From K189A clade bacterium (lineage in GTDB: Bacteria > Pseudomonadota > Gammaproteobacteria > Pseudomonadales > Azotimanducaceae): a stretch of 64,000 nt of DNA. Made by a program: the position numbers and the translations under genes. The DNA is taken from assembly GCA_902631405.1 (NCBI GenBank), contig CACOYI010000004.1, positions 1-64,000 of the forward strand, in the 5' to 3' direction. The notes under the pieces were generated by a model, which saw nothing but the letters and a program-made list of their open reading frames with translations, had not been told where the DNA came from and did no database searches. Below, piece by piece: positions 1 to 64,000 of the stretch. How positions within the stretch are numbered: position 1 is the stretch's first letter; each line of letters starts with the position of its first letter.

Positions 1-101
1 TAAAATTCAGCTTTGACTACTTACTAGCTCGGCTCTACTCGTGTTTTTAGATCGACAGATATTACGAATTTCCAAGGGCAGTTTCCTAAATGATCGAAGC
101 C

Positions 102-794
102 TCAAGCTTTAGTCTGAACCAGTGAATTCAGCTTACTTATGACGTAATCCGGTTGTAACTCGTCCTCCCGCTTGCCTCCATTATAGCCGTATTTGAAGAA
201 CGCGCTTCTTATTCCAGCGTTCTTTGCGGCCAAGATATCAGTCTCTGAGTCCCCAACCATGAGAATTTTATTTTTTTCGATCTTGTGATCTTTTAAGGCC
301 ATAAGCAGTGGAGCTGCCGACGGTTTTGGCTCGCTTGCTGTGTCGCCACAGATTACCGTCTGAAAATATCGAAGAAGATCGAGTTTTTTTAAAATGGGTA
401 ATGTGAATTCAGTGAGCTTGTTAGTCACGACAGCCAGAAAGGCGCCCGAATTTAAGAGTATCTTCAGCGTTTCTGAGACTCCATCGTAGGGAGTGCTCTT
501 TATCACTAGGTTTTTTTTGTAAGAATCGAGAAAGAGCGATAGCATCTCGTCGAACTTTTCTTCAGTCAGATTTCTCTGGATTTGGGCGAACGCTTGCTTG
601 AGCATTGCTCTCGCTCCTCGTCCAACGCAGTCTCGAACGATTTCATCTGGAATGACCGGAAGGCCATTTCGATTCAGCGCTTCGTTAAGTGCGAGTCCCA
701 GGTCGGGTGCTGTATCGACGAGCGTTCCATCCAGGTCAAACAGGTATCCTTCAAAATGAGGTACCGGTTCGTCAGGCATCGTTGACTTCAGCAA
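102..794 (-). CDS. gph: Phosphoglycolate phosphatase (HAD family)
   Basis: HAD motif FDLDGTLVDTAPDL, VVTNK and GDSETDILAAKNAG; adjacent to rpe. Confidence 0.9.
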   Translation of the reverse strand: MLKSTMPDEPVPHFEGYLFDLDGTLVDTAPDLGLALNEALNRNGLPVIPDEIVRDCVGRGARAMLKQAFAQIQRNLTEEKFDEMLSLFLDSYKKNLVIKSTPYDGVSETLKILLNSGAFLAVVTNKLTEFTLPILKKLDLLRYFQTVICGDTASEPKPSAAPLLMALKDHKIEKNKILMVGDSETDILAAKNAGIRSAFFKYGYNGGKREDELQPDYVISKLNSLVQTKA

Positions 795-1446
795 CCTTTT
801 GTTTCAACTCTTTTATTGTAGCTGCGTAGTCAGAAGTTCCGAATATTGCCGTGCCTGCCACAAAGGTATCTGCTCCAGCTTTGGCTACCTCGCCAATGTT
901 GCTTGATTTGATTCCACCGTCTACTTGGAGTCGAATAGGCCTTTCACAGCGATCGATAACCATTCTCGCGGCCTCAACCTTATCAAGACTTGTGTCGATG
1001 AATGATTGGCCTCCAAATCCCGGGTAGACCGACATAATGAGGATTAAGTCTACAATCTCGGTTAATGAGTACGGTAGATCCAATTCCTCATCCGGGTTGA
1101 AAACGATGCCAGCCTTTGCTCCTTCTGATTTTATTCTGAGTAAGCTGGCCTCGAGATTTTCCGTCGTGCCCGGGTGAATCGAGACGTAATCTGCCCCGGC
1201 TTCTATAAAATCCCCTATAAGTCTGTCGGCTGGTGAAACCATAAGATGGGCGTCGATCGTTGCAGAAATGCCGAATTTTCTCAGCGCAGACAGAACAGGT
1301 GGGCCAATAGTAAGGTTTGGCACGTAATGGTTATCCATTACATCAAAGTGTATCGAGTCGGCGCCTGCATTGAGAACATCCTCAACCTCTTGACCTAAAC
1401 GTGAAAAGTCAGCGGCCAAAATTGATGGTGATATCCATATGTCCAT
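772..1446 (-). CDS. rpe: Ribulose-phosphate 3-epimerase
   Basis: ISPSILAADFSRLG, HFDVMDNHYVPNLTIGP, VDGGIK motifs. Confidence 0.95.
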   Translation of the reverse strand: MDIWISPSILAADFSRLGQEVEDVLNAGADSIHFDVMDNHYVPNLTIGPPVLSALRKFGISATIDAHLMVSPADRLIGDFIEAGADYVSIHPGTTENLEASLLRIKSEGAKAGIVFNPDEELDLPYSLTEIVDLILIMSVYPGFGGQSFIDTSLDKVEAARMVIDRCERPIRLQVDGGIKSSNIGEVAKAGADTFVAGTAIFGTSDYAATIKELKQKVAEVNDA

Positions 1447-1486
1447 GATGGAATGATACTTAATACCGAAGTAAGCGGATAGCGGT

Positions 1487-2143
1487 CTAGCCTATTTTCA
1501 AAGCGCGTTCCAATGCTTCGGGGGTGCCTATATCTTCCCATGCTCCTTGGAATTTTTGATACTCGAGGGCTCTTCTAGTTAGCGCATCGAAGAACAACTC
1601 ACGAAGAGAGAAAGCATCCGCTGGAGAATTTATAAAAAGATTTGGTGAAATTAGGCCTATGCCGCAGTAAGTTAATTGGCTACCTCGACCAATTATTTTC
1701 GAACCTGAAACGATAAAATCTCCTGGTCGCTCGCCAGTTGTGGGTTCTCTCAAAACTAGATGGCCAAGTGAATCGGGCTTTAGGGCGTTTGGAAGGTCAG
1801 TAAATGAAAAGTCGCTATAGATGTCCCCATTTAGGATGATAAAAGGTTCTTTGCCCAGAAGTGGGAGAGCATTTTTTATCCCCCCACCCGTCTCTAACAG
1901 GGATTTCTCCCAGGTGTATTGGATTTGAACTCCGTATTTACCCCCATTACCGACTCTATTAAAAATCATCTCGCCTAGGTGATGCAGATTGATGACGATA
2001 TCGCTAACTCCGCCCTCCTTGAGTTGTAGGATCTGCCGAACTATCAAAGGCTCACCTCCAATTTCAATTAGCGGCTTGGGTGTTTTATCCGTCAGCGGTG
2101 CTAGTCGAGTGCCCAACCCGGCTGCAAGTATCATTCCCCTCAT
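1487..2143 (-). CDS. murU: Nucleotidyltransferase, MurNAc-1-phosphate uridylyltransferase type
   Basis: MILAAGLGTRLAPLTDKTPKPLI signature; adjacent to an AmgK-like kinase and lptD, as in Pseudomonas. Confidence 0.8.
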   Translation of the reverse strand: MRGMILAAGLGTRLAPLTDKTPKPLIEIGGEPLIVRQILQLKEGGVSDIVINLHHLGEMIFNRVGNGGKYGVQIQYTWEKSLLETGGGIKNALPLLGKEPFIILNGDIYSDFSFTDLPNALKPDSLGHLVLREPTTGERPGDFIVSGSKIIGRGSQLTYCGIGLISPNLFINSPADAFSLRELFFDALTRRALEYQKFQGAWEDIGTPEALERALKIG

Positions 2144-3144
2144 TGAGGGGTCTCCATCTTATTTTGAACAAGCAGTTTCAGTTCCGTGAAGAGATTTTGT
2201 AATGTTTGGATTGGTGGTACTTTCCCGGCGTTGTGGATTAGGCTATCGAGAACTAAGGGGATAAAACTTAAGTGAGTATTTTTTCGATCCCTCAAGGACA
2301 ATCGCGCAAAGATACCGAGCGCTTTCAGCTGTCTCTGAATACCGGTGCAATTTAAGTGCATATAGGCATTAATGAAGTCGATTCCCTCAGAAAAATTAGA
2401 GTTTTGTAAATAGTATTCGAGGCAAAGCTCGATGTCGGTATCACTGTGTTTGAAATAACAGTCATGAAGGAGTGAAGCGAGATCATAGAGATGCGGTCCA
2501 TAGAGAGCATCTTGGAAGTCAATAATCCCGATAGAGTCATTTCTCACTAAAAGATTTTTGCAATGGAAATCTCTGTGGATACAAGAAACGGGCTGATTTG
2601 TCATAGCGTTGAGCAATAAATCTTTCGCATCTTTAATTTCTTTTTGGTAGCGGCTGTAAAGTTTTTGCCCAGGAGCCCCTAACCATTTGGCCACGAACCA
2701 GTCGCCGAATAAGTCAAATTCCATAGAGAGTCTGTCTCTCGAGTATGGCTCGATTTCAGGGTCTTTGATTTGTTGTATTTGCAAGATCAGATCGACCGCC
2801 TTTAAAAGAGTGTTGGACCTATTCGCGTCGTCATAGAATGACAGAACGTATTTTTCACCAAGATCATCTACTAAGAACCAGCCTTTTTGAAAATTCGATT
2901 TGATCACCTGAGGAACTGGTATGTTGCCTCGAGCGAACACTTGCGATAAGCGAACGAACTGACGGTTATTCTCCAGTTCGGGTGGACTGACCATCAAAAT
3001 TACCGAATGGCCATCACTCTTTCTTTGTAATCTTGAAAATTCCCTGTTGCTTGCCTCAAGTGGCAGCATTTGTCGGTTGAAATCATCTGACAGGGCCTCT
3101 CGACACCAGGATAAAAGCTCAGAATTTTCCTCAATAGGTTTCAA
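2140..3144 (-). CDS. amgK: Aminoglycoside phosphotransferase-family sugar kinase (anomeric MurNAc/GlcNAc kinase type)
   Basis: Kinase motifs CIHRDFHCKNLLV and IIDFQDALYGPHLYDLASLL; coupled to murU. Confidence 0.78.
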   Translation of the reverse strand: MKPIEENSELLSWCREALSDDFNRQMLPLEASNREFSRLQRKSDGHSVILMVSPPELENNRQFVRLSQVFARGNIPVPQVIKSNFQKGWFLVDDLGEKYVLSFYDDANRSNTLLKAVDLILQIQQIKDPEIEPYSRDRLSMEFDLFGDWFVAKWLGAPGQKLYSRYQKEIKDAKDLLLNAMTNQPVSCIHRDFHCKNLLVRNDSIGIIDFQDALYGPHLYDLASLLHDCYFKHSDTDIELCLEYYLQNSNFSEGIDFINAYMHLNCTGIQRQLKALGIFARLSLRDRKNTHLSFIPLVLDSLIHNAGKVPPIQTLQNLFTELKLLVQNKMETPQ

Positions 3145-3235
3145 TCTTCGCCTCTGACAAGTTCATAATAGTTAAGTTGATTGTTGCATCCGGACTAAAC
3201 TAATGCACATACTTCTGCTTTCGCCTAATAAGTAA

Positions 3236-5728
3236 GTGAGAATACGGTTGAGGTTTTTATCTCGCTTCTTTTTCCTTCTCCTTTTGCCAGGATCCACTCT
3301 CTATGCCGACCTTGAGGGTGATGATTTTTTGTGGGCGCTGTTTAATTCAGATGAGAGTCTGGCGAACTTTCTTTTACCTGACATTGATGCAGGCCGTTGC
3401 GGTGCCACCTATCGGACGCCATTTCTCATCGAATCTCCTCGAGATGAGATCTCTATAGTGGCCGAGACCATGAGCGGCAGTGTTGAAGACGGACTTTCTT
3501 TGAGTGGGAACGTTAAAATTTATGATGCCAATCTTTCTGTGTTTGCGCCTCTGGCCAAATTAGATCCATCTCGATTTCTAGAGTTTGAGAGGGGAGCATT
3601 AATCCAGTCCTCCGAATCTCTTCTGGTAGGGGAGTTAGGCGTCCTTAGTCTGACTACAAAAAAGGGAACCTTGCAGAGAGCACAATACGTGAACGTATCA
3701 TCAGGCATCCGTGCAACTGCCGATATGATTCAAGTTAATGGGAAGGGCGCGCTATATTTAGAAAAAGCTCGACTAACCGCCTGCGGTCCTGGCGATAACG
3801 GTTGGGCCGTCCACTCGAAACAAATCAAGATTGACGTTGAGGAAAACGCTTTGGCTTTACGCGGCCTGAATATCAGAATCAAGGATTTCCCGGTTATGTA
3901 CCTCCCGTATATCAAAATACCCTCGAACCTCTCAAACGCCAATACCGATGAAATCGAAGAGGGGTTTATGTTCCCTGATATCGGGTATGAAGACGAGCTA
4001 GGGATTTCTTTGGCAATACCTTTCAAGAAACAAATTCGTGATGGATTTGATGGTTATCTGGTTCCCAGACACCTAGGAAAGAGAGGGCTTGGTTTAGGTG
4101 CAGGCATCGATTTAATGACGGAGGATGCTGACTTTGATATCGCCTTGGACTGGATTCCGAAGGACAGAATCTATAACGGATTTATGAGTCGCGAAGATTT
4201 TGATGAATTTTCCAACAACTCAACCTTGGTAAACTTTGAGTCAGTGACGCGCTGGATGGCGGATGTTTATTTACGAGGTTCGTATGGACTAATCAGCACG
4301 CTTATCGACTATCGTTCGACTAGTGACTACGACTATTTTAGGCACTTTGGGACGGATTTTTCGATCAACAGAAACCAGCCGTTTGAGGGGAATAATCCCC
4401 TAGATGCCACTCAGATAATCGACGTTGCTCTTCAAGAAGGCGGGCTCAAGGTTCGGCTTCTATATCAGGGTTTTGATAGAAGCAATTACCTCTCTCAGCC
4501 CGGTTTCATCCGAAGTCCTCAGTTCGAGCTAAGCTACAGTAATCAAATTTTGCCTGGCGTCTCACTGGGTTTTCGCTCGGAAATCGCGCACTTTAGAAAA
4601 AAGAAGTACGAGCTGAACCCGTTTTATGGGAGACCGCAAGATGTGGACGAGACCGGTCATGGACATAGTGGGAAAAGATTGTTTCTACAGCCTCGACTTG
4701 TTTGGAGCGATATAAAAGCCCACAAGAGAATCAAGGTTGCCATGGGAATTGATGCTGTTGAACATCATGACTTTCATCAGCTATCAAGGAACTCGACTGG
4801 ACTGTATAAGTTATCCCGTCGTAGCCAAAAGTTTTTTATCAGCACTGATATGGCTTATCGATTTCAAAAGTCCTTTACTTTGACTGGAGACAATTTTTTT
4901 CAGACCTTGGAGCCGCGGGTCAGGTATTTTCGTCGATCTGGCCCAAATTCAGATTCCACCCTTTCGTTAGACACGGCTCTGCTACCCTTGACGATAGAGA
5001 GCTTATGGCGGGATGACGAGCTGGTTGGTCGTGATTGGCGCGAGTCAACAGACTGGTTGACGCTAGGTTTTTCGAGTCGGGTGCATAACCTCCAGACGGG
5101 CAAAGAAAAGGTCGAGTTCTCTGTCGGAGTGAAAGAGCGGTTTGGGAGGGAGGAGAGCGAATCGCAAATGTCAACGGTGCGTTTGACCTATGGGACTAAG
5201 CGACTTTATGGGAGCTCACTACGATGGGCTTTTGGAAATAATACGGGGTTTGAGGTATCTCGCATGTCTGGAGGTGAGCATGAATCCGTCAGTCAGACCC
5301 ACCTTAAACTAGAGCATCGTAAAGGCCGGGCGGGTTTGTTTTCGCTTGCTTATAGAAAGGGAGACAGACTATCTGGGTTCTCTCCTAAGGATATCGATCA
5401 GTTGGAATTTAATGGAATGTTTGAGGTCAGCCGCAGCTTTAGACCTTTTTTCGCGATAAATTTTGATTTCGATCGTTCCGGGCTATCTGAAGGATTCCTA
5501 GGATTAGAGTATCAAGATTGTTGCTTTAGGCTGCGATTTCTCGCTAAGCGAGCTATCAAAGAGTTTACCCTCGTTCCCTTTGATTTTCAGTCGGATAGCT
5601 CAGTTGATCAGATGAGAAACGAGAACGGCTTTTCTCTCGAGTTTACGTTGAACGGAATCGGGCGTATAGGAAGTCGTATAGATGAACTATTAAGCAGTAC
5701 TGTTAGAGGTTATCGGTCTGTAAGATAA
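3236..5728 (+). CDS. lptD: LPS-assembly protein LptD (GTG start)
   Basis: Signal peptide, OstA-like N-terminal domain, long beta-barrel domain; followed by surA-pdxA-rsmA. Confidence 0.9.
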   Translation: MRIRLRFLSRFFFLLLLPGSTLYADLEGDDFLWALFNSDESLANFLLPDIDAGRCGATYRTPFLIESPRDEISIVAETMSGSVEDGLSLSGNVKIYDANLSVFAPLAKLDPSRFLEFERGALIQSSESLLVGELGVLSLTTKKGTLQRAQYVNVSSGIRATADMIQVNGKGALYLEKARLTACGPGDNGWAVHSKQIKIDVEENALALRGLNIRIKDFPVMYLPYIKIPSNLSNANTDEIEEGFMFPDIGYEDELGISLAIPFKKQIRDGFDGYLVPRHLGKRGLGLGAGIDLMTEDADFDIALDWIPKDRIYNGFMSREDFDEFSNNSTLVNFESVTRWMADVYLRGSYGLISTLIDYRSTSDYDYFRHFGTDFSINRNQPFEGNNPLDATQIIDVALQEGGLKVRLLYQGFDRSNYLSQPGFIRSPQFELSYSNQILPGVSLGFRSEIAHFRKKKYELNPFYGRPQDVDETGHGHSGKRLFLQPRLVWSDIKAHKRIKVAMGIDAVEHHDFHQLSRNSTGLYKLSRRSQKFFISTDMAYRFQKSFTLTGDNFFQTLEPRVRYFRRSGPNSDSTLSLDTALLPLTIESLWRDDELVGRDWRESTDWLTLGFSSRVHNLQTGKEKVEFSVGVKERFGREESESQMSTVRLTYGTKRLYGSSLRWAFGNNTGFEVSRMSGGEHESVSQTHLKLEHRKGRAGLFSLAYRKGDRLSGFSPKDIDQLEFNGMFEVSRSFRPFFAINFDFDRSGLSEGFLGLEYQDCCFRLRFLAKRAIKEFTLVPFDFQSDSSVDQMRNENGFSLEFTLNGIGRIGSRIDELLSSTVRGYRSVR

Positions 5729-5773
5729 TGCAGATAGAAATATGCTGGTCCGTTGTGTTGGGTTGAATAAAAA

Positions 5774-7072
5774 ATGCTAAATAAAAAACTGCAAAACTGC
5801 TCATTAGGGATTCTGTTGCTTGTCACATCCTTACTGTCTTCAAAGGCTTTCTCCGAATACGTAAAGCTCGATGGAATTGTAGCTGTGGTTGATGAAGACG
5901 TGGTTCTGGCAAGTGAGCTTCTGGAGCGAATAAATCTCGTTCGGGAGTCAATGATCCAGAATAAAGTGTCCATGCCAGAGCGAGATGTGTTTGTTGGACA
6001 GGTTCTCGATCGATTGATCATTGAGAATATTCAACTACAGGAGGCGAACAATAGGGGTGTAGTAATTGATGACCAAACTCTATCGCAAGCGGTGCAACAA
6101 TTCGCGGAGAGTAACGGACAGACGGTGGAAGAATTTGTGGTGGGTTTAGAGTCTCAGGGAACTAGCTATCGAAAGTTTCGAGAGGACATTCGTCTCGAAA
6201 TGACGTTATCGAGATTGCAGCGCGGGATGATAAACCAGAGGATTAGCATCTCAGACCAAGATATTTCTGGGCTGTTGAATTCGCCATTTTATAAAGATTT
6301 TTTTTCGGATGAATATAGTCTTGGGCACATAAGGCTTGATTTAACTGACAACCCTTCGGAAACAGACAAAGAACGTTTGATAGCTGAAGCAGACGATATT
6401 GTTGAACAGCTAAGGGGTGGAGAGGATTTCGGAAAGATAGCCGCAGCGAAATCCTCGAGTAGCACGGCGCTTGATGGCGGCAGCTTGGGTTGGCGTAGAG
6501 CTGGAGAAATACCAAGTTTGTTTGCAGAAATAGCTCTTGAAATGAAGATCGGAGATATATCGGATCCGATAGTTAGCGGAAGCGCCGTCCACATTATTAA
6601 GTTGATTGAAAGAAGGGGGGCCGGCATGCAAGAGCTCAGCCAAACGTTGGTCAGCCATATCTTGATAAAGCCCTCAGAGATAAGATCTGATGAAGAGTCT
6701 CGCGATTTGAGTGAAAGCATTTACCGACAGCTTTTGCAGGGAAGCGAATTCGCGGCGTTGGCGAAACAATACTCAGACGATCCGGGTACAGCCCTAAACG
6801 GCGGCAGTTTGGGTTGGTCTGAAGAGGGACAGTTCGTACCAGAATTTTCAGAGGTAATGGGTAAGACGGAGACTGGTCAACTCAGTGAGCCTTTTTTATC
6901 TCCGTTTGGCTGGCACGTGCTAAGAGTCGACGATAGAAGGGTCCAAAATATGAGTGATGAGGCTAGAAGAGAAATGGCCATTGATATTCTATTTAAGCGG
7001 AGATTCGAAGAGGAGCGTCAGGAGTGGTTGAAGGAAATTCGCGATGAAGCCTACGTAGAAATTAGGATTTGA
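5774..7072 (+). CDS. surA: Periplasmic peptidyl-prolyl isomerase/chaperone SurA
   Basis: Signal peptide, DGIVAVVDEDVVLASEL N-domain, two parvulin repeats (GGSLGWRRAGEIP, GGSLGWSEEGQFVPEF). Confidence 0.95.
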   Translation: MLNKKLQNCSLGILLLVTSLLSSKAFSEYVKLDGIVAVVDEDVVLASELLERINLVRESMIQNKVSMPERDVFVGQVLDRLIIENIQLQEANNRGVVIDDQTLSQAVQQFAESNGQTVEEFVVGLESQGTSYRKFREDIRLEMTLSRLQRGMINQRISISDQDISGLLNSPFYKDFFSDEYSLGHIRLDLTDNPSETDKERLIAEADDIVEQLRGGEDFGKIAAAKSSSSTALDGGSLGWRRAGEIPSLFAEIALEMKIGDISDPIVSGSAVHIIKLIERRGAGMQELSQTLVSHILIKPSEIRSDEESRDLSESIYRQLLQGSEFAALAKQYSDDPGTALNGGSLGWSEEGQFVPEFSEVMGKTETGQLSEPFLSPFGWHVLRVDDRRVQNMSDEARREMAIDILFKRRFEEERQEWLKEIRDEAYVEIRI

Positions 7073-7084
7073 AGAAGCTCACTT

Positions 7085-8065
7085 GTGTTAGCTATAACCC
7101 CTGGAGAACCAGCAGGTATTGGCCCTGACATAGCGATCGAGCTTTGTCAGGTAGAGCGAGAAGAGGCGATTGTATTGGTCGCCGACAAGAATATGCTTAG
7201 CGAGCGAGCGGATTTGTTGGGAAAGGAACTTGATATCCTTGGGGTTGGTAAAACAGTAACCCGAGACGCTCGACGAGTGAATGTAATGCACGTTCCTCTC
7301 GAAGAAAAGGTCGAACCTGGCGTCTTAAATCCCAAAAACTCTATCGGAGTTCTCAAGTCTCTAAATAATGCGATTGGTGGCTGTCTCTCGGGAAAATTCT
7401 CGGGGCTAGTCACAGGACCAATTCAGAAATCAGTGATGAATGAAGGTGGTATTCCTTTCACGGGACATACAGAATATTTAGCGGAACGCACTGAGGTAGA
7501 AGACGTGGTAATGATGTTAGCCTCAGAAAAGATGCGGGTCGCACTCGCCACAACCCATCTTCCGTTAAAGCAGGTTCCGCAGGAAATTACGCACGAATTA
7601 TTGACCCGCAGGTTGATGATCCTCAACGAGGCGTTGAGAAACCTGTTTCGCATAGCTAGCCCTCGTATATTGGTCTCAGGCCTCAACCCTCACTCTGGAG
7701 AATCAGGAAAGCTCGGATTGGAGGAAGAAGAGGTGATTTCTCCTGTTTGTGAATCACTTAGGGAGAGAGGCCTGGACCTGATAGGGCCTTTACCCGCGGA
7801 CACCCTCTTCACGCCAAAGTACCTTGTTCAGGCAGACGCGGTGATGGCTATGTACCATGATCAGGGACTCCCTGTCTTGAAATATTCGAGTTTTGGTAGA
7901 GCCGTCAATATTACCCTAGGCTTGCCGTTTGTAAGAACATCTGTTGATCATGGAACGGCTCTTGAGCTGGCTGGAAGAGGGATCGCAGACAGTAGTAGTC
8001 TTCGGGAGGCTATAAAACTAGCGGGACGCATTTTAAAAACTGGGGCCGGTTCCAACGCGAACTAA
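7085..8065 (+). CDS. pdxA: 4-hydroxythreonine-4-phosphate dehydrogenase
   Basis: ITPGEPAGIGPDIA, GHTEYLAERT, GLNPHSGESGKLGLEE, AMYHDQGLPVLK. Confidence 0.95.
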   Translation: MLAITPGEPAGIGPDIAIELCQVEREEAIVLVADKNMLSERADLLGKELDILGVGKTVTRDARRVNVMHVPLEEKVEPGVLNPKNSIGVLKSLNNAIGGCLSGKFSGLVTGPIQKSVMNEGGIPFTGHTEYLAERTEVEDVVMMLASEKMRVALATTHLPLKQVPQEITHELLTRRLMILNEALRNLFRIASPRILVSGLNPHSGESGKLGLEEEEVISPVCESLRERGLDLIGPLPADTLFTPKYLVQADAVMAMYHDQGLPVLKYSSFGRAVNITLGLPFVRTSVDHGTALELAGRGIADSSSLREAIKLAGRILKTGAGSNAN

Positions 8066-8066
8066 G

Positions 8067-8858
8067 ATGGCGCACGCAAGAAAAAGATTCGGGCAACATT
8101 TTCTCGCAGATTCTATGGTTATCGGAAGCTTGTTAAGGGAAATCAATCCATCTGGAGGCGATCGGATACTCGAAATTGGTCCGGGAAGGGGAGCCATCTC
8201 GAGGCATTTGATCCAACTCGAAGATGTTGATTACGTTGGCGTTGAGATAGACCGGGATTTAGTTGCCTTTCTCAGAGAAAAATATCCAAATATTAATATT
8301 CATTCCGAAGATATTCTAAAGGCCGACTTAGAGCAGATTCTCAAAATAGAAAATAATGGCGAGTGCATTAAAACTAACTGGAAGATTATCGGTAACCTTC
8401 CTTACAATATTTCCAGCCCACTTTTGATGAAAATGATCGAGTTTTTGAGGACGAATCCTGGCGTTATCGGTTCGATGATTTTTATGTTTCAAAAGGAGTT
8501 AGCGTCCCGGTTAACCGCCTCGAAAGGATCAAAGCAGTGGAGTAAGTTGAGTATCTATTCGCAACTCTTTATGGAGGCTGAGTTGCTTTTTGACGTCCAC
8601 CCTGAAAGCTTCTCACCACCTCCGAAAGTCATGTCCTCTGTTTTAAGAATAACGCCTCGAGAAGATCAGGAAAATCTGAGAATTCCAAACAATCTCAGCG
8701 AGATATTAAATGTGGCATTTTCGGCGCGGAGAAAGACTTTGCAAAACGTTTTCAAGGATTATTCTGTAGATTGGGAAGCGCTTCAGATTCAACCAACATC
8801 TAGGCCCGACCAACTTGGTGAAAAGGATTTTCTGAACTTGTCTCGGGCACTTTTGTGA
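8067..8858 (+). CDS. rsmA: 16S rRNA (adenine1518-N6/adenine1519-N6)-dimethyltransferase
   Basis: ARKRFGQHFLAD, ILEIGPGRGAIS, IIGNLPYNISSPLL. Confidence 0.95.
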   Translation: MAHARKRFGQHFLADSMVIGSLLREINPSGGDRILEIGPGRGAISRHLIQLEDVDYVGVEIDRDLVAFLREKYPNINIHSEDILKADLEQILKIENNGECIKTNWKIIGNLPYNISSPLLMKMIEFLRTNPGVIGSMIFMFQKELASRLTASKGSKQWSKLSIYSQLFMEAELLFDVHPESFSPPPKVMSSVLRITPREDQENLRIPNNLSEILNVAFSARRKTLQNVFKDYSVDWEALQIQPTSRPDQLGEKDFLNLSRALL

Positions 8859-8885
8859 CTTCAATTTCTTTTAGGTGAATTTGAT

Positions 8886-9719
8886 TTGGCGACTTATGCG
8901 GTAGGAGATCTGCAAGGCTGTTATCAGGAATTTAGGGGTCTGCTCGAAAAAATCAATTTCGGTCCCTCCGACAAGCTTTTATTGGCAGGGGATCTGGTTA
9001 ATAGAGGGCCTCACTCTCTCGAAACGTTGAGATTTATACGTGGATTCTCGGATCAATGCGAGATCGTCTTGGGTAATCATGATCTTCACTTGCTTGCTAT
9101 CGTTATCGGTGGCCACGGAACTCAGAAGTCAGACACATTTGATTCTCTACTGAAGGCGGATGAAATTCAGGAACTCGCAGACTGGCTCTTGACGCAACGC
9201 CTTATGTTCATCGAAGACGAGTTAAATGTAGTGATGGTCCATGCCGGTCTGTACCCGGAGTGGGATCTAAAGACAGCAAGAGAACTAGCGAGCGAGGTAG
9301 AACTCGTATTTAAGGGGCAAGGTGAGATTTCTCCTCTGGTCTTGTTCAAGAATTTATATGGTAATGAACCCAGAACCTGGAGTAATGATTTAAGGGGTAT
9401 CGAGAGGCTGCGTTTTATTATCAACTGTTTCACCAGAATGCGAATGCTCACCAAAAATGGGGCGTTGAATTTCGATTATAAGGGCCCGCTGGAAGAATCC
9501 CCGAGTCACTTGATACCCTGGTTTAGATATGAATCTTTCAATAAAACCAGAGATACCGAAATACTTTTTGGGCACTGGGCTTCACTAGAAGGGAAAACCG
9601 GGGACACTAACTATATAGCGTTAGATACTGGTTGTGTTTGGGGCAGGAGGTTAACCGCTTACTGTCTCGAAACAGGTGAATTTCATTTTCAAGAAGCAAA
9701 ACGGGCGCGCACGACGTAA
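8886..9719 (+). CDS. apaH: Symmetrical bis(5'-nucleosyl)-tetraphosphatase (TTG start)
   Basis: TYAVGDLQGCYQEF, LAGDLVNRGPHSLE, LGNHDLHLLA, FGHWASLEG. Confidence 0.93.
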   Translation: MATYAVGDLQGCYQEFRGLLEKINFGPSDKLLLAGDLVNRGPHSLETLRFIRGFSDQCEIVLGNHDLHLLAIVIGGHGTQKSDTFDSLLKADEIQELADWLLTQRLMFIEDELNVVMVHAGLYPEWDLKTARELASEVELVFKGQGEISPLVLFKNLYGNEPRTWSNDLRGIERLRFIINCFTRMRMLTKNGALNFDYKGPLEESPSHLIPWFRYESFNKTRDTEILFGHWASLEGKTGDTNYIALDTGCVWGRRLTAYCLETGEFHFQEAKRARTT

Positions 9720-9737
9720 TTTTAAGAGTTATTTTTC

Positions 9738-10811
9738 GTGGACGATTTGGAATATTTTTTGGTTGGAGGAGCTGTTAGGGATAAGGTTCTTAAAAGAGAA
9801 AACTCAGACAGGGATTATGTCGTTGTAGGTGCCAATGAGAAGCGAATGCTGGAACGAGGCTTTAAGAAAATCGGTAAATCTTTTCCTGTATTTTTGCACC
9901 CAGATACGGGGGAAGAATACGCATTGGCAAGAACCGAGAAAAAGCAGGGTTCAGGTCACTCGGGGTTTGAGATATCTGCCTCAGCCGACATCACTCTTAT
10001 GCAGGATTTATCAAGGCGAGACCTCACGATCAACGCGATCGCGTTATCCTCTGACGGCGAGTTTTTTGATCCTCATAACGGCCTCATAGATCTATCCAAC
10101 AAGGTGCTCAGACATGTCAGCGAGGCCTTCGTAGAAGATCCGTTGCGATTTTTCCGTGTAGCTAGGTTTGCATCTCAGTTACCCGGCTTCGCGATAGCTA
10201 AAGAAACCTCATTTCTTATGAGAAAAATGCACAGATTGGAAAGTCTCGACGAGTTAAGTGGTGAACGTATCTGGCAAGAGTTTCTCAAGGCACTTGAAGC
10301 GCCTGATCCTAACCGATGGTTCGAGACTCTTTCTGACTTGCAAGCTTACGAACCTTGGTTTGGAGTCTTTAGCGGTAAAACTTTTGAAATTGCGCCGGGA
10401 AGTGCGATAGAGAGGTTCGCGCTATTGCCGCTCTCGGAGGATGAGATACAAACTTTTTCGAATATGTTAAAGATTCCTAAAGAGTTTTCTCAGGCAGCTG
10501 TGGATCGAGTGTGCCATCTGGAATATTTCAATTCCAACTCTCCTAAAGAAGCTAACCTTGCTGTTTACTACGATCACCTGGTCGCACTAAAGGCTTTACA
10601 TGATCCTTTCAGACTTTTTTTTCTTCTTAATTTGATTGAAGATGAGCCTTTACGCTCTGAGTGGCGTTCAAAATCAAGTCACACCCTTAATGTAATTAAA
10701 GAGCATAAAGAGAACATAGAAAAAGAAACATCTTCTTTGTCGGGTCGAGACAAGGGAGAAGGAGTAAAGCAAGCTCGACTTAAAGTGCTTCAAGATCAGT
10801 TCGAGCGTTGA
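9738..10811 (+). CDS. cca: CCA-adding tRNA nucleotidyltransferase (short form, no obvious C-terminal HD motif; GTG start)
   Basis: YFLVGGAVRD, SDRDYVVVG, RRDLTINAIA, VEDPLRFFRVARFASQL. Confidence 0.88.
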   Translation: MDDLEYFLVGGAVRDKVLKRENSDRDYVVVGANEKRMLERGFKKIGKSFPVFLHPDTGEEYALARTEKKQGSGHSGFEISASADITLMQDLSRRDLTINAIALSSDGEFFDPHNGLIDLSNKVLRHVSEAFVEDPLRFFRVARFASQLPGFAIAKETSFLMRKMHRLESLDELSGERIWQEFLKALEAPDPNRWFETLSDLQAYEPWFGVFSGKTFEIAPGSAIERFALLPLSEDEIQTFSNMLKIPKEFSQAAVDRVCHLEYFNSNSPKEANLAVYYDHLVALKALHDPFRLFFLLNLIEDEPLRSEWRSKSSHTLNVIKEHKENIEKETSSLSGRDKGEGVKQARLKVLQDQFER

Positions 10812-11152
10812 ATTCTAACTCCAACGAATTCTGCGTTTGATAGTGCTTCGGGTTTTTTTACTGATAATTTGACGCTAGAGACCCCCGGCTGCTTTAAGCA
10901 GTAATCGCAGACATCTTCAGCCAATGTTTCGAGAAGGAGATACTTACCATTTCGAATTATTCGCTCGGCCTCCTTGGCCAAGTACGAATAATCTACGGTA
11001 TGTTCGATCATTCTGCTGCTAGCGGCAGGGCGGATATCGGTATAAATATCTATATCTACAAGAATCTTTTGTTCCTTTACTCTTTCTGCCTCCAAAATCC
11101 CGATTATCGCGGTGATCTCAAGGCTATCTATTTGAATGATATCTTCAGCCAC
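10796..11152 (-). CDS. folB: Dihydroneopterin aldolase
   Basis: IQIDSLEITAIIGILEAERVKEQKILVDIDI; adjacent to tsaD. Confidence 0.9.
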   Translation of the reverse strand: MAEDIIQIDSLEITAIIGILEAERVKEQKILVDIDIYTDIRPAASSRMIEHTVDYSYLAKEAERIIRNGKYLLLETLAEDVCDYCLKQPGVSSVKLSVKKPEALSNAEFVGVRIQRSN

Positions 11153-11153
11153 C

Positions 11154-12203
11154 TCAGACGTCCTCCGTAAAGTTTTTGAGTGCTTCTATGTTCCAACGAG
11201 GCGTAGTTTTGATTTCCAGTGATAGATCGTGTTCTTGTTTTTGACCAGACATTCTAAGTGCCCCGGCATGAGCAATCATAGCTCCATTATCGGTGCAGAA
11301 CTCTGGTGAAGCATAGTAAATGGTGGCGCTAAGTTGGCTTTCTAAATACTTTCGTAGATGTTGATTTGCGCTGACTCCACCGGCGATAACCAAGTGATCG
11401 ATCCTTGTTTTTTTTAGGGCTCGCTCACATTTGATTTTCAATGTGTCAACCACGGCATCCTCGAAGGCGAGAGAGATGTCCTCAATGTCTTTTTCGCTCA
11501 GAGTTCCGCATTCCTTTATGGTATTTTGAGCGAAAGTTTTGAGTCCACTGAAACTCAAGTTCAGTCCTGGCCGATCAGTCATGGGTCTCGGGAATCTAAA
11601 TCGAGCTGGTGCCCCAGTCGACAATTTTTGTCGTGCCGCACTTGCAGCCGAAGCGATTTGTGGGCCTCCTGGATAACCCAGCCCGAGTATTTTGGCCGTT
11701 TTGTCAAAAGCCTCTCCCGCAGCGTCATCAACTGACTCACCCATTAATTCATACTCGCCGAGAGCTTTCACGTTCACTATTTGAGTGTGGCCTCCAGACA
11801 CCAAGAGAGCGATGAATGGAAAGGGCGGAGGTTTCTTCTCCATCATTGGTGCTAGAAGGTGAGCTTCCATATGATTAATGGAAAGCGAAGGTATTTGCAA
11901 AGACAGGGCCATTGTTTTTGCGAATGTTGCCCCGATTAGCAGTGCGCCCAATAGTCCGGGACCGGACGTATAGGCGATGCCATCTAGATCGGCTAACTTT
12001 TTCTGGTTATTGGCTAGTATCATTTTAGTCAGAGGGCTGATCTTTCTGATGTGGTCTCTCGAGGCGAGCTCGGGCACCACCCCTCCATAATCTTTGTGAA
12101 TGTCGGTTTGGCTATGGAGAACATGGTCTATTAAGCCGTGTTCACTGTCGTAGAGAGCCAGGCCCGTTTCGTCGCAAGATGTTTCGATCCCAAGTATCAG
12201 CAT
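11154..12203 (-). CDS. tsaD: tRNA N6-threonylcarbamoyladenosine synthase subunit TsaD
   Basis: [50 protein letters not shown]. Confidence 0.96.
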
Positions 12204-12319
12204 AGGGAAATTGTAGCTCTGTTTGTAAATTTAAACCGTCAAGACGATTTTACGCCTATCTATTGCGAACTGCAGAATCCGTGTGTAACATCCTGGCTCC
12301 GTTTTGGGAACCATTTGTA

Positions 12320-12535
12320 ATGCCATATGTCAGAGTGAAAGAGAACGAGCCGTTCGACATAGCGTTAAGACGTTTTAAACGATCATGTGAAAAAGCGGGC
12401 GTTTTATCTGAGGTCAGGCGCAGAGAGTTCTATGAGAAGCCCACTGCTGTAAGAAAGAGAAAAGCGGCTGCGGCTGTCAAACGGCATATCAAGAAGGTAA
12501 TGAGAGAAACTCGGAGATTCGATAGAAACTACTAA
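12320..12535 (+). CDS. rpsU: 30S ribosomal protein S21 (start set to [11 protein letters not shown])
   Basis: [42 protein letters not shown]. Confidence 0.95.
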
Positions 12536-12612
12536 GGGGTTCCGCAGGCTCTGCCAGGTTACCTAGATTCAGGACCATCTGCGTTCTTAGAAGTCTGCGA
12601 GATAAGAGTGAC

Positions 12613-13065
12613 ATGCAAGACCTGAGAACGAAACTTACCTTAGAAACCAAACAAGCGATGAGAGACAGGGACAAGGTTCGTTTAGGCACCTTGAGGATGA
12701 TCTCTTCCGAATTTAAGCGTTTTGAAGTGGATCAGCGCCAAACTCCAGCTGAATCGGACTTAATAGCGATCCTCGAAAAGATGCTGAAGCAAAGGAAAGA
12801 CTCGCTTGATCAGTTTAGGAAAGCCGAAAGGGATGATCTGGCCGATGTAGAATCAGCAGAGATAGCGGTAATCGAAGAATTTTTGCCAGAAAAACTTTCG
12901 GACGACGAATTGACTGAACTGATTGCTAAATTGATAGAAAAACTTAATCTGAGCGGTCCAAGCGATATGGGTGCTGCAATGAAAGAGTTGAAACGCTCGG
13001 GTGATCCTCGAATAGATATGGGAAAGGCGAGCCAAATAGTCAAATCATTACTCTCCGCAAAATAA
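12613..13065 (+). CDS. yqeY: GatB/YqeY domain protein
   Basis: AMRDRDKVRLGTLRMI, EEFLPEKLSDDEL; rpsU-yqeY-dnaG synteny. Confidence 0.9.
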   Translation: MQDLRTKLTLETKQAMRDRDKVRLGTLRMISSEFKRFEVDQRQTPAESDLIAILEKMLKQRKDSLDQFRKAERDDLADVESAEIAVIEEFLPEKLSDDELTELIAKLIEKLNLSGPSDMGAAMKELKRSGDPRIDMGKASQIVKSLLSAK

Positions 13066-13133
13066 GGATAAGGTCCTGGTCGGGGACCACCTCTTCAGCC
13101 TATAGTCTTAGAATATCTTAGCGAGCTTTTTGT

Positions 13134-14825
13134 TTGTCTGGCCTGATCCCTCAAAATTTTATAAATGATCTAATCGAATCGGCGGATATCGTAGAGATCA
13201 TTGGCAGTCGGCTTGAGCTAAAGAAGGCGGGGAGGAACTTTCAGGGTTTATGCCCTTTCCACAACGAAAAAACACCGTCCTTCTCCGTGAGCCCAGAAAA
13301 ACAGTTTTTTCATTGTTTTGGTTGCAAAGAGAGTGGCACCGCTCTGACGTTTTTGATGAAGTATGAAAATCTTGATTTTGTTGAAGCGATCGAAGCATTG
13401 GCAAAGCATCTCGGAAGGGATCTGCCCAGAGAAAGGGGTAGGCGTGAGTCGGCGCCGGAGCAAACCAGAGAGCTGCTAGCGCTTGAGGCGGCTGTCCAGA
13501 TCTTTAAAGATAATCTTCGAAATTCGAAAGACGCGATCTCATATCTAAAAAACCGTGGTATCAGCGGTGAGATAGCTAGGGATTTCGGATTGGGTTATGC
13601 GCTCGATGAGTGGCAGCATCTTTCGTCAAAATTAGAGAAGAATGGTTTCTCTGTCCAGGTTCTTATCAATTGCGGATTGATCACAACTAATGACCGGGGC
13701 CGGCATTATGATCGATTTCGTGGGAGGGTAACTTTCCCTATAAGGAATATCCGCGGAAAAACGATCGGTTTTGGTGGTCGAATACTCCGGGATGGAGCTC
13801 CCAAATACCTTAACTCTCCTGAGACAAAGCTCTTTTCCAAAAGCAATGAGGTCTATGGCTTGTTCGAGGCGAGGAGAGGAAACCAGCGATTAGATAGGCT
13901 GATACTTGTTGAGGGTTATATGGATGTAATCGCTTTAGCCCAGCATGGCATTCGCAACTCCGTAGCAACTCTCGGGACAGCTGTAGGGGAAGATCATTTT
14001 AGGAGAATGTATAGGTACAGTAATGAGATCGTATGTTGTTTCGACGGAGATGCAGCGGGCAGAAGTGCAGCATTCAGAGCTTTAGAGGCAGCTTTACCCT
14101 TTCTTGACGAAAAAAAGCGGATCCATTTTATATTCTTGCCTGATGGCGAAGACCCGGATTCCTTCGTAAACAGCAATGGATATGATCGTTTTAAAGAGTT
14201 GGTTGAATCTTCAACGCCTGGATTCGAATATCTTTTCTCTAGTTTAGGAGCAAATTTGGATCTCTCCTTACTGGACGACAAGGTCGCTTTAGCGGGTTTA
14301 GCGAGGCCGTTAATAGACAGGGTGAATTCCAAGCTCGCGAGAGATGTTTTGTTGGCAAGACTTGGGGAACTTACTGGTTTGGACGTAACTAAGCCGGCGC
14401 CGCAGGTTGGTCCAAAACAGATTCAAGTAAAACGTGATTTTTCTCAACCTGTGCAGAAATTATCGGAAAGACTAGCTGGCATGCTCATTCGAAGACCCGA
14501 ATTGTTGAAACTCCTGAGCATCCAGGATCGTGAGGCGTTTGTTGCTCTAAGAAATGAATCGGACCTTCTTTGCAAGGTTGAGGTAATAGTTTCGCGAGAT
14601 CCAGATTTACTGTCTGAGGAGTTGATTAGTAGATGGCCTGACGTCGGGGATCTGGATAAGATTGTCGCGATGGCTAACGTTGACGAGTTGCTCGACAAGG
14701 AAGAACAAGAGGTACAGTTCTCAGAGGGGGTTTCCCGTTGGCTGGATTTGCGGATAGAAAATGCAGAGATCGAGAAGTTAAAGCAACGTATTAACGACGG
14801 GACAGAAGAAAAGAACAGCAAATAG
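13134..14825 (+). CDS. dnaG: DNA primase (TTG start)
   Basis: IPQNFINDLIESADIVEIIGSRLELKKAGRNFQGLCPFHNEKTPSFSVSPEKQFFHCFGC; TOPRIM VEGYMDVIAL and CFDGDAAG. Confidence 0.97.
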   Translation: MSGLIPQNFINDLIESADIVEIIGSRLELKKAGRNFQGLCPFHNEKTPSFSVSPEKQFFHCFGCKESGTALTFLMKYENLDFVEAIEALAKHLGRDLPRERGRRESAPEQTRELLALEAAVQIFKDNLRNSKDAISYLKNRGISGEIARDFGLGYALDEWQHLSSKLEKNGFSVQVLINCGLITTNDRGRHYDRFRGRVTFPIRNIRGKTIGFGGRILRDGAPKYLNSPETKLFSKSNEVYGLFEARRGNQRLDRLILVEGYMDVIALAQHGIRNSVATLGTAVGEDHFRRMYRYSNEIVCCFDGDAAGRSAAFRALEAALPFLDEKKRIHFIFLPDGEDPDSFVNSNGYDRFKELVESSTPGFEYLFSSLGANLDLSLLDDKVALAGLARPLIDRVNSKLARDVLLARLGELTGLDVTKPAPQVGPKQIQVKRDFSQPVQKLSERLAGMLIRRPELLKLLSIQDREAFVALRNESDLLCKVEVIVSRDPDLLSEELISRWPDVGDLDKIVAMANVDELLDKEEQEVQFSEGVSRWLDLRIENAEIEKLKQRINDGTEEKNSK

Positions 14826-14870
14826 CTGAAAGGTGAGCAAGTTATAGTGGCTTGATGGAGAAGTGGCAGG

Positions 14871-14876
14871 TATAAT
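14871..14876 (+). promoter_or_regulatory. Candidate -10 (TATAAT) in the rpoD upstream region
   Basis: Exact TATAAT about 140 nt upstream of the rpoD ATG; no strong -35 at 17 nt. Confidence 0.3.
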
Positions 14877-15016
14877 CCACCGCCCGCTGGGAAAGGCGAA
14901 AAACGTAACTTGAAGGAAGCACACCAGATTAGAAGGGCGGTCAGCTTGTTACCGTTAACAGAGTCCTGCTCAGGATTCGACGGGTCCAGGTCCGGTTTTT
15001 GAACAATCGAGGAAAT

Positions 15017-16849
15017 ATGGCTAAAGAAATCGATACAGCGCAACAAGAATCTAGACTGAAGGAGCTCATAGCTAAAGGAAAGGAGCAGGGCTATCTTACT
15101 TTTGGTGAAGTTAATGACCACTTGCCGGACGAGATATCCGATCCCGAGCAGATTGAAGACATCGTACGCATGATCAACGACATGGGCATAACGGTCCATG
15201 AAACTGCTCCGGATGCAGATGATCTCCTGACCAACGAGGAGAATACGGCTGATGAGGTGGCTGCTGAGGAAGCTGCTGCAGCGCTCGCCGCAGTAGAAAA
15301 CGAAGTGGGTAGGACTACCGATCCAGTGCGAATGTACATGCGTGAAATGGGAACGGTAGAGCTTCTAACCAGGGAAGGCGAGATTGCGATCGCAAAGAGA
15401 ATAGAAGAGGGTATAAGGGATGTCCTTCGGGCTTTAGCGTTTTTCCCCGGAACTGTTGACTTTTTATTGGACTCCTACACGCAGTGTGTCAGTGAGGATA
15501 AATTGTCTGATCTTCTTGTTGGGTATCTTGATCCTACGGAAGAAGTGCCCGCCGCAACTCAACCTGGAGATGCAGCTCCGGAAATCGATGAGGATGATGA
15601 GGAAGAACAAAAAGGTCCTGACCCTATAGAAGCGAAGAAAAGATTTTCGGCGCTTAAAAGACACTACAACAAATATCAAAAGATCTTGGACGAAAAGGGA
15701 GCTGGTAGCAAAGAACTGGCTGCCTATGCGCCAAAATTGGCTGAAGCTTATTCGTGTTTTAAATTGACGCCAAAATATTTTGACCAAATGGTTGAGATGG
15801 CGAAAGATTCTCATAGTCTTTCGAGGAAGCATGAAAGGGCAATAATGTCCGTGGTCGTAAAAGATTGTGGTGTTCCGAGAGATTTATTCAGGGCAGAATA
15901 TGTAGACAAAGAGCTCAGCGTTTCATGGATAAATAAGTTTTCCAAAGCAAAGAAAGACTATTCAGGTCGAATAGATAAATCCCGTGAAGAGATTTTGCGC
16001 TATCAAAAACGCCTCAAGAATCTGGTAAAAGAATTGGGACTAACTATTAAAGAATTAAGAGCGATAAATAGACAGGTATCCCTTGGCGAAGCTAAAGCAC
16101 GCAGGGCAAAAAAAGATATGGTGGAGGCTAACTTAAGATTGGTCATTTCTATTGCTAAGAAATATACCAATAGGGGGCTTCAGTTCTTAGACTTAATTCA
16201 GGAGGGGAACATTGGCTTGATGAAAGCCGTAGATAAGTTCGAATACCGCCGCGGTTATAAGTTCTCAACCTATGCGACATGGTGGATAAGACAAGCCATA
16301 ACCAGATCGATCGCTGATCAAGCTAGGACGATCAGGATTCCGGTTCACATGATAGAAACTATCAACAAATTGAATCGAATTAGCAGACAAATGCTACAAG
16401 AGATGGGTCGAGAACCCACACCCGAGGAGTTGGGAGATAGGATGGAAATGCCGGAAGACAAGGTTCGCCGTGTGTTAAAGATCGCGAAGGAGCCTATTTC
16501 GATGGAGACGCCCATTGGTGATGATGAAGACTCGAATCTGGGCGACTTTATTGAAGATCCACAAATCGGATCTCCAATTGAACTTGCTACTGGTGAAGGG
16601 CTTCGAGAGGCAACAAGAGATATTCTAGGCGGATTGACAGCCCGAGAAGCAAAAGTTTTGAGGATGCGGTTTGGTATTGATATGAACACCGACCACACTC
16701 TGGAGGAGGTTGGAAAACAGTTTGATGTCACCAGAGAGAGAATTCGTCAGATCGAGGCAAAAGCGTTGCGAAAACTTAGGCATCCGAGTAGATCTGAGCA
16801 TTTAAAGAGTTTTCTGGACGAGACTTCAGAAGGAGGGAAAAATACATAA
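15017..16849 (+). CDS. rpoD: RNA polymerase sigma-70 factor RpoD (start set to [10 protein letters not shown])
   Basis: Region 1.1, [11 protein letters not shown], regions 2-4 ([61 protein letters not shown]). Confidence 0.98.
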
Positions 16850-16872
16850 CGCGCAATGGAGTTGCGCGTGAA

Positions 16873-17225
16873 GGGCCTATAGCTCAGTTGGTTAGAGCAG
16901 TGGACTCATCAAAATGGTGCGCCTGAGCTCGAAAGAGCCAGGATGAACGGGATGAATTCAAGGAAACCTTAACCTTGGGATCGATATTCTAAAGTTGGCA
17001 ACCTTGAGCCAAGCTGGCGGTACACCGTCGGAAGGTGCAGAGACTACCTGAGGACTGGAGATTTAATCTCTAAGCGTCCTTAATAACAGGCTAGAGCGTC
17101 CCGCACCCAAACGAAGGATTCTGGCGGGAATCAAGGCGTGGGTGATGAGATAGTCCGCACAATGTTGAAAGACATTGATTATGTGAATCCATTGGTCCCA
17201 GGTTCGAGTCCTGGTGGGCCCACCA
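16873..17225 (+). tRNA. tRNA-Ile(CAU) (Ile2, lysidine-dependent type), interrupted by an intron; exons 16873..16909 and 17186..17225
   Basis: Spliced sequence GGGCCTATAGCTCAGTTGGTTAGAGCAGTGGACTCAT|AATCCATTGGTCCCAGGTTCGAGTCCTGGTGGGCCCACCA forms a full cloverleaf with encoded CCA; acceptor has C4-G69 and C5-G68; position after rpoD matches E. coli ileX and Pseudomonas. Confidence 0.93.
16910..17185 (+). ncRNA. Group I (IC3-like) self-splicing intron in the tRNA-Ile(CAU) anticodon loop, no ORF
   Basis: P4/P5-type AATTCAAGGAAACCTTAA, GGCAACCTTGAGCCAAGC, P7 GGAAGGTGCAGAGACTA and GATGAGATAGTCC; P2 hairpin GCTC-GAAA-GAGC; 5' exon ends in U, intron ends in G; GTG internal guide for exon CAU. Confidence 0.92.
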
Positions 17226-17231
17226 ATTTAT

Positions 17232-17248
17232 GCTAAAAACTTTTTAGC
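17232..17248 (+). terminator. Short AT-rich hairpin after the tRNA (possible processing or termination element)
   Basis: GCTAAAA-ACT-TTTTAGC; no following T-tract beyond the stem. Confidence 0.3.
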
Positions 17249-17282
17249 TCGTGAAGCCCTTGCCTGTATTGTGGCCTAACTT

Positions 17283-17951
17283 TTAAAAATGATTTCTGTT
17301 CTCTCCACTCAAACCAGACGCCCCAGTGATCAACGATACGGCCGCTACCACTAGGATGATGCCGAAAATTATGTCCAATTCGGCTGTTTTGGTAGTAAGA
17401 ATTGTTCGGAGGACTCTCAATGAAACTAATGAGCTAACTAAAGCGTACCATCCTCCGTCTATGAGACCCGCAAGGAGAGCGATAGCCCACGTGCTAGCGA
17501 GGGTAATATCCTGTGGTATGATCGCACTGAAAACCGCAAGAAAAAAAAGGGCGACCTTAGGATTCAAAAAAGCAATAAGAAGGCCGCTAGTGAATGCTCG
17601 AGTCTGGTGTTGAAGTTCAGCTTTTTTGTTCTTTTCTGAAAATGCTGCGGTCTTGAATTTATTTTTCAGTCCCTCCCTGACCATGGATGTTCCTAGATAG
17701 CACAAAAAGATTACAGCGATGATGTGAATTATTTGCGAGAACTGCTCTAAGTCTGATTTAGAAAATGCGGTGACCCTCACTGCTAAAAATGCATAGATCG
17801 AAATAGCGAGACCGTGTCCGAAAGAGGCTAATAATCCAACCTTTATTCCTCCTTGGATAGCCGTTCGGGAAACAAGCGCCAGACTAGGTCCCGGACTTGC
17901 GGCGCCGGCGAGGAGCAAAAGGACCATTATCAGCCATTGCTCCAGGGACAT
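17283..17951 (-). CDS. LysE/RhtB-family amino acid exporter
   Basis: LLLLAGAASPGPSLALVSRTAIQGGIKVGL, AFLNPKVALFFLAVF. Confidence 0.88.
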   Translation of the reverse strand: MSLEQWLIMVLLLLAGAASPGPSLALVSRTAIQGGIKVGLLASFGHGLAISIYAFLAVRVTAFSKSDLEQFSQIIHIIAVIFLCYLGTSMVREGLKNKFKTAAFSEKNKKAELQHQTRAFTSGLLIAFLNPKVALFFLAVFSAIIPQDITLASTWAIALLAGLIDGGWYALVSSLVSLRVLRTILTTKTAELDIIFGIILVVAAVSLITGASGLSGENRNHF

Positions 17952-17960
17952 ATCAGCCGC

Positions 17961-19334
17961 TTATTCTGAAAGGCTGGGGATATGTTTGAGCAAAAAGTCT
18001 GCTAGGCTCCCCTCACTGACTCGCTGTTGTTTCATCGTATCTCGATCTCTAACTGTAACTGATCCATCTTGCTCGATCGTCTGAAAGTCAATTGTTATGC
18101 AAAAAGGAGTGCCTGCTTCGTCGTGACGTCGATAGCCCTTACCAATATTCCCGGTGTCTTCATAAACTATTCGGCCAAGGCCTAGTCGAGAGAGTTGTCG
18201 TTTTATCTGTCTTGCTTTATGTACAATATCTTCGTTGTTTCTTTTCAGCGGGAGCACAGCTGCTTTGATAGGTGCAAGGTGGGGTTTGAACTGCATTACT
18301 ATCCTCTCCGATCCGTCTTCTAGTAACTCTCTTTTAAAAGCCTCGTTCAGAACTGCGAGTACCCCGCGATCGACTCCTGCAGATGGCTCAATCACAAAGG
18401 GAATTTCCCACTTTTTAGCCTCTAGGTCATGTACAGCTAATTTGTTATTCGAATCCTGGTTGTCTTTGACCTGTGATTTAATTTCAAATTCTTCCTGATT
18501 CTTCGTATGCGAGCCCAAATCAAAGTCTGTTCGATTTGCGATGCCCTCCAATTCCTCCAGACCGTGTGGAAACCTGTACATAAGATCAGTAGTCGCCTTA
18601 CTGTAGTGCGCCAACTCACCCTCAGGAACCACTAAGAGTTCTATCGCATCTTTTGGTATGCCTTGTCTTTCCCACCAGTCGAGACGGTCAGCTACCCAAC
18701 TGTTATGCCATTCCTCATCAGTGCCCGGTTTTACGAAAAACTCCAATTCCATTTGCTCAAATTCACGAACGCGGAAAATGAAATTTCTTGGCGTGATCTC
18801 ATTCCTAAACGCTTTACCTATCTGTGCGATTCCAAAAGGAAGTTTTGGAGAAGTTGAGTCCATTACGTTTTTGAAATTTGTAAATATTGCCTGGGCAGTC
18901 TCGGGCCGCAGATAGGCGAAGTTTTCCCCGTCGGCAACGGGACCAACTTGGGTTTGGAACATCAGGTTGAAAGGACGCGGTTCTGTAAGTTCGTTGCTGC
19001 CGCAGTTTGGACACACGTCGCTCTCAAGGTGATCTGCTCTAAATCTTGCTTGACAGTTCTTGCAATCAACCAAGGGGTCGCTAAAAGTATCTTCATGACC
19101 AGAGTGCCTCAAAGTCAGAGGGTTGGTTAATATCGCAGCGTCTAGTCCCTCGACATCTTCACGATCATAGACCATTGATCTCCACCAGGCTGCTTTCAAG
19201 TTATTTTTTAATTCCACACCCAGAGGACCATAGTCGTAAACGCCCTGTAACCCTCCGTAAATATCACTGGATTGAAAAATAAAGCCTCTACGCTTCGCGA
19301 GGCTCACCAACTCGTCCATATTTTCTGCAGTCAA
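17961..19334 (-). CDS. glyS: Glycyl-tRNA synthetase, single-chain (alpha2) class II type
   Basis: [55 protein letters not shown](A)IFTNF, zinc-ribbon CxxC pairs, EPSAGVDRG. Confidence 0.95.
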
Positions 19335-19468
19335 ATTTCTACACCTTTGTCGGAGTTTTACTATTCAGATTAAAAATCTTTTTGGTAAGCCGTTCGAATT
19401 TCCGGCTTGAGATTTGAGAGAATCGTAACCTTACAAGATTTAATGCAATACGTAATAATAGGACCGTT

Positions 19469-20239
19469 TTGGGTCGAGAGATAGTGGGCATGGCTGAAGA
19501 GGAAAAGATGGCACGGAAGAAATGGGCAAACGCCATACTGTACGCAGCTGCTGTAGGGATTTTATTGCTTCCGTTGGGCGCACTAGGAACCCGGTTTGGT
19601 GCTTGGGACTTTGGTGTAGGGTTCATTTTCCTAGGTGTAGGAACATTGATTACTGCAATCTCCCTAATTGGCGCAATCGTTGGTTTTCTTGTGGCAATTA
19701 AAAACTCTTATCCGCTGGAGCGAAACGCTACCGTATTAGCTTTAATTGCAACCTCGCTGGTCCTTTCAGTGGTAGGAGTGCAAGTGGGCAGCGTCGCGTC
19801 GGTTCCACCCATTCACAACATAAGCACTGACATTGTTGATCCCCCCCAATTTCGTGAGCTAATCGGGCAGAGAGCCCAGAGTGGAGCGAATCCTCTTTTT
19901 TACGATTCGGAAGTGCTCGGTCCGCAGCAGCAATTGGCGTACCCATGGATAAAAACTAAAACTCTGAATGGCACCATCAGAGTTCGGGCAAAAGAAGCAG
20001 CTCAGATCGTCGAGCGTATGGGCATGGACCTAGCTTCTATGGATCCGGTCGGCGGTGTCATAGAGGCTACTGATACGACGTTCTGGTTTGGCTTCAAGGA
20101 TGACGTGGTGATCCGACTTAGGTCCACTGAAGTATCTAAGGTTCAAGTCGATATACGCAGTGTCTCACGTGTTGGACAATCAGATCTTGGCGTGAACGCC
20201 CGGAGAATCACCGAGATACTCGCTGAATTTAAGAACTAG
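19469..20239 (+). CDS. Membrane protein with C-terminal DUF1499 domain (start uncertain)
   Basis: N-terminal TM helices; C-terminal YPWIKTKTLNGTIRVRAKEAAQIVERMGM...IEATDTTFWFGFKDDVVIRLR resembles DUF1499. Confidence 0.75.
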   Translation: MGREIVGMAEEEKMARKKWANAILYAAAVGILLLPLGALGTRFGAWDFGVGFIFLGVGTLITAISLIGAIVGFLVAIKNSYPLERNATVLALIATSLVLSVVGVQVGSVASVPPIHNISTDIVDPPQFRELIGQRAQSGANPLFYDSEVLGPQQQLAYPWIKTKTLNGTIRVRAKEAAQIVERMGMDLASMDPVGGVIEATDTTFWFGFKDDVVIRLRSTEVSKVQVDIRSVSRVGQSDLGVNARRITEILAEFKN

Positions 20240-20254
20240 CAGCCTCTCTTTGCC

Positions 20255-20737
20255 CTAAAACAACTGTATCTCAGTCGATATGCTTTCCAGATCTACGACT
20301 CCGATTGCGTTGCGACCTTCCATCATTCCTGCGCTCTCTCCAGGGTTGAAGAAAACCGTCCCATCTACTTTTTCCTTTCGATAACGATGAGTGTGGCCAT
20401 GTATTGCGAGGTCTTGCCCGTTTAGGTGTCCCTCAAACTCGAGTGGATCGTGAACAACAATGATCTCCCTCGCGTTCCAAGTCAGCAACAAGGGTGGGTC
20501 CTGAAAGAAAAAGCCTCTGGCTTTTATCTCTTGCTCTAAGCCAGCACGCTCCTGGTCATTGTTTCCAAAAACTCCATATAGCGGAGCTTGAAGGTCTTTA
20601 AACTGGGTTAAGACTTTGGGTTGAGTAATATCTCCAGTGTGAATAACTTTTTCGACTTTGGAGTTGTTGAAAAGCTCGATGACTTTTTTTACGTTTTTTA
20701 CGTTGTTGTGGGTATCACTGACTATCCCGATTCGCAT
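20255..20737 (-). CDS. YfcE/MJ0936-type metallophosphoesterase
   Basis: RIGIVSDTHNN, VIHTGDITQ, GVFGNND, VVHDPLEFEG, IHGHTHRYRKEKVDGTVFFNPGE. Confidence 0.9.
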   Translation of the reverse strand: MRIGIVSDTHNNVKNVKKVIELFNNSKVEKVIHTGDITQPKVLTQFKDLQAPLYGVFGNNDQERAGLEQEIKARGFFFQDPPLLLTWNAREIIVVHDPLEFEGHLNGQDLAIHGHTHRYRKEKVDGTVFFNPGESAGMMEGRNAIGVVDLESISTEIQLF

Positions 20738-20814
20738 CGTTCTCTGATTCCTGAAAACAATACGCCGGCTAGAAGCCGACGTATCTTTTTGGCTAGGCTG
20801 GTTTAGCGGTTGAT

Positions 20815-21960
20815 CTAGCTTGCCTTCTCTAGAACATGAATTCCGCAGGCGCTTCCAAGCCCTATTACGTGAGTGAGGCCGATTTTTGCGCCCTCAACCT
20901 GCCTCGCTCCGGCTTCTCCTCTCAAATGGGTGCTGACCTCATAGATATTAGCTATGCCTGTAGCTCCAAGAGGGTGCCCTTTCGATAAAAGTCCTCCAGA
21001 TACGTTTACTGGAATTCTTCCCCCAAGGGCTACGTCGCCATCATCAATCAGTTTGCCAGCTTCACCATCGCCGCAGAGTCCGAGATTCTCATAATGAAGA
21101 ATTTCTGCGGTCGCGAAACAGTCATGCAGCTCCACTAAGTCGACGTCCTCAGGCCCTATACCTGCCATTTCATACGCGGCCTTTGCTGCCTTGCGTGTGC
21201 AAGAGTTAACGTCAGGCATTACCAGGTCTCTTTCTTGCCACGGGTCGGAAGTCAATACCGAAGCGCGGACTTTTATGGCTCTCTTCATTAGCCCAAGCTC
21301 CTTAGCTTTGGATTCGGAGCAGATCACCGCGGCTGCAGATCCATCAACATTTACTGAACACATTAGCTTCGTATTGGGATAAGAGATCATTTCGGCATTC
21401 ATAACCTCTTCAAGCGGGGTTTCTATCTGATACATCGCCTTAGGGTTCAAAGTTGAGTGGTGATGGTTTTTAACAGAGACCTTCGCGAACTGTTCGAAGG
21501 TGGTTCCATGTTTTCTCGCATGCTCCATTCCTGCTTCAGCAAATACAGCAGGCATGGTGCCAGAACCTAATAGGCCTTCTTTTGGTATGCCCGTTTTTCC
21601 TCCTGCTCCACCAAGCAGTCCCTTGCCCATTTGTTCTACCCCGACCGCGAGCACACAATCGTACAATCCTGCTTTGACCGACGCCCAAGCCTCTCTGAAG
21701 GCTGTCGCGCCAGTTGCGCAGGCGTTTGAAACGTTCACGACTGGTATACCTGTTTGACCTATTTCCTGCAGTACTCTTTGCCCAACCATCGCAGAGGCTT
21801 GGCCCAAGTTGCCGCAATACAAGGCTTCCATATCCTGGATTTGAAGGCCGCAGTCATCAAGGGCCATCAAAGCTGCCTCAGCTCCAAGTTGGGGAACTGT
21901 TTTGTCGGGAAATCTCCCGAATTTAATCATATCTACGCCGACAATGTATGCGTCTGTCAT
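20815..21960 (-). CDS. Thiolase-superfamily protein (SCP-x/acetyl-CoA acetyltransferase-like)
   Basis: VNVSNACATGATAFREA, NVSGGLLSKGHPLGATGIANIYE, GLGSACGIHV. Confidence 0.88.
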   Translation of the reverse strand: MTDAYIVGVDMIKFGRFPDKTVPQLGAEAALMALDDCGLQIQDMEALYCGNLGQASAMVGQRVLQEIGQTGIPVVNVSNACATGATAFREAWASVKAGLYDCVLAVGVEQMGKGLLGGAGGKTGIPKEGLLGSGTMPAVFAEAGMEHARKHGTTFEQFAKVSVKNHHHSTLNPKAMYQIETPLEEVMNAEMISYPNTKLMCSVNVDGSAAAVICSESKAKELGLMKRAIKVRASVLTSDPWQERDLVMPDVNSCTRKAAKAAYEMAGIGPEDVDLVELHDCFATAEILHYENLGLCGDGEAGKLIDDGDVALGGRIPVNVSGGLLSKGHPLGATGIANIYEVSTHLRGEAGARQVEGAKIGLTHVIGLGSACGIHVLEKAS

Positions 21961-21993
21961 TTTAATTCTCCGTTTATTATTTCGATAAAAACT

Positions 21994-22410
21994 CTAAGAA
22001 GCTGGTTGAAAAAAATAAGACAAGTAGGAATTTCCCTCTTGATCCTTTCTACCCAGTGCATCTGCGAATATTACTTCTACTGGCATGTCAAACTCTATTG
22101 AAGCGGGATCAGGGTCAATATTTATAAGGTTTCCTTTTATCGCCGTTCCATCTTCCAAATCCACTATGGCACTTATGTAGGGAACGTCTATTCCCGGAAA
22201 GGATCTGTAGACAATAGAATAGGAGTACAGCTTTCCCCTAGTAGGAAGAGTTGTCGTAGACATTTGATCTCTAGCTCCACATTTCGAACAGGTAGCTCTC
22301 TCCCCCAGAAATGTTGCACCGCAGGAGCCACATTTATAGCCTTCTAGATAGGGCTCTCCCTCTTCAGGGATTTTTATGTACGGCACTGCGGGAAGTGGTT
22401 TAACTTCCAT
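21994..22410 (-). CDS. DUF35 OB-fold/rubredoxin-like zinc-ribbon protein (thiolase partner)
   Basis: CGSCGATFLGERATCSKCGA zinc ribbon followed by GKLYSYSIVYRSFPGI OB-fold; directly upstream of thiolase. Confidence 0.87.
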   Translation of the reverse strand: MEVKPLPAVPYIKIPEEGEPYLEGYKCGSCGATFLGERATCSKCGARDQMSTTTLPTRGKLYSYSIVYRSFPGIDVPYISAIVDLEDGTAIKGNLINIDPDPASIEFDMPVEVIFADALGRKDQEGNSYLSYFFQPAS

Positions 22411-22482
22411 TTTTACTCCCCCTCTTTCTTCCTTACAACTGCATATCTTTTATATCTTTTTTTAACGATGATATATATAGCC

Positions 22483-23979
22483 TTACTCTTTTTTTATTTC
22501 GTTCTGAATGATTTCGTTGACTTCTTTTGGATTAGCTGTCCCGTTCGTTTTCTTCATTACCTGCCCTACGAGAAACCCAAGCACTTTTTGTTTACCATCA
22601 AGCAATTCGGCTAATTGATTGGGATGCTCTTTTAGAATCTCTAAGACGATGTCCTTTAGTCCATCAGTTCCGCCTATCTGTCTCAAACCCATTTCATCAA
22701 TGCGATCATCTATCTCAGATATTTCTGACGGTGTCTCGCAAAACGCTCTGAATAGGGTCTTTCCTGATGTCGAAGATATAGTTCCATTATCAATTCGAAT
22801 AAGGACCTCAGCCAATAGCGATGGTGAAATGGGGGATTGATCGAAACCGAGGCCTTTGTCGTTTAAAAGGCTAGAAAGATTACTGTTAACCCAGTTGGCT
22901 GACAGCTTGGGAAGCCGAGACGCCTCTGTTAATTTCTCAAAAAAATCCGACTTGTTACGGTCCACACTCAATTGCTTCGAGTCGTAGCTGCTGAGCCCGA
23001 ATTTCGTCTGATACTTTCTTTCCCTTTGCTGAGGCAGTTCCGGTAGCTCAGATCTAATCTTTTCAATTTCCGCCTGGCTGAGAACTAACGGCAACAGGTC
23101 TGGGTCCGGGAAGTATCGATAATCGTCGCTTAATTCTTTTGACCGCATCGATCGAGTTTCGTCTTTATCGGGATCAAAGAGCCTAGTTTCGCGAATAATT
23201 TCTCCACCATCCTCCAAGACGTCAATCTGCCTTTCTATTTCGAGTTCGATTGCTCGTTCTACAAATTTGAAAGAGTTAATGTTCTTTATCTCTGTTCTCT
23301 CACCTAGCGATGATTCTCCTCTCTGACGAACAGAAACGTTGGCATCACATCTCATACTTCCCTCGGCGAGGTTCCCATCGCAAATCCCAATAAATTTGGC
23401 CAGATTGTGGATTTGTTTAAAATATTCTGAGGCTTCTTGAGCGGATCTGATATCTGGCTCAGAGACTATCTCAAGCAAAGGCGTGCCCGTACGATTGAGG
23501 TCCAACGCTGTTCTATCCTCGACTAAGTCGTGAACAGATTTCCCCGCATCCTCCTCCAAGTGAGCCCTAGTAATACCTATTATCTTCTTAGCACCCGCTT
23601 CATCCTCAATTGTGATACTTCCTTTACCTACAATGGGGTTTTCGAATTGGCTAATTTGATATCCCTTCGGCAGGTCAGGATAAAAGTAATTTTTCCGGTC
23701 GAAAATCGAGATTTCATTGATTTCAGCTGAGATAGCGCACCCAAATCTGACAGCCATTTCTACAGCTTTTTCATTTAGCACCGGTAGGGCCCCTGGAAGT
23801 CCTAGATCTATTTCACAAGTGTTCTCATTTGGGGGCGCGCCATATTCGTTGCTTGCTCCCGAAAAGATTTTACTGCTGGTTGCTAATTGGACGTGTACTT
23901 CTAGCCCAATTACTGCTTCCCACGCCATTTTTAAAATCTCTCCAGAACGTAGTTCGAGTTCGGTCTTGTAAGATGCCAT
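22483..23979 (-). CDS. gatB: Aspartyl/glutamyl-tRNA amidotransferase subunit B (start probably at MAWEAVIGLEVH)
   Basis: WEAVIGLEVHVQLATSSKIFSGAS, PDLPKGYQISQF, EGSMRCDANVSVR. Confidence 0.97.
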   Translation of the reverse strand: MASYKTELELRSGEILKMAWEAVIGLEVHVQLATSSKIFSGASNEYGAPPNENTCEIDLGLPGALPVLNEKAVEMAVRFGCAISAEINEISIFDRKNYFYPDLPKGYQISQFENPIVGKGSITIEDEAGAKKIIGITRAHLEEDAGKSVHDLVEDRTALDLNRTGTPLLEIVSEPDIRSAQEASEYFKQIHNLAKFIGICDGNLAEGSMRCDANVSVRQRGESSLGERTEIKNINSFKFVERAIELEIERQIDVLEDGGEIIRETRLFDPDKDETRSMRSKELSDDYRYFPDPDLLPLVLSQAEIEKIRSELPELPQQRERKYQTKFGLSSYDSKQLSVDRNKSDFFEKLTEASRLPKLSANWVNSNLSSLLNDKGLGFDQSPISPSLLAEVLIRIDNGTISSTSGKTLFRAFCETPSEISEIDDRIDEMGLRQIGGTDGLKDIVLEILKEHPNQLAELLDGKQKVLGFLVGQVMKKTNGTANPKEVNEIIQNEIKKE

Positions 23980-25406
23980 GACGTGTTTTTTTGGTATTCG
24001 CAGGCGATTTCGAGTATGGTCTTCTCGCTGTTGGCCGGGCCAATCAACTGTAAACCAACCGGTAAATCATTGTGAAAGCCGCAAGGGATAGACAAAGCGG
24101 GGATGCCAGCGAGACTTGCGGGCACAGTAAATAAATCTTGTTGATACATTGAAACCGGGTCGTCATCTAAGGAGCCAAGCTTGAATGCAGTGTCCGGCGT
24201 TGTGGGCAACATTATGGCGTCAACTTTCGAAAAAGTGGCTGCAAAATCGTCGAATATTTTTCTTCTAATTTTTTGCGCTTTCACATAGTAGTCGTCAAAG
24301 TATCCGACAGATAATGTGTATGTGCCAGTGAGAATTCTTCTTTTGACCTCCTCGCCAAAGCCCTCACCTCTTGATCTTTTATAAAGATCCTCAATACTTT
24401 TAGGCTCACTGCATCGATGGCCAAATCGCACACCATCATATCTCGCAAGGTTCGTTGACGCCTCAGCGCTCGCGAGCACGTAATAAACTGGCACGGAGTG
24501 CTCGAGGTTTGGGAGATCGACTTCGATAAATGAGTGCCCTGCCGATTCTATCTGTCTGCGTGCTGTCTCGAACTCTTTCTGATAAGAGATCATGTTCAGT
24601 ATCGGGCCACTCGGCAGGCCTATTTTTTTCGGGGTATGCTGAGCCGTGAACCCCTCAGATTTCACACTGTCTACCCAATTGTCCTGGCGTTTTGCGCTTG
24701 TGGAGTCTCTCTTGTCGAAACCTGACATGAATGCGAACAGATGAGCCACGTCTAATGCCGATACTCCTATCGGACCTGCTTGATCCAAGCTAGAGGCGAA
24801 CGCTATCATCCCGAATCGAGAGATACTGCCATAGGTTGGTTTTAAACCGGTCACGCCGCAGAAAGCGGATGGTTGTCTTATCGAACCGCCTGTGTCCGTG
24901 CCAGTAGCAAATGGCACGTAGCCTTTCGCTACGGCTACCGCTGAACCGCCCGATGAACCTCCAGGAACATAGTCAAAGTCCCACGGATGATGGACAACGC
25001 CAAAGAAACTACTCTCATTTGACGAACCCATAGCGAATTCGTCCATGTTGGTTTTGCCTATACAGACCATACCCGCATCGTCTAATTTTTTAACTACCGT
25101 GGCGTCATACGGAGCCGCAAAATTTTTAAGCATCTTCGATCCGCATGTTGTGGTCGAATGTTTCGTGCAGAAAATATCCTTGTGGGCCATTGGTATTCCC
25201 GTTAGGAAGCAACCAGCTTTTTGTTTTATTTGTAAGTCTGCATCCTGAGCTTGCCGAAGCGCATGCTCCTCGGAAAGACTTATAAAACAGTTATTTGAGT
25301 CGTCGCGCGCAGCTTTTAGTGCTTCCCTCGTAAGCTCGACGCTAGATACTTCTCCCTTTGACAATGCCTCAGTGAGAGCTTTAATCGTGTATTGAGTTTG
25401 AGTCAT
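23931..25406 (-). CDS. gatA: Aspartyl/glutamyl-tRNA amidotransferase subunit A
   Basis: GIPMAHKDIFCTK, VPGGSSGGSAVAVAKG, GTDTGGSIRQPSAFCG amidase signature. Confidence 0.97.
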   Translation of the reverse strand: MTQTQYTIKALTEALSKGEVSSVELTREALKAARDDSNNCFISLSEEHALRQAQDADLQIKQKAGCFLTGIPMAHKDIFCTKHSTTTCGSKMLKNFAAPYDATVVKKLDDAGMVCIGKTNMDEFAMGSSNESSFFGVVHHPWDFDYVPGGSSGGSAVAVAKGYVPFATGTDTGGSIRQPSAFCGVTGLKPTYGSISRFGMIAFASSLDQAGPIGVSALDVAHLFAFMSGFDKRDSTSAKRQDNWVDSVKSEGFTAQHTPKKIGLPSGPILNMISYQKEFETARRQIESAGHSFIEVDLPNLEHSVPVYYVLASAEASTNLARYDGVRFGHRCSEPKSIEDLYKRSRGEGFGEEVKRRILTGTYTLSVGYFDDYYVKAQKIRRKIFDDFAATFSKVDAIMLPTTPDTAFKLGSLDDDPVSMYQQDLFTVPASLAGIPALSIPCGFHNDLPVGLQLIGPANSEKTILEIACEYQKNTSWHLTRPNSNYVLERF

Positions 25407-25696
25407 TCAATTACCCTAGGAACGGTAAAGAATCCACCCTTTGTCTCTGGCGCGCCCCGTTGAAGTAGTCCTTGGTTCGGATTCTCAGATACTTCATCCG
25501 GTCTCAATCTTTGAGGAGAATCCAACGGGCTCTTCAGTGGCAGTGTATCGGTTGTGTCGACTTCCATCATTTTGCTAATCATTTTTACAACAGAGTTGAT
25601 ATCGTCCTGTAGCTTTAGCTCCGTGGCTTCGTCGATCTCAACTTTCGCAAGATTTGCCAGGTGGGCAATGTCTATATGATTTGTTTTATTTGTCAC
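25403..25696 (-). CDS. gatC: Aspartyl/glutamyl-tRNA amidotransferase subunit C
   Basis: DIAHLANLAKVEIDEATELKLQDDINSVVKMI; upstream of gatA. Confidence 0.92.
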   Translation of the reverse strand: MTNKTNHIDIAHLANLAKVEIDEATELKLQDDINSVVKMISKMMEVDTTDTLPLKSPLDSPQRLRPDEVSENPNQGLLQRGAPETKGGFFTVPRVIE

Positions 25697-25835
25697 AGTT
25701 TCTGGCCTGGTAATAATTTGCTTTGAACGAAGTCCCGAATTTGGCCGCCGTATCTCTCCAACGTTATTGTGCTGATAATAAAATGCTTTTTCATAATTTA
25801 ACGAATATTATAAGTATTTACTTTCGCCGGAGTAG

Positions 25836-26879
<1,044 letters not shown>

Positions 26880-26932
26880 AGCGCTCGTTACTCATCAGAT
26901 TTATCCGTTAACGGTATTCCGGGAGGTTCTCA

Positions 26933-27784
26933 ATAAAGACACTTTTTTCGAGAAGAAGAGGCCTGACCTCTAGAATTATAATCTTATTTGTCTTGTCCCT
27001 CTCGGTATCCTCTGTAGACCACAATAACAGTTATCTTGACCCTTTTAGAAAGTTACTCTTCGACGTGGGTACTCCTGTCTATTTCTTGGCCGAGTTGCCG
27101 ACGAGAATCTTCAACCAATTCGACAAGCTCTTTGTTTCTCGGTTGAGACTGGTGGAAGCCTTGGAGGATCAACAAAAGAGGAACCTTCATCTTTCCCGCA
27201 TCCAACAAAAATATGAATCGTTGCAACAGGAGAACACTCGTATGAGAAAGCTGTTGGGCTCAAGTTCTTCGCGCGACGAGAAGGTCCAGATAGCAGAAAT
27301 CATATCTGTTGATTTGGGCAGGGGCTCGATGAACATGGTTATCAACAAGGGTCTCTCGGACGGAGTTCAGTCTGGGGACGTCGTCATAGACGATTCGGGT
27401 GTCGTAGGCCAGATTTCCAGAGCTGGCACGCATACAAGCCTTGTCCTGCTCATTACAGACAAAGATCATGCGACTCCCATTCAAGTCAGAAGAAATGGCC
27501 TTCGTGCTGTTGCCGGAGGTACAGGGTCATTAGAGCATCTCATATTGGAGAATCTCCCCCAATCTAGTGATTTGCAGGTTGGGGACGTAGTTGAAACTTC
27601 TGGTCTAGCCGGTCGATTCCCTTATGGATATGCCATCGGAAAAATAGTCGATATTCAAAAAGATCAAACTGCGGTGTTCGCTTCAGTGAGGGTAACACCT
27701 GCGGCAAAACTAAGCCAATCCAGATATCTGCTTGTTTTGAATGACCGCCAACAAAATATCGAAATTGGACAAAAAAAGCTTTGA
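26933..27784 (+). CDS. mreC: Rod shape-determining protein MreC (inferred AUA start at 26933; ORF track starts at TTG 26993)
   Basis: In-frame upstream extension gives (M)KTLFSRRRGLTSRIIILFVLSLSV, which restores the N-terminal TM; GGGAGG at 26921-26926; in-frame stop TAA at 26909; MreC body VGTPVYFLAELP...VINKGLSDGVQSGDVVIDDSGVVGQIS. Confidence 0.8.
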   Translation: MKTLFSRRRGLTSRIIILFVLSLSVSSVDHNNSYLDPFRKLLFDVGTPVYFLAELPTRIFNQFDKLFVSRLRLVEALEDQQKRNLHLSRIQQKYESLQQENTRMRKLLGSSSSRDEKVQIAEIISVDLGRGSMNMVINKGLSDGVQSGDVVIDDSGVVGQISRAGTHTSLVLLITDKDHATPIQVRRNGLRAVAGGTGSLEHLILENLPQSSDLQVGDVVETSGLAGRFPYGYAIGKIVDIQKDQTAVFASVRVTPAAKLSQSRYLLVLNDRQQNIEIGQKKL

Positions 27785-28269
27785 ACGCTCTGCATTTTGT
27801 TCTGTTATTTTGCCTGGCTTGTGTTTTTGAGCTCATGACCCTCCCTCACAATGTCCCCGGAAATGGGTTGCTTTTGACCCCTTACTGGTTATTAATTTTG
27901 TTTTGGATCCAAGCGTTGAAAAATCAAAGTCAGGGAACCGTTTATCTCGCTTGGGGATTAGGACTGTTGGTCGACGCCCTGCTAGATGAAGTTCTGGGCA
28001 CTAATGCGCTTATATTTAGTTTGGTTGCTCTAATCGGTCAGAGCGTGAGTCCTAGATGGGTTATCTATTCAAGGACTCAGAAAGCAATATTGGTTTTTTT
28101 TGGACTCTGCCTTATCGGTTTAACAGAACAGCTGTATTTGGAGATCTTTGACCAAGCGGCTTGGAATATGATGTTCGTCTTGCGAGCTTTCACAAGCGCC
28201 TTGGTTTGGATTGGATATGAGCTTCTGAGGAGCCACGCTTTATTTCGAAAAATGGGGATAGGTATTTGA
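27781..28269 (+). CDS. mreD: Rod shape-determining protein MreD (TTG start overlapping mreC stop)
   Basis: Hydrophobic 162 aa protein between mreC and maf. Confidence 0.88.
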   Translation: MNALHFVLLFCLACVFELMTLPHNVPGNGLLLTPYWLLILFWIQALKNQSQGTVYLAWGLGLLVDALLDEVLGTNALIFSLVALIGQSVSPRWVIYSRTQKAILVFFGLCLIGLTEQLYLEIFDQAAWNMMFVLRAFTSALVWIGYELLRSHALFRKMGIGI

Positions 28270-28853
28270 TGCAAGTCGTGTTGGCTTCAGAGTCGCCGAG
28301 AAGAGCTCAGATTATGGAGGCTATTGGTGTGCCCTGCCGAGTTGCTCCGCAGAAAATTGACGAAAGTCGACGGCACGGTGAGTCGGCTAAGGACTATGTT
28401 GAAAGATTGTCACGAGAAAAAGCGGAAAGTGCTTTGGGGGATTTTTGTCAATCTGTGATAATTGGAGCCGATACGGTTGTGGTCGTGGAAGACCTAATTC
28501 TAGAGAAGCCGAAGGATAGAGCTGCATGTAAAGAGATGCTGGGCCTTTTATCGGGGCGCGGGCATTTGGTCCTCACGGGGCTCACTGTTCTGTATAGTTC
28601 TTCGGTAATTACCGATGTAGTCACGACCGAGGTTGTTTTCCGGGATATAAGCAAAGACGAAATGGAACTATATTGGGAAACGGGAGAACCGGAGGATAAA
28701 GCGGGTGGTTATGGTTTACAGGGTATCGGCGGGACTTTCGTGACTTCTATTCGCGGAAGTTACAGTGGAGTTTTGGGCCTACCTGTTTTTGAGACCGAGA
28801 GGGCGTTAAAAAAGGCGGGTATAGATACATGGAGGTATCGAATTGGTCACTGA
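28269..28853 (+). CDS. maf: Maf-like nucleotide pyrophosphatase (start set to MQVVLASESPRR)
   Basis: VLASESPRRAQIMEAIGV, ADTVVVVEDLILEKP, GGYGLQGIGG. Confidence 0.93.
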   Translation: MQVVLASESPRRAQIMEAIGVPCRVAPQKIDESRRHGESAKDYVERLSREKAESALGDFCQSVIIGADTVVVVEDLILEKPKDRAACKEMLGLLSGRGHLVLTGLTVLYSSSVITDVVTTEVVFRDISKDEMELYWETGEPEDKAGGYGLQGIGGTFVTSIRGSYSGVLGLPVFETERALKKAGIDTWRYRIGH

Positions 28854-30351
28854 AAGGATATTGATAGAGAGTTCTCAGCGAGGCGTTTCGCTAGCGCTGA
28901 CGAGGGGAAATAGGTTGATAGCGTTCCACTGTCAAGATCAGTCCTCTGAAAATATTGTCAGCAACATCTACGTGGGAAAGGTAAAGAAAGTCGTTCGAGG
29001 CATTCAGGCCGCTTTCATCGACATAGGTGACAGCAAAGATGGATTTTTGCACCTCAAAGGGATTGATCTAAGCCGACAGCCTAGGTTGTCCAGAAAAGTG
29101 GATTTCGAGGGTGTCGACATAGGAAATTATTTGCGCGAGGGCCAACGGTTAGTCGTCCAGGTAGAAAAAGAAGGCTTTGCGGGAAAAGGCCCGAGACTAA
29201 CGACATCATTATCTATAAGTTCGAATATGTTGGTTCTTACTCCTCAAACAAACAAGATTGGAGTCTCGAGAAGAATAGAAAAAGAAGGCGAGAGCGAGAG
29301 GTTTAAGCGAATTTTCGAGCCAAGGTTGCGTGATATCGATCGCGGACTGATAGTTCGAACTACCGCAGAGGGTGCTAGTGAGGAGAAACTTAATCAGGCC
29401 CTAGATAGTATTCTCCAGAGATGGGATGCGCTGAATACAGAAATCCAAAGCGCAATGGACGAACAAAAAATAGGGTTGATTGGAAGAGCGGAATCTTTCC
29501 CAACTAGGCTAATAACGGATTTAGCGAGTCGTGATTTAGAGAAAGTGTTGATCAATGATCCGGACTTATTCAAAGAGATAAGTCACTACGTTACCTCGGA
29601 AGAAAGGAGTTTTGCGAATGCTATTTCCGTAGAGTTTGATGGCGGCGATATCTTTGGGAAATTTGGCGTCAGTGAGCAAATTGATTTGGCGTTAAAAAAG
29701 GAGTTTCAGATGAGCTCAGGTGCCCAGTTGGTATTTGAGCAAACTGAGGCGCTCGTAAGTGTTGATGTTAACAGCGCTAGAAAATCGATCGATATTGACC
29801 CGAAGGTCGGTGGAACGGATGCGCAAGAACAATTGGCAATTGAGGTGAACATGGAAGCTGCCGAACTCATTCCCAGCCAGTTAAGATTGCGGAATTTAGC
29901 TGGCTTGATTGTTATAGACTTTATCAATATGAGCTCGGCCGAGGGTCAGGATCAAGTTTTGGCTGCACTCGAAAAAGGGTTACAAACGGATCCAGCCACG
30001 ACGAGGGTGGATGGCTTTTCTGACCTTGGTGTTGTTCAGATGACTCGCAGGAGGGCTGGTAAGTCGCTGCAAGCTTCGATAGCCAATCTTAAGGACCGCA
30101 AGCCGGGTTCAATTATTCAAGAGGTTTGTGAAAGGATCGTCACGGACATCATTCGCCATCACAAGAACAGCAAAAATTCCAAAGAATCGGGGGAGTACCT
30201 AGTTCGCGCTGAACAAAAGACAATTGATTATCTCCTTGAGCATAGAACGAATTACTTAAGCAGGTTAGAGGCGGCTGTGAAAAGATCTGTTGGTGTTCAG
30301 GTTGAACCAGACTTTGATGTCGATGAGTTTGATTTCTCTCTCGTGGAATAG
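28843..30351 (+). CDS. rng: Ribonuclease G
   Basis: S1 domain NIYVGKVKKVVRGIQAAFIDIGDSKDGFLH; LVSVDVNSARKS; GLIVIDFINM. Confidence 0.95.
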   Translation: MVTERILIESSQRGVSLALTRGNRLIAFHCQDQSSENIVSNIYVGKVKKVVRGIQAAFIDIGDSKDGFLHLKGIDLSRQPRLSRKVDFEGVDIGNYLREGQRLVVQVEKEGFAGKGPRLTTSLSISSNMLVLTPQTNKIGVSRRIEKEGESERFKRIFEPRLRDIDRGLIVRTTAEGASEEKLNQALDSILQRWDALNTEIQSAMDEQKIGLIGRAESFPTRLITDLASRDLEKVLINDPDLFKEISHYVTSEERSFANAISVEFDGGDIFGKFGVSEQIDLALKKEFQMSSGAQLVFEQTEALVSVDVNSARKSIDIDPKVGGTDAQEQLAIEVNMEAAELIPSQLRLRNLAGLIVIDFINMSSAEGQDQVLAALEKGLQTDPATTRVDGFSDLGVVQMTRRRAGKSLQASIANLKDRKPGSIIQEVCERIVTDIIRHHKNSKNSKESGEYLVRAEQKTIDYLLEHRTNYLSRLEAAVKRSVGVQVEPDFDVDEFDFSLVE

Positions 30352-30368
30352 TCGATTCAAAAAAGTTT

Positions 30369-33300
30369 ATGTATAGGTATCTGGAAAGGCTGCAGAAGAG
30401 TCGGCTTAGCAGGTTCACCTTCCGGTCTTTTGCTTTCTCGATACTTCTCTTGTCTCTCTCCTTGTTGGCGCTCCGAGGCTTCAGTGCTTTGCTAGAAGAT
30501 AACCCAGTTTGGGTTAACAAATTATTAGAGAATTATAACGCAACTACAAATTCTCTCTCCGTTCGCTGGCGATATATTGATCCGATAGTAGAGATGGAAA
30601 CGTTTGTTTTTGGTGCTGGCTCAATTCAAAAATTTAAATTGGAGCTTGATTTAATAGAATCCATATTTAGGGCGACTCCGGTTCCCAAAAAAGTGATGTG
30701 GGAGAAGTTGAGCCTGGATTTTAGTTATGCCGAGAAATCAGGGTGGCAGATCAAGAATTTGAAGTCTCTGCAATTGCCCTTCGATTTAACAAAAAGCCTT
30801 CGCAACGCAGACTCGTTAGAAGGATATATTGAATTGCGGTTTATTGATGGAGACACTCTCGCTGATGCGATAGGCATAAGCATGCGGTCTGTTAACTCCG
30901 AACGTGAGCACTTAAACTCAATTTCCTTTCAAAATGTTAAGCACGGTAGAGACAGTTTAAAGCTGAAATCCTACGAGAAAATAACGCTCTGGGGATTGAG
31001 AGAGGATTTTTTTTCCGCTTCCGGATCAATATCTTTCTCAGACACAATAACGAAAGGCCCAGAATTTAAGTTTTCTGTCGACGATTGGTGGCTGTCAAAT
31101 CGGTTTGGTAGGACAAAAGCTCTTTTTGCGGGCAAGGGCACTTTGGCTTCTCCGTCAGGTGCTCGCCAGAAACCCGAAAATGAGATCAGTGTTACTGTTG
31201 AAATTCCACTTCGAGGAGCTGGAAACGATATCCAGGGGACGACTTCAAAATTTTTCCTAGAAATGCCCTCAATAGGCGATGCCAAGGCATCGATTATTCA
31301 ACCAGAGCCGGTGTCTTCGAGGTTGATGATGCAAAGCTTCGATGAATTCGATCTCGGTGTTTGGACGCCAAACGTTGATTTAAACTCTTTCGGTCAAGAA
31401 TTTAGAGGGTTATTGGGTAGTATCGCACCTGATTTGGGAAATTGGATGAATGGCTTGCGTCCGGCGGGTCTATTGAATAATTTGTTTTTCTATTATCAAT
31501 CTGGTTTTGGTGCTTTTTATAAAACCTCTTTTTCTGGCTTAAGTCTTAATGGTTTCCGGGGTGTTCCAACTACTTCGAATTTGCAGGGGACGGCATCTGG
31601 TTCTTTATTGAGTCATCAGATAGCAATTAACTCGTCGAACACATTGCTTCATTTCCCAGCTTTTTTTGAGCAACCATGGTTGTTTAATGATGTCTCTGGA
31701 AATCTCCAGATTTATGCGGGCGCCGATTATCTCGGTATAAGGGGTAAAAATATCAAAGGCGACATGGAAGATAGTCTGATAGCTGGGGAGTTTTCCATAG
31801 CGAGGCCGAGTGAAAAAGTTGAGCAAAGGATGAGCTTGCAGTTTCAACTGTCTGAAGGTGGAGTCTCTGATTTAAAAGAGTTTGTTTCTCTAAAGCTGCC
31901 GCCTGCGGCAAGAAGTTGGCTGCTCGAGGCTCCTCTCTCAGGTTTGTTCTCAGATGTTCGCGGAGCGTATCAGGGTGTTTTTCAAACAGATCGTCCGAGC
32001 GTTTCTAGAAGATGGACACTGAGATCCGAAGCCACTGATCTTGCCGTGAAATTTGAGGACGCTTGGCCCGCTCTAAACAGCTCCTATGGAGAAATTGAGA
32101 TGTTAGGAGAGAAGGTTGTTTTCGATTTTGAGCCAAGCGAAATCGGTGGTATTCAGTTATCGGATGGAACGATCACATTCGATACTGAAGCTCTTATTTT
32201 GGGCGTCACCGGTTCACTGGAAGAGGAAGCCAGCAAAGTTCTGGATTTCATAAAAGGAACACCCTTAAGCGGAGCACTTTCTTTTGTAGAAAAGGATTGG
32301 CAGGCGGCGGGTAGAGTAAGTATTGATGGTCAATTTTCTATGCCGGTTAGAGAGTATTCTTCGGAAAAAACTTCGATAGACCTAGACTTTTCGGCAACCA
32401 ATTTAGAATTCCAGATGCCAGGCCTTGGCCTCGAATTCTCGGATCTCATTGGCAACGGTACGTTTGTATCGCCGCATTTTCTGAACGGCTCCTTTTTAGG
32501 GCAACATTTTGGCCGACCTGTTTCTCTAGATTTTCGATATGACCCAGAACGGCTTTATATAGATGCGGTCGGTTCGTTATCGGCAGAGGATGTTTACCAA
32601 CTATCTGGCCTAGACTCATGGAATTTCTTTGATGGCAAACTTGATTATCGTGGAACTCTAATACTACATATGAATGACACAGGTTTTCCGGTATTCGATC
32701 TGGATAGTGATCTCTCGGGCCTAGCTATTAATGTGCCTGATAGCTTAGGTAAGGAAAAAAGCGAAAAAGAAAATTTGGGCCTTAGTATCAAATTCTTAGA
32801 GGGAGGAAGGAGATATGATTTACGGTATAAGTTCGTGGATGGCTACCTAACTGTTGGCAAAGGAGATCCCAAGGGTCATTTTCGATTAAATTCACCGGCT
32901 AGCTCAGTTTTGAGTAATCCTAGTAAAGTTATTCTGAGTGGGAATTTAGATCATTTTAACTTTTTAGACTGGAACGAGTTTCTCAAACCTTATTGGGACC
33001 AGAGCGGTGTTGGCTCTCTCTTGATTGAAGAACTTGCGATCGAGCGTGTTCAGATAAACGAGTTTCTGTTTCAGGACATGATGGTTAGTGGGCAGTCTAT
33101 GGGATCAGAATATCTTTTGACTTTCGAAGGGGACAGGCTGGCGGGCTCAATAAAAGTTGGTGACAGTGACCAAATAGCGCTTGATATAGATAGGTTGTTA
33201 CTCCCAGTCTATAACGACTATGCATCGTTGGATGAACCGTCTAAGAAAAATTGGGTGCTCGATGATCCTGTTAGTTTAGAACTTGGTGCTATGCTGCCCA

Positions 33301-34148
33301 GAATGTCTCTATCCGTTGACTCTATTTTTTTAGGGACAGAAGATTATGGATCTTGGTCATTTAATTTAGAACCTGATGTTGCGGGAATCGAACTGACTTC
33401 AGTTGACGGAAGCATTAGGGGAATCAGTTTTAAAGAAGCCTCGGTTAAATGGGACTATCAGAACAATAGGACTTCTTTCGCCAATGAGTTATCAATAATC
33501 GATCTGGGTAAAGTCCTCCCCTTGTGGGGCTTTGCCCCTGGTGTTGAAACCAGTTCTTTGGCAATGAATGTAGATCTAAGTTGGCCAGGCTCTCCAGTGA
33601 ATGTGGAGTTGTTTTCGACTGAAGGCGAGGTGACTTTTCAAGCTGGGGCAGGGCGTTTCCTGGACGAGGAGACTTCTGCTAACGGATTGAGGCTGCTCAG
33701 CATATTTACTCCTTACGCGATTATGAAACGGATCAACAATTTCGATTTTTCTGACATTATAGGCGAGGGCATGAGTTTTGATTCCCTCACTGGTACCACT
33801 CAGATCTCTTATGGAGAATTAGAATTTACGCAACCTATGATAGTGGAAAGTCGATCATCAACTTTCGAATTCGGTGGCAAAATTAGCCTCATTGATGATT
33901 CGCTAAACAACGAAATGATTGTCACGCTGCCGGTGAGTAAGTCCCTTCCATGGTACGGGTTGTATCTTGCCCTGGCTAATCCCGTTGCCGGCCTCGGGGT
34001 CGTCATTGGGGAACAAATTCTGCGAAAGCCGATAGAACAATTTAGTAGCGCGAAGTTTCAAATAAAGGGGACTTTTGAAGATCCAAGCGTCAGGTTCCAA
34101 AGTCTCTGGGATACTGAGATTGAGCTACCACAAAAAACTTCTGAGTGA
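30369..34148 (+). CDS. yhdP: AsmA-like/YhdP-family envelope protein
   Basis: 1259 aa with N-terminal TM; located rng-yhdP-tldD; C-terminus LPVSKSLPWYGLYLALANPVAGLGVVIGEQIL. Confidence 0.87.
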   Translation: MYRYLERLQKSRLSRFTFRSFAFSILLLSLSLLALRGFSALLEDNPVWVNKLLENYNATTNSLSVRWRYIDPIVEMETFVFGAGSIQKFKLELDLIESIFRATPVPKKVMWEKLSLDFSYAEKSGWQIKNLKSLQLPFDLTKSLRNADSLEGYIELRFIDGDTLADAIGISMRSVNSEREHLNSISFQNVKHGRDSLKLKSYEKITLWGLREDFFSASGSISFSDTITKGPEFKFSVDDWWLSNRFGRTKALFAGKGTLASPSGARQKPENEISVTVEIPLRGAGNDIQGTTSKFFLEMPSIGDAKASIIQPEPVSSRLMMQSFDEFDLGVWTPNVDLNSFGQEFRGLLGSIAPDLGNWMNGLRPAGLLNNLFFYYQSGFGAFYKTSFSGLSLNGFRGVPTTSNLQGTASGSLLSHQIAINSSNTLLHFPAFFEQPWLFNDVSGNLQIYAGADYLGIRGKNIKGDMEDSLIAGEFSIARPSEKVEQRMSLQFQLSEGGVSDLKEFVSLKLPPAARSWLLEAPLSGLFSDVRGAYQGVFQTDRPSVSRRWTLRSEATDLAVKFEDAWPALNSSYGEIEMLGEKVVFDFEPSEIGGIQLSDGTITFDTEALILGVTGSLEEEASKVLDFIKGTPLSGALSFVEKDWQAAGRVSIDGQFSMPVREYSSEKTSIDLDFSATNLEFQMPGLGLEFSDLIGNGTFVSPHFLNGSFLGQHFGRPVSLDFRYDPERLYIDAVGSLSAEDVYQLSGLDSWNFFDGKLDYRGTLILHMNDTGFPVFDLDSDLSGLAINVPDSLGKEKSEKENLGLSIKFLEGGRRYDLRYKFVDGYLTVGKGDPKGHFRLNSPASSVLSNPSKVILSGNLDHFNFLDWNEFLKPYWDQSGVGSLLIEELAIERVQINEFLFQDMMVSGQSMGSEYLLTFEGDRLAGSIKVGDSDQIALDIDRLLLPVYNDYASLDEPSKKNWVLDDPVSLELGAMLPRMSLSVDSIFLGTEDYGSWSFNLEPDVAGIELTSVDGSIRGISFKEASVKWDYQNNRTSFANELSIIDLGKVLPLWGFAPGVETSSLAMNVDLSWPGSPVNVELFSTEGEVTFQAGAGRFLDEETSANGLRLLSIFTPYAIMKRINNFDFSDIIGEGMSFDSLTGTTQISYGELEFTQPMIVESRSSTFEFGGKISLIDDSLNNEMIVTLPVSKSLPWYGLYLALANPVAGLGVVIGEQILRKPIEQFSSAKFQIKGTFEDPSVRFQSLWDTEIELPQKTSE

Positions 34149-35626
34149 AAGAAAATGGTGATCGAATGAGTAAAAATATGGATTCGTTACTGAATACCGT
34201 AGAGTCAGAGCTTTTGACTCCAAATCAAATGTCGCTTTCTCTTTTAGAATCCGCGATAGATTTGTTCGGAGCTCGGACTATTGATTTTGGCGAAGTATTT
34301 GTTCAATCGATAAATTACGAGTCTTTGAGCTTGGAAGATGGGAGAGTGAAAGCTGGCTCTTTTTCACAAAATTCTGGTTTCGGGGTTCGAGCGATATCTG
34401 GAGAGAAAACAGGTTTCTCTTATTGTGATGGGATAGACGCTAATAGTTTAATTAATTCCGCAAAAACGGCCGCTTCCATAGCTAGGCGAGGAGGTGGAAT
34501 AAAAAGGGAAAACTACTCGAAGACGAAGTTCCTTCCTAAATATGCTCCGGTCGACCCACTTATAAGCATGACCGATAAGCAAAAGGCAAATATTCTTCTG
34601 AAAATAGATCAAGATGCCAGGGGAGCTGACCCCCGAGTAGAAGAGGTCTCTGCATCCTTAACAAGTAGTTTTGAGCACATGCTAGTAATGTCCTCTGACG
34701 GAGTCTTGGCCGCAGATATTAGGCCGTTGGTGAGGTTGAGTGTTTCGGTGATAGCAGTTGAGGGAAACAAGAGGGAGAGAGGCAACGCTGGAGGAGGAGG
34801 AAGATACTCATTGGACAGGCTTTTAAGCTCTGAGTCTCCATCACGTTTTGCTAGAGAAGCTGTGCGGATGGCTGGGGTGAATTTGAGGGCGAAGCCAGCG
34901 CCCGCCGGCAGAATGCAAGTGGTGCTTGGGCCCGGATGGCCTGGAGTTCTATTGCATGAGGCTGTTGGGCATGGCCTTGAAGGAGACTTTAATCGAAAGG
35001 GAAGTTCTACTTTTTCGGGTCGGGTTGGAGAGAAGGTAGCTTCCCCTTTGTGTACTGTGGTTGATGATGGAACGCTATTTGATTGCAGAGGTTCTTTATC
35101 GATAGATGACGAGGGGACACCAACCCAACGAAATACACTCATCGAAAACGGCGTTCTTAAGAATTACATGCAAGATAAGCTTAACTCCGGTTTGATGAAT
35201 GTTCCTAAGACTGGAAACGGGAGGCGAGAATCCTACGCATGTTTGCCTATGCCAAGAATGACCAACACCTTCTTGGAGGCAGGAAAGAGTGATCCATCAG
35301 AGATCTTGAACTCTATGGATAAAGGAGTCTATGCCGTCAATTTTGGAGGAGGTTCTGTCGATATAACCTCGGGCAGTTTCGTGTTTTCGGCCACTGAAGC
35401 GTATTTCGTTGAACGCGGGGAAATTAAGTACCCGATTAAAGGTGCAACACTTACAGGCTCAGGTCCTGAGGTAATGCGCAACATCTCTATGATTGGAAAC
35501 GACTTACAGCTAGATTCTGGCGTTGGTGTTTGTGGTAAGCAGGGTCAATCAGTTCCGGTAGGGGTCGGGCAACCGACCTTGAAAATTGATGAAATTGTCG
35601 TTGGTGGCACTCAAACGGGGAGTTGA
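34145..35626 (+). CDS. tldD: Metalloprotease TldD
   Basis: VVLGPGWPGVLLHEAVGHGLEGDFNRKGSSTFSG with HExxxH; paired with pmbA. Confidence 0.96.
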   Translation: MKENGDRMSKNMDSLLNTVESELLTPNQMSLSLLESAIDLFGARTIDFGEVFVQSINYESLSLEDGRVKAGSFSQNSGFGVRAISGEKTGFSYCDGIDANSLINSAKTAASIARRGGGIKRENYSKTKFLPKYAPVDPLISMTDKQKANILLKIDQDARGADPRVEEVSASLTSSFEHMLVMSSDGVLAADIRPLVRLSVSVIAVEGNKRERGNAGGGGRYSLDRLLSSESPSRFAREAVRMAGVNLRAKPAPAGRMQVVLGPGWPGVLLHEAVGHGLEGDFNRKGSSTFSGRVGEKVASPLCTVVDDGTLFDCRGSLSIDDEGTPTQRNTLIENGVLKNYMQDKLNSGLMNVPKTGNGRRESYACLPMPRMTNTFLEAGKSDPSEILNSMDKGVYAVNFGGGSVDITSGSFVFSATEAYFVERGEIKYPIKGATLTGSGPEVMRNISMIGNDLQLDSGVGVCGKQGQSVPVGVGQPTLKIDEIVVGGTQTGS

Positions 35627-36966
35627 AACCTTTGTTTTTTGATTCTCAAAAGCTGAAAACTGACTTGATGACAGTAATTACTAAGAGCGTAGATGGAGGG
35701 CTCTCTATCGGTGCCGATGAGGTAGAGGTAACGGTAGCTCGTGATCAAGGTTTAGAGGTCTCTGTCCGTCGAGGGAGTGTGGAAAATCTACAATTAAGTA
35801 ACGACATTTCACTGTCGGTAACCCTTCTTTTTGGAAAACGCAAAGGCTCTGTGAGCTCAACGAACTTTGACGATAGATCGATTAAGACGCTTCTGGCCAA
35901 AGCTAAAGATTTGAGTCTTCTTCTTCAAGAGGATCCCTATTACGGCTTGGCGCCCGGTGAATTGAGTCCCCAAAAAATAATAGAAATGGATTTAGATCAC
36001 CCTTGGATAACAGAGCCCGGGGATGCTGTTGAGATGGCGCTAACCATTGAGAGAGCAGGTCTTTCTTTGGATGATAGATTGTTGAAATCTGACTCTGCTG
36101 GCGTTTCCACAATTAAGTCGCTAGTCGGTTACGGAAACAGCAATGGTTTTTCGGCCGTTGTTCCAAGCTCGAGACATAGTATCAGTAGTGTCTTTGTTGC
36201 TGAACAGACAGATGGGATGCAGCGCGATCACTGGTACTCTGTAGCTCGGGATCCTGACGAATTGAGCGAAGCGGATGAGGTTGGAAGGGAGGCCGCCAGA
36301 CGCTCTCTTGCAAAACTAAACCCCCAAAGGCCCGACAGTGGAGTTTTTCCAGTTCTTTTCGCGCCTAATTGTGCGAGCTCTTTGATAAGCCATTTTGTAT
36401 CGGCGGTGAGTGGTTCCTCGCAGTTCAAGAAGGCAAGTTTTCTCTTGAATAAAATTGATCAAAGAATATTTCCCGAGTGGCTAACTATTATGGAAAGTCC
36501 ACTGGAGCCAAGAAGTCTAGGAGGGGCTTTCTTTGACGCGGATGGGGTCCAAACCCGAAACAATAAGTTTGTTATTGACGGCGTGCTAACTTCTTATGTG
36601 CTCTCAAATTATTCTGCAAAGCGATTAGGACTGGCAACAACCGGTAATGGCGGTGGTGTCCGTAATTTGACGTTGACGGGGCCATCCTTCAGTCAGAAAG
36701 ATTTGTTGAGGCAAATTGGACGAGGTGTACTGGTATCAAGTCTGATGGGGCAAGGAGTAAATATTGTTAATGGCGACTACTCCAGAGGCGCGAGCGGGTT
36801 TTGGGTAGAAAATGGAGAGATTTCGCATGCAATAGATAACTTTACGATCGCGGGTAACCTTTCTGAAATGTTTCTGGGTATCCAGGCAATTGGGGATGAC
36901 TTGGATAAACGTTTTAATATACGGACACCCAGCATCCTGATGGGCTCAATGGCGGTGGCAAGTTAG
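35623..36966 (+). CDS. pmbA: Metalloprotease PmbA (TldE)
   Basis: TldE-type VTVARDQGLEVSVRRGSVENLQ, GASGFWVENGEISHAIDNFTIAGNL; C-terminus PSILMGSMAVAS. Confidence 0.95.
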   Translation: MKPLFFDSQKLKTDLMTVITKSVDGGLSIGADEVEVTVARDQGLEVSVRRGSVENLQLSNDISLSVTLLFGKRKGSVSSTNFDDRSIKTLLAKAKDLSLLLQEDPYYGLAPGELSPQKIIEMDLDHPWITEPGDAVEMALTIERAGLSLDDRLLKSDSAGVSTIKSLVGYGNSNGFSAVVPSSRHSISSVFVAEQTDGMQRDHWYSVARDPDELSEADEVGREAARRSLAKLNPQRPDSGVFPVLFAPNCASSLISHFVSAVSGSSQFKKASFLLNKIDQRIFPEWLTIMESPLEPRSLGGAFFDADGVQTRNNKFVIDGVLTSYVLSNYSAKRLGLATTGNGGGVRNLTLTGPSFSQKDLLRQIGRGVLVSSLMGQGVNIVNGDYSRGASGFWVENGEISHAIDNFTIAGNLSEMFLGIQAIGDDLDKRFNIRTPSILMGSMAVAS

Positions 36967-36980
36967 TCAATAACCAAAGT

Positions 36981-37039
36981 GCTAGTCCGCTAGAGGGGCA
37001 GCTAGCCAAGGAATCCATCCGGTGTTAATAGGGACTAGC
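36981..37039. repeat. CTAG-rich nested inverted repeat between convergent pmbA and rapZ
   Basis: Outer arms GCTAGTCC (36981..36988) / GGACTAGC (37032..37039); inner GCTAG (36989..36993) / CTAGC (37002..37006). Confidence 0.55.
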
Positions 37040-37046
37040 TGTCTAA

Positions 37047-37916
37047 CTATAGGAACTCCTTTAACTCCCTGTGGCGCACTTGCACTACAGCGTAACTCTC
37101 CCTGAAAAATTTAGCGAGTCTCTCTGCCATGTAGACGCTCCTATGCTGCCCACCGGTGCAGCCAATCGCCAGAGTGAGATAAATTTTTGAGTTTTTTTCG
37201 CATTCTGGAATCCATTTCGAAAGAAACAGTCTAATGTCATTATAAAGATCGTTCACCATGGGCAAGCCGTCGAGATATTTTTTTGTCTCATCATCCAGTC
37301 CGGTCAAAGCCTCTAATCCTTTCTCCCATCTTGGGTTGGAGAGGCATCTGACATCAAAAACAAAATCAGCATCTATAGGGACCCCTCTCTTAAAACCGAA
37401 GGACCTAAAAACTAAGTTGATGGGGGAGCTTTCTTTGCTGGAGGTTATGAACTCTCGAATTTGAGCCTCCAGATCCCTTGAGGTCAAGGATGTGGTGTCA
37501 ATGGTTAGGTCAGCAAGCTCCGCTATGCTCTCTAAGTATTTCGCTTCTAAGTTGACTGCTTCGCGAAGATCGATCTCCGGGCTAGTTAGGGGATGTTTCC
37601 TCCTCGTCTCACTAAATCTTTTAACCAATGTTGGGCTTTGCGCATCTAAATAGATCAGTGTTACGTCGACTCCCTGCTCGCTTGAAGCTTCGAGAACTTC
37701 CGGTAAAAGTTCGATCGATTCACTCCGGGAGTCTGCACAAACGGCGTAAGCATTTGATTTCGAATCCGATCTCTTTAAATTTTGCTCAATAAGCATCTCG
37801 AGTAAATTTACGGGGAAGTTGTCTAGGCATTTGTAGCCATTATCTTCCAGCGTTTTGAGCGCCGTTGTTTTCCCGGAGCCAGATCGGCCGCTGATGATGA
37901 ACAAATCCGTGGACAT
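37047..37916 (-). CDS. rapZ: RNase adapter protein RapZ
   Basis: LFIISGRSGSGKTTALKTLEDNGYKCLDNFPV, FKRGVPIDADFVFDVR, LAIGCTGGQHRSVYMAERL. Confidence 0.96.
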   Translation of the reverse strand: MSTDLFIISGRSGSGKTTALKTLEDNGYKCLDNFPVNLLEMLIEQNLKRSDSKSNAYAVCADSRSESIELLPEVLEASSEQGVDVTLIYLDAQSPTLVKRFSETRRKHPLTSPEIDLREAVNLEAKYLESIAELADLTIDTTSLTSRDLEAQIREFITSSKESSPINLVFRSFGFKRGVPIDADFVFDVRCLSNPRWEKGLEALTGLDDETKKYLDGLPMVNDLYNDIRLFLSKWIPECEKNSKIYLTLAIGCTGGQHRSVYMAERLAKFFRESYAVVQVRHRELKEFL

Positions 37917-38030
37917 AATTTTCTGATTATTTTTTGACTTGAAGAGAATTCTTTCTTTAGATGTACGTGGTCCCAGGATTCATGAGCAATTCGCCGCCTA
38001 GTGGCCCGTCTTCCCGTCTCCGCTGTTGTG

Positions 38031-39539
38031 CTAGATTAATCTCTTTCTCTCATTCGATGGTGGGATGGAGAGAGATTCTCGGTACTTTGCTACCGTTCGT
38101 CTTGCTACGTCAATATCCCTGTCTTTTAAAATCCCCACAATCTTACTATCACTTAGTGGTTTTTGAGGATTTTCTTCATCCGTAATCTTTTTGATCAGGG
38201 CTCTGATTGCCGTACTTGATGTTTCTTCACCTTTATCTGAAGCGAGTTTTGACGAAAAAAAGTGCTTCAGTTCAAAAAGACCGCTGGGCGTGGCCAGATA
38301 TTTTTTACTGGTTACTCTCGAAACTGTTGATTCGTGCAAACCCACTTGATCCGCAATTTCGGATAGTATGAGGGGCCTCATCGCCACCGCTCCCTCGTCG
38401 AAGAAAGATTGTTGAACTTCCGCGATCTTCTGGCCTACCTTAAGAAGTGTGTCGTGCCTTGTTTGAACACTTCTGACTAACCACTTAGCATCTTGGATGT
38501 TGTTTTTCAGGTAATCTTTTTCCTCTTTCTTACCGGAGTTGCGTAGCATATCCTCGTAAAAAGAACTGACGCGTATCTTCGGCACAGCCTGAGGGTTAAG
38601 CTCAACGAACCACTTCCCGCCTTTTGTTTTGGCTACTAGATCAGGAATGACGTATTCAGATTCAGAATTCCCAAACTCGCATCCCGGTGTTGGGTTTAGC
38701 GTTTGAATTAGGGCGATTGCTTCACCGAGTTCAGCCCTACTAAGGTCATGCTTCTTCTGAATCCCCGGGTAGTCCTTTTTTGCGAGAAGGTCTGAGCTTT
38801 GCTTGAGGAGTTCTATGGCTTCTGCTCTCCTATAGGAACTCTCTGGAAGGTTTTTGAGTTGAATCAAAAGAGATTCGGTCAATGTTCGGGCCGCTACGCC
38901 AAGGGGCTCAAAGGACTGGATTACTTGAAGTACAAGCTCTACGTCTGTCTGGTCTAGGTCCACCTCGCAAAGGTTTTCCTTTGGCAGACTTTCTAAAAGC
39001 TCGTCCACAGAGGCTTCCAAGAACCCATCTTCATTTATCGAACCGATGATGGTTACCCCGATTTCAAAGTCTGATTTAGCTAGTTTTGCGAGTCCAAGTT
39101 GCCAAAGCAAATGGTCTTTCAAAGTCTCCTTGGATGCTCTTTGTTCATAAATGTCGAATAGATCGCTATCGGCATTGCTTAGACTTTGGGAGCCAGAGAT
39201 AAAATTATCGTCCCATTCGTTTTGAAACGCTTCATCCCCCCCTGAATCGCTATTCTCAGCAGTCTTCCCGGTTAATTCCGAAAGAGTCTCGAGCTGCTTG
39301 TCTCTCTGGTTGTTGTTGGATTCTGAACCCTCAGAAAAATCTGGTATGTCTGTTGGTGAGCTGTCCTCGATAAACTTTTCTTGCTCATCCTCCCTTTCCA
39401 ATAAGGGATTCTCTTCGAGGGCACTTTCGATTTCTTCCGTAAGTTCTAAAGAAGACATTTGAAGAAGCTTGATCGCCTGTTGTAACTGAGGCGTCATCTT
39501 CAGTTGTTGTCCGAGTTTTACCGCAAGAGTTTGTTTCAT
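38031..39539 (-). CDS. rpoN: RNA polymerase sigma-54 factor
   Basis: LQLKMTPQLQQAIKLLQMSSLEL-type N-terminus (QQLKMTPQLQQAIKLLQ), RpoN box ARRTVAKYRESLSIPPS. Confidence 0.97.
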   Translation of the reverse strand: MKQTLAVKLGQQLKMTPQLQQAIKLLQMSSLELTEEIESALEENPLLEREDEQEKFIEDSSPTDIPDFSEGSESNNNQRDKQLETLSELTGKTAENSDSGGDEAFQNEWDDNFISGSQSLSNADSDLFDIYEQRASKETLKDHLLWQLGLAKLAKSDFEIGVTIIGSINEDGFLEASVDELLESLPKENLCEVDLDQTDVELVLQVIQSFEPLGVAARTLTESLLIQLKNLPESSYRRAEAIELLKQSSDLLAKKDYPGIQKKHDLSRAELGEAIALIQTLNPTPGCEFGNSESEYVIPDLVAKTKGGKWFVELNPQAVPKIRVSSFYEDMLRNSGKKEEKDYLKNNIQDAKWLVRSVQTRHDTLLKVGQKIAEVQQSFFDEGAVAMRPLILSEIADQVGLHESTVSRVTSKKYLATPSGLFELKHFFSSKLASDKGEETSSTAIRALIKKITDEENPQKPLSDSKIVGILKDRDIDVARRTVAKYRESLSIPPSNERKRLI

Positions 39540-39624
39540 TTTTCGCCAAATTCGGCTCTAGCCCTTTGCTAATGAGAGCTTAAGCTTTTTCTTTCCTCTT
39601 CCTCAACATCATTTTCGAGACGTC

Positions 39625-40368
39625 TTAATTGCCGAGATAAACAGACTTCACGGTTTCGTCTGCTGCGGCTGCCGCTGGATTTCCCTCAAAAATTATAGCC
39701 CCATTGTTCATGACGTAGACCTTGTCGCAGATGTCAAGGATATCCGCAGCGTTGTGGTCAGTTATTAATACCCCGATGTTGTCACTTGTAAGAGACGAGA
39801 TATGACTCTTCATCTCATTTATCGATATTGGATCAACGCCTGCAAAAGGTTCGTCTAAGAGCACATATCCGGGTGAGCTCACCAAAAGTCTCGCCAGTTC
39901 CAGTCGTCTCTTCTCGCCTCCGCTTAGAAATTTTCCTTGACGTTCTTCTATCTTCTTCAAGTCAAATTGAATTAATAGGTTATCTATCGCTTCATCTCTC
40001 TCCTGTTTTTTTTGACTCGCTTGATGCAATTCGGAAGCGACCTTTAGATTGTCTCGGACGGATAGCCCTTTGAAAACTGCAGTTTCTTGTGGGAGCAAAC
40101 TAAGGCCCCTTCTCGCTCGAATATGAATTGGAAGATTTGTTACAGATATGCCATCGATCAGAACATCGCCTGACTCAGCCTTGATAATTCCTGACAACAC
40201 ACCGAAACACGTGCTTTTCCCGGCGCCGTTGGGACCTATCAATCCCACAACCTGCCCACGATCGACTTTCAAAGAAACTTCTCTTACGACAAGGCTGTCC
40301 TTGAATGATCTGGTGATGTTTTTTGCAACGAGGCCAGATGAGCTAGACTTTGCACTCTCCTGGGGCAT
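39625..40368 (-). CDS. lptB: LPS export ABC transporter ATP-binding protein
   Basis: GLIGPNGAGKSTCFGVLSGI, LSGGEKRRLELARLL, VLLDEPFAGVDPIS. Confidence 0.96.
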   Translation of the reverse strand: MPQESAKSSSSGLVAKNITRSFKDSLVVREVSLKVDRGQVVGLIGPNGAGKSTCFGVLSGIIKAESGDVLIDGISVTNLPIHIRARRGLSLLPQETAVFKGLSVRDNLKVASELHQASQKKQERDEAIDNLLIQFDLKKIEERQGKFLSGGEKRRLELARLLVSSPGYVLLDEPFAGVDPISINEMKSHISSLTSDNIGVLITDHNAADILDICDKVYVMNNGAIIFEGNPAAAAADETVKSVYLGN

Positions 40369-40374
40369 CTCCGA

Positions 40375-40890
40375 TTATTCCAGTTCACTTTGATTTAAAG
40401 TCATCGAGACGCGACTGCCCTCTTTGCCTGCTTTGATCGTACCAGTCTTGATATTAAACCTGATAACCGGGCTAGAAATTCTTGACTTACCGTATGCCAG
40501 TGTTGCTTGATCTGATAGTTCGAGAATTTCAGATTTATTGATGAGTTTTATTTTGCCTGCGGTCCCAAGTAACTCAGGGCTGCTTGCTTTACTTTCACTT
40601 TTGATCCTTGCGGGGTCTCCGTATGCGACTAACGTGGATATAGTTGTATCTTGTTCGAGGTAAGCCTCCAACCTTTCTGCCTGGAGAGTTACACCCTGAT
40701 ATTTCGTTTCAACTGAACCCTCATATTTTACTCTTTCCTCTCGGGGGTAAAACTCAAAACTGTTGCTTTCGATACTGATCACCGTTTCTACTGAAGCGGC
40801 GTATGAAAGTGACGAGAAGAAAATCAAAAACATTACTATTGCTAGTCTGCACGAAAATATTTTGCTCAAAGTTTTTTTTCCATTTCTCAC
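40375..40890 (-). CDS. lptA: LPS transport periplasmic protein LptA
   Basis: Signal peptide, OstA-like repeats; between lptB and lptC. Confidence 0.87.
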   Translation of the reverse strand: MRNGKKTLSKIFSCRLAIVMFLIFFSSLSYAASVETVISIESNSFEFYPREERVKYEGSVETKYQGVTLQAERLEAYLEQDTTISTLVAYGDPARIKSESKASSPELLGTAGKIKLINKSEILELSDQATLAYGKSRISSPVIRFNIKTGTIKAGKEGSRVSMTLNQSELE

Positions 40891-41498
40891 TTAGCAGTTA
40901 ATTGGATCTCACCTTTAATTTGAGATCTATCTTCTCCTATTAATCTAAAAATACCCTCCCGCTCGATAGAAAAATACGCTCCCGTATGAGTAGAATCTCC
41001 AATCATCAGTATGATTGAGCCGGCCCCAGTAATTTTCTCGTTTAGCAAGTCAATAGTAAGAAGATCGCTCGCTATTGATAGGTCTGAGGCATCTGAGGAA
41101 TATCTCATCAAATTCACAGAGCCGCTAAGCGAAATCAATCCATCATTGCTGGGTCGATAATCTGTCTCCGCTTTATCTGACTCAGAAAGATAAGTGAAGC
41201 CACCGATTGCAAACTCGACTTTAGGTGAGATAAAGACTGATCCATCGCCAGGATTCGCGAAAACCTCTGTTGCGGAAAGTTTCAATTGATCTTTGGCGTT
41301 TTGGTTGAGGAGCACCAAAGATGGTTTCTTCACAGAATAGGAGGCCGAATTTTTGCTTTCCCCGGAAGATTGAGCATCCCGTTTAGTTGTCTTCTCTTCA
41401 CGATCCTGGGCGTGAGAACTCAGAGAAAAACTAATTGAAAGATAGAAAAGAAAGAAGAGAATTCGTAATTTTGTTGGCCCGGTCGATTTAATTCTCAT
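40887..41498 (-). CDS. lptC: LPS export protein LptC
   Basis: N-terminal anchor, OstA-like domain, position between kdsC and lptA. Confidence 0.82.
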   Translation of the reverse strand: MRIKSTGPTKLRILFFLFYLSISFSLSSHAQDREEKTTKRDAQSSGESKNSASYSVKKPSLVLLNQNAKDQLKLSATEVFANPGDGSVFISPKVEFAIGGFTYLSESDKAETDYRPSNDGLISLSGSVNLMRYSSDASDLSIASDLLTIDLLNEKITGAGSIILMIGDSTHTGAYFSIEREGIFRLIGEDRSQIKGEIQLTAK

Positions 41499-42012
41499 AC
41501 GGCCAAAGATCCTTACTGGTTAAAATTAGCTGAGCGATCTCAAACATAATGCCATTTCCACCTGCATTTTCAGTAACGAAGTCGACCTTTGATTTGATGA
41601 ATTCCGCTGCATCTTCGACAGTGGCGCTGAGACTAATATCCGGGTGGCTGAACAATTCTAAATCTGCGAGATCATCGCCAATCGCTAGAATCTCTTGAGA
41701 AGCAAAACCTTTCTTCCTCAATTCTTGAAAGCCATTCAGTTTAGACTCTGCTCCCAAAACTATTTTCGTTATGCCGAGTTCTTCGGCCCTTCTTTCGACT
41801 GATTGAGAGTTCCTTCCGCTCAGTATCGCTATGTCGATACCGTTCTTTAGTAATAACTTGATGCTGCTTCCATCTCTAACGTGAAAATTTTTACTCTCTT
41901 CCCCTTTGTTGTTGTAGGTAATTTTTCCGTCCGTTAAAACCCCATCAACGTCAAGTATAAGGCCATCAATCCGTGCGGCCGATATCAAAAGATTTTCGTT
42001 AAAATTAGGCAT
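41488..42012 (-). CDS. kdsC: 3-deoxy-D-manno-octulosonate 8-phosphate phosphatase
   Basis: LILDVDGVLTDGKITYNNKGEESKNFHVRDGSSIKLL, ILSGRNSQSVERRAEELGI. Confidence 0.95.
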   Translation of the reverse strand: MPNFNENLLISAARIDGLILDVDGVLTDGKITYNNKGEESKNFHVRDGSSIKLLLKNGIDIAILSGRNSQSVERRAEELGITKIVLGAESKLNGFQELRKKGFASQEILAIGDDLADLELFSHPDISLSATVEDAAEFIKSKVDFVTENAGGNGIMFEIAQLILTSKDLWPYEN

Positions 42013-43003
42013 TATTTATTAGGTAAGCTGTGTACATGACCCAGCCGGCCAACAAAATTGAGCCCTCGAGTCTAGTTACTTCCGATTTTCTGCCGAAGCC
42101 ATATGCAAACAAGGCTAGTAGTAACGTCAGGGCTAACATGGTGCCACCATCTCTTACAAGTTGAGACAGCTCTATGCTCGCTCCTCCCATAAGGGCAGGA
42201 ATACAAAGGACCGCCGTTATGTTGAGAATGTTTGAGCCAATAATATTCCCCACTGCGATATCTTCTTGCTTTTTAATAGCTGCACCGATCGTTGCAGCAA
42301 GCTCGGGCAAGCTGGTACCTATGGCAACTACGGTCAGGCCAATGATGAGTTCACTGATTCCCAAGAGAACAGCAACGTTAACCGCGGCGTACACAAGAAG
42401 CTCCGCGGAAATCAAGAGCAATCCCAAGCCAAGCAAAGTAAATAACAAACCTTTTTGTTTCGATAGAGTAGCCAGTTCTGCGATTTCGGAATCGAGCTGT
42501 GTTTTCAGAGATTGATCCCCCGCAACGATTTTTTTAACGTAGGTTTCATCCTCTCTTTTGAGATCGTTCCAAATTTGATAAATCACGAGCACTAACCCGA
42601 ATAAGAGTATTATCCCATCATTGAAGGTTAATGCGGAACCGTTTGCCAACAAGATAAGGGCTAAAACAGTCAAGCCCATTAACCACGGTAACTGTTTGTT
42701 GCGTGCATTAGAGTCAATTGTCACTGGAATTAGGATTGCGGTGATTCCTAGTACTAAACCAATGTTAGCAATGTTTGAACCGATCGCGTTTCCGACCGCG
42801 AGTAAGTTGCTCCCTTCTTCTGAGGCGATTATTGCTACCACAATTTCTGGCGCAGAAGTTCCCAATGAGACAACGGTCAAACCGATAACCAGCTTGGGGA
42901 TCCCGAAATTGGTGGCTGTTGAAGCTGCGCCCGATAAAAAGAGATCGGCCGACCAGACAAGCCCCACGAATCCTACAAAGATTAAAAATAGGTTTAAGGT
43001 CAT
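42005..43003 (-). CDS. yrbG: YrbG-type sodium/calcium exchanger family protein
   Basis: Duplicated alpha-repeats: VVSLGTSAPEIVVAI...GNAIGSNIANIGLVLG and VVAIGTSLPELAATI...GNIIGSNILNI. Confidence 0.93.
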   Translation of the reverse strand: MTLNLFLIFVGFVGLVWSADLFLSGAASTATNFGIPKLVIGLTVVSLGTSAPEIVVAIIASEEGSNLLAVGNAIGSNIANIGLVLGITAILIPVTIDSNARNKQLPWLMGLTVLALILLANGSALTFNDGIILLFGLVLVIYQIWNDLKREDETYVKKIVAGDQSLKTQLDSEIAELATLSKQKGLLFTLLGLGLLLISAELLVYAAVNVAVLLGISELIIGLTVVAIGTSLPELAATIGAAIKKQEDIAVGNIIGSNILNITAVLCIPALMGGASIELSQLVRDGGTMLALTLLLALFAYGFGRKSEVTRLEGSILLAGWVMYTAYLINNA

Positions 43004-43154
43004 ATTTCAACCAGACGAGATTGAAGAACGCTAGAGTTCCCGAAAAACTTTAGGACGAATCTATAAGTGGGCATCGCAAGAGCTTAGACTCTTCTATGGT
43101 GGAATCCAAGTTAAAGGGTTGCGAACGAGAGAAGATTGGTGAACATTATCACTT

Positions 43155-43367
43155 ATGGAAGGCACAATCGAAGACAGAATTATGTCGGCATACCCAGACG
43201 CATCGGTGAAGGTCGTCCTCTCTGGCCGCAACGCACAGATTAAGATTAGTAGTGTGGCTTTGTCCGCATTGGGTAGAGTGCAGCAGCAAAAAAAAATCTA
43301 CGCCTGCATCGATGATCTCATTTCGGAGGGAGTTATACATGCAGTATCGATTAAAATTGCCAAGTAA
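43155..43367 (+). CDS. ibaG: BolA/IbaG-family protein
   Basis: Short ORF upstream of murA; DASVKVVLSGRNAQIKISSVALSALGRVQQQKKIYACIDDLISEGVIHAVSIKIA. Confidence 0.83.
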   Translation: MEGTIEDRIMSAYPDASVKVVLSGRNAQIKISSVALSALGRVQQQKKIYACIDDLISEGVIHAVSIKIAK

Positions 43368-43382
43368 ATTTTAAACAATAAA

Positions 43383-44645
43383 GTGGAGAGACTTCACATA
43401 TCAGGTGGAAGGGCCCTTGATGGCAATATTTCGATATCGGGGTCAAAAAACGCGTGTTTACCAGTTCTTGCGGCATCCCTATTGAGTGCAGATCAAATTG
43501 ATATTTCGAATCTGCCAGAGCTTGTTGATGTCTCTACCATGCTGAGACTTATCAAAGAATTGGCAGGGAAATGTTATGAACTTGATGGCTCGGCTTTAAG
43601 CATTAGGGCAGAAGAAATCCAGAGCAAAAAAGCCCCTTACGATTTAGTCCGAACTATGCGCGCTTCTTTTCTGGTGCTTGGCCCACTCTTGGCTCGTTGT
43701 GGTTATGCTGAAGTATCGTTGCCTGGAGGCTGTGCAATCGGTTCGAGGCCCGTAGATCAGCATCTTAAGGGGTTCGAGGCAATGGGTGCCAAGATAGAGG
43801 TGAGAGACGGTTATGTAATTGCCGAGACTCCCGAGGGTTTGCAAGGCGCCGATATTTATTTTGATAAACCCACAGTTGGAGGAACGGAAAATATAATGAT
43901 GGCGGCAAGTTTGGCGTCTGGAACGACTAATATTTTCAACGCTGCAACAGAACCAGAGGTCAAGAATTTAGGAGATTTTCTTCGCGCAATGGGGGCAGAT
44001 ATCTCTGGACACGGATCTAACCAAATAAAGATCAAGGGAGTCTCCCATCTCAAAGGATGTATTCATAAAGTCTCAGCAGATCGAATCGAAGCTGGTACAT
44101 TTATGGTCGCTGCAGCGGCAACGCGAGGTCAAATCACGATGAACGGTGCGGACCCCCGAGAGCTTGAAGCGGTTACCGAATTGCTGAGAGAGTCGGGGGC
44201 TGAAGTCGAGACAAGCGTTGACAGGATTAGAGTCTCAATGGATGCTCGTCCTCGCGCTGTGGATATTGAAACAGCACCGTTCCCTGGATTTCCAACAGAT
44301 TTGCAAGCGCAATTCATGGTCCTGAATGCTGTGGCGAAAGGGAAGGCTTTCGTAAGGGAACAAATCTTTGAAAACAGATTTATGCACGTTCAGGAGCTAA
44401 TACGCATGGGTGCGAAAATAGAACTCATAGGAAGTAATATGGCGGTAGTAACTGGTAGGAAAGCTTTGAAGGGTGCTCCAGTTATGGCTACAGATCTGAG
44501 AGCATCCTCATCTTTAGTGATAGGCGGCTTGGTTGCAGACGGAGAGACGATAATTGATAGGATTTACCATATTGATCGTGGCTATGAAGCTATTGAAAAA
44601 AAACTTTCCATGCTCGGAGCGTCGGTAAGAAGAATTCGAAAGTGA
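43383..44645 (+). CDS. murA: UDP-N-acetylglucosamine 1-carboxyvinyltransferase (GTG start)
   Basis: GNISISGSKNACLPVLAASLL, MRASFLVLGPLLARCGYAEVSLPGGCAIGSRPVDQHLKGFEAMGA. Confidence 0.97.
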   Translation: MERLHISGGRALDGNISISGSKNACLPVLAASLLSADQIDISNLPELVDVSTMLRLIKELAGKCYELDGSALSIRAEEIQSKKAPYDLVRTMRASFLVLGPLLARCGYAEVSLPGGCAIGSRPVDQHLKGFEAMGAKIEVRDGYVIAETPEGLQGADIYFDKPTVGGTENIMMAASLASGTTNIFNAATEPEVKNLGDFLRAMGADISGHGSNQIKIKGVSHLKGCIHKVSADRIEAGTFMVAAAATRGQITMNGADPRELEAVTELLRESGAEVETSVDRIRVSMDARPRAVDIETAPFPGFPTDLQAQFMVLNAVAKGKAFVREQIFENRFMHVQELIRMGAKIELIGSNMAVVTGRKALKGAPVMATDLRASSSLVIGGLVADGETIIDRIYHIDRGYEAIEKKLSMLGASVRRIRK

Positions 44646-44668
44646 AAAAGCGATAACTAGTTCTATTC

Positions 44669-45292
44669 ATGATAACAATTGCAATAAATAAAGGGCGTAT
44701 CTATCAAGAAACGGTTCAGTTATTACTGAGAGCAAAAATTCTCGATCAAGCCTCGACGAAACAAGATCGCAGGTTAGTTTTCTCTTCGCCAAGTGGAGAT
44801 TACCGCTTCTTGGTGGTTCGATCGGCGGATGTGCCAATTTATGTCGAACGAGGGGCGGCAGATATTGGAGTCACAGGAAAGGATTCGATTATGGAGTACG
44901 GCGCCTCCATGACGTTTTATGAAACTATGGATTTGGGTCTCGGTAAGTGCAGGATGATGACTGCTTGGCCGAAAGGGTCCCCGGAACCATTTGGCAAAAT
45001 CAAGGTAGCTACTAAGTTTGTGAACATCGCTAGGGAGTATTTTGACTCTCAAAATAGACAAGTTGAGATGATTAAGTTATCTGGGGCTTTAGAAATTGCG
45101 CCTAGTTTGGGCTTGTCTGATTGTATTGTTGACCTTGTAGCCACGGGAGAAACTTTGAATGCTAATGGGATGGAACCTCGTGAGTTGATCGCGGAGATTT
45201 CTTCCAGACTTATAGTGAACAGAGCTGCTTTGAAAACGAAGTTCGACGAAATCAATGCTTTTACCAATTTGATCACTAGTGTTTCGAGTTGA
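44669..45292 (+). CDS. hisG: ATP phosphoribosyltransferase, short form (HisG_S)
   Basis: ITIAINKGRIYQETVQLL; RSADVPIYVERGAADIGVTGKD; ends after catalytic domain. Confidence 0.95.
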   Translation: MITIAINKGRIYQETVQLLLRAKILDQASTKQDRRLVFSSPSGDYRFLVVRSADVPIYVERGAADIGVTGKDSIMEYGASMTFYETMDLGLGKCRMMTAWPKGSPEPFGKIKVATKFVNIAREYFDSQNRQVEMIKLSGALEIAPSLGLSDCIVDLVATGETLNANGMEPRELIAEISSRLIVNRAALKTKFDEINAFTNLITSVSS

Positions 45293-45337
45293 GTGGAAGA
45301 TAATTGAACAAATTAAGTCAGTAAGGGAGCGCAATCA

Positions 45338-46639
45338 TTGAGAGTTCTTTTTTCTTCGGCAGCCAGTTTTGATTTTGATCTTTCGAGACTCACGGAGACA
45401 GATACATCGACTGCCGCAAGTGTGTCGGATGCGGTATCAGGAATCCTCTCGAGAATTAGATTAGAGGGCGACTCGGCGCTTTTAGATCTAACCAACGCAT
45501 TAGAGGATAACGCTTTTAGCGAAATAGATGATTTAGAGCTATGCAACAGAGATATGGAGCAGGCCTGGGAAAGGTTAGGAGATAACGATAGGAAAGCCCT
45601 CCAGGTGGCAGCAGCGAGAATTACCGATTTTCATCAAAAGCAGCGCCAAAACTCCTGGTCTTTCCAAGACGACTTAGGAAACGTGCTCGGACAACGCATA
45701 TCGCCCATAGACAGGGTGGGCGTCTATGTTCCGGGTGGGAAGGCCTCTTATCCTTCCAGCGTTTTAATGAGTATTATCCCAGCGAGAGTTGCCGGTGTCT
45801 CTGAGGTTGTAGCCTTCACCCCAAGCATTTCAGGAGCAATAAATGACTACGTTCTAGCTGCTTTTTCGCTAGTAGGGGTGGACCGAGTATTTATGGCAGG
45901 CGGTGCTCAGGCGATAGGCGCGATGGCCTACGGGACTGAGCTGGTTCCCAAAGTCGATAAAATTGTTGGCCCGGGAGGTACCTTTGTAGCTGAGGCGAAA
46001 AGACAGGTTTTTGGTGCAGTTGGGATCGATATGATTGCAGGCCCCAGCGAAGTGCTAGTTATTGCCGACGATCAAGCACCCGTCGAATGGGTTGCACTAG
46101 ATATGTTTGCGCAAGCTGAGCACGACCCAGCAGCCCAAAGCATTGCTATAGTTTTTAGTGAAAATTATGCAAAAGACTTGGAAGTCACTATAAACAATCT
46201 GATTGAAGAGATGCCGAGAAAAAAAATTATAAAAGAATCCCTCTCAAATAGAGGAGCAATAATATGCTGTGCAAACCGGCGAGAGTCAGCAGAAATAGCA
46301 AACCGCATAGCGCCGGAACACTTGGGCTTAATGATTGATAACCCTTATGAACTTCTGGATCAAATAAAAAATTTTGGGGCTGTGTTTGTTGGGAATTACT
46401 CTTCTGAAGCGATGGGTGACTATGTTACTGGCCCATCTCACGTTTTACCCACGTCAGGCTCTGCTAAGTACTCATCCCCTTTGGGGGTCTATGACTTTGT
46501 CAAACGATCATCAGTTGTTGAGCTGAGTGAGCAAGGAGCCAAAGAACTTGGTGTGGTGGCAGCAACCCTCGCGGAAAACGAAGGGCTGTATGCCCACGCG
46601 AAGACGGCTCTAGTGAGAAATCCCGGTTCTAACGAGTAA
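45338..46639 (+). CDS. hisD: Histidinol dehydrogenase (TTG start)
   Basis: RVGVYVPGGKASYPSSVLMSIIPA, FVAEAKRQVFG, IDMIAGPSEVLVIAD, GPSHVLPTSG. Confidence 0.97.
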   Translation: MRVLFSSAASFDFDLSRLTETDTSTAASVSDAVSGILSRIRLEGDSALLDLTNALEDNAFSEIDDLELCNRDMEQAWERLGDNDRKALQVAAARITDFHQKQRQNSWSFQDDLGNVLGQRISPIDRVGVYVPGGKASYPSSVLMSIIPARVAGVSEVVAFTPSISGAINDYVLAAFSLVGVDRVFMAGGAQAIGAMAYGTELVPKVDKIVGPGGTFVAEAKRQVFGAVGIDMIAGPSEVLVIADDQAPVEWVALDMFAQAEHDPAAQSIAIVFSENYAKDLEVTINNLIEEMPRKKIIKESLSNRGAIICCANRRESAEIANRIAPEHLGLMIDNPYELLDQIKNFGAVFVGNYSSEAMGDYVTGPSHVLPTSGSAKYSSPLGVYDFVKRSSVVELSEQGAKELGVVAATLAENEGLYAHAKTALVRNPGSNE

Positions 46640-46664
46640 CCTAGTTGGTGTATCTCCGGTTAGA

Positions 46665-47798
46665 TTGGTTCGCGCGCGCAGCTGGCAAAGCTGGGTTTTT
46701 CAAGTTGGGACTGAAATGTTGAGAGAATTAGGTTCTCCGGTTCACGGAGAGCTGGTGCTTGATGAGGACCAGCTAAAGATCAAAGAAAGATTAGATCGTT
46801 TGCGAAGTGCGGTAATGGTGGACCTTGAGGTCGGACCACTGAGTTGGGTTGCCAGATGGTTTCGAAGAAAGAGCAAAAAGCGGGTCATGGGCCTTTATTT
46901 GTGGGGGGATGTAGGAAGAGGGAAGACGATGTTGATGGACGCTTTCTGCAAAGAGCTGCCAAACTCCATCGTGTCTAGATTCCATTTTTACAGATTTATG
47001 CAGAAGGTCCATGCCTCACTCGATCAATATTCTGGGCAAACAAATCCCTTAGAGAAAGTTGCGGGAGATTTTGCATCGGAAATTAAGGTTCTCTGTTTTG
47101 ATGAGTTTTTTGTTTCGGATATAGGGGACGCGATGATCTTAGGCGAACTCTTCAAGGAACTTTTTAAAAAGGGAGTGGTTCTTGTTGCAACGTCCAATGT
47201 AGAACCGGCGAATCTTTACAAAAATGGTCTTCAGAGAGCAAGATTTCTGCCTGCAATAAGACTTCTCGTTGAGCATTGTGAAGTGGCCCGGATTGGCAAA
47301 GGCGCTGACTATCGTCTTACTAAACTGACAAATAAAGCGAGGTACTTCTATCCTGAGAATTTAGTAAACCAAAATACTATGCGTGAGATGTTCATTGTCT
47401 TGAGTCAGGGTGCTTACCAGGAGAGTGTGTCGATTGATGTTCTAGGAAGAACTATTCAAACCCGGCTTGTATCTGATGAGGTGGTCTGGTTTGCTTTTAG
47501 TGAACTGTGCGATGGACCTCGTAGTCAAAATGATTACATTGAAATCGCAAATCAATATAAGACGGTTTTCCTTGATGGGCTTCCAGTCATGAACTCAGAA
47601 AAAGAGAATCAGGCAAGGAGATTCGTCAGCCTCGTAGATGAGTTGTATGATCGCCGGATAAATTTAGTTGTGTTGGCGCAAAGCTCCGTAGATCTACTGT
47701 ATAAAGGGGTTGGGCTGAAGTTTGAATTCGAACGAACCATGAGCCGGTTAATTGAAATGCAGTCGCCGGAATATATAGCAAGCTTTCGAGCTGAGTGA
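46665..47798 (+). CDS. zapE: Cell division ATPase ZapE (AFG1-like); start uncertain
   Basis: MGLYLWGDVGRGKTMLMDAFC, VLCFDEFFVSDIGDAMILGEL, LVATSNVEPANLYKNGLQRARFLPAI. Confidence 0.95.
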   Translation: MVRARSWQSWVFQVGTEMLRELGSPVHGELVLDEDQLKIKERLDRLRSAVMVDLEVGPLSWVARWFRRKSKKRVMGLYLWGDVGRGKTMLMDAFCKELPNSIVSRFHFYRFMQKVHASLDQYSGQTNPLEKVAGDFASEIKVLCFDEFFVSDIGDAMILGELFKELFKKGVVLVATSNVEPANLYKNGLQRARFLPAIRLLVEHCEVARIGKGADYRLTKLTNKARYFYPENLVNQNTMREMFIVLSQGAYQESVSIDVLGRTIQTRLVSDEVVWFAFSELCDGPRSQNDYIEIANQYKTVFLDGLPVMNSEKENQARRFVSLVDELYDRRINLVVLAQSSVDLLYKGVGLKFEFERTMSRLIEMQSPEYIASFRAE

Positions 47799-47821
47799 GG
47801 CGATTAGGAGCCCAGGCAAGG

Positions 47822-47850
47822 TTGTAAACATCTAGCCGCTAAACTATGAT
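47822..47850 (+). promoter_or_regulatory. Sigma-70-like promoter upstream of rplM-rpsI (TTGTAA-17-TATGAT)
   Basis: -35 47822..47827 TTGTAA, 17 nt spacer, -10 47845..47850 TATGAT. Confidence 0.65.
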
Positions 47851-47878
47851 TCGCCTCCCTGTTTTAAAGAGAATCTGA

Positions 47879-47912
47879 CCTTAGGGATTATTAGGACGGT
47901 CTAGACCTAAGG
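47879..47912 (+). promoter_or_regulatory. Inverted repeat in rplM 5' leader (candidate L13 autoregulatory hairpin)
   Basis: CCTTAGG (47879..47885) / CCTAAGG (47906..47912), ending about 20 nt upstream of the rplM ATG. Confidence 0.5.
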
Positions 47913-47931
47913 GCGGATTTGAGAGTAGTTG

Positions 47932-48360
47932 ATGGCGACACTGAGTTTTTCGAGCAAAGACATAGACAAAGCATGGTGGGTAGTCGATGCCAACGGCAAG
48001 ACGTTGGGTCGGGTGGCCACTGAGATAGCGCTTCGTTTGCGTGGTAAGCATAAGCCAGAGTACACACCGCATGCTGACGTTGGTGATTTTGTCGTGGTTG
48101 TAAACGCGGAGAAAGTAGCTGTAACAGGTAAAAAAGAAACGGATAAAATCTATTGGCGTCATACAGGCTTTCCGGGTGGAATTAAGGCAAAACCACTCGG
48201 TAAGATGCGTGAGGAGAAGCCCGAGAAAATGATCGAAATTGCCGTGAAAGGGATGTTGCCAAAAAACCCGCTGGGCAGAGCGATGTATAAAAAGCTCAAG
48301 GTTTATAAGGGCGGCACGCACCCTCATGCGGCGCAGCAACCACGGACCTTGGAGCTTTAA
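47932..48360 (+). CDS. rplM: 50S ribosomal protein L13
   Basis: [47 protein letters not shown]. Confidence 0.97.
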
Positions 48361-48361
48361 T

Positions 48362-48751
48362 ATGTCCAACTACGATTATGGAACTGGTCGAAGAAAGACT
48401 GCCGCCGCAAGGGTTTTTGTCACCGGTGGGTCTGGGCGTATTCTCGTGAACTCAGTTCCTTTAGACGAATTCTTCGGCCGTGAAACCGCGAGGATGATCG
48501 TTAGGCAACCTCTGGAATTAGCTGAGTTAACAGACAAGCTAGATCTGAAGATTTCAGTTAAGGGTGGTGGCGACTCCGGTCAGGCTGGCGCCATAAGACA
48601 CGGAGTGGCTAGGGCGCTTGTTGACTATGACGAGTCTTTGAGAAGCCCAATGCGACAAGCGGGATTCCTAACAAGAGATGCAAGGGCGGTCGAAAGAAAA
48701 AAAGTGGGTCTTAGGAAGTCTCGAAAGCGACCTCAATATTCTAAACGTTAA
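48362..48751 (+). CDS. rpsI: 30S ribosomal protein S9 (start set to [12 protein letters not shown])
   Basis: [20 protein letters not shown]-terminus [18 protein letters not shown]. Confidence 0.97.
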
Positions 48752-48801
48752 TTGGACGCAGTCGGTTTGGGGCCAAAAAGCTGCTTAGTTGGCTTCTAAA
48801 A

Positions 48802-48858
48802 TGGTAAGATAGACGCCTGAAAAGAGGAAAAAAGCTCTAAAGGTAAAGGCCTCTTTTC
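48802..48858 (+). promoter_or_regulatory. petABC upstream region: extended -10 (TGGTAAGAT) and 5' leader hairpin GAAAAGAGG/CCTCTTTTC
   Basis: TGn-TAAGAT at 48802..48810; perfect 9-bp inverted repeat 48819..48827 / 48850..48858. Confidence 0.5.
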
Positions 48859-48890
48859 TAGGTGGTAACAAGGCTTCCAGGAGCAATCAG

Positions 48891-49493
48891 GTGGCATCAG
48901 ACGTTCCGTTAATGTCGGCGAGCATGAAAGAACCTTCGAACATAGACCGAAGGTACTTCTTAATTCAATCTACTGCCGCAGTAGGCACCGTTGGCGCGGG
49001 CTTCGCTGTTTGGCCATTCCTCTCTTATTGGTCGCCCAGCGAGAAAGCCAAGGCGATGGGCGCTGCGGTCAAAATCGACCTCTCGAAACTTCAACCTGGA
49101 GAGATGCTAACGCCTGTCGTTGCGTGGCGAGGAAAACCAGTTTTTATTATAAGACGTACGGAAGCAATGCTTAATTCGATTAAGGAAACTTCTCTTACCC
49201 TGGCCGACCCAAACTCTGAAAATCCGGAAATGCAACCCGATTTTGCGGTCAACCCGTGGCGATCGTCTAACCCTGAGTACGCAGTTTTACTAGGTCTCTG
49301 TACTCATTTGGGTTGCTCGCCCAAGCTCGTGAGTGTCGGAAATTTTGAGGATGCGTCAGGCGGGTTCTTCTGTCCTTGCCATGGATCAAAGTTTGATCTG
49401 GCTGGGAGGGTTGTGGCTGGTGTGCCGGCACCTACGAATATGGAAGTACCCCCTTATCGATTTGAGTCAGATACAGTTATTGTGATCGGATAG
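48891..49493 (+). CDS. petA: Ubiquinol-cytochrome c reductase Rieske iron-sulfur subunit (GTG start)
   Basis: RRYFLIQSTAAVGTVGAGFAVWPFL TAT-like leader; CTHLGCSPK and CPCHGSKFDLAGRV. Confidence 0.96.
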   Translation: MASDVPLMSASMKEPSNIDRRYFLIQSTAAVGTVGAGFAVWPFLSYWSPSEKAKAMGAAVKIDLSKLQPGEMLTPVVAWRGKPVFIIRRTEAMLNSIKETSLTLADPNSENPEMQPDFAVNPWRSSNPEYAVLLGLCTHLGCSPKLVSVGNFEDASGGFFCPCHGSKFDLAGRVVAGVPAPTNMEVPPYRFESDTVIVIG

Positions 49494-49519
49494 AAAACAC
49501 CAAAAAAAGTTTAGAGGAA

Positions 49520-50788
49520 GTGATGGCTGAAGCCAATTTAGAAGATAAGAAAACCAAAATAGATGAAGCTATGGAATGGGTTGACGCTCGTTTCCCTGCC
49601 ACGGAGACCTGGGAATATCACTTATCGAAGTACTGGGCACCTAAGAACCACAACTATTACTACGTCTTCGGGTTCCTTGGAATAATTGTACTGGTTAACC
49701 AGTTGCTGACGGGGATCTGGCTGACGATGAATTATGTCCCAACAGACGAAAGGGCTTTCGCGTCCGTAGAATATATAATGAGGGACGTAAATTACGGTTG
49801 GTTAGTTCGTTACCTTCATTCAACCGGTGCTTCAGCATTTTTTGTGGTGACATACATCCATATGTACAGGGCGCTGGCTTATGGCTCCTACAAAGCCCCT
49901 CGGGAACTATTATGGTTTGTCGGTATGGCGATATTTTTAGTTTTGATGGCAGAGGGGTTTATGGGTTATCTGCTGCCATGGGGGAATATGTCTTACTGGG
50001 GCGCTCAGGTAATCATTTCCTTATTCGGTGCAATTCCATTCGTAGGACCGGATATTGTTGAATGGGCCCGAGGTGACTTCTTGATGTCGGAGGTCGCCCT
50101 CAACAGATTTTTTGCTCTTCATGTGGTTCTGTTACCACTGTTGTTGGTGGCATTAGTCTTCGTGCATATTGTCGCGCTTCATCATGTCGGTTCGAATAAT
50201 CCGGATGGTATCGAGATAAAGAAGAAGAAAGACAATCAGGGTATACCCTTAGATGGGATTCCGTTTTGGCCTTACAGCATCGTTAAAGACCTTTTTGCAC
50301 TAAGTGTTTTTCTATTCATTTTCTTGGCGATCGTATTTTTCGCGCCTGAAATGGGGGGTTACTTTTTGGAGATTCCCAATTTCGAAAAAGCGGACCCGTT
50401 GAAAACCCCTGCGCATATAGCGCCTGTTTGGTACTACACACCATTTTACGCGATGCTGCGCGCAGCCACTTATCCGTTATTCGGTATGTCCGCCAAATTC
50501 TGGGGCCTTGTCGTAATGGGTGGAGCGATAGCGCTCCCTCTGGCTTTGCCTTGGCTGGATAAAAGTCCGGTGAAATCGATTAGATATAAGGGGGTGTTAT
50601 CACGTTGGGCATTGAGGATATTTGTAGTTAGCTTCCTTGTCCTGGGATGGTTAGGCGTGATGCCGGCAACAAAAACGTACACGATAATGGCTCAGCTTTT
50701 CACTCTTATCTACTACGCATATTTTGTGCTAATGCCTTGGTATACTACGGTAGAACTAACGAAACCCGAGCCCGAGAGGGTGACTTGA
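49520..50788 (+). CDS. petB: Cytochrome b subunit of the bc1 complex
   Basis: WNFGFLGIIVL-type membrane core, RYLHSTGASAFFVVTYIHMYRAL, GYLLPWGNMSYWGAQVI, FALHVVLLPLLLVALVFVHIVALHHVGSNNPDG. Confidence 0.97.
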   Translation: MMAEANLEDKKTKIDEAMEWVDARFPATETWEYHLSKYWAPKNHNYYYVFGFLGIIVLVNQLLTGIWLTMNYVPTDERAFASVEYIMRDVNYGWLVRYLHSTGASAFFVVTYIHMYRALAYGSYKAPRELLWFVGMAIFLVLMAEGFMGYLLPWGNMSYWGAQVIISLFGAIPFVGPDIVEWARGDFLMSEVALNRFFALHVVLLPLLLVALVFVHIVALHHVGSNNPDGIEIKKKKDNQGIPLDGIPFWPYSIVKDLFALSVFLFIFLAIVFFAPEMGGYFLEIPNFEKADPLKTPAHIAPVWYYTPFYAMLRAATYPLFGMSAKFWGLVVMGGAIALPLALPWLDKSPVKSIRYKGVLSRWALRIFVVSFLVLGWLGVMPATKTYTIMAQLFTLIYYAYFVLMPWYTTVELTKPEPERVT

Positions 50789-51519
50789 CCAGACTGCTCC
50801 CCGTACTGATTTTAGTCTCGATTGGCGTAATGCTAAATGGAAACACTTGGGCGGCCAGCACTGTAGATTGGCCCATGGAAGAATTCGAAGGCGACCTGAA
50901 AGATCTCCCGAGTTTGCAGAGAGGTTTCCAGTTATACACGAACTACTGTCTTGGTTGCCATGGTTTGGAGCACCAAAGGTACGGAAGAACCGCAGACGAT
51001 TTCGAGATCCCACGAGATTTAGTCGAGGAAAATATTATTTTTACTGGACAAAAGGTGGGGGAGTTAATTAAGACCTCCATGCCACCAGTGCCAGCTAAGG
51101 TATGGTTCGGTGCGACGCCGCCAGATTTAACGCTAGAGGCGAGGTTGCGAGGTCCTGAATGGATTTATAACTATTTGAAGACATTCTACGTGGACGAGGA
51201 AAGGCCTCTAGGCGTTAATAATAAGGTTTATCCGAACGTGGGCATGCCAAACGTGCTTCTCCCGCTCCAAGGGGTTCAGAGAGCGATCTGTGAGGAAGGA
51301 AACTGTGATAAGCTTGAGATAGAGGAAGGGACGGGAAAACTGAGCGTTGCGGAGTTTGATCAAGTTGCCTATGACATCACCAATTTCCTCTACTATGTGG
51401 GCGAACCGGCAAGACTGGAACGCCAAAAGGTAGGCGTTTATGTATTGCTCTTTATATTGGTGCTTATTTGCTTTACCTATCTTCTTAAACGAGAGTTCTT
51501 CAAGGACATAGAGCATTAG
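50785..51519 (+). CDS. petC: Cytochrome c1 subunit of the bc1 complex (TTG start overlapping petB stop)
   Basis: LYTNYCLGCHGLEHQRYGR haem site, FGATPPDLTLEARLRGPEWIYNYL, C-terminal TM anchor. Confidence 0.95.
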   Translation: MTRLLPVLILVSIGVMLNGNTWAASTVDWPMEEFEGDLKDLPSLQRGFQLYTNYCLGCHGLEHQRYGRTADDFEIPRDLVEENIIFTGQKVGELIKTSMPPVPAKVWFGATPPDLTLEARLRGPEWIYNYLKTFYVDEERPLGVNNKVYPNVGMPNVLLPLQGVQRAICEEGNCDKLEIEEGTGKLSVAEFDQVAYDITNFLYYVGEPARLERQKVGVYVLLFILVLICFTYLLKREFFKDIEH

Positions 51520-51571
51520 TCAATTTTCCACGCTTCGTTGATTCGATGAAGCTATTTACGAGGGGATATCT

Positions 51572-52204
51572 ATGACAATCGCGGCCAAACGATCTTCGAT
51601 GATTCTTTTTTCCGATCCGAGGGACCATTATTCCCATAGAGTTAGGATGGTCCTAGCAGAGAAGGGTGTTACCGTCGAGTTTTCGAATAGCACAGCGGCA
51701 GAGATATCGAAGGATATGTTCGATCTAAACCCTTATGGATCGTTGCCGACTTTAGCTGATAGGGATCTCGTTTTGTATGAGGCCAATGTCATTATGGAAT
51801 ATCTTGATGAGAGATACCCTCACCCGCCGCTTTTGCCGGTTTATCCTGTCCAGAGAGCGCAAGCAAGGCTTTGGATTTCTCGAATAGAAAGAGAATGGAG
51901 CGAGAAGTTGGATATTCTCATGTCCGGAAAAGGACGAGAGGCGACTATAACTAAGGCTCGAAAAGAGTTAAGGGAGAGCATTCTATCGATCATTCCAGTT
52001 TTTTCAGAAAAACCTTTTTTTATGAGCGAAGAGTTCTCTCTGGTCGACTGTTGTGTCGCCCCTATTTTATGGAGATTGAAAGAAGTGGGAATTATGATAC
52101 CCGAACGTTCGAGCAAAGGCCTCGTAGCTTATATGCAGAAGATTTTTGAAAGAGATGCTTTTAGGGAAAGTCTTACGGAAGCCGAGCAGGAAATGCAGGA
52201 ATAA
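51572..52204 (+). CDS. sspA: Stringent starvation protein A (glutathione S-transferase fold)
   Basis: MILFSDPRDHYSHRVRMVLAEKGV, NPYGSLPTLADRDLVLYEANVIMEYLDERYPHPPLLPVYP. Confidence 0.95.
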   Translation: MTIAAKRSSMILFSDPRDHYSHRVRMVLAEKGVTVEFSNSTAAEISKDMFDLNPYGSLPTLADRDLVLYEANVIMEYLDERYPHPPLLPVYPVQRAQARLWISRIEREWSEKLDILMSGKGREATITKARKELRESILSIIPVFSEKPFFMSEEFSLVDCCVAPILWRLKEVGIMIPERSSKGLVAYMQKIFERDAFRESLTEAEQEMQE

Positions 52205-52218
52205 GGTTGGTCTTGGGT

Positions 52219-52755
52219 CTATAGATAGGTAAAGACTTTAACGATTTTCTCGACCCCAAAAACCTCAGAAACCAGTCTGGTAATTACCTGGGAATGATCC
52301 TGTGTAACCCGTCCCATCAGAAAGACGGTCCCGTTCTCGCAGGTTACTCTCACGGAAGAGCCGTTGGCCTCCTTGCTTGATAATAGTCTAGCTCTGACTT
52401 TAGTTGCTATCCAACGGTCATTGGAGCGAGAGACAAGAGATATCGGGCCCATGATTTTGACGTGGTTAGAAATGTCTTTCTTTTCAACTTCCGATAGTGA
52501 GATAGAGATATCTTCTGCCAGCTTAGATACCTGCCGATCTGGTACTTGTCCAGTTAACAGAACTCGGCTATCGAAGACAGTTACGTTTATATTTGAACCT
52601 TTTAAGAGGGATTTTTTTTTCGATAGCTCCCTTTCTATTAGGCCCTCTAGAAATCTGTCATCAATTTTTGTTCCGATGGACCGGTCAGCAACATCTCCTT
52701 TTGTGGCACAGCCAAGAAAAAAGAAGGCGAGAGAGAAAAGTGTAATGAGTCTCAT
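52219..52755 (-). CDS. BON-domain outer membrane lipoprotein (DolP/YraP-like); start set to MRLITLF
   Basis: Lipobox FFFLGC; two BON repeats (NINVTVFDSRVLLTGQVPD, VRVTCENGTVFLMGRVTQ). Confidence 0.87.
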   Translation of the reverse strand: MRLITLFSLAFFFLGCATKGDVADRSIGTKIDDRFLEGLIERELSKKKSLLKGSNINVTVFDSRVLLTGQVPDRQVSKLAEDISISLSEVEKKDISNHVKIMGPISLVSRSNDRWIATKVRARLLSSKEANGSSVRVTCENGTVFLMGRVTQDHSQVITRLVSEVFGVEKIVKVFTYL

Positions 52756-52864
52756 CTTTTTGCTGTTATCTAAGTACATGTTTCTTATCGCCCTGGCGTC
52801 CCGATAGTATCAATTATTTTTTTAAAGTACTCCTTTCTTAGCGATCTAGCTTTTAGCTTGGTAA

Positions 52865-54679
52865 CTAATGCACTGTGACTGATCTAGATAGGCGCCCAGA
52901 GTAACCGACTTGTAAACCCCCGATAGCTGAGTTGATGTAAAAAAGCTCTCTCCATTTCTGGTCTCGATATAGAAGTGGTGCCCAACCGGCCATCTCAAAA
53001 GCACTTTGTCCTAGAGCAAAAAAATCAACTTCGTTGTTATCAGACAAAGAAGACCAGCTGGCGAAACCTCTTGAGCTCACGTGCGTCCCAGGAAGATTCA
53101 AGGGTAACTCTGTGCTTTTCACTCTGGGATTTTCGTAGGCGCCGCGCTTGCTTTGCGACGTAGTATAGACAGGCAACTGATCCGCGAAGTGAAATTTCAG
53201 AGCCGGTATAATTGCGCTAAGCTCTAAGTTCGAACAAAAAACCACTGCCGAGTCGAGATCTTTTCTTGACCTAGGCACAAACTCTAGGGGGGCGTTGATA
53301 ATGGAAGAAAGTCTCTTTTCTCTCTCAACACTTTCAGACACTTTCATTCCTTTCCCAATCGCGCCAGTAATGTTTCTAATATCTCCAAATAAGCTGGTTT
53401 CTAAGGAGCCCTGCCAGTTTTGTCGAAATGCGTCTAGGGATCTTTGAGCCCAAGCCTCCTGGTTGTGGATAATTAAAGCTTTCTCGTAACCATTAGCAAT
53501 CATGTTCTTAGCCAATGCAATTGCTTCATCCTCAATGGGGGTGAGCAGTTGAAGTAGCTGTTCAGAAGTATCCCCCTTCCCCTCCGTAAATCCGATCGTG
53601 CTTATTTTATTTAGAAGAACGGTGGGAACATTACCAACTAAAGACGTTTGGGAGATCTGTTCTGCTTTGGGTTTAAGCAGCGGGCCTAGGATAACCGTCG
53701 GATTCCATTTTTCTAATTTCAAGATTATTTCTTTAACACTATTCTTTTCTGAGTCTACGAAAACCACCTTGTCGTGCATTCTGGGATTATGGCCGCTCTC
53801 CCACGGTTTTTCCTTATTAGCCAAAAAAGCATCAAAAAAGCCATCTCTGACTGCTCTGCCAACAATTCCGTATTCCCCACTCAGAGGGAGTATAAATGCA
53901 ATTCTTTTGGGTTCGGGAGAATAGAGCTTACTCAGTAGAGAAGATAACTCTGGACCTCTGAGATTCTGTTCGTTTTCTTGCAGCCAAAGTCTCGCTAAGA
54001 ATGCGGTCGTTTCTCTCGAGCTCGAATTCGTTAAGATATTCTTCAGAGAACTCCACATGGTGTATTTTTCATCTTTTTGAAAGATAAAAGGTCGCAGTCC
54101 TAGATCAAGCAGTAAAAGCTGTTCATCAATCTTGTTCTGCTCTGCCGCCATAACGCTCCCCAATAATTGTTCGTCGTCGAAATGCTTCGGAAGAGATTGG
54201 CTCTCGAGATGGCTCAAAAGCTCCGAGACGCAAGAATGAAACTCTAGGACAAAACACGCGTTTAAGAGAGTTGTCTGATTGGATTGGATGGCGGTGGGAA
54301 AACGAAAAAAATATTGATAAATATCCAAGTGCCTTTCTTGAAGAGCATAGATTTTTAGTGTCAGATCATGGACTTGAGATCGTCGAGATAATATCGACTC
54401 ACTCTGCAGTAGTTCTGAAAGACGATCTAGCCAAATTTCGAGGATTGCAGCCTCCGGTATATCAGCGCTTTCCTGCAAGGCGCGATTTATTTCTGCCAGC
54501 GAGTCGGAGGGTGCATGCAAATCCAGAATGGTTGATTTTGTTTTTGAAGTGGTACTCTCGGGGGGATCGATTATTGAAGTAGACTGTTGCCCCGGACCTA
54601 CACAGGCCTGGCCGACAAATAGTGAAGTAAGCACGCAAATGAATACAGAAAAAGGTCTCGAGCGCGGTGTTTTGTACAT
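52865..54679 (-). CDS. lpoA: LpoA-like penicillin-binding protein activator (start set to MYKTPRSRPF)
   Basis: Lipobox VGQAC; IAFILPLSGEYGIVGRAVRDGFFDAF periplasmic-binding fold; divergent from rsmI. Confidence 0.88.
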   Translation of the reverse strand: MYKTPRSRPFSVFICVLTSLFVGQACVGPGQQSTSIIDPPESTTSKTKSTILDLHAPSDSLAEINRALQESADIPEAAILEIWLDRLSELLQSESILSRRSQVHDLTLKIYALQERHLDIYQYFFRFPTAIQSNQTTLLNACFVLEFHSCVSELLSHLESQSLPKHFDDEQLLGSVMAAEQNKIDEQLLLLDLGLRPFIFQKDEKYTMWSSLKNILTNSSSRETTAFLARLWLQENEQNLRGPELSSLLSKLYSPEPKRIAFILPLSGEYGIVGRAVRDGFFDAFLANKEKPWESGHNPRMHDKVVFVDSEKNSVKEIILKLEKWNPTVILGPLLKPKAEQISQTSLVGNVPTVLLNKISTIGFTEGKGDTSEQLLQLLTPIEDEAIALAKNMIANGYEKALIIHNQEAWAQRSLDAFRQNWQGSLETSLFGDIRNITGAIGKGMKVSESVEREKRLSSIINAPLEFVPRSRKDLDSAVVFCSNLELSAIIPALKFHFADQLPVYTTSQSKRGAYENPRVKSTELPLNLPGTHVSSRGFASWSSLSDNNEVDFFALGQSAFEMAGWAPLLYRDQKWRELFYINSAIGGLQVGYSGRLSRSVTVH

Positions 54680-55475
54680 AGTAGCCACTCCGATTGGTAA
54701 CAAAGATGACATGTCCTCAAGGGCTAGGAAAATATTGATCGCCTGTGATCGAGTGGCTGCCGAGGATACCAGACGTGCAGCTAGACTGTTAGTTGAACTA
54801 GGTGGAGATCAACATAAATTAATAAGCCTCCATGAGCATAATGAGAATAAGCTCGTTGGCTATTTGGTGGGTGAATTGGTGGCGGGTGGGAGTGTTGCCC
54901 TCGTTTCTGACTCAGGCACACCTTTACTTTCCGATCCTGGTTACCGATTAGTCAAAGCGGCAAATTCCTCCGGAATTTCAGTAAAACCTATTCCCGGTCC
55001 CTCCTCAATAGTCGCGGCGCTTAGTGTTTGTCCTCTTCCCGCGCATCCATTTCTTTTCGTTGGATTTTTACCCAAAAAGAAGAAGGATCTGCAGAGCCGG
55101 TTGCATGAAGTGATTAAAAAGCCAGAGGCGGTCGTATTCTTTGAATCGCCTCGACGAATTCGCCGGACGCTAGCTCTGTTCTCAACGCTCACGCGCAGAA
55201 AGATTTTCCTGATTAAGGAGATGACAAAAACGTTTGAGTATTCATGGAGCGGTTCGGCCAGTGAACTGTTATCTCAATTAGACGAGGATCCGAAGGGCGA
55301 ATTTGTGGGGGTTTTAGAAAAAGTAGAATTCTCCGAGAACGTTACTTTAGATGCAGAGGCGTTTTTAAAAGAAATGCTCAAGCACCTTCCGCCAGCAAAA
55401 GCTTCGAGTGTTGCGGCAAAAGTGCTCCCTGGTAGAAAGAAGGATTATTATGAGTTGGCTCTTTCCCTATTGTAG
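54639..55475 (+). CDS. rsmI: 16S rRNA (cytidine1402-2'-O)-methyltransferase (start set to MNTEKGLERG)
   Basis: GVLYIVATPIGNKDDMSSRA, CDRVAAEDTRRAARLL, VSDSGTPLLSDPGYRLVKAA, FFESPRRIRRTL. Confidence 0.95.
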   Translation: MNTEKGLERGVLYIVATPIGNKDDMSSRARKILIACDRVAAEDTRRAARLLVELGGDQHKLISLHEHNENKLVGYLVGELVAGGSVALVSDSGTPLLSDPGYRLVKAANSSGISVKPIPGPSSIVAALSVCPLPAHPFLFVGFLPKKKKDLQSRLHEVIKKPEAVVFFESPRRIRRTLALFSTLTRRKIFLIKEMTKTFEYSWSGSASELLSQLDEDPKGEFVGVLEKVEFSENVTLDAEAFLKEMLKHLPPAKASSVAAKVLPGRKKDYYELALSLL

Positions 55476-55501
55476 GAAGCTTTCTGCTGTGAACGTTTTG
55501 C

Positions 55502-55531
55502 TTGTCGCGCGGTGGTCTACCGCATCATAAT
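55502..55531 (+). promoter_or_regulatory. Candidate rnpB promoter (TTGTCG-18-CATAAT)
   Basis: -35 55502..55507, -10 55526..55531, about 8-10 nt before the predicted RNA 5' end; spacer contains GCGGT-GGTCT-ACCGC. Confidence 0.5.
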
Positions 55532-55538
55532 GATGACC

Positions 55539-55877
55539 TGAGTAGGCTGGACAGTCGCCGTTAAGCGGAGGAAAGTCCGGGCTCCAAAGGGTAGGGAGCC
55601 AGGTAATACCTGGGGAGCGTGAGCTCACGGAAAGTGCAACAGAAAAAATACCGCCGCGCTTACTAATAGTCGCGGTAAGGGTGAAATGGTGTGGTAAGAG
55701 CGCACCGCGCTGATGGCAACATCAAGTGGCTAGGAAAACCCCTCCCGGAGTAAGACCAAATAGAGATCTTTTGGCGTTACCCGCGCCGGATCAGGGTAGG
55801 TCGCTTGAGATTATTGGTGACAATGATCCTAGATGAATGACTGTCCTCGACAGAACCCGGCTTACAGGCCTACTCTA
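55539..55877 (+). ncRNA. rnpB: RNase P RNA (bacterial type A)
   Basis: AGTAGGC/GCCTACT terminal P1, GGAGGAAAGTCCGGGCTCC, GACAGAACCCGGCTTA; located between rsmI and rsmH. Confidence 0.95.
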
Positions 55878-55900
55878 TTTGAGGATGTTTTATATGCCTT

Positions 55901-56833
55901 ATGTATAGTGCTACTCACGTACCTGTAATGTTGAGAGAGAGCGTATCTCACCTCGTCACCGATAGAGGGGGGTACTATATTGATGCGACTTTTGGAAGAG
56001 GAGGGCACGCAAAGGAAATCTTAGCATCGATCAATGAGAAAGGGCGTGTCTATGCTTTTGACAGAGACCCTGCGTCAAAAGAGCAATTTGAAAAAACCTT
56101 TCGAAAGGAAGGAAGACTTTCATTCTCGCAGGGAAAATTTTCAGATATTTTGACGGAAATGCAGGCATTGAAATTGGTGGGGAAAGTAAGTGGTATTCTA
56201 ATCGACTGCGGCGTTTCATCCCCTCAGTTAGAAGAGGCAAGCAGAGGATTCAGTTTCAGAAGAGAAGGCCCTTTAGATATGAGAATGAATCCTAACGAGG
56301 GCTTCAGTGCTGCTGATTGGTTGAACAGTGCTGATGAGAGGGAGATTTCGCAGGTCATTTGGAAATTGGGACAAGAGAGTTTTGCCAGGAGAATTGCCCG
56401 AAGTATTGTCGCCAAACGTCCGCTGGAGACGACTATCCAGTTAGCCGGTTTGGTATTGAAGGAATATGAATTTTCGGGACGAAAAAAAAGTCGAGTTCAT
56501 CCAGCAACGAAGACGTTTCAGGCTATCAGGATGCACGTAAATGGGGAAATCAAAGAGCTACAAAAGATTCTTCTCGACGGACCTGAAATGCTCTCTATCG
56601 GGGGAAGAATCGCAGTAATTTCGTTCCACTCAATCGAGGACAGGGAAGTCAAGAAGAGTTTTCATAGCCTTGCGGTTGGAACAAAACTGCCTAGGAGTAT
56701 TCCTATTTTAGAAAAAGACAGGATCGCTTCATGGCGGTCCATTGGAAAGGCTCTAAAACCCTCCATAAAGGAAATTGCAGTTAATCCCCGATCTCGCACC
56801 GCCGTTATGAGAGTTATAGAACGGGTCACTTAA
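55901..56833 (+). CDS. rsmH: 16S rRNA (cytosine1402-N4)-methyltransferase
   Basis: HVPVMLRESVSHLV, YIDATFGRGGHAKEIL, AFDRDP, FSFRREGPLDMRMNP. Confidence 0.97.
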   Translation: MYSATHVPVMLRESVSHLVTDRGGYYIDATFGRGGHAKEILASINEKGRVYAFDRDPASKEQFEKTFRKEGRLSFSQGKFSDILTEMQALKLVGKVSGILIDCGVSSPQLEEASRGFSFRREGPLDMRMNPNEGFSAADWLNSADEREISQVIWKLGQESFARRIARSIVAKRPLETTIQLAGLVLKEYEFSGRKKSRVHPATKTFQAIRMHVNGEIKELQKILLDGPEMLSIGGRIAVISFHSIEDREVKKSFHSLAVGTKLPRSIPILEKDRIASWRSIGKALKPSIKEIAVNPRSRTAVMRVIERVT

Positions 56834-56875
56834 TTTGCCCTTCAAACTTTTTGGAAACATTGATGAAAGATAGCA

Positions 56876-57172
56876 ATGAGTAATAAAGACTTTCGGTCAG
56901 TACCCGACACTTTAGAAGGTGGGTTTTGGTTTCTCTTCTTTCTAGGTTTGAACGTCGTGAGCGCCTTAGTTTTGGTTTTTTCGACGCACGAATTGCGTCA
57001 AATACATCAGAGTTTAGATGAGACGCAAAGAGATGAAACAGCGGAACTAGCCAGACACAGTCGTTTGCTTCTGGAAAAAAGCACCCTCGCCGGTTTAAGT
57101 GAGGTGGAATCTATTGCCATTCGTGAGTTGGGAATGGAGTTTCCAAACAATCTGGCGAAGCCCTCCCAATGA
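56876..57172 (+). CDS. ftsL: Cell division protein FtsL
   Basis: Single TM, coiled-coil, 98 aa, between rsmH and ftsI. Confidence 0.85.
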   Translation: MSNKDFRSVPDTLEGGFWFLFFLGLNVVSALVLVFSTHELRQIHQSLDETQRDETAELARHSRLLLEKSTLAGLSEVESIAIRELGMEFPNNLAKPSQ

Positions 57173-58812
57173 AAAATTGGCGCTATTTTCTGGCTTCTTG
57201 GTTTTTTGGCGTTTTTTTCTTGTTCCTAATCGCTAGGACCGGTTATCTTGTTTTCGCGGATGGTGACCGTCTTCTACATCAGGGCAACGCCAGATCAATC
57301 AGAGAGGTGAACATTCCGTCCCCTCGAGCTCAGATCCTGGATAGACGTGGGCAACCTCTTGCGGTCAGCACACCGGTATACTCTGTAAAAGCGAGTCCTA
57401 AGAATCTCCTCGCGCAGGAAGAAAAAATCCGCATGGTGGCGGCTGCCCTAGAAATTTCTGACCATACTCTTCTGAAAGTTCTCCGTGAAGATGTCGATAA
57501 GCCATTTGTTTACTTAAAAAAAAGAGTCAGCTGGAGCGTTGCGGAAGAGCTTAAGGCTTTATCTATTAAAGGCTTAACCTTTGACCGCTCCTACAAGCGT
57601 TATTACCCTCTTGGAGAGGTGGCGACCCATGTTGTTGGCAAAACAGACGTGGATGACCGTGGAATAGAGGGCATAGAGCTTTCGCAAAACTACTCTCTCC
57701 AAGGGAAGTCTGGTTCCAGATCCATCTTAATTGATAGAAAGGGTAAGGCGATTCAGAATCTTGACTATGTCTCCCTGCCTGTCGTCGGTAAAGATATTCA
57801 ACTAAGTCTAGATTCGAGGCTTCAATATGTGGCTTATAAAGAGCTTAAGTCAGCGGTATCAGCTCATCGTGCATCGACAGGGTCTTTGGTTATCCTAGAG
57901 GCAAGCTCGGGAGAGATATTAGCGATGGTAAATCAGCCTTCTTATAACCCCAATGCAAGAGTCACCACTCAAGAACGTGGAATGAAAAACAGATCAGTCA
58001 CAGACTCATATGCACCCGGTTCGACCATAAAGCCCTTTGTAGCACTCGCGGCGATTGTTGAACATCAATTTCATGCAGACACAACAATAAATACCAGTCC
58101 CGGTTTCCTTCGAATAGGAAGCAAACTGATTCAGGATCCACGCGACCGAGGAATAATCTCGCTTAAGGAAGCAATTCAAAAATCAAGTCAGGTGGCAATT
58201 GTTAAGGTCGCTGGAAAGTTGGGTCCTACTTCTATCCTGGAGGTTCTAAAGAGAAGTGGTTTCGGCAGAAAAGTTGATTCCGGCTTGCCGGGAGAGGTCT
58301 CTGGTTTTTTACCTGATTCATCTACTATGGGTGTGATTGATGAAGCGGCACTTTCTTACGGATATGGCCTCACCGTTTCACCTTTGCAATTGGCATCGAG
58401 CTACATGGCTTTCGCAGGAATGGGGCTGGCTAGACCGGTCTCAATAATCAAAGGCCAGAATGAGATGGCCACCAAAACAGAGAGACTATTCGAATCTAGC
58501 CACATTTCGGAGATTAATAATATCATGGCGAGTGTTACCGAACCTGAAGGAACGGGAGCCTTGGCTGCAGTTCGAGGATTTGAGGTTGCAGGCAAAACTG
58601 GCACCATAAGATTGGTAAGCGAAGATCGCTATGATGATGAGAGGCATGCGGCTTGGTTTGTAGGAGTAATTCCAGTGCGCGCACCGAAGTTGGTTATTGT
58701 TGTATTTATAAATGAGCCGAAGGCAGGCCTGAACAGTGGCGGTTCTGTAGCCGCGCCAGTATTCGCTAGAGTCGCAGAGAGGTCTCTACAAATCTTGGGT
58801 GTTGCTCGTTGA
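57169..58812 (+). CDS. ftsI: Peptidoglycan D,D-transpeptidase FtsI (PBP3)
   Basis: DRRGQPLAVSTPVYSV, APGSTIKPFVALA, SSQVAIVKVA, VAGKTGTIR. Confidence 0.96.
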   Translation: MKNWRYFLASWFFGVFFLFLIARTGYLVFADGDRLLHQGNARSIREVNIPSPRAQILDRRGQPLAVSTPVYSVKASPKNLLAQEEKIRMVAAALEISDHTLLKVLREDVDKPFVYLKKRVSWSVAEELKALSIKGLTFDRSYKRYYPLGEVATHVVGKTDVDDRGIEGIELSQNYSLQGKSGSRSILIDRKGKAIQNLDYVSLPVVGKDIQLSLDSRLQYVAYKELKSAVSAHRASTGSLVILEASSGEILAMVNQPSYNPNARVTTQERGMKNRSVTDSYAPGSTIKPFVALAAIVEHQFHADTTINTSPGFLRIGSKLIQDPRDRGIISLKEAIQKSSQVAIVKVAGKLGPTSILEVLKRSGFGRKVDSGLPGEVSGFLPDSSTMGVIDEAALSYGYGLTVSPLQLASSYMAFAGMGLARPVSIIKGQNEMATKTERLFESSHISEINNIMASVTEPEGTGALAAVRGFEVAGKTGTIRLVSEDRYDDERHAAWFVGVIPVRAPKLVIVVFINEPKAGLNSGGSVAAPVFARVAERSLQILGVAR

Positions 58813-58843
58813 CAAAAATAAATAGCTTTCTAATGATTTTTTT

Positions 58844-60274
58844 ATGGAGCTGAACAAGCTGCTACGCGAACCGAGTTTACCTCCCGTTAAAGTATTACGA
58901 CTAGTTGGAGACTCTAGAAAAGTCATACCCGGTGATTTATTTATTGCTTCATCAACAGATCCTTCATCACGTGATTCACATATAATTGAGGCGCAGAGGC
59001 TCGGCGCTGTAGCTGCCCTGACGACAACCACTAATATAAAACAATCGAGAATTCCCATAATCGAAAAAAGTGATTTGGTGTCAAATCGAGGCGAGCTAGC
59101 GAGTATTTTTTATGGTCATCCAAGTAAAAAGAAACTTTGCATCGGAGTTACCGGAACAAATGGCAAAACCTCCATTGCTTATCTTGTTGCCGCCATTGGA
59201 CGACTGTTGGAGTTTGATTTTGGTTATATCGGAACATTGGGATGCGGCAAAATAGGAAATCTCGTGCCCGGTTCTTTGACGACTCCAGATGCCCTAGATA
59301 TTCAGAGGATGATGAGAGAATTGGAAAGCCAAAATGTTGAGGGCTTTAGCATTGAAGTGAGTTCTCACGCATTGGCACAAAAAAGGGTTAGCCACGTAAA
59401 CTTTGATACAGCAATATTCTCAAATCTCTCGAGAGATCACCTTGATTACCATAAAGATATGGAATCTTACGGATCGACGAAAAAGAAATTGTTTACCGAG
59501 TGGGGTTTGAAGAGTGCTATTGTTAATGTCGATGACGATTTTGGAAAAAGAATCATAAAGGATTCTACGGCTGATCGAGTGATCACCTACGGTAAGTCTG
59601 GAGATTTGTCTTGGCAAGGGGAATATAGTTCAACCGGCATAGGGGTTGAGTTTTCCTTTGAAGGAAAATCGATATGGACAGATTTGTCAGTTCATAGTGA
59701 GTTTGAAGTCGCTAACATAGCAGCAGCTTTGGCTGCTTTTCTAAGCATGGGTCATTCAATCGATAAACTTATCGCTTTGTTGCCTCAATTGGCGAGCGTA
59801 CCCGGTCGCATGCAGAAGATCCCTGGACCAAAAGAATGTCCCACTGTGATTCTTGATTATGCACACACGCCGGATGCACTTGAACGCGTCCTGAGAGCCT
59901 GTAGGCATCACTGTGAGGGCAGATTAATTTGTTTGATAGGTTGCGGAGGTAGACGAGACGCGGGGAAACGGCCGATAATGGGTCGGGTCGCGATTGAGTA
60001 TTCGGACGTTTGTTATTTCACGAGCGACAATCCAAGGGATGAGGATCCTTCAGAAATACTAACCAATATGACCTCTTCCATTTCCACCCTTGAAAAAAAT
60101 CGTGTGAATTTGATTATCGATAGGAGCGAGGCGATTAGAGCGGCTATTGATTTGGCAAGGGAAAAAGATTGGGTGGTTATCGCTGGTAAGGGGCATGAAA
60201 CTACCCAGGAGGTCCATGGCAGACTCTTGCCACTAAACGACTTTGAAATTATTTCGGAAGTTTTTGGGCGTTAA
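58844..60274 (+). CDS. murE: UDP-MurNAc-tripeptide synthetase (MurE type)
   Basis: [52 protein letters not shown] (DNPR motif of meso-DAP-type MurE). Confidence 0.96.
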
Positions 60275-60278
60275 AAAT

Positions 60279-61361
60279 ATGCTGCTATGGTTAACAGAAC
60301 AATTAACACAATACGCTAATTTCTTTAGTGTTTTTCAATATCTAACCTTTCGTACGTTAGTCAGTTTTATCACCGCATTGTTGATGTCGATGTTATTAGG
60401 ACCGTCGATCATTCGAAGATTTCAAAGTGCTCAGATTGGCGAAGTTATCAGAAAGGAAGGTCCGACTTCACACCAAAGTAAAGCAGGAACGCCGACGATG
60501 GGCGGAACTATGATTATTGTAGTCTGGTCTCTAACCACCTTACTTTGGGGGGATCTTTCAAATGGCTACATTTGGTTGGCATTTTTTGTAGTGCTTTCAT
60601 TTGGATTAATTGGATGGGCTGACGATTACCTCAAAATAAGGTATCGAAATAGCGAGGGTCTCAGCGCGGGTAGAAAGATCCTTGCTCAATCTGTATTAGC
60701 TTCTATGGTGGCCCTCTACCTTTATAACACGTCGTTATCTGCAGTGGAGACCTCCTTGTTTATCCCTTTTTTCAAAGACTTCGTGGTGCCTCTGGGCGTG
60801 GGATTTTTGCTCCTATCAACTCTAATGATCGTGGGCATGAGCAATGCAGTTAACCTGACTGATGGGCTCGATGGGCTCGCTATCCTTCCCTCCGTGTTGG
60901 TCATGGGAGCTTTGGGATTGATTGCATACTTGTGCGGTAATGTTGAATTCGCGACTTATCTGCAAATCCCATACATACCAGGATCTGGTGAGCTCACCAT
61001 TTTCTGTGGTGGCTTGATTGGGGCTGGTTTAGGTTTTTTATGGTTTAATACCTATCCAGCCCAAATATTTATGGGCGATGTCGGGGCCCTACCGATCGGA
61101 GCATCGATTGGGTTTGTGGCCGTAGTAGTCAGGCATGAGATAGTAGCTCTTGTCATGGGCGGCTTGTTCGTCATCGAAACTGCTAGCGTTATTCTCCAAG
61201 TCGTTTCTTATAAGTTAACGGGCAAAAGGATTTTTAGAATGGCCCCAATTCATCACCACTTTGAATTGAAGGGCTGGCCAGAGCCAAAAGTTATAGTGCG
61301 TTTTTGGATTGTATCCTTAGTGCTTGTCGTGGTTGGACTCTCGACTTTGAAGTTGAGATAA
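60279..61361 (+). CDS. mraY: Phospho-N-acetylmuramoyl-pentapeptide-transferase (start set to MLLWLTEQL)
   Basis: [41 protein letters not shown]. Confidence 0.97.
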
Positions 61362-61364
61362 GAG

Positions 61365-62723
61365 GTGGCTGGGGGGGCGAGCGCGATTATAGGTTACGGG
61401 CTCACCGGAAGATCCCTTTCACGCTGGCTTACACTTGAAAATGAATCTTTTAAAATTTTTGATAGCGATCCTGCGCTGAGCATCAGGAACTCCCATAAAG
61501 GGATGATTGAGGTGTTACACGTTACAGCCGGTTGGAGCGCGAAAAATTGGGAAGAAGCGCTTGACGGTGTGGTGCGATTGTACCTTAGCCCCGGGGTCAG
61601 TCTTGACTCTCCAGCTGTTCGGATTGCAAGAGACCAAGAAATTCCGGTTCTTACAGATTTGGACCTCTTTAATGAAAATATCAAAAAAAAACCTGTTATC
61701 GGTGTAACGGGTACGAATGGGAAAAGTACCGTCGTTGCCTTGATCGGACATCTCCTTGAAATGAGTGGTTTCTCGGTAGCGATTGGAGGGAACTATGGTA
61801 AACCGGCACTCGACCTGCTGGATGAAAAGGCTGATATTTATGTCCTGGAACTATCCAGTTTCCAACTAGAGAAGATTCAAAATTTGAATCTTCATACCAG
61901 CGTTTTCCTGAATTTCTCTGATGATCATTTGGACTATCACGTCTCTCGTGCTTCTTATCTCGACGCTAAGAGAAGGATCTTTGATTTTTCGGATAGAAAG
62001 GTATTTTACCGCCAAGATAAAGCAACTTTTCCAGATAAAGAGGGATTGGGCGCAATTAGTTTTGGGTTTGGCAATCCTTCTGAATCTGAATCATGGGGAG
62101 TCAGGGAGAATCAGTCCGACTACTGCATATTAAGGGGATCCGAAGAAATGTGTTTGGTACCAAAGGCCTACTTAGGCGGTCGAGTCCATTATTTACTTAA
62201 TATATTGGCGGCATTGGCTTCAATTTATCCGTTCAATTCGGCAGCGAGATTTGAGTCCATTGAGTCTTTCGAGGGATTGAGGCACAGATTCGAACTGGTC
62301 AATGAAGTAAATGGAGTAAGATTCATAAACGATTCGAAAGCTACTAACGTTAGTGCGACTGAGGCGGCCCTGAGGAATTTCGAATCTAAAGAGCAGGTTA
62401 TTCTTATACTGGGGGGAGACGCCAAAGGGGTCGACCTGAGCATCTTAGAAATGAGTATAAGCAAGAAAGTCCTTGGCCTGGTGATTTTGGCTCTTGACCC
62501 AGCACCGCTATTAGAACTTGGACGACGTTGTGGAATCGAGACTTTTGCTACCATTTCCATGGAAGAGGCGGTTAAAGAGGCTTACCGGTTAGTGAACACC
62601 AGTGCCGATGCAAAAAATGTAATCCTTTCTCCGGCGTGTGCGAGCTTCGATTTATTTACAGATTATCAAGAGAGGGGACGAAGTTTTGAGGCCGCGGTGA
62701 AAAAGTTGAGTGAAATCGGGTGA
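61365..62723 (+). CDS. murD: UDP-N-acetylmuramoylalanine--D-glutamate ligase (GTG start)
   Basis: [65 protein letters not shown]. Confidence 0.96.
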   Translation: MAGGASAIIGYGLTGRSLSRWLTLENESFKIFDSDPALSIRNSHKGMIEVLHVTAGWSAKNWEEALDGVVRLYLSPGVSLDSPAVRIARDQEIPVLTDLDLFNENIKKKPVIGVTGTNGKSTVVALIGHLLEMSGFSVAIGGNYGKPALDLLDEKADIYVLELSSFQLEKIQNLNLHTSVFLNFSDDHLDYHVSRASYLDAKRRIFDFSDRKVFYRQDKATFPDKEGLGAISFGFGNPSESESWGVRENQSDYCILRGSEEMCLVPKAYLGGRVHYLLNILAALASIYPFNSAARFESIESFEGLRHRFELVNEVNGVRFINDSKATNVSATEAALRNFESKEQVILILGGDAKGVDLSILEMSISKKVLGLVILALDPAPLLELGRRCGIETFATISMEEAVKEAYRLVNTSADAKNVILSPACASFDLFTDYQERGRSFEAAVKKLSEIG

Positions 62724-63865
62724 TTCGAACCCCGAGTTTGGGGAGTCCATCAGGAGTAAGGCCCTCACGAATTAATCAGGACTCCTTGAAATTACTCTTG
62801 TGTTCTTCCGCTTTACTAGCTTTCGGAATCGTCATGGTGGCTTCTTCATCTGTAGCTCTCGCTGAGCCCTATTTCCTCAAGCATCTTTTCTTCTGTTTTG
62901 TGGGACTATTAGCCGCCGTGGTTGTTTTTATCCTACCTTCAACAGTCTGGTCTAGATACTATTTTCTGGCGGGTTTTTTAGCCTATTTGTTGGCAGTTTT
63001 AGTTTTCGTTCCCGGGTTCGGACACAGTGCAAATGGTGCCACCCGCTGGCTAAATCTCGGGTTTTTAAAACTTCAAGTCGTTGAATTAGGCAAGTTTTTC
63101 TTGATGTTTTTTGTCGCCGGATATCTTCAGAAATATCGCGAGGAAATCGGTAAAAACAGTCTCCATGTTTTGATTTTAATGTTGTTTTTAGCTGTCTACT
63201 GTCTTCTGATCATACAACAGCCTGATTTAGGATCTGCGGCGGTTATTTTCGTGTCCTGTCTGGCTGTTCTGTTTGTTGCGGGGATGAGAATGAAATTATT
63301 TGTGGTCCTTGCAATTGGCTCGATCTTGGTGCTGATATGGTTCATCGTAATGGAACCTTTTCGGTTAGAAAGATTATTAACGTTTATAAATCCATGGAAG
63401 GCACCTTTCGACGCGGGATATCAATTGGTGCAAGCTTTAATTGCGTTCGGCAGGGCAGGCTGGTTGGGGTTAGGACTGGGTGAGGGCGTGCAGAAACTCT
63501 ATTATCTGCCCGAGGCCCACAATGATTTTATTTTCGCTGTTATAGTCGAAGAGTTAGGATTTGTCGGTGCTATCTCACTTATAGCGCTTTATTCTTGTTT
63601 TATTTGGCTGATTTTTTCGATTGCGAAGAAAGCGTTGGAACGCGGCGATTTTTTCGGAGGGTACTCCTGTTTCTTCGCTGGATTTCTTTTTGCTTTTCAA
63701 TTCTCGATCAATATAGGGGTCAACACAGGTTTGCTTCCAACTAAGGGGCTTACGTTACCGTTAATCAGTTATGGGGGGAGCAGTTTGATTGTAAGTTTTA
63801 TGATTCTGGGCGTTTTACTGCGGGCCTCCGAAGCCAAGGATAAGATAATTGGACAAAAGAGATAA
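62720..63865 (+). CDS. ftsW: Lipid II polymerase FtsW
   Basis: SEDS-family TM protein; [47 protein letters not shown]. Confidence 0.95.
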
Positions 63866-63884
63866 AACACTCGTGATTCCAGAG

Positions 63885-64000
63885 ATGGGGAGAGTGAAAC
63901 GAATCCATTTCGTTGGCATTGGTGGCGCTGGGATGAGTGGAATAGCAGAGGTTTTGTTTGAGCAAGGCTATGCAATATCTGGTTCAGATTTAGTCGAGAC
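63885..64000 (+). CDS. murC: UDP-N-acetylmuramate--L-alanine ligase, N-terminal part (truncated by window; alternative in-frame GTG at 63873)
   Basis: [33 protein letters not shown]. Confidence 0.93.

Follow-up and report, generated by a model that had tools for sequence, protein, structure and literature searches.

A split tRNA-Ile(CAU) gene with a predicted self-splicing group I intron downstream of rpoD in a K189A clade gammaproteobacterium

Introduction

The pre-tRNA-Ile(CAU) of Azoarcus sp. BH72 contains an IC3 group I intron of about 205 nt, which is ORF-less and carries GAAA loops on P2 and P9. Introns of the IC3/Azoarcus type are characterized by a short J7/3 and have no P7.1 or P7.2. 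The Azoarcus tRNA-Ile2 intron is mentioned in PMC3984707 and PMC6274277, and the tRNAscan-SE 2.0 paper describes group I introns in the tRNA-Ile2 of Acidovorax and Burkholderia, together with 36 genomes in which fMet or Ile2 is missing because of group I introns (PMC8450103). For a tRNA-Arg(CCU) intron of related type, splicing takes place both in vivo and in vitro (PMC7717549). In the literature searched, with most subscription papers outside reach, we found no paper on tRNA-Ile2 introns in the family studied here.

Structure of the split gene

We analysed a 64,000-nt stretch of DNA from a K189A clade bacterium (the window), in which the tRNA-Ile(CAU) gene is split by a group I intron (Table 1). 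The 5′ exon closes with the anticodon CAU (terminal letters ..GGACTCAT), the first letter of the intron is C and its last is G, and the 3′ exon opens with AATCC. An earlier note on this DNA had proposed an ORF-less group I intron inserted exactly after U36 of tRNA-Ile(CAU), and both parts of the proposal hold: no ORF longer than 40 codons was found inside the 276 nt, and the joined exons match an intact tRNA-Ile2 at 77 of 77 positions. The four core strings which it had quoted were all found in the intron. The covariance-model search it had suggested gave a match of RF00028 (Rfam) spanning 16898-17177, above the gathering score (87.9 bits, E 4.4e-21, vs 50). This general model was the only one in the Rfam copy used that matched the intron, and the intron is the only RF00028 match across its own genome. 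The single-strand fold of the intron showed 4.2 sd of extra stability compared with shuffles.

ARAGORN called no tRNA in the 64-kb window. Because the other split tRNA-Ile genes that were scanned were missed likewise, we did not count this result against the gene. All typed Ile introns end with G and are flanked by two intact exon halves, which fits a tRNA that the cell needs. With high confidence we regard the locus as a functional tRNA-Ile2 gene whose ORF-less group I intron is predicted to be self-splicing. Elsewhere in the window, a complete class A RNase P RNA was found at 55539-55880 (324.5 bits).

Table 1. Features of the split tRNA-Ile(CAU) gene and its surroundings (window coordinates).
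Feature	Position	Strand	Evidence
rpoD, primary sigma factor	14999..16849	+	NCBIfam NF004208, 847 bits vs 555 cut-off
5′ exon of tRNA-Ile(CAU), tRNA positions 1-36	16873..16909	+	Sequence; joined exons 77/77 identical to intact gene in L036/G142 and G116
Group I intron, 276 nt, without ORF; terminal guanosine (omega-G) at 17185	16910..17185	+	RF00028, 87.9 bits; 41-sequence alignment with covariation
3′ exon of tRNA-Ile(CAU), A37 to encoded CCA	17186..17225	+	Sequence; empty-site comparison
P1, 5′ exon with internal guide sequence	16902..16924	+	RF00028 alignment
P2 hairpin, GAAA loop	16922..16942	+	8/8 pairs covary across 41 introns
P3 (16948-16954 with 17097-17103), around P4-P6 and P7 5′	16948..17103	+	99% of cells paired; compensatory changes at two pairs
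P4 (16958-16963/17002-17007), P5 (16967-16973/16994-16998), P6 (17008-17010/17034-17036), P6a (17014-17020/17025-17031)	16958..17036	+	RF00028 alignment; pair counts
P7, guanosine-binding helix (17042-17046 with 17151-17155)	17042..17155	+	Invariant in 41 sequences; core strings match RF00028
J7/3 subdomain: P7.1 (17047-17050/17087-17090), P7.2 (17051-17055/17076-17080) and a variable hairpin	17047..17090	+	P7.1 invariant; compensatory changes at 3/5 P7.2 pairs; J7/3 length comparison
P8 (17104-17108 with 17140-17144)	17104..17144	+	99% of cells paired; compensatory changes at one pair
P9 hairpin, GAAA loop	17160..17177	+	6/7 pairs covary

Ribozyme fold and covariation

The alignment comprised 41 non-redundant tRNA-Ile introns, each with 12 nt of either exon. 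The P1-P9 structure, including the P3-P7 pseudoknot, was written by hand and then scored on this alignment. Under it 96.2% of the cells were paired and double changes were detected at 31 pairs; the doubly changed cells numbered 331, compared with a shuffled mean of 94 and with 45-81 for slid partners. The bulk of the covariation lies in P2, P6a (7 of 7 pairs), P7.2 and P9. The P3-P8 and P4-P6 core and the P3-P7 pseudoknot were both found, with at least 99% of cells paired in P3, P4, P6 and P8 and with P7 invariant. P5 is the least supported helix, with 73% of its cells paired. Being invariant, P7 and P7.1 are uninformative on pairing, pro or contra. Within P2, the aligned window sequence fails to form two pairs, apparently through a misplaced gap.

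In P1, GUG at 16917-16919 lies opposite the anticodon CAU at 16907-16909, and this GUG/CAU combination is the same in all 41 introns. A U before the intron and a G at its end had been pointed out for this locus; both are present, and the U16909-G16917 wobble at the 5′ splice site is invariant (41/41).

Distribution of the intron

Insertion sites were typed by exon patterns. RF00028 matches were found in 53 of the 151 genomes of the window's family, and after typing the Ile intron was located at the same site in 46 of them. The class sample gave a match in 54 of 369 genomes and the same Ile intron in 22, spread over 17 other families. These family and class counts are lower bounds, because strict filters were applied in both surveys and the class survey scored five candidates per genome. 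While a gammaproteobacterial host was supported, the view that such an intron is unusual in a gammaproteobacterium has to be abandoned in the face of these counts; its lineage is a common one among uncultured members of the class. When the strict exon and guide pattern was searched in 399 mostly complete genomes of the phylum, only the window's own match appeared; this sample seems to be rich in complete genomes from well-studied taxa, and given the strictness of the pattern the result means rarity there and not absence.

The other sites in the family were tRNA-Leu(UAA) (13 loci), tRNA-Arg(CCU) (5 loci), 23S rRNA and a few unresolved ones, and the Leu and Arg introns often share a genome with the Ile intron. 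Class-wide, group I introns were also revealed in tRNA-Thr(UGU) (four loci), tRNA-Lys(CUU) (one), tRNA-Lys(UUU) (two) and tRNA-Ser (one). In tRNA-Ile2 itself a second insertion point seems to exist between U33 and C34, where two loci (L237 and L306) have introns of Leu/Arg type. Five loci from several families apparently have group I introns in the T-arm region of the tmRNA gene (exons ..CGGGTTCGA / TCCCGCCGCCTCCACCA). Group I introns of 23S rRNA were found at ten loci, and one 1.0-Mb genome (G323) contains three matches within ~2 kb of one 23S gene.

Empty sites and inheritance

Three relatives labelled K189A clade and HTCC2089 have the same split gene after rpoD. In UBA4421 (L036:4936-5012), a relative assigned to the window's genus, an uninterrupted tRNA-Ile2 after rpoD matches the joined exons of the window at every position (77/77). 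Within the genus of the window, the split gene was found in 8 of the 11 genomes searched and a clean empty site in the other 3; BLAST with the spliced tRNA as query revealed an intact full-length gene in the intronless congeners G104, G116 and G142. Intron presence and clean absence thus appear to occur inside one genus.

The tree of 105 introns placed the Ile(U36) introns without exception in one group and united the Leu and Arg introns in another. Each multi-member genus was one group (8 changes for 9 labels, which is the minimum), whereas the Ile introns of family f1 were mixed among the Ile introns from other families (7 changes). Therefore, descent looks vertical at the genus level with losses, possibly with transfer above it. 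The patchiness within the genus and the interleaving of family f1 might also suggest that the intron was acquired recently as a mobile element, with a homing endonuclease acting in trans; but the window intron has no endonuclease ORF, all typed Ile introns are 395 nt or shorter and the genera stay together on the tree, and we consider such an acquisition unlikely. The intron would instead be an old, mostly vertically inherited and dispensable passenger of the site, cleanly lost in some congeners.

Relationship to the Azoarcus intron

The earlier note had also assumed close kinship with the Azoarcus and cyanobacterial IC3 introns and had suggested an intron phylogeny against Azoarcus. For the tree, BLASTn and J7/3 comparisons we used a 197-nt sequence which we take to be the Azoarcus ribozyme. 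This presumed sequence, whose branch is long, fell among the Leu/Ser-type introns, and a branch with 100/98 support lies between it and the Ile, Thr(UGU) and Lys(CUU) introns. BLASTn likewise placed it nearest to the Leu and Arg introns. The window intron stood with the Thr(UGU) and Lys(CUU) introns and did not group with the presumed Azoarcus sequence and the tRNA-Leu introns, so the assumed kinship was not borne out. A clade of the Ile introns plus the presumed Azoarcus sequence was rejected (AU p 0.025), while the wider clade of Ile, Thr, Lys and this sequence was not (p 0.30). The J7/3 region has 36-77 nt in the Ile, Thr and Lys(CUU) introns, 20-30 in the Leu and Arg introns and 19 in the presumed Azoarcus sequence. 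Instead of a short J7/3 lacking P7.1 and P7.2, the window intron contains a subdomain at 17047-17090 with a covarying P7.2.

If the window intron were of the Azoarcus IC3 type and shared its descent here with the betaproteobacterial intron, this would fit the common position and the common GUG/CAU guide pairing (for work on the Azoarcus internal guide sequence see PMC6274277), as well as the similar core strings of these two group I introns. However, the tree separates them and rejects their clade, with the reservation of a presumed sequence and a long branch, and the J7/3 subdomain of the Ile introns is absent from the presumed Azoarcus sequence; common descent at the site is improbable to us. 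Considering the tree split and the J7/3 difference, the shared position looks like one anticodon-loop site occupied by two intron lineages. We might further speculate, quite tentatively, that the Ile2(U36), Thr(UGU) and Lys(CUU) introns represent an undescribed structural subgroup with a conserved J7/3 subdomain, which came to the Azoarcus position on its own and occurs widely among uncultured Gammaproteobacteria, some of them heavy users of AUA and dependent on the intron.

Gene neighbourhood and AUA decoding

The split gene had been placed 3′ of rpoD, and this is confirmed by the NF004208 match; tRNA-Ile2 also lies downstream of rpoD at four loci of relatives (L034-L037). The 23 nt between the end of rpoD and the tRNA start vary in both length and sequence among relatives. 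A sigma-70-like promoter was sought near the tRNA and none was found. A hairpin at 16849-16869, between the rpoD stop and the tRNA, is terminator-like on the - strand reading only.

In 29 window ORFs AUA accounts for 269 of 879 Ile codons (31%), or 20 per 1000 codons. With 13 AUA codons, the rpoD gene of the window exceeds its counterparts in near relatives (0-7); heavy use of AUA thus seems to characterize this genome and not intron carriers as such. Regulated splicing, linking the translation of AUA codons or the expression of rpoD to a signal in the cell (for example the GTP level), might be imagined from the high AUA use and from a tRNA only 23 nt past rpoD with no sigma-70-like promoter found nearby, but the spacer is unconserved and congeners have lost the intron, which makes it very unlikely.

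The genome of the window (1.6 Mb, 82 contigs, 73% complete) was searched by BLAST with the spliced tRNA for another tRNA-Ile(CAU), as had been suggested, and only the two halves were found. Its remaining two CAU tRNAs are the elongator Met and the initiator Met, distinct from tRNA-Ile2, whereas the CAU anticodon of the split gene sits in an Ile2 body (77/77 with the uninterrupted gene found at this locus in a congener). Halves only were also found in the tested intron-bearing relatives, including four single-contig genomes (G037, G076, G078 and G121). The tRNA set of G037 has Ile(GAU), with elongator and initiator Met as its other CAU genes; Ile(UAU) was not found in it. TilS is encoded by an open 438-aa frame in the window's genome (G000:C6, TIGR02432, 158 bits vs 93.6) and was found in 9 of 9 genomes tested. 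The earlier note had made a dependence of AUA decoding on splicing conditional on the lack of another tRNA-Ile(CAU) copy, and the split gene is the only AUA-decoding tRNA gene detected here. With no second tRNA-Ile2 found, TilS present and AUA at 31%, AUA decoding very probably needs ribozyme splicing, as judged from these genome data, with the caveat that an intact tRNA-Ile2 may sit in the unseen part of a 73%-complete genome. That the split gene is a pseudogene and an intact copy in the missing 27% does the work is extremely improbable, since its exons do not differ from the intact gene of congeners, conservation extends to the ribozyme core, and a second copy is absent from complete relatives with the intron.

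Two genomes have an additional copy of the 3′ exon at contig ends (G050, contigs C37 and C153; G127, contigs C141 and C17), where the contigs break inside the exon. These copies look like assembly overlaps and were rejected as second genes; the breaks might indicate that integration takes place at the 3′ end of the tRNA. A 13-base anticodon-stem pattern was also tried on the window's own genome, and its matches were mostly chance.

Discussion

We propose that the transcript would fold into the P1-P9 ribozyme, in which the guide GUG (16917-16919) and the anticodon CAU would form P1 with its U-G wobble. Exogenous guanosine bound in P7 would cut after U36, the freed 5′ exon would attack after omega-G at 17185, and the exons would be joined to a normal tRNA. 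TilS would then convert C34 to lysidine, by which the spliced tRNA would read AUA. Proteins may assist splicing. The intron appears to belong to the tRNA-intron group of Ile2(U36), Thr(UGU) and Lys(CUU), with the J7/3 subdomain, apart from the group of Azoarcus, Leu and Arg introns.

An essential decoding tRNA would then be ribozyme-split in many members of an uncultured marine family, in a gene that standard tRNA finders miss. The textbook Azoarcus site seems to house a second intron lineage with a different structure. With AUA making up 31% of Ile codons in the window, the translational cost of ribozyme splicing should be testable in the host.

Among described introns, that of Azoarcus sp. 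BH72 shares the tRNA, the position after U36, the GUG/CAU guide, the lack of an ORF and the GAAA loops on P2 and P9. It differs in length (about 205 nt vs 276 here), in J7/3 (19 vs 36-77 nt) and in the intron tree, where the presumed Azoarcus sequence falls across the main branch from the window intron. The Acidovorax and Burkholderia tRNA-Ile2 introns, compared by description, are of the same element class in the same gene, and tRNA finders miss the gene for the same reason. The tRNA-Leu(UAA) and tRNA-Arg(CCU) introns of cyanobacteria, alphaproteobacteria and the window's family are also small and ORF-less with the same catalytic core, and coexist with the Ile intron in family genomes, but they occupy another site, belong to another lineage and are without the J7/3 subdomain. 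The tRNA-Thr(UGU) and tRNA-Lys(CUU) introns from other families of the class are nearest on the tree, lie after U36 and have a J7/3 of 36 nt, but interrupt other tRNAs with another guide sequence. Group I introns in tRNA-Ile2 were thus already known, and the window intron adds a lineage apparently distinct from that of Azoarcus.
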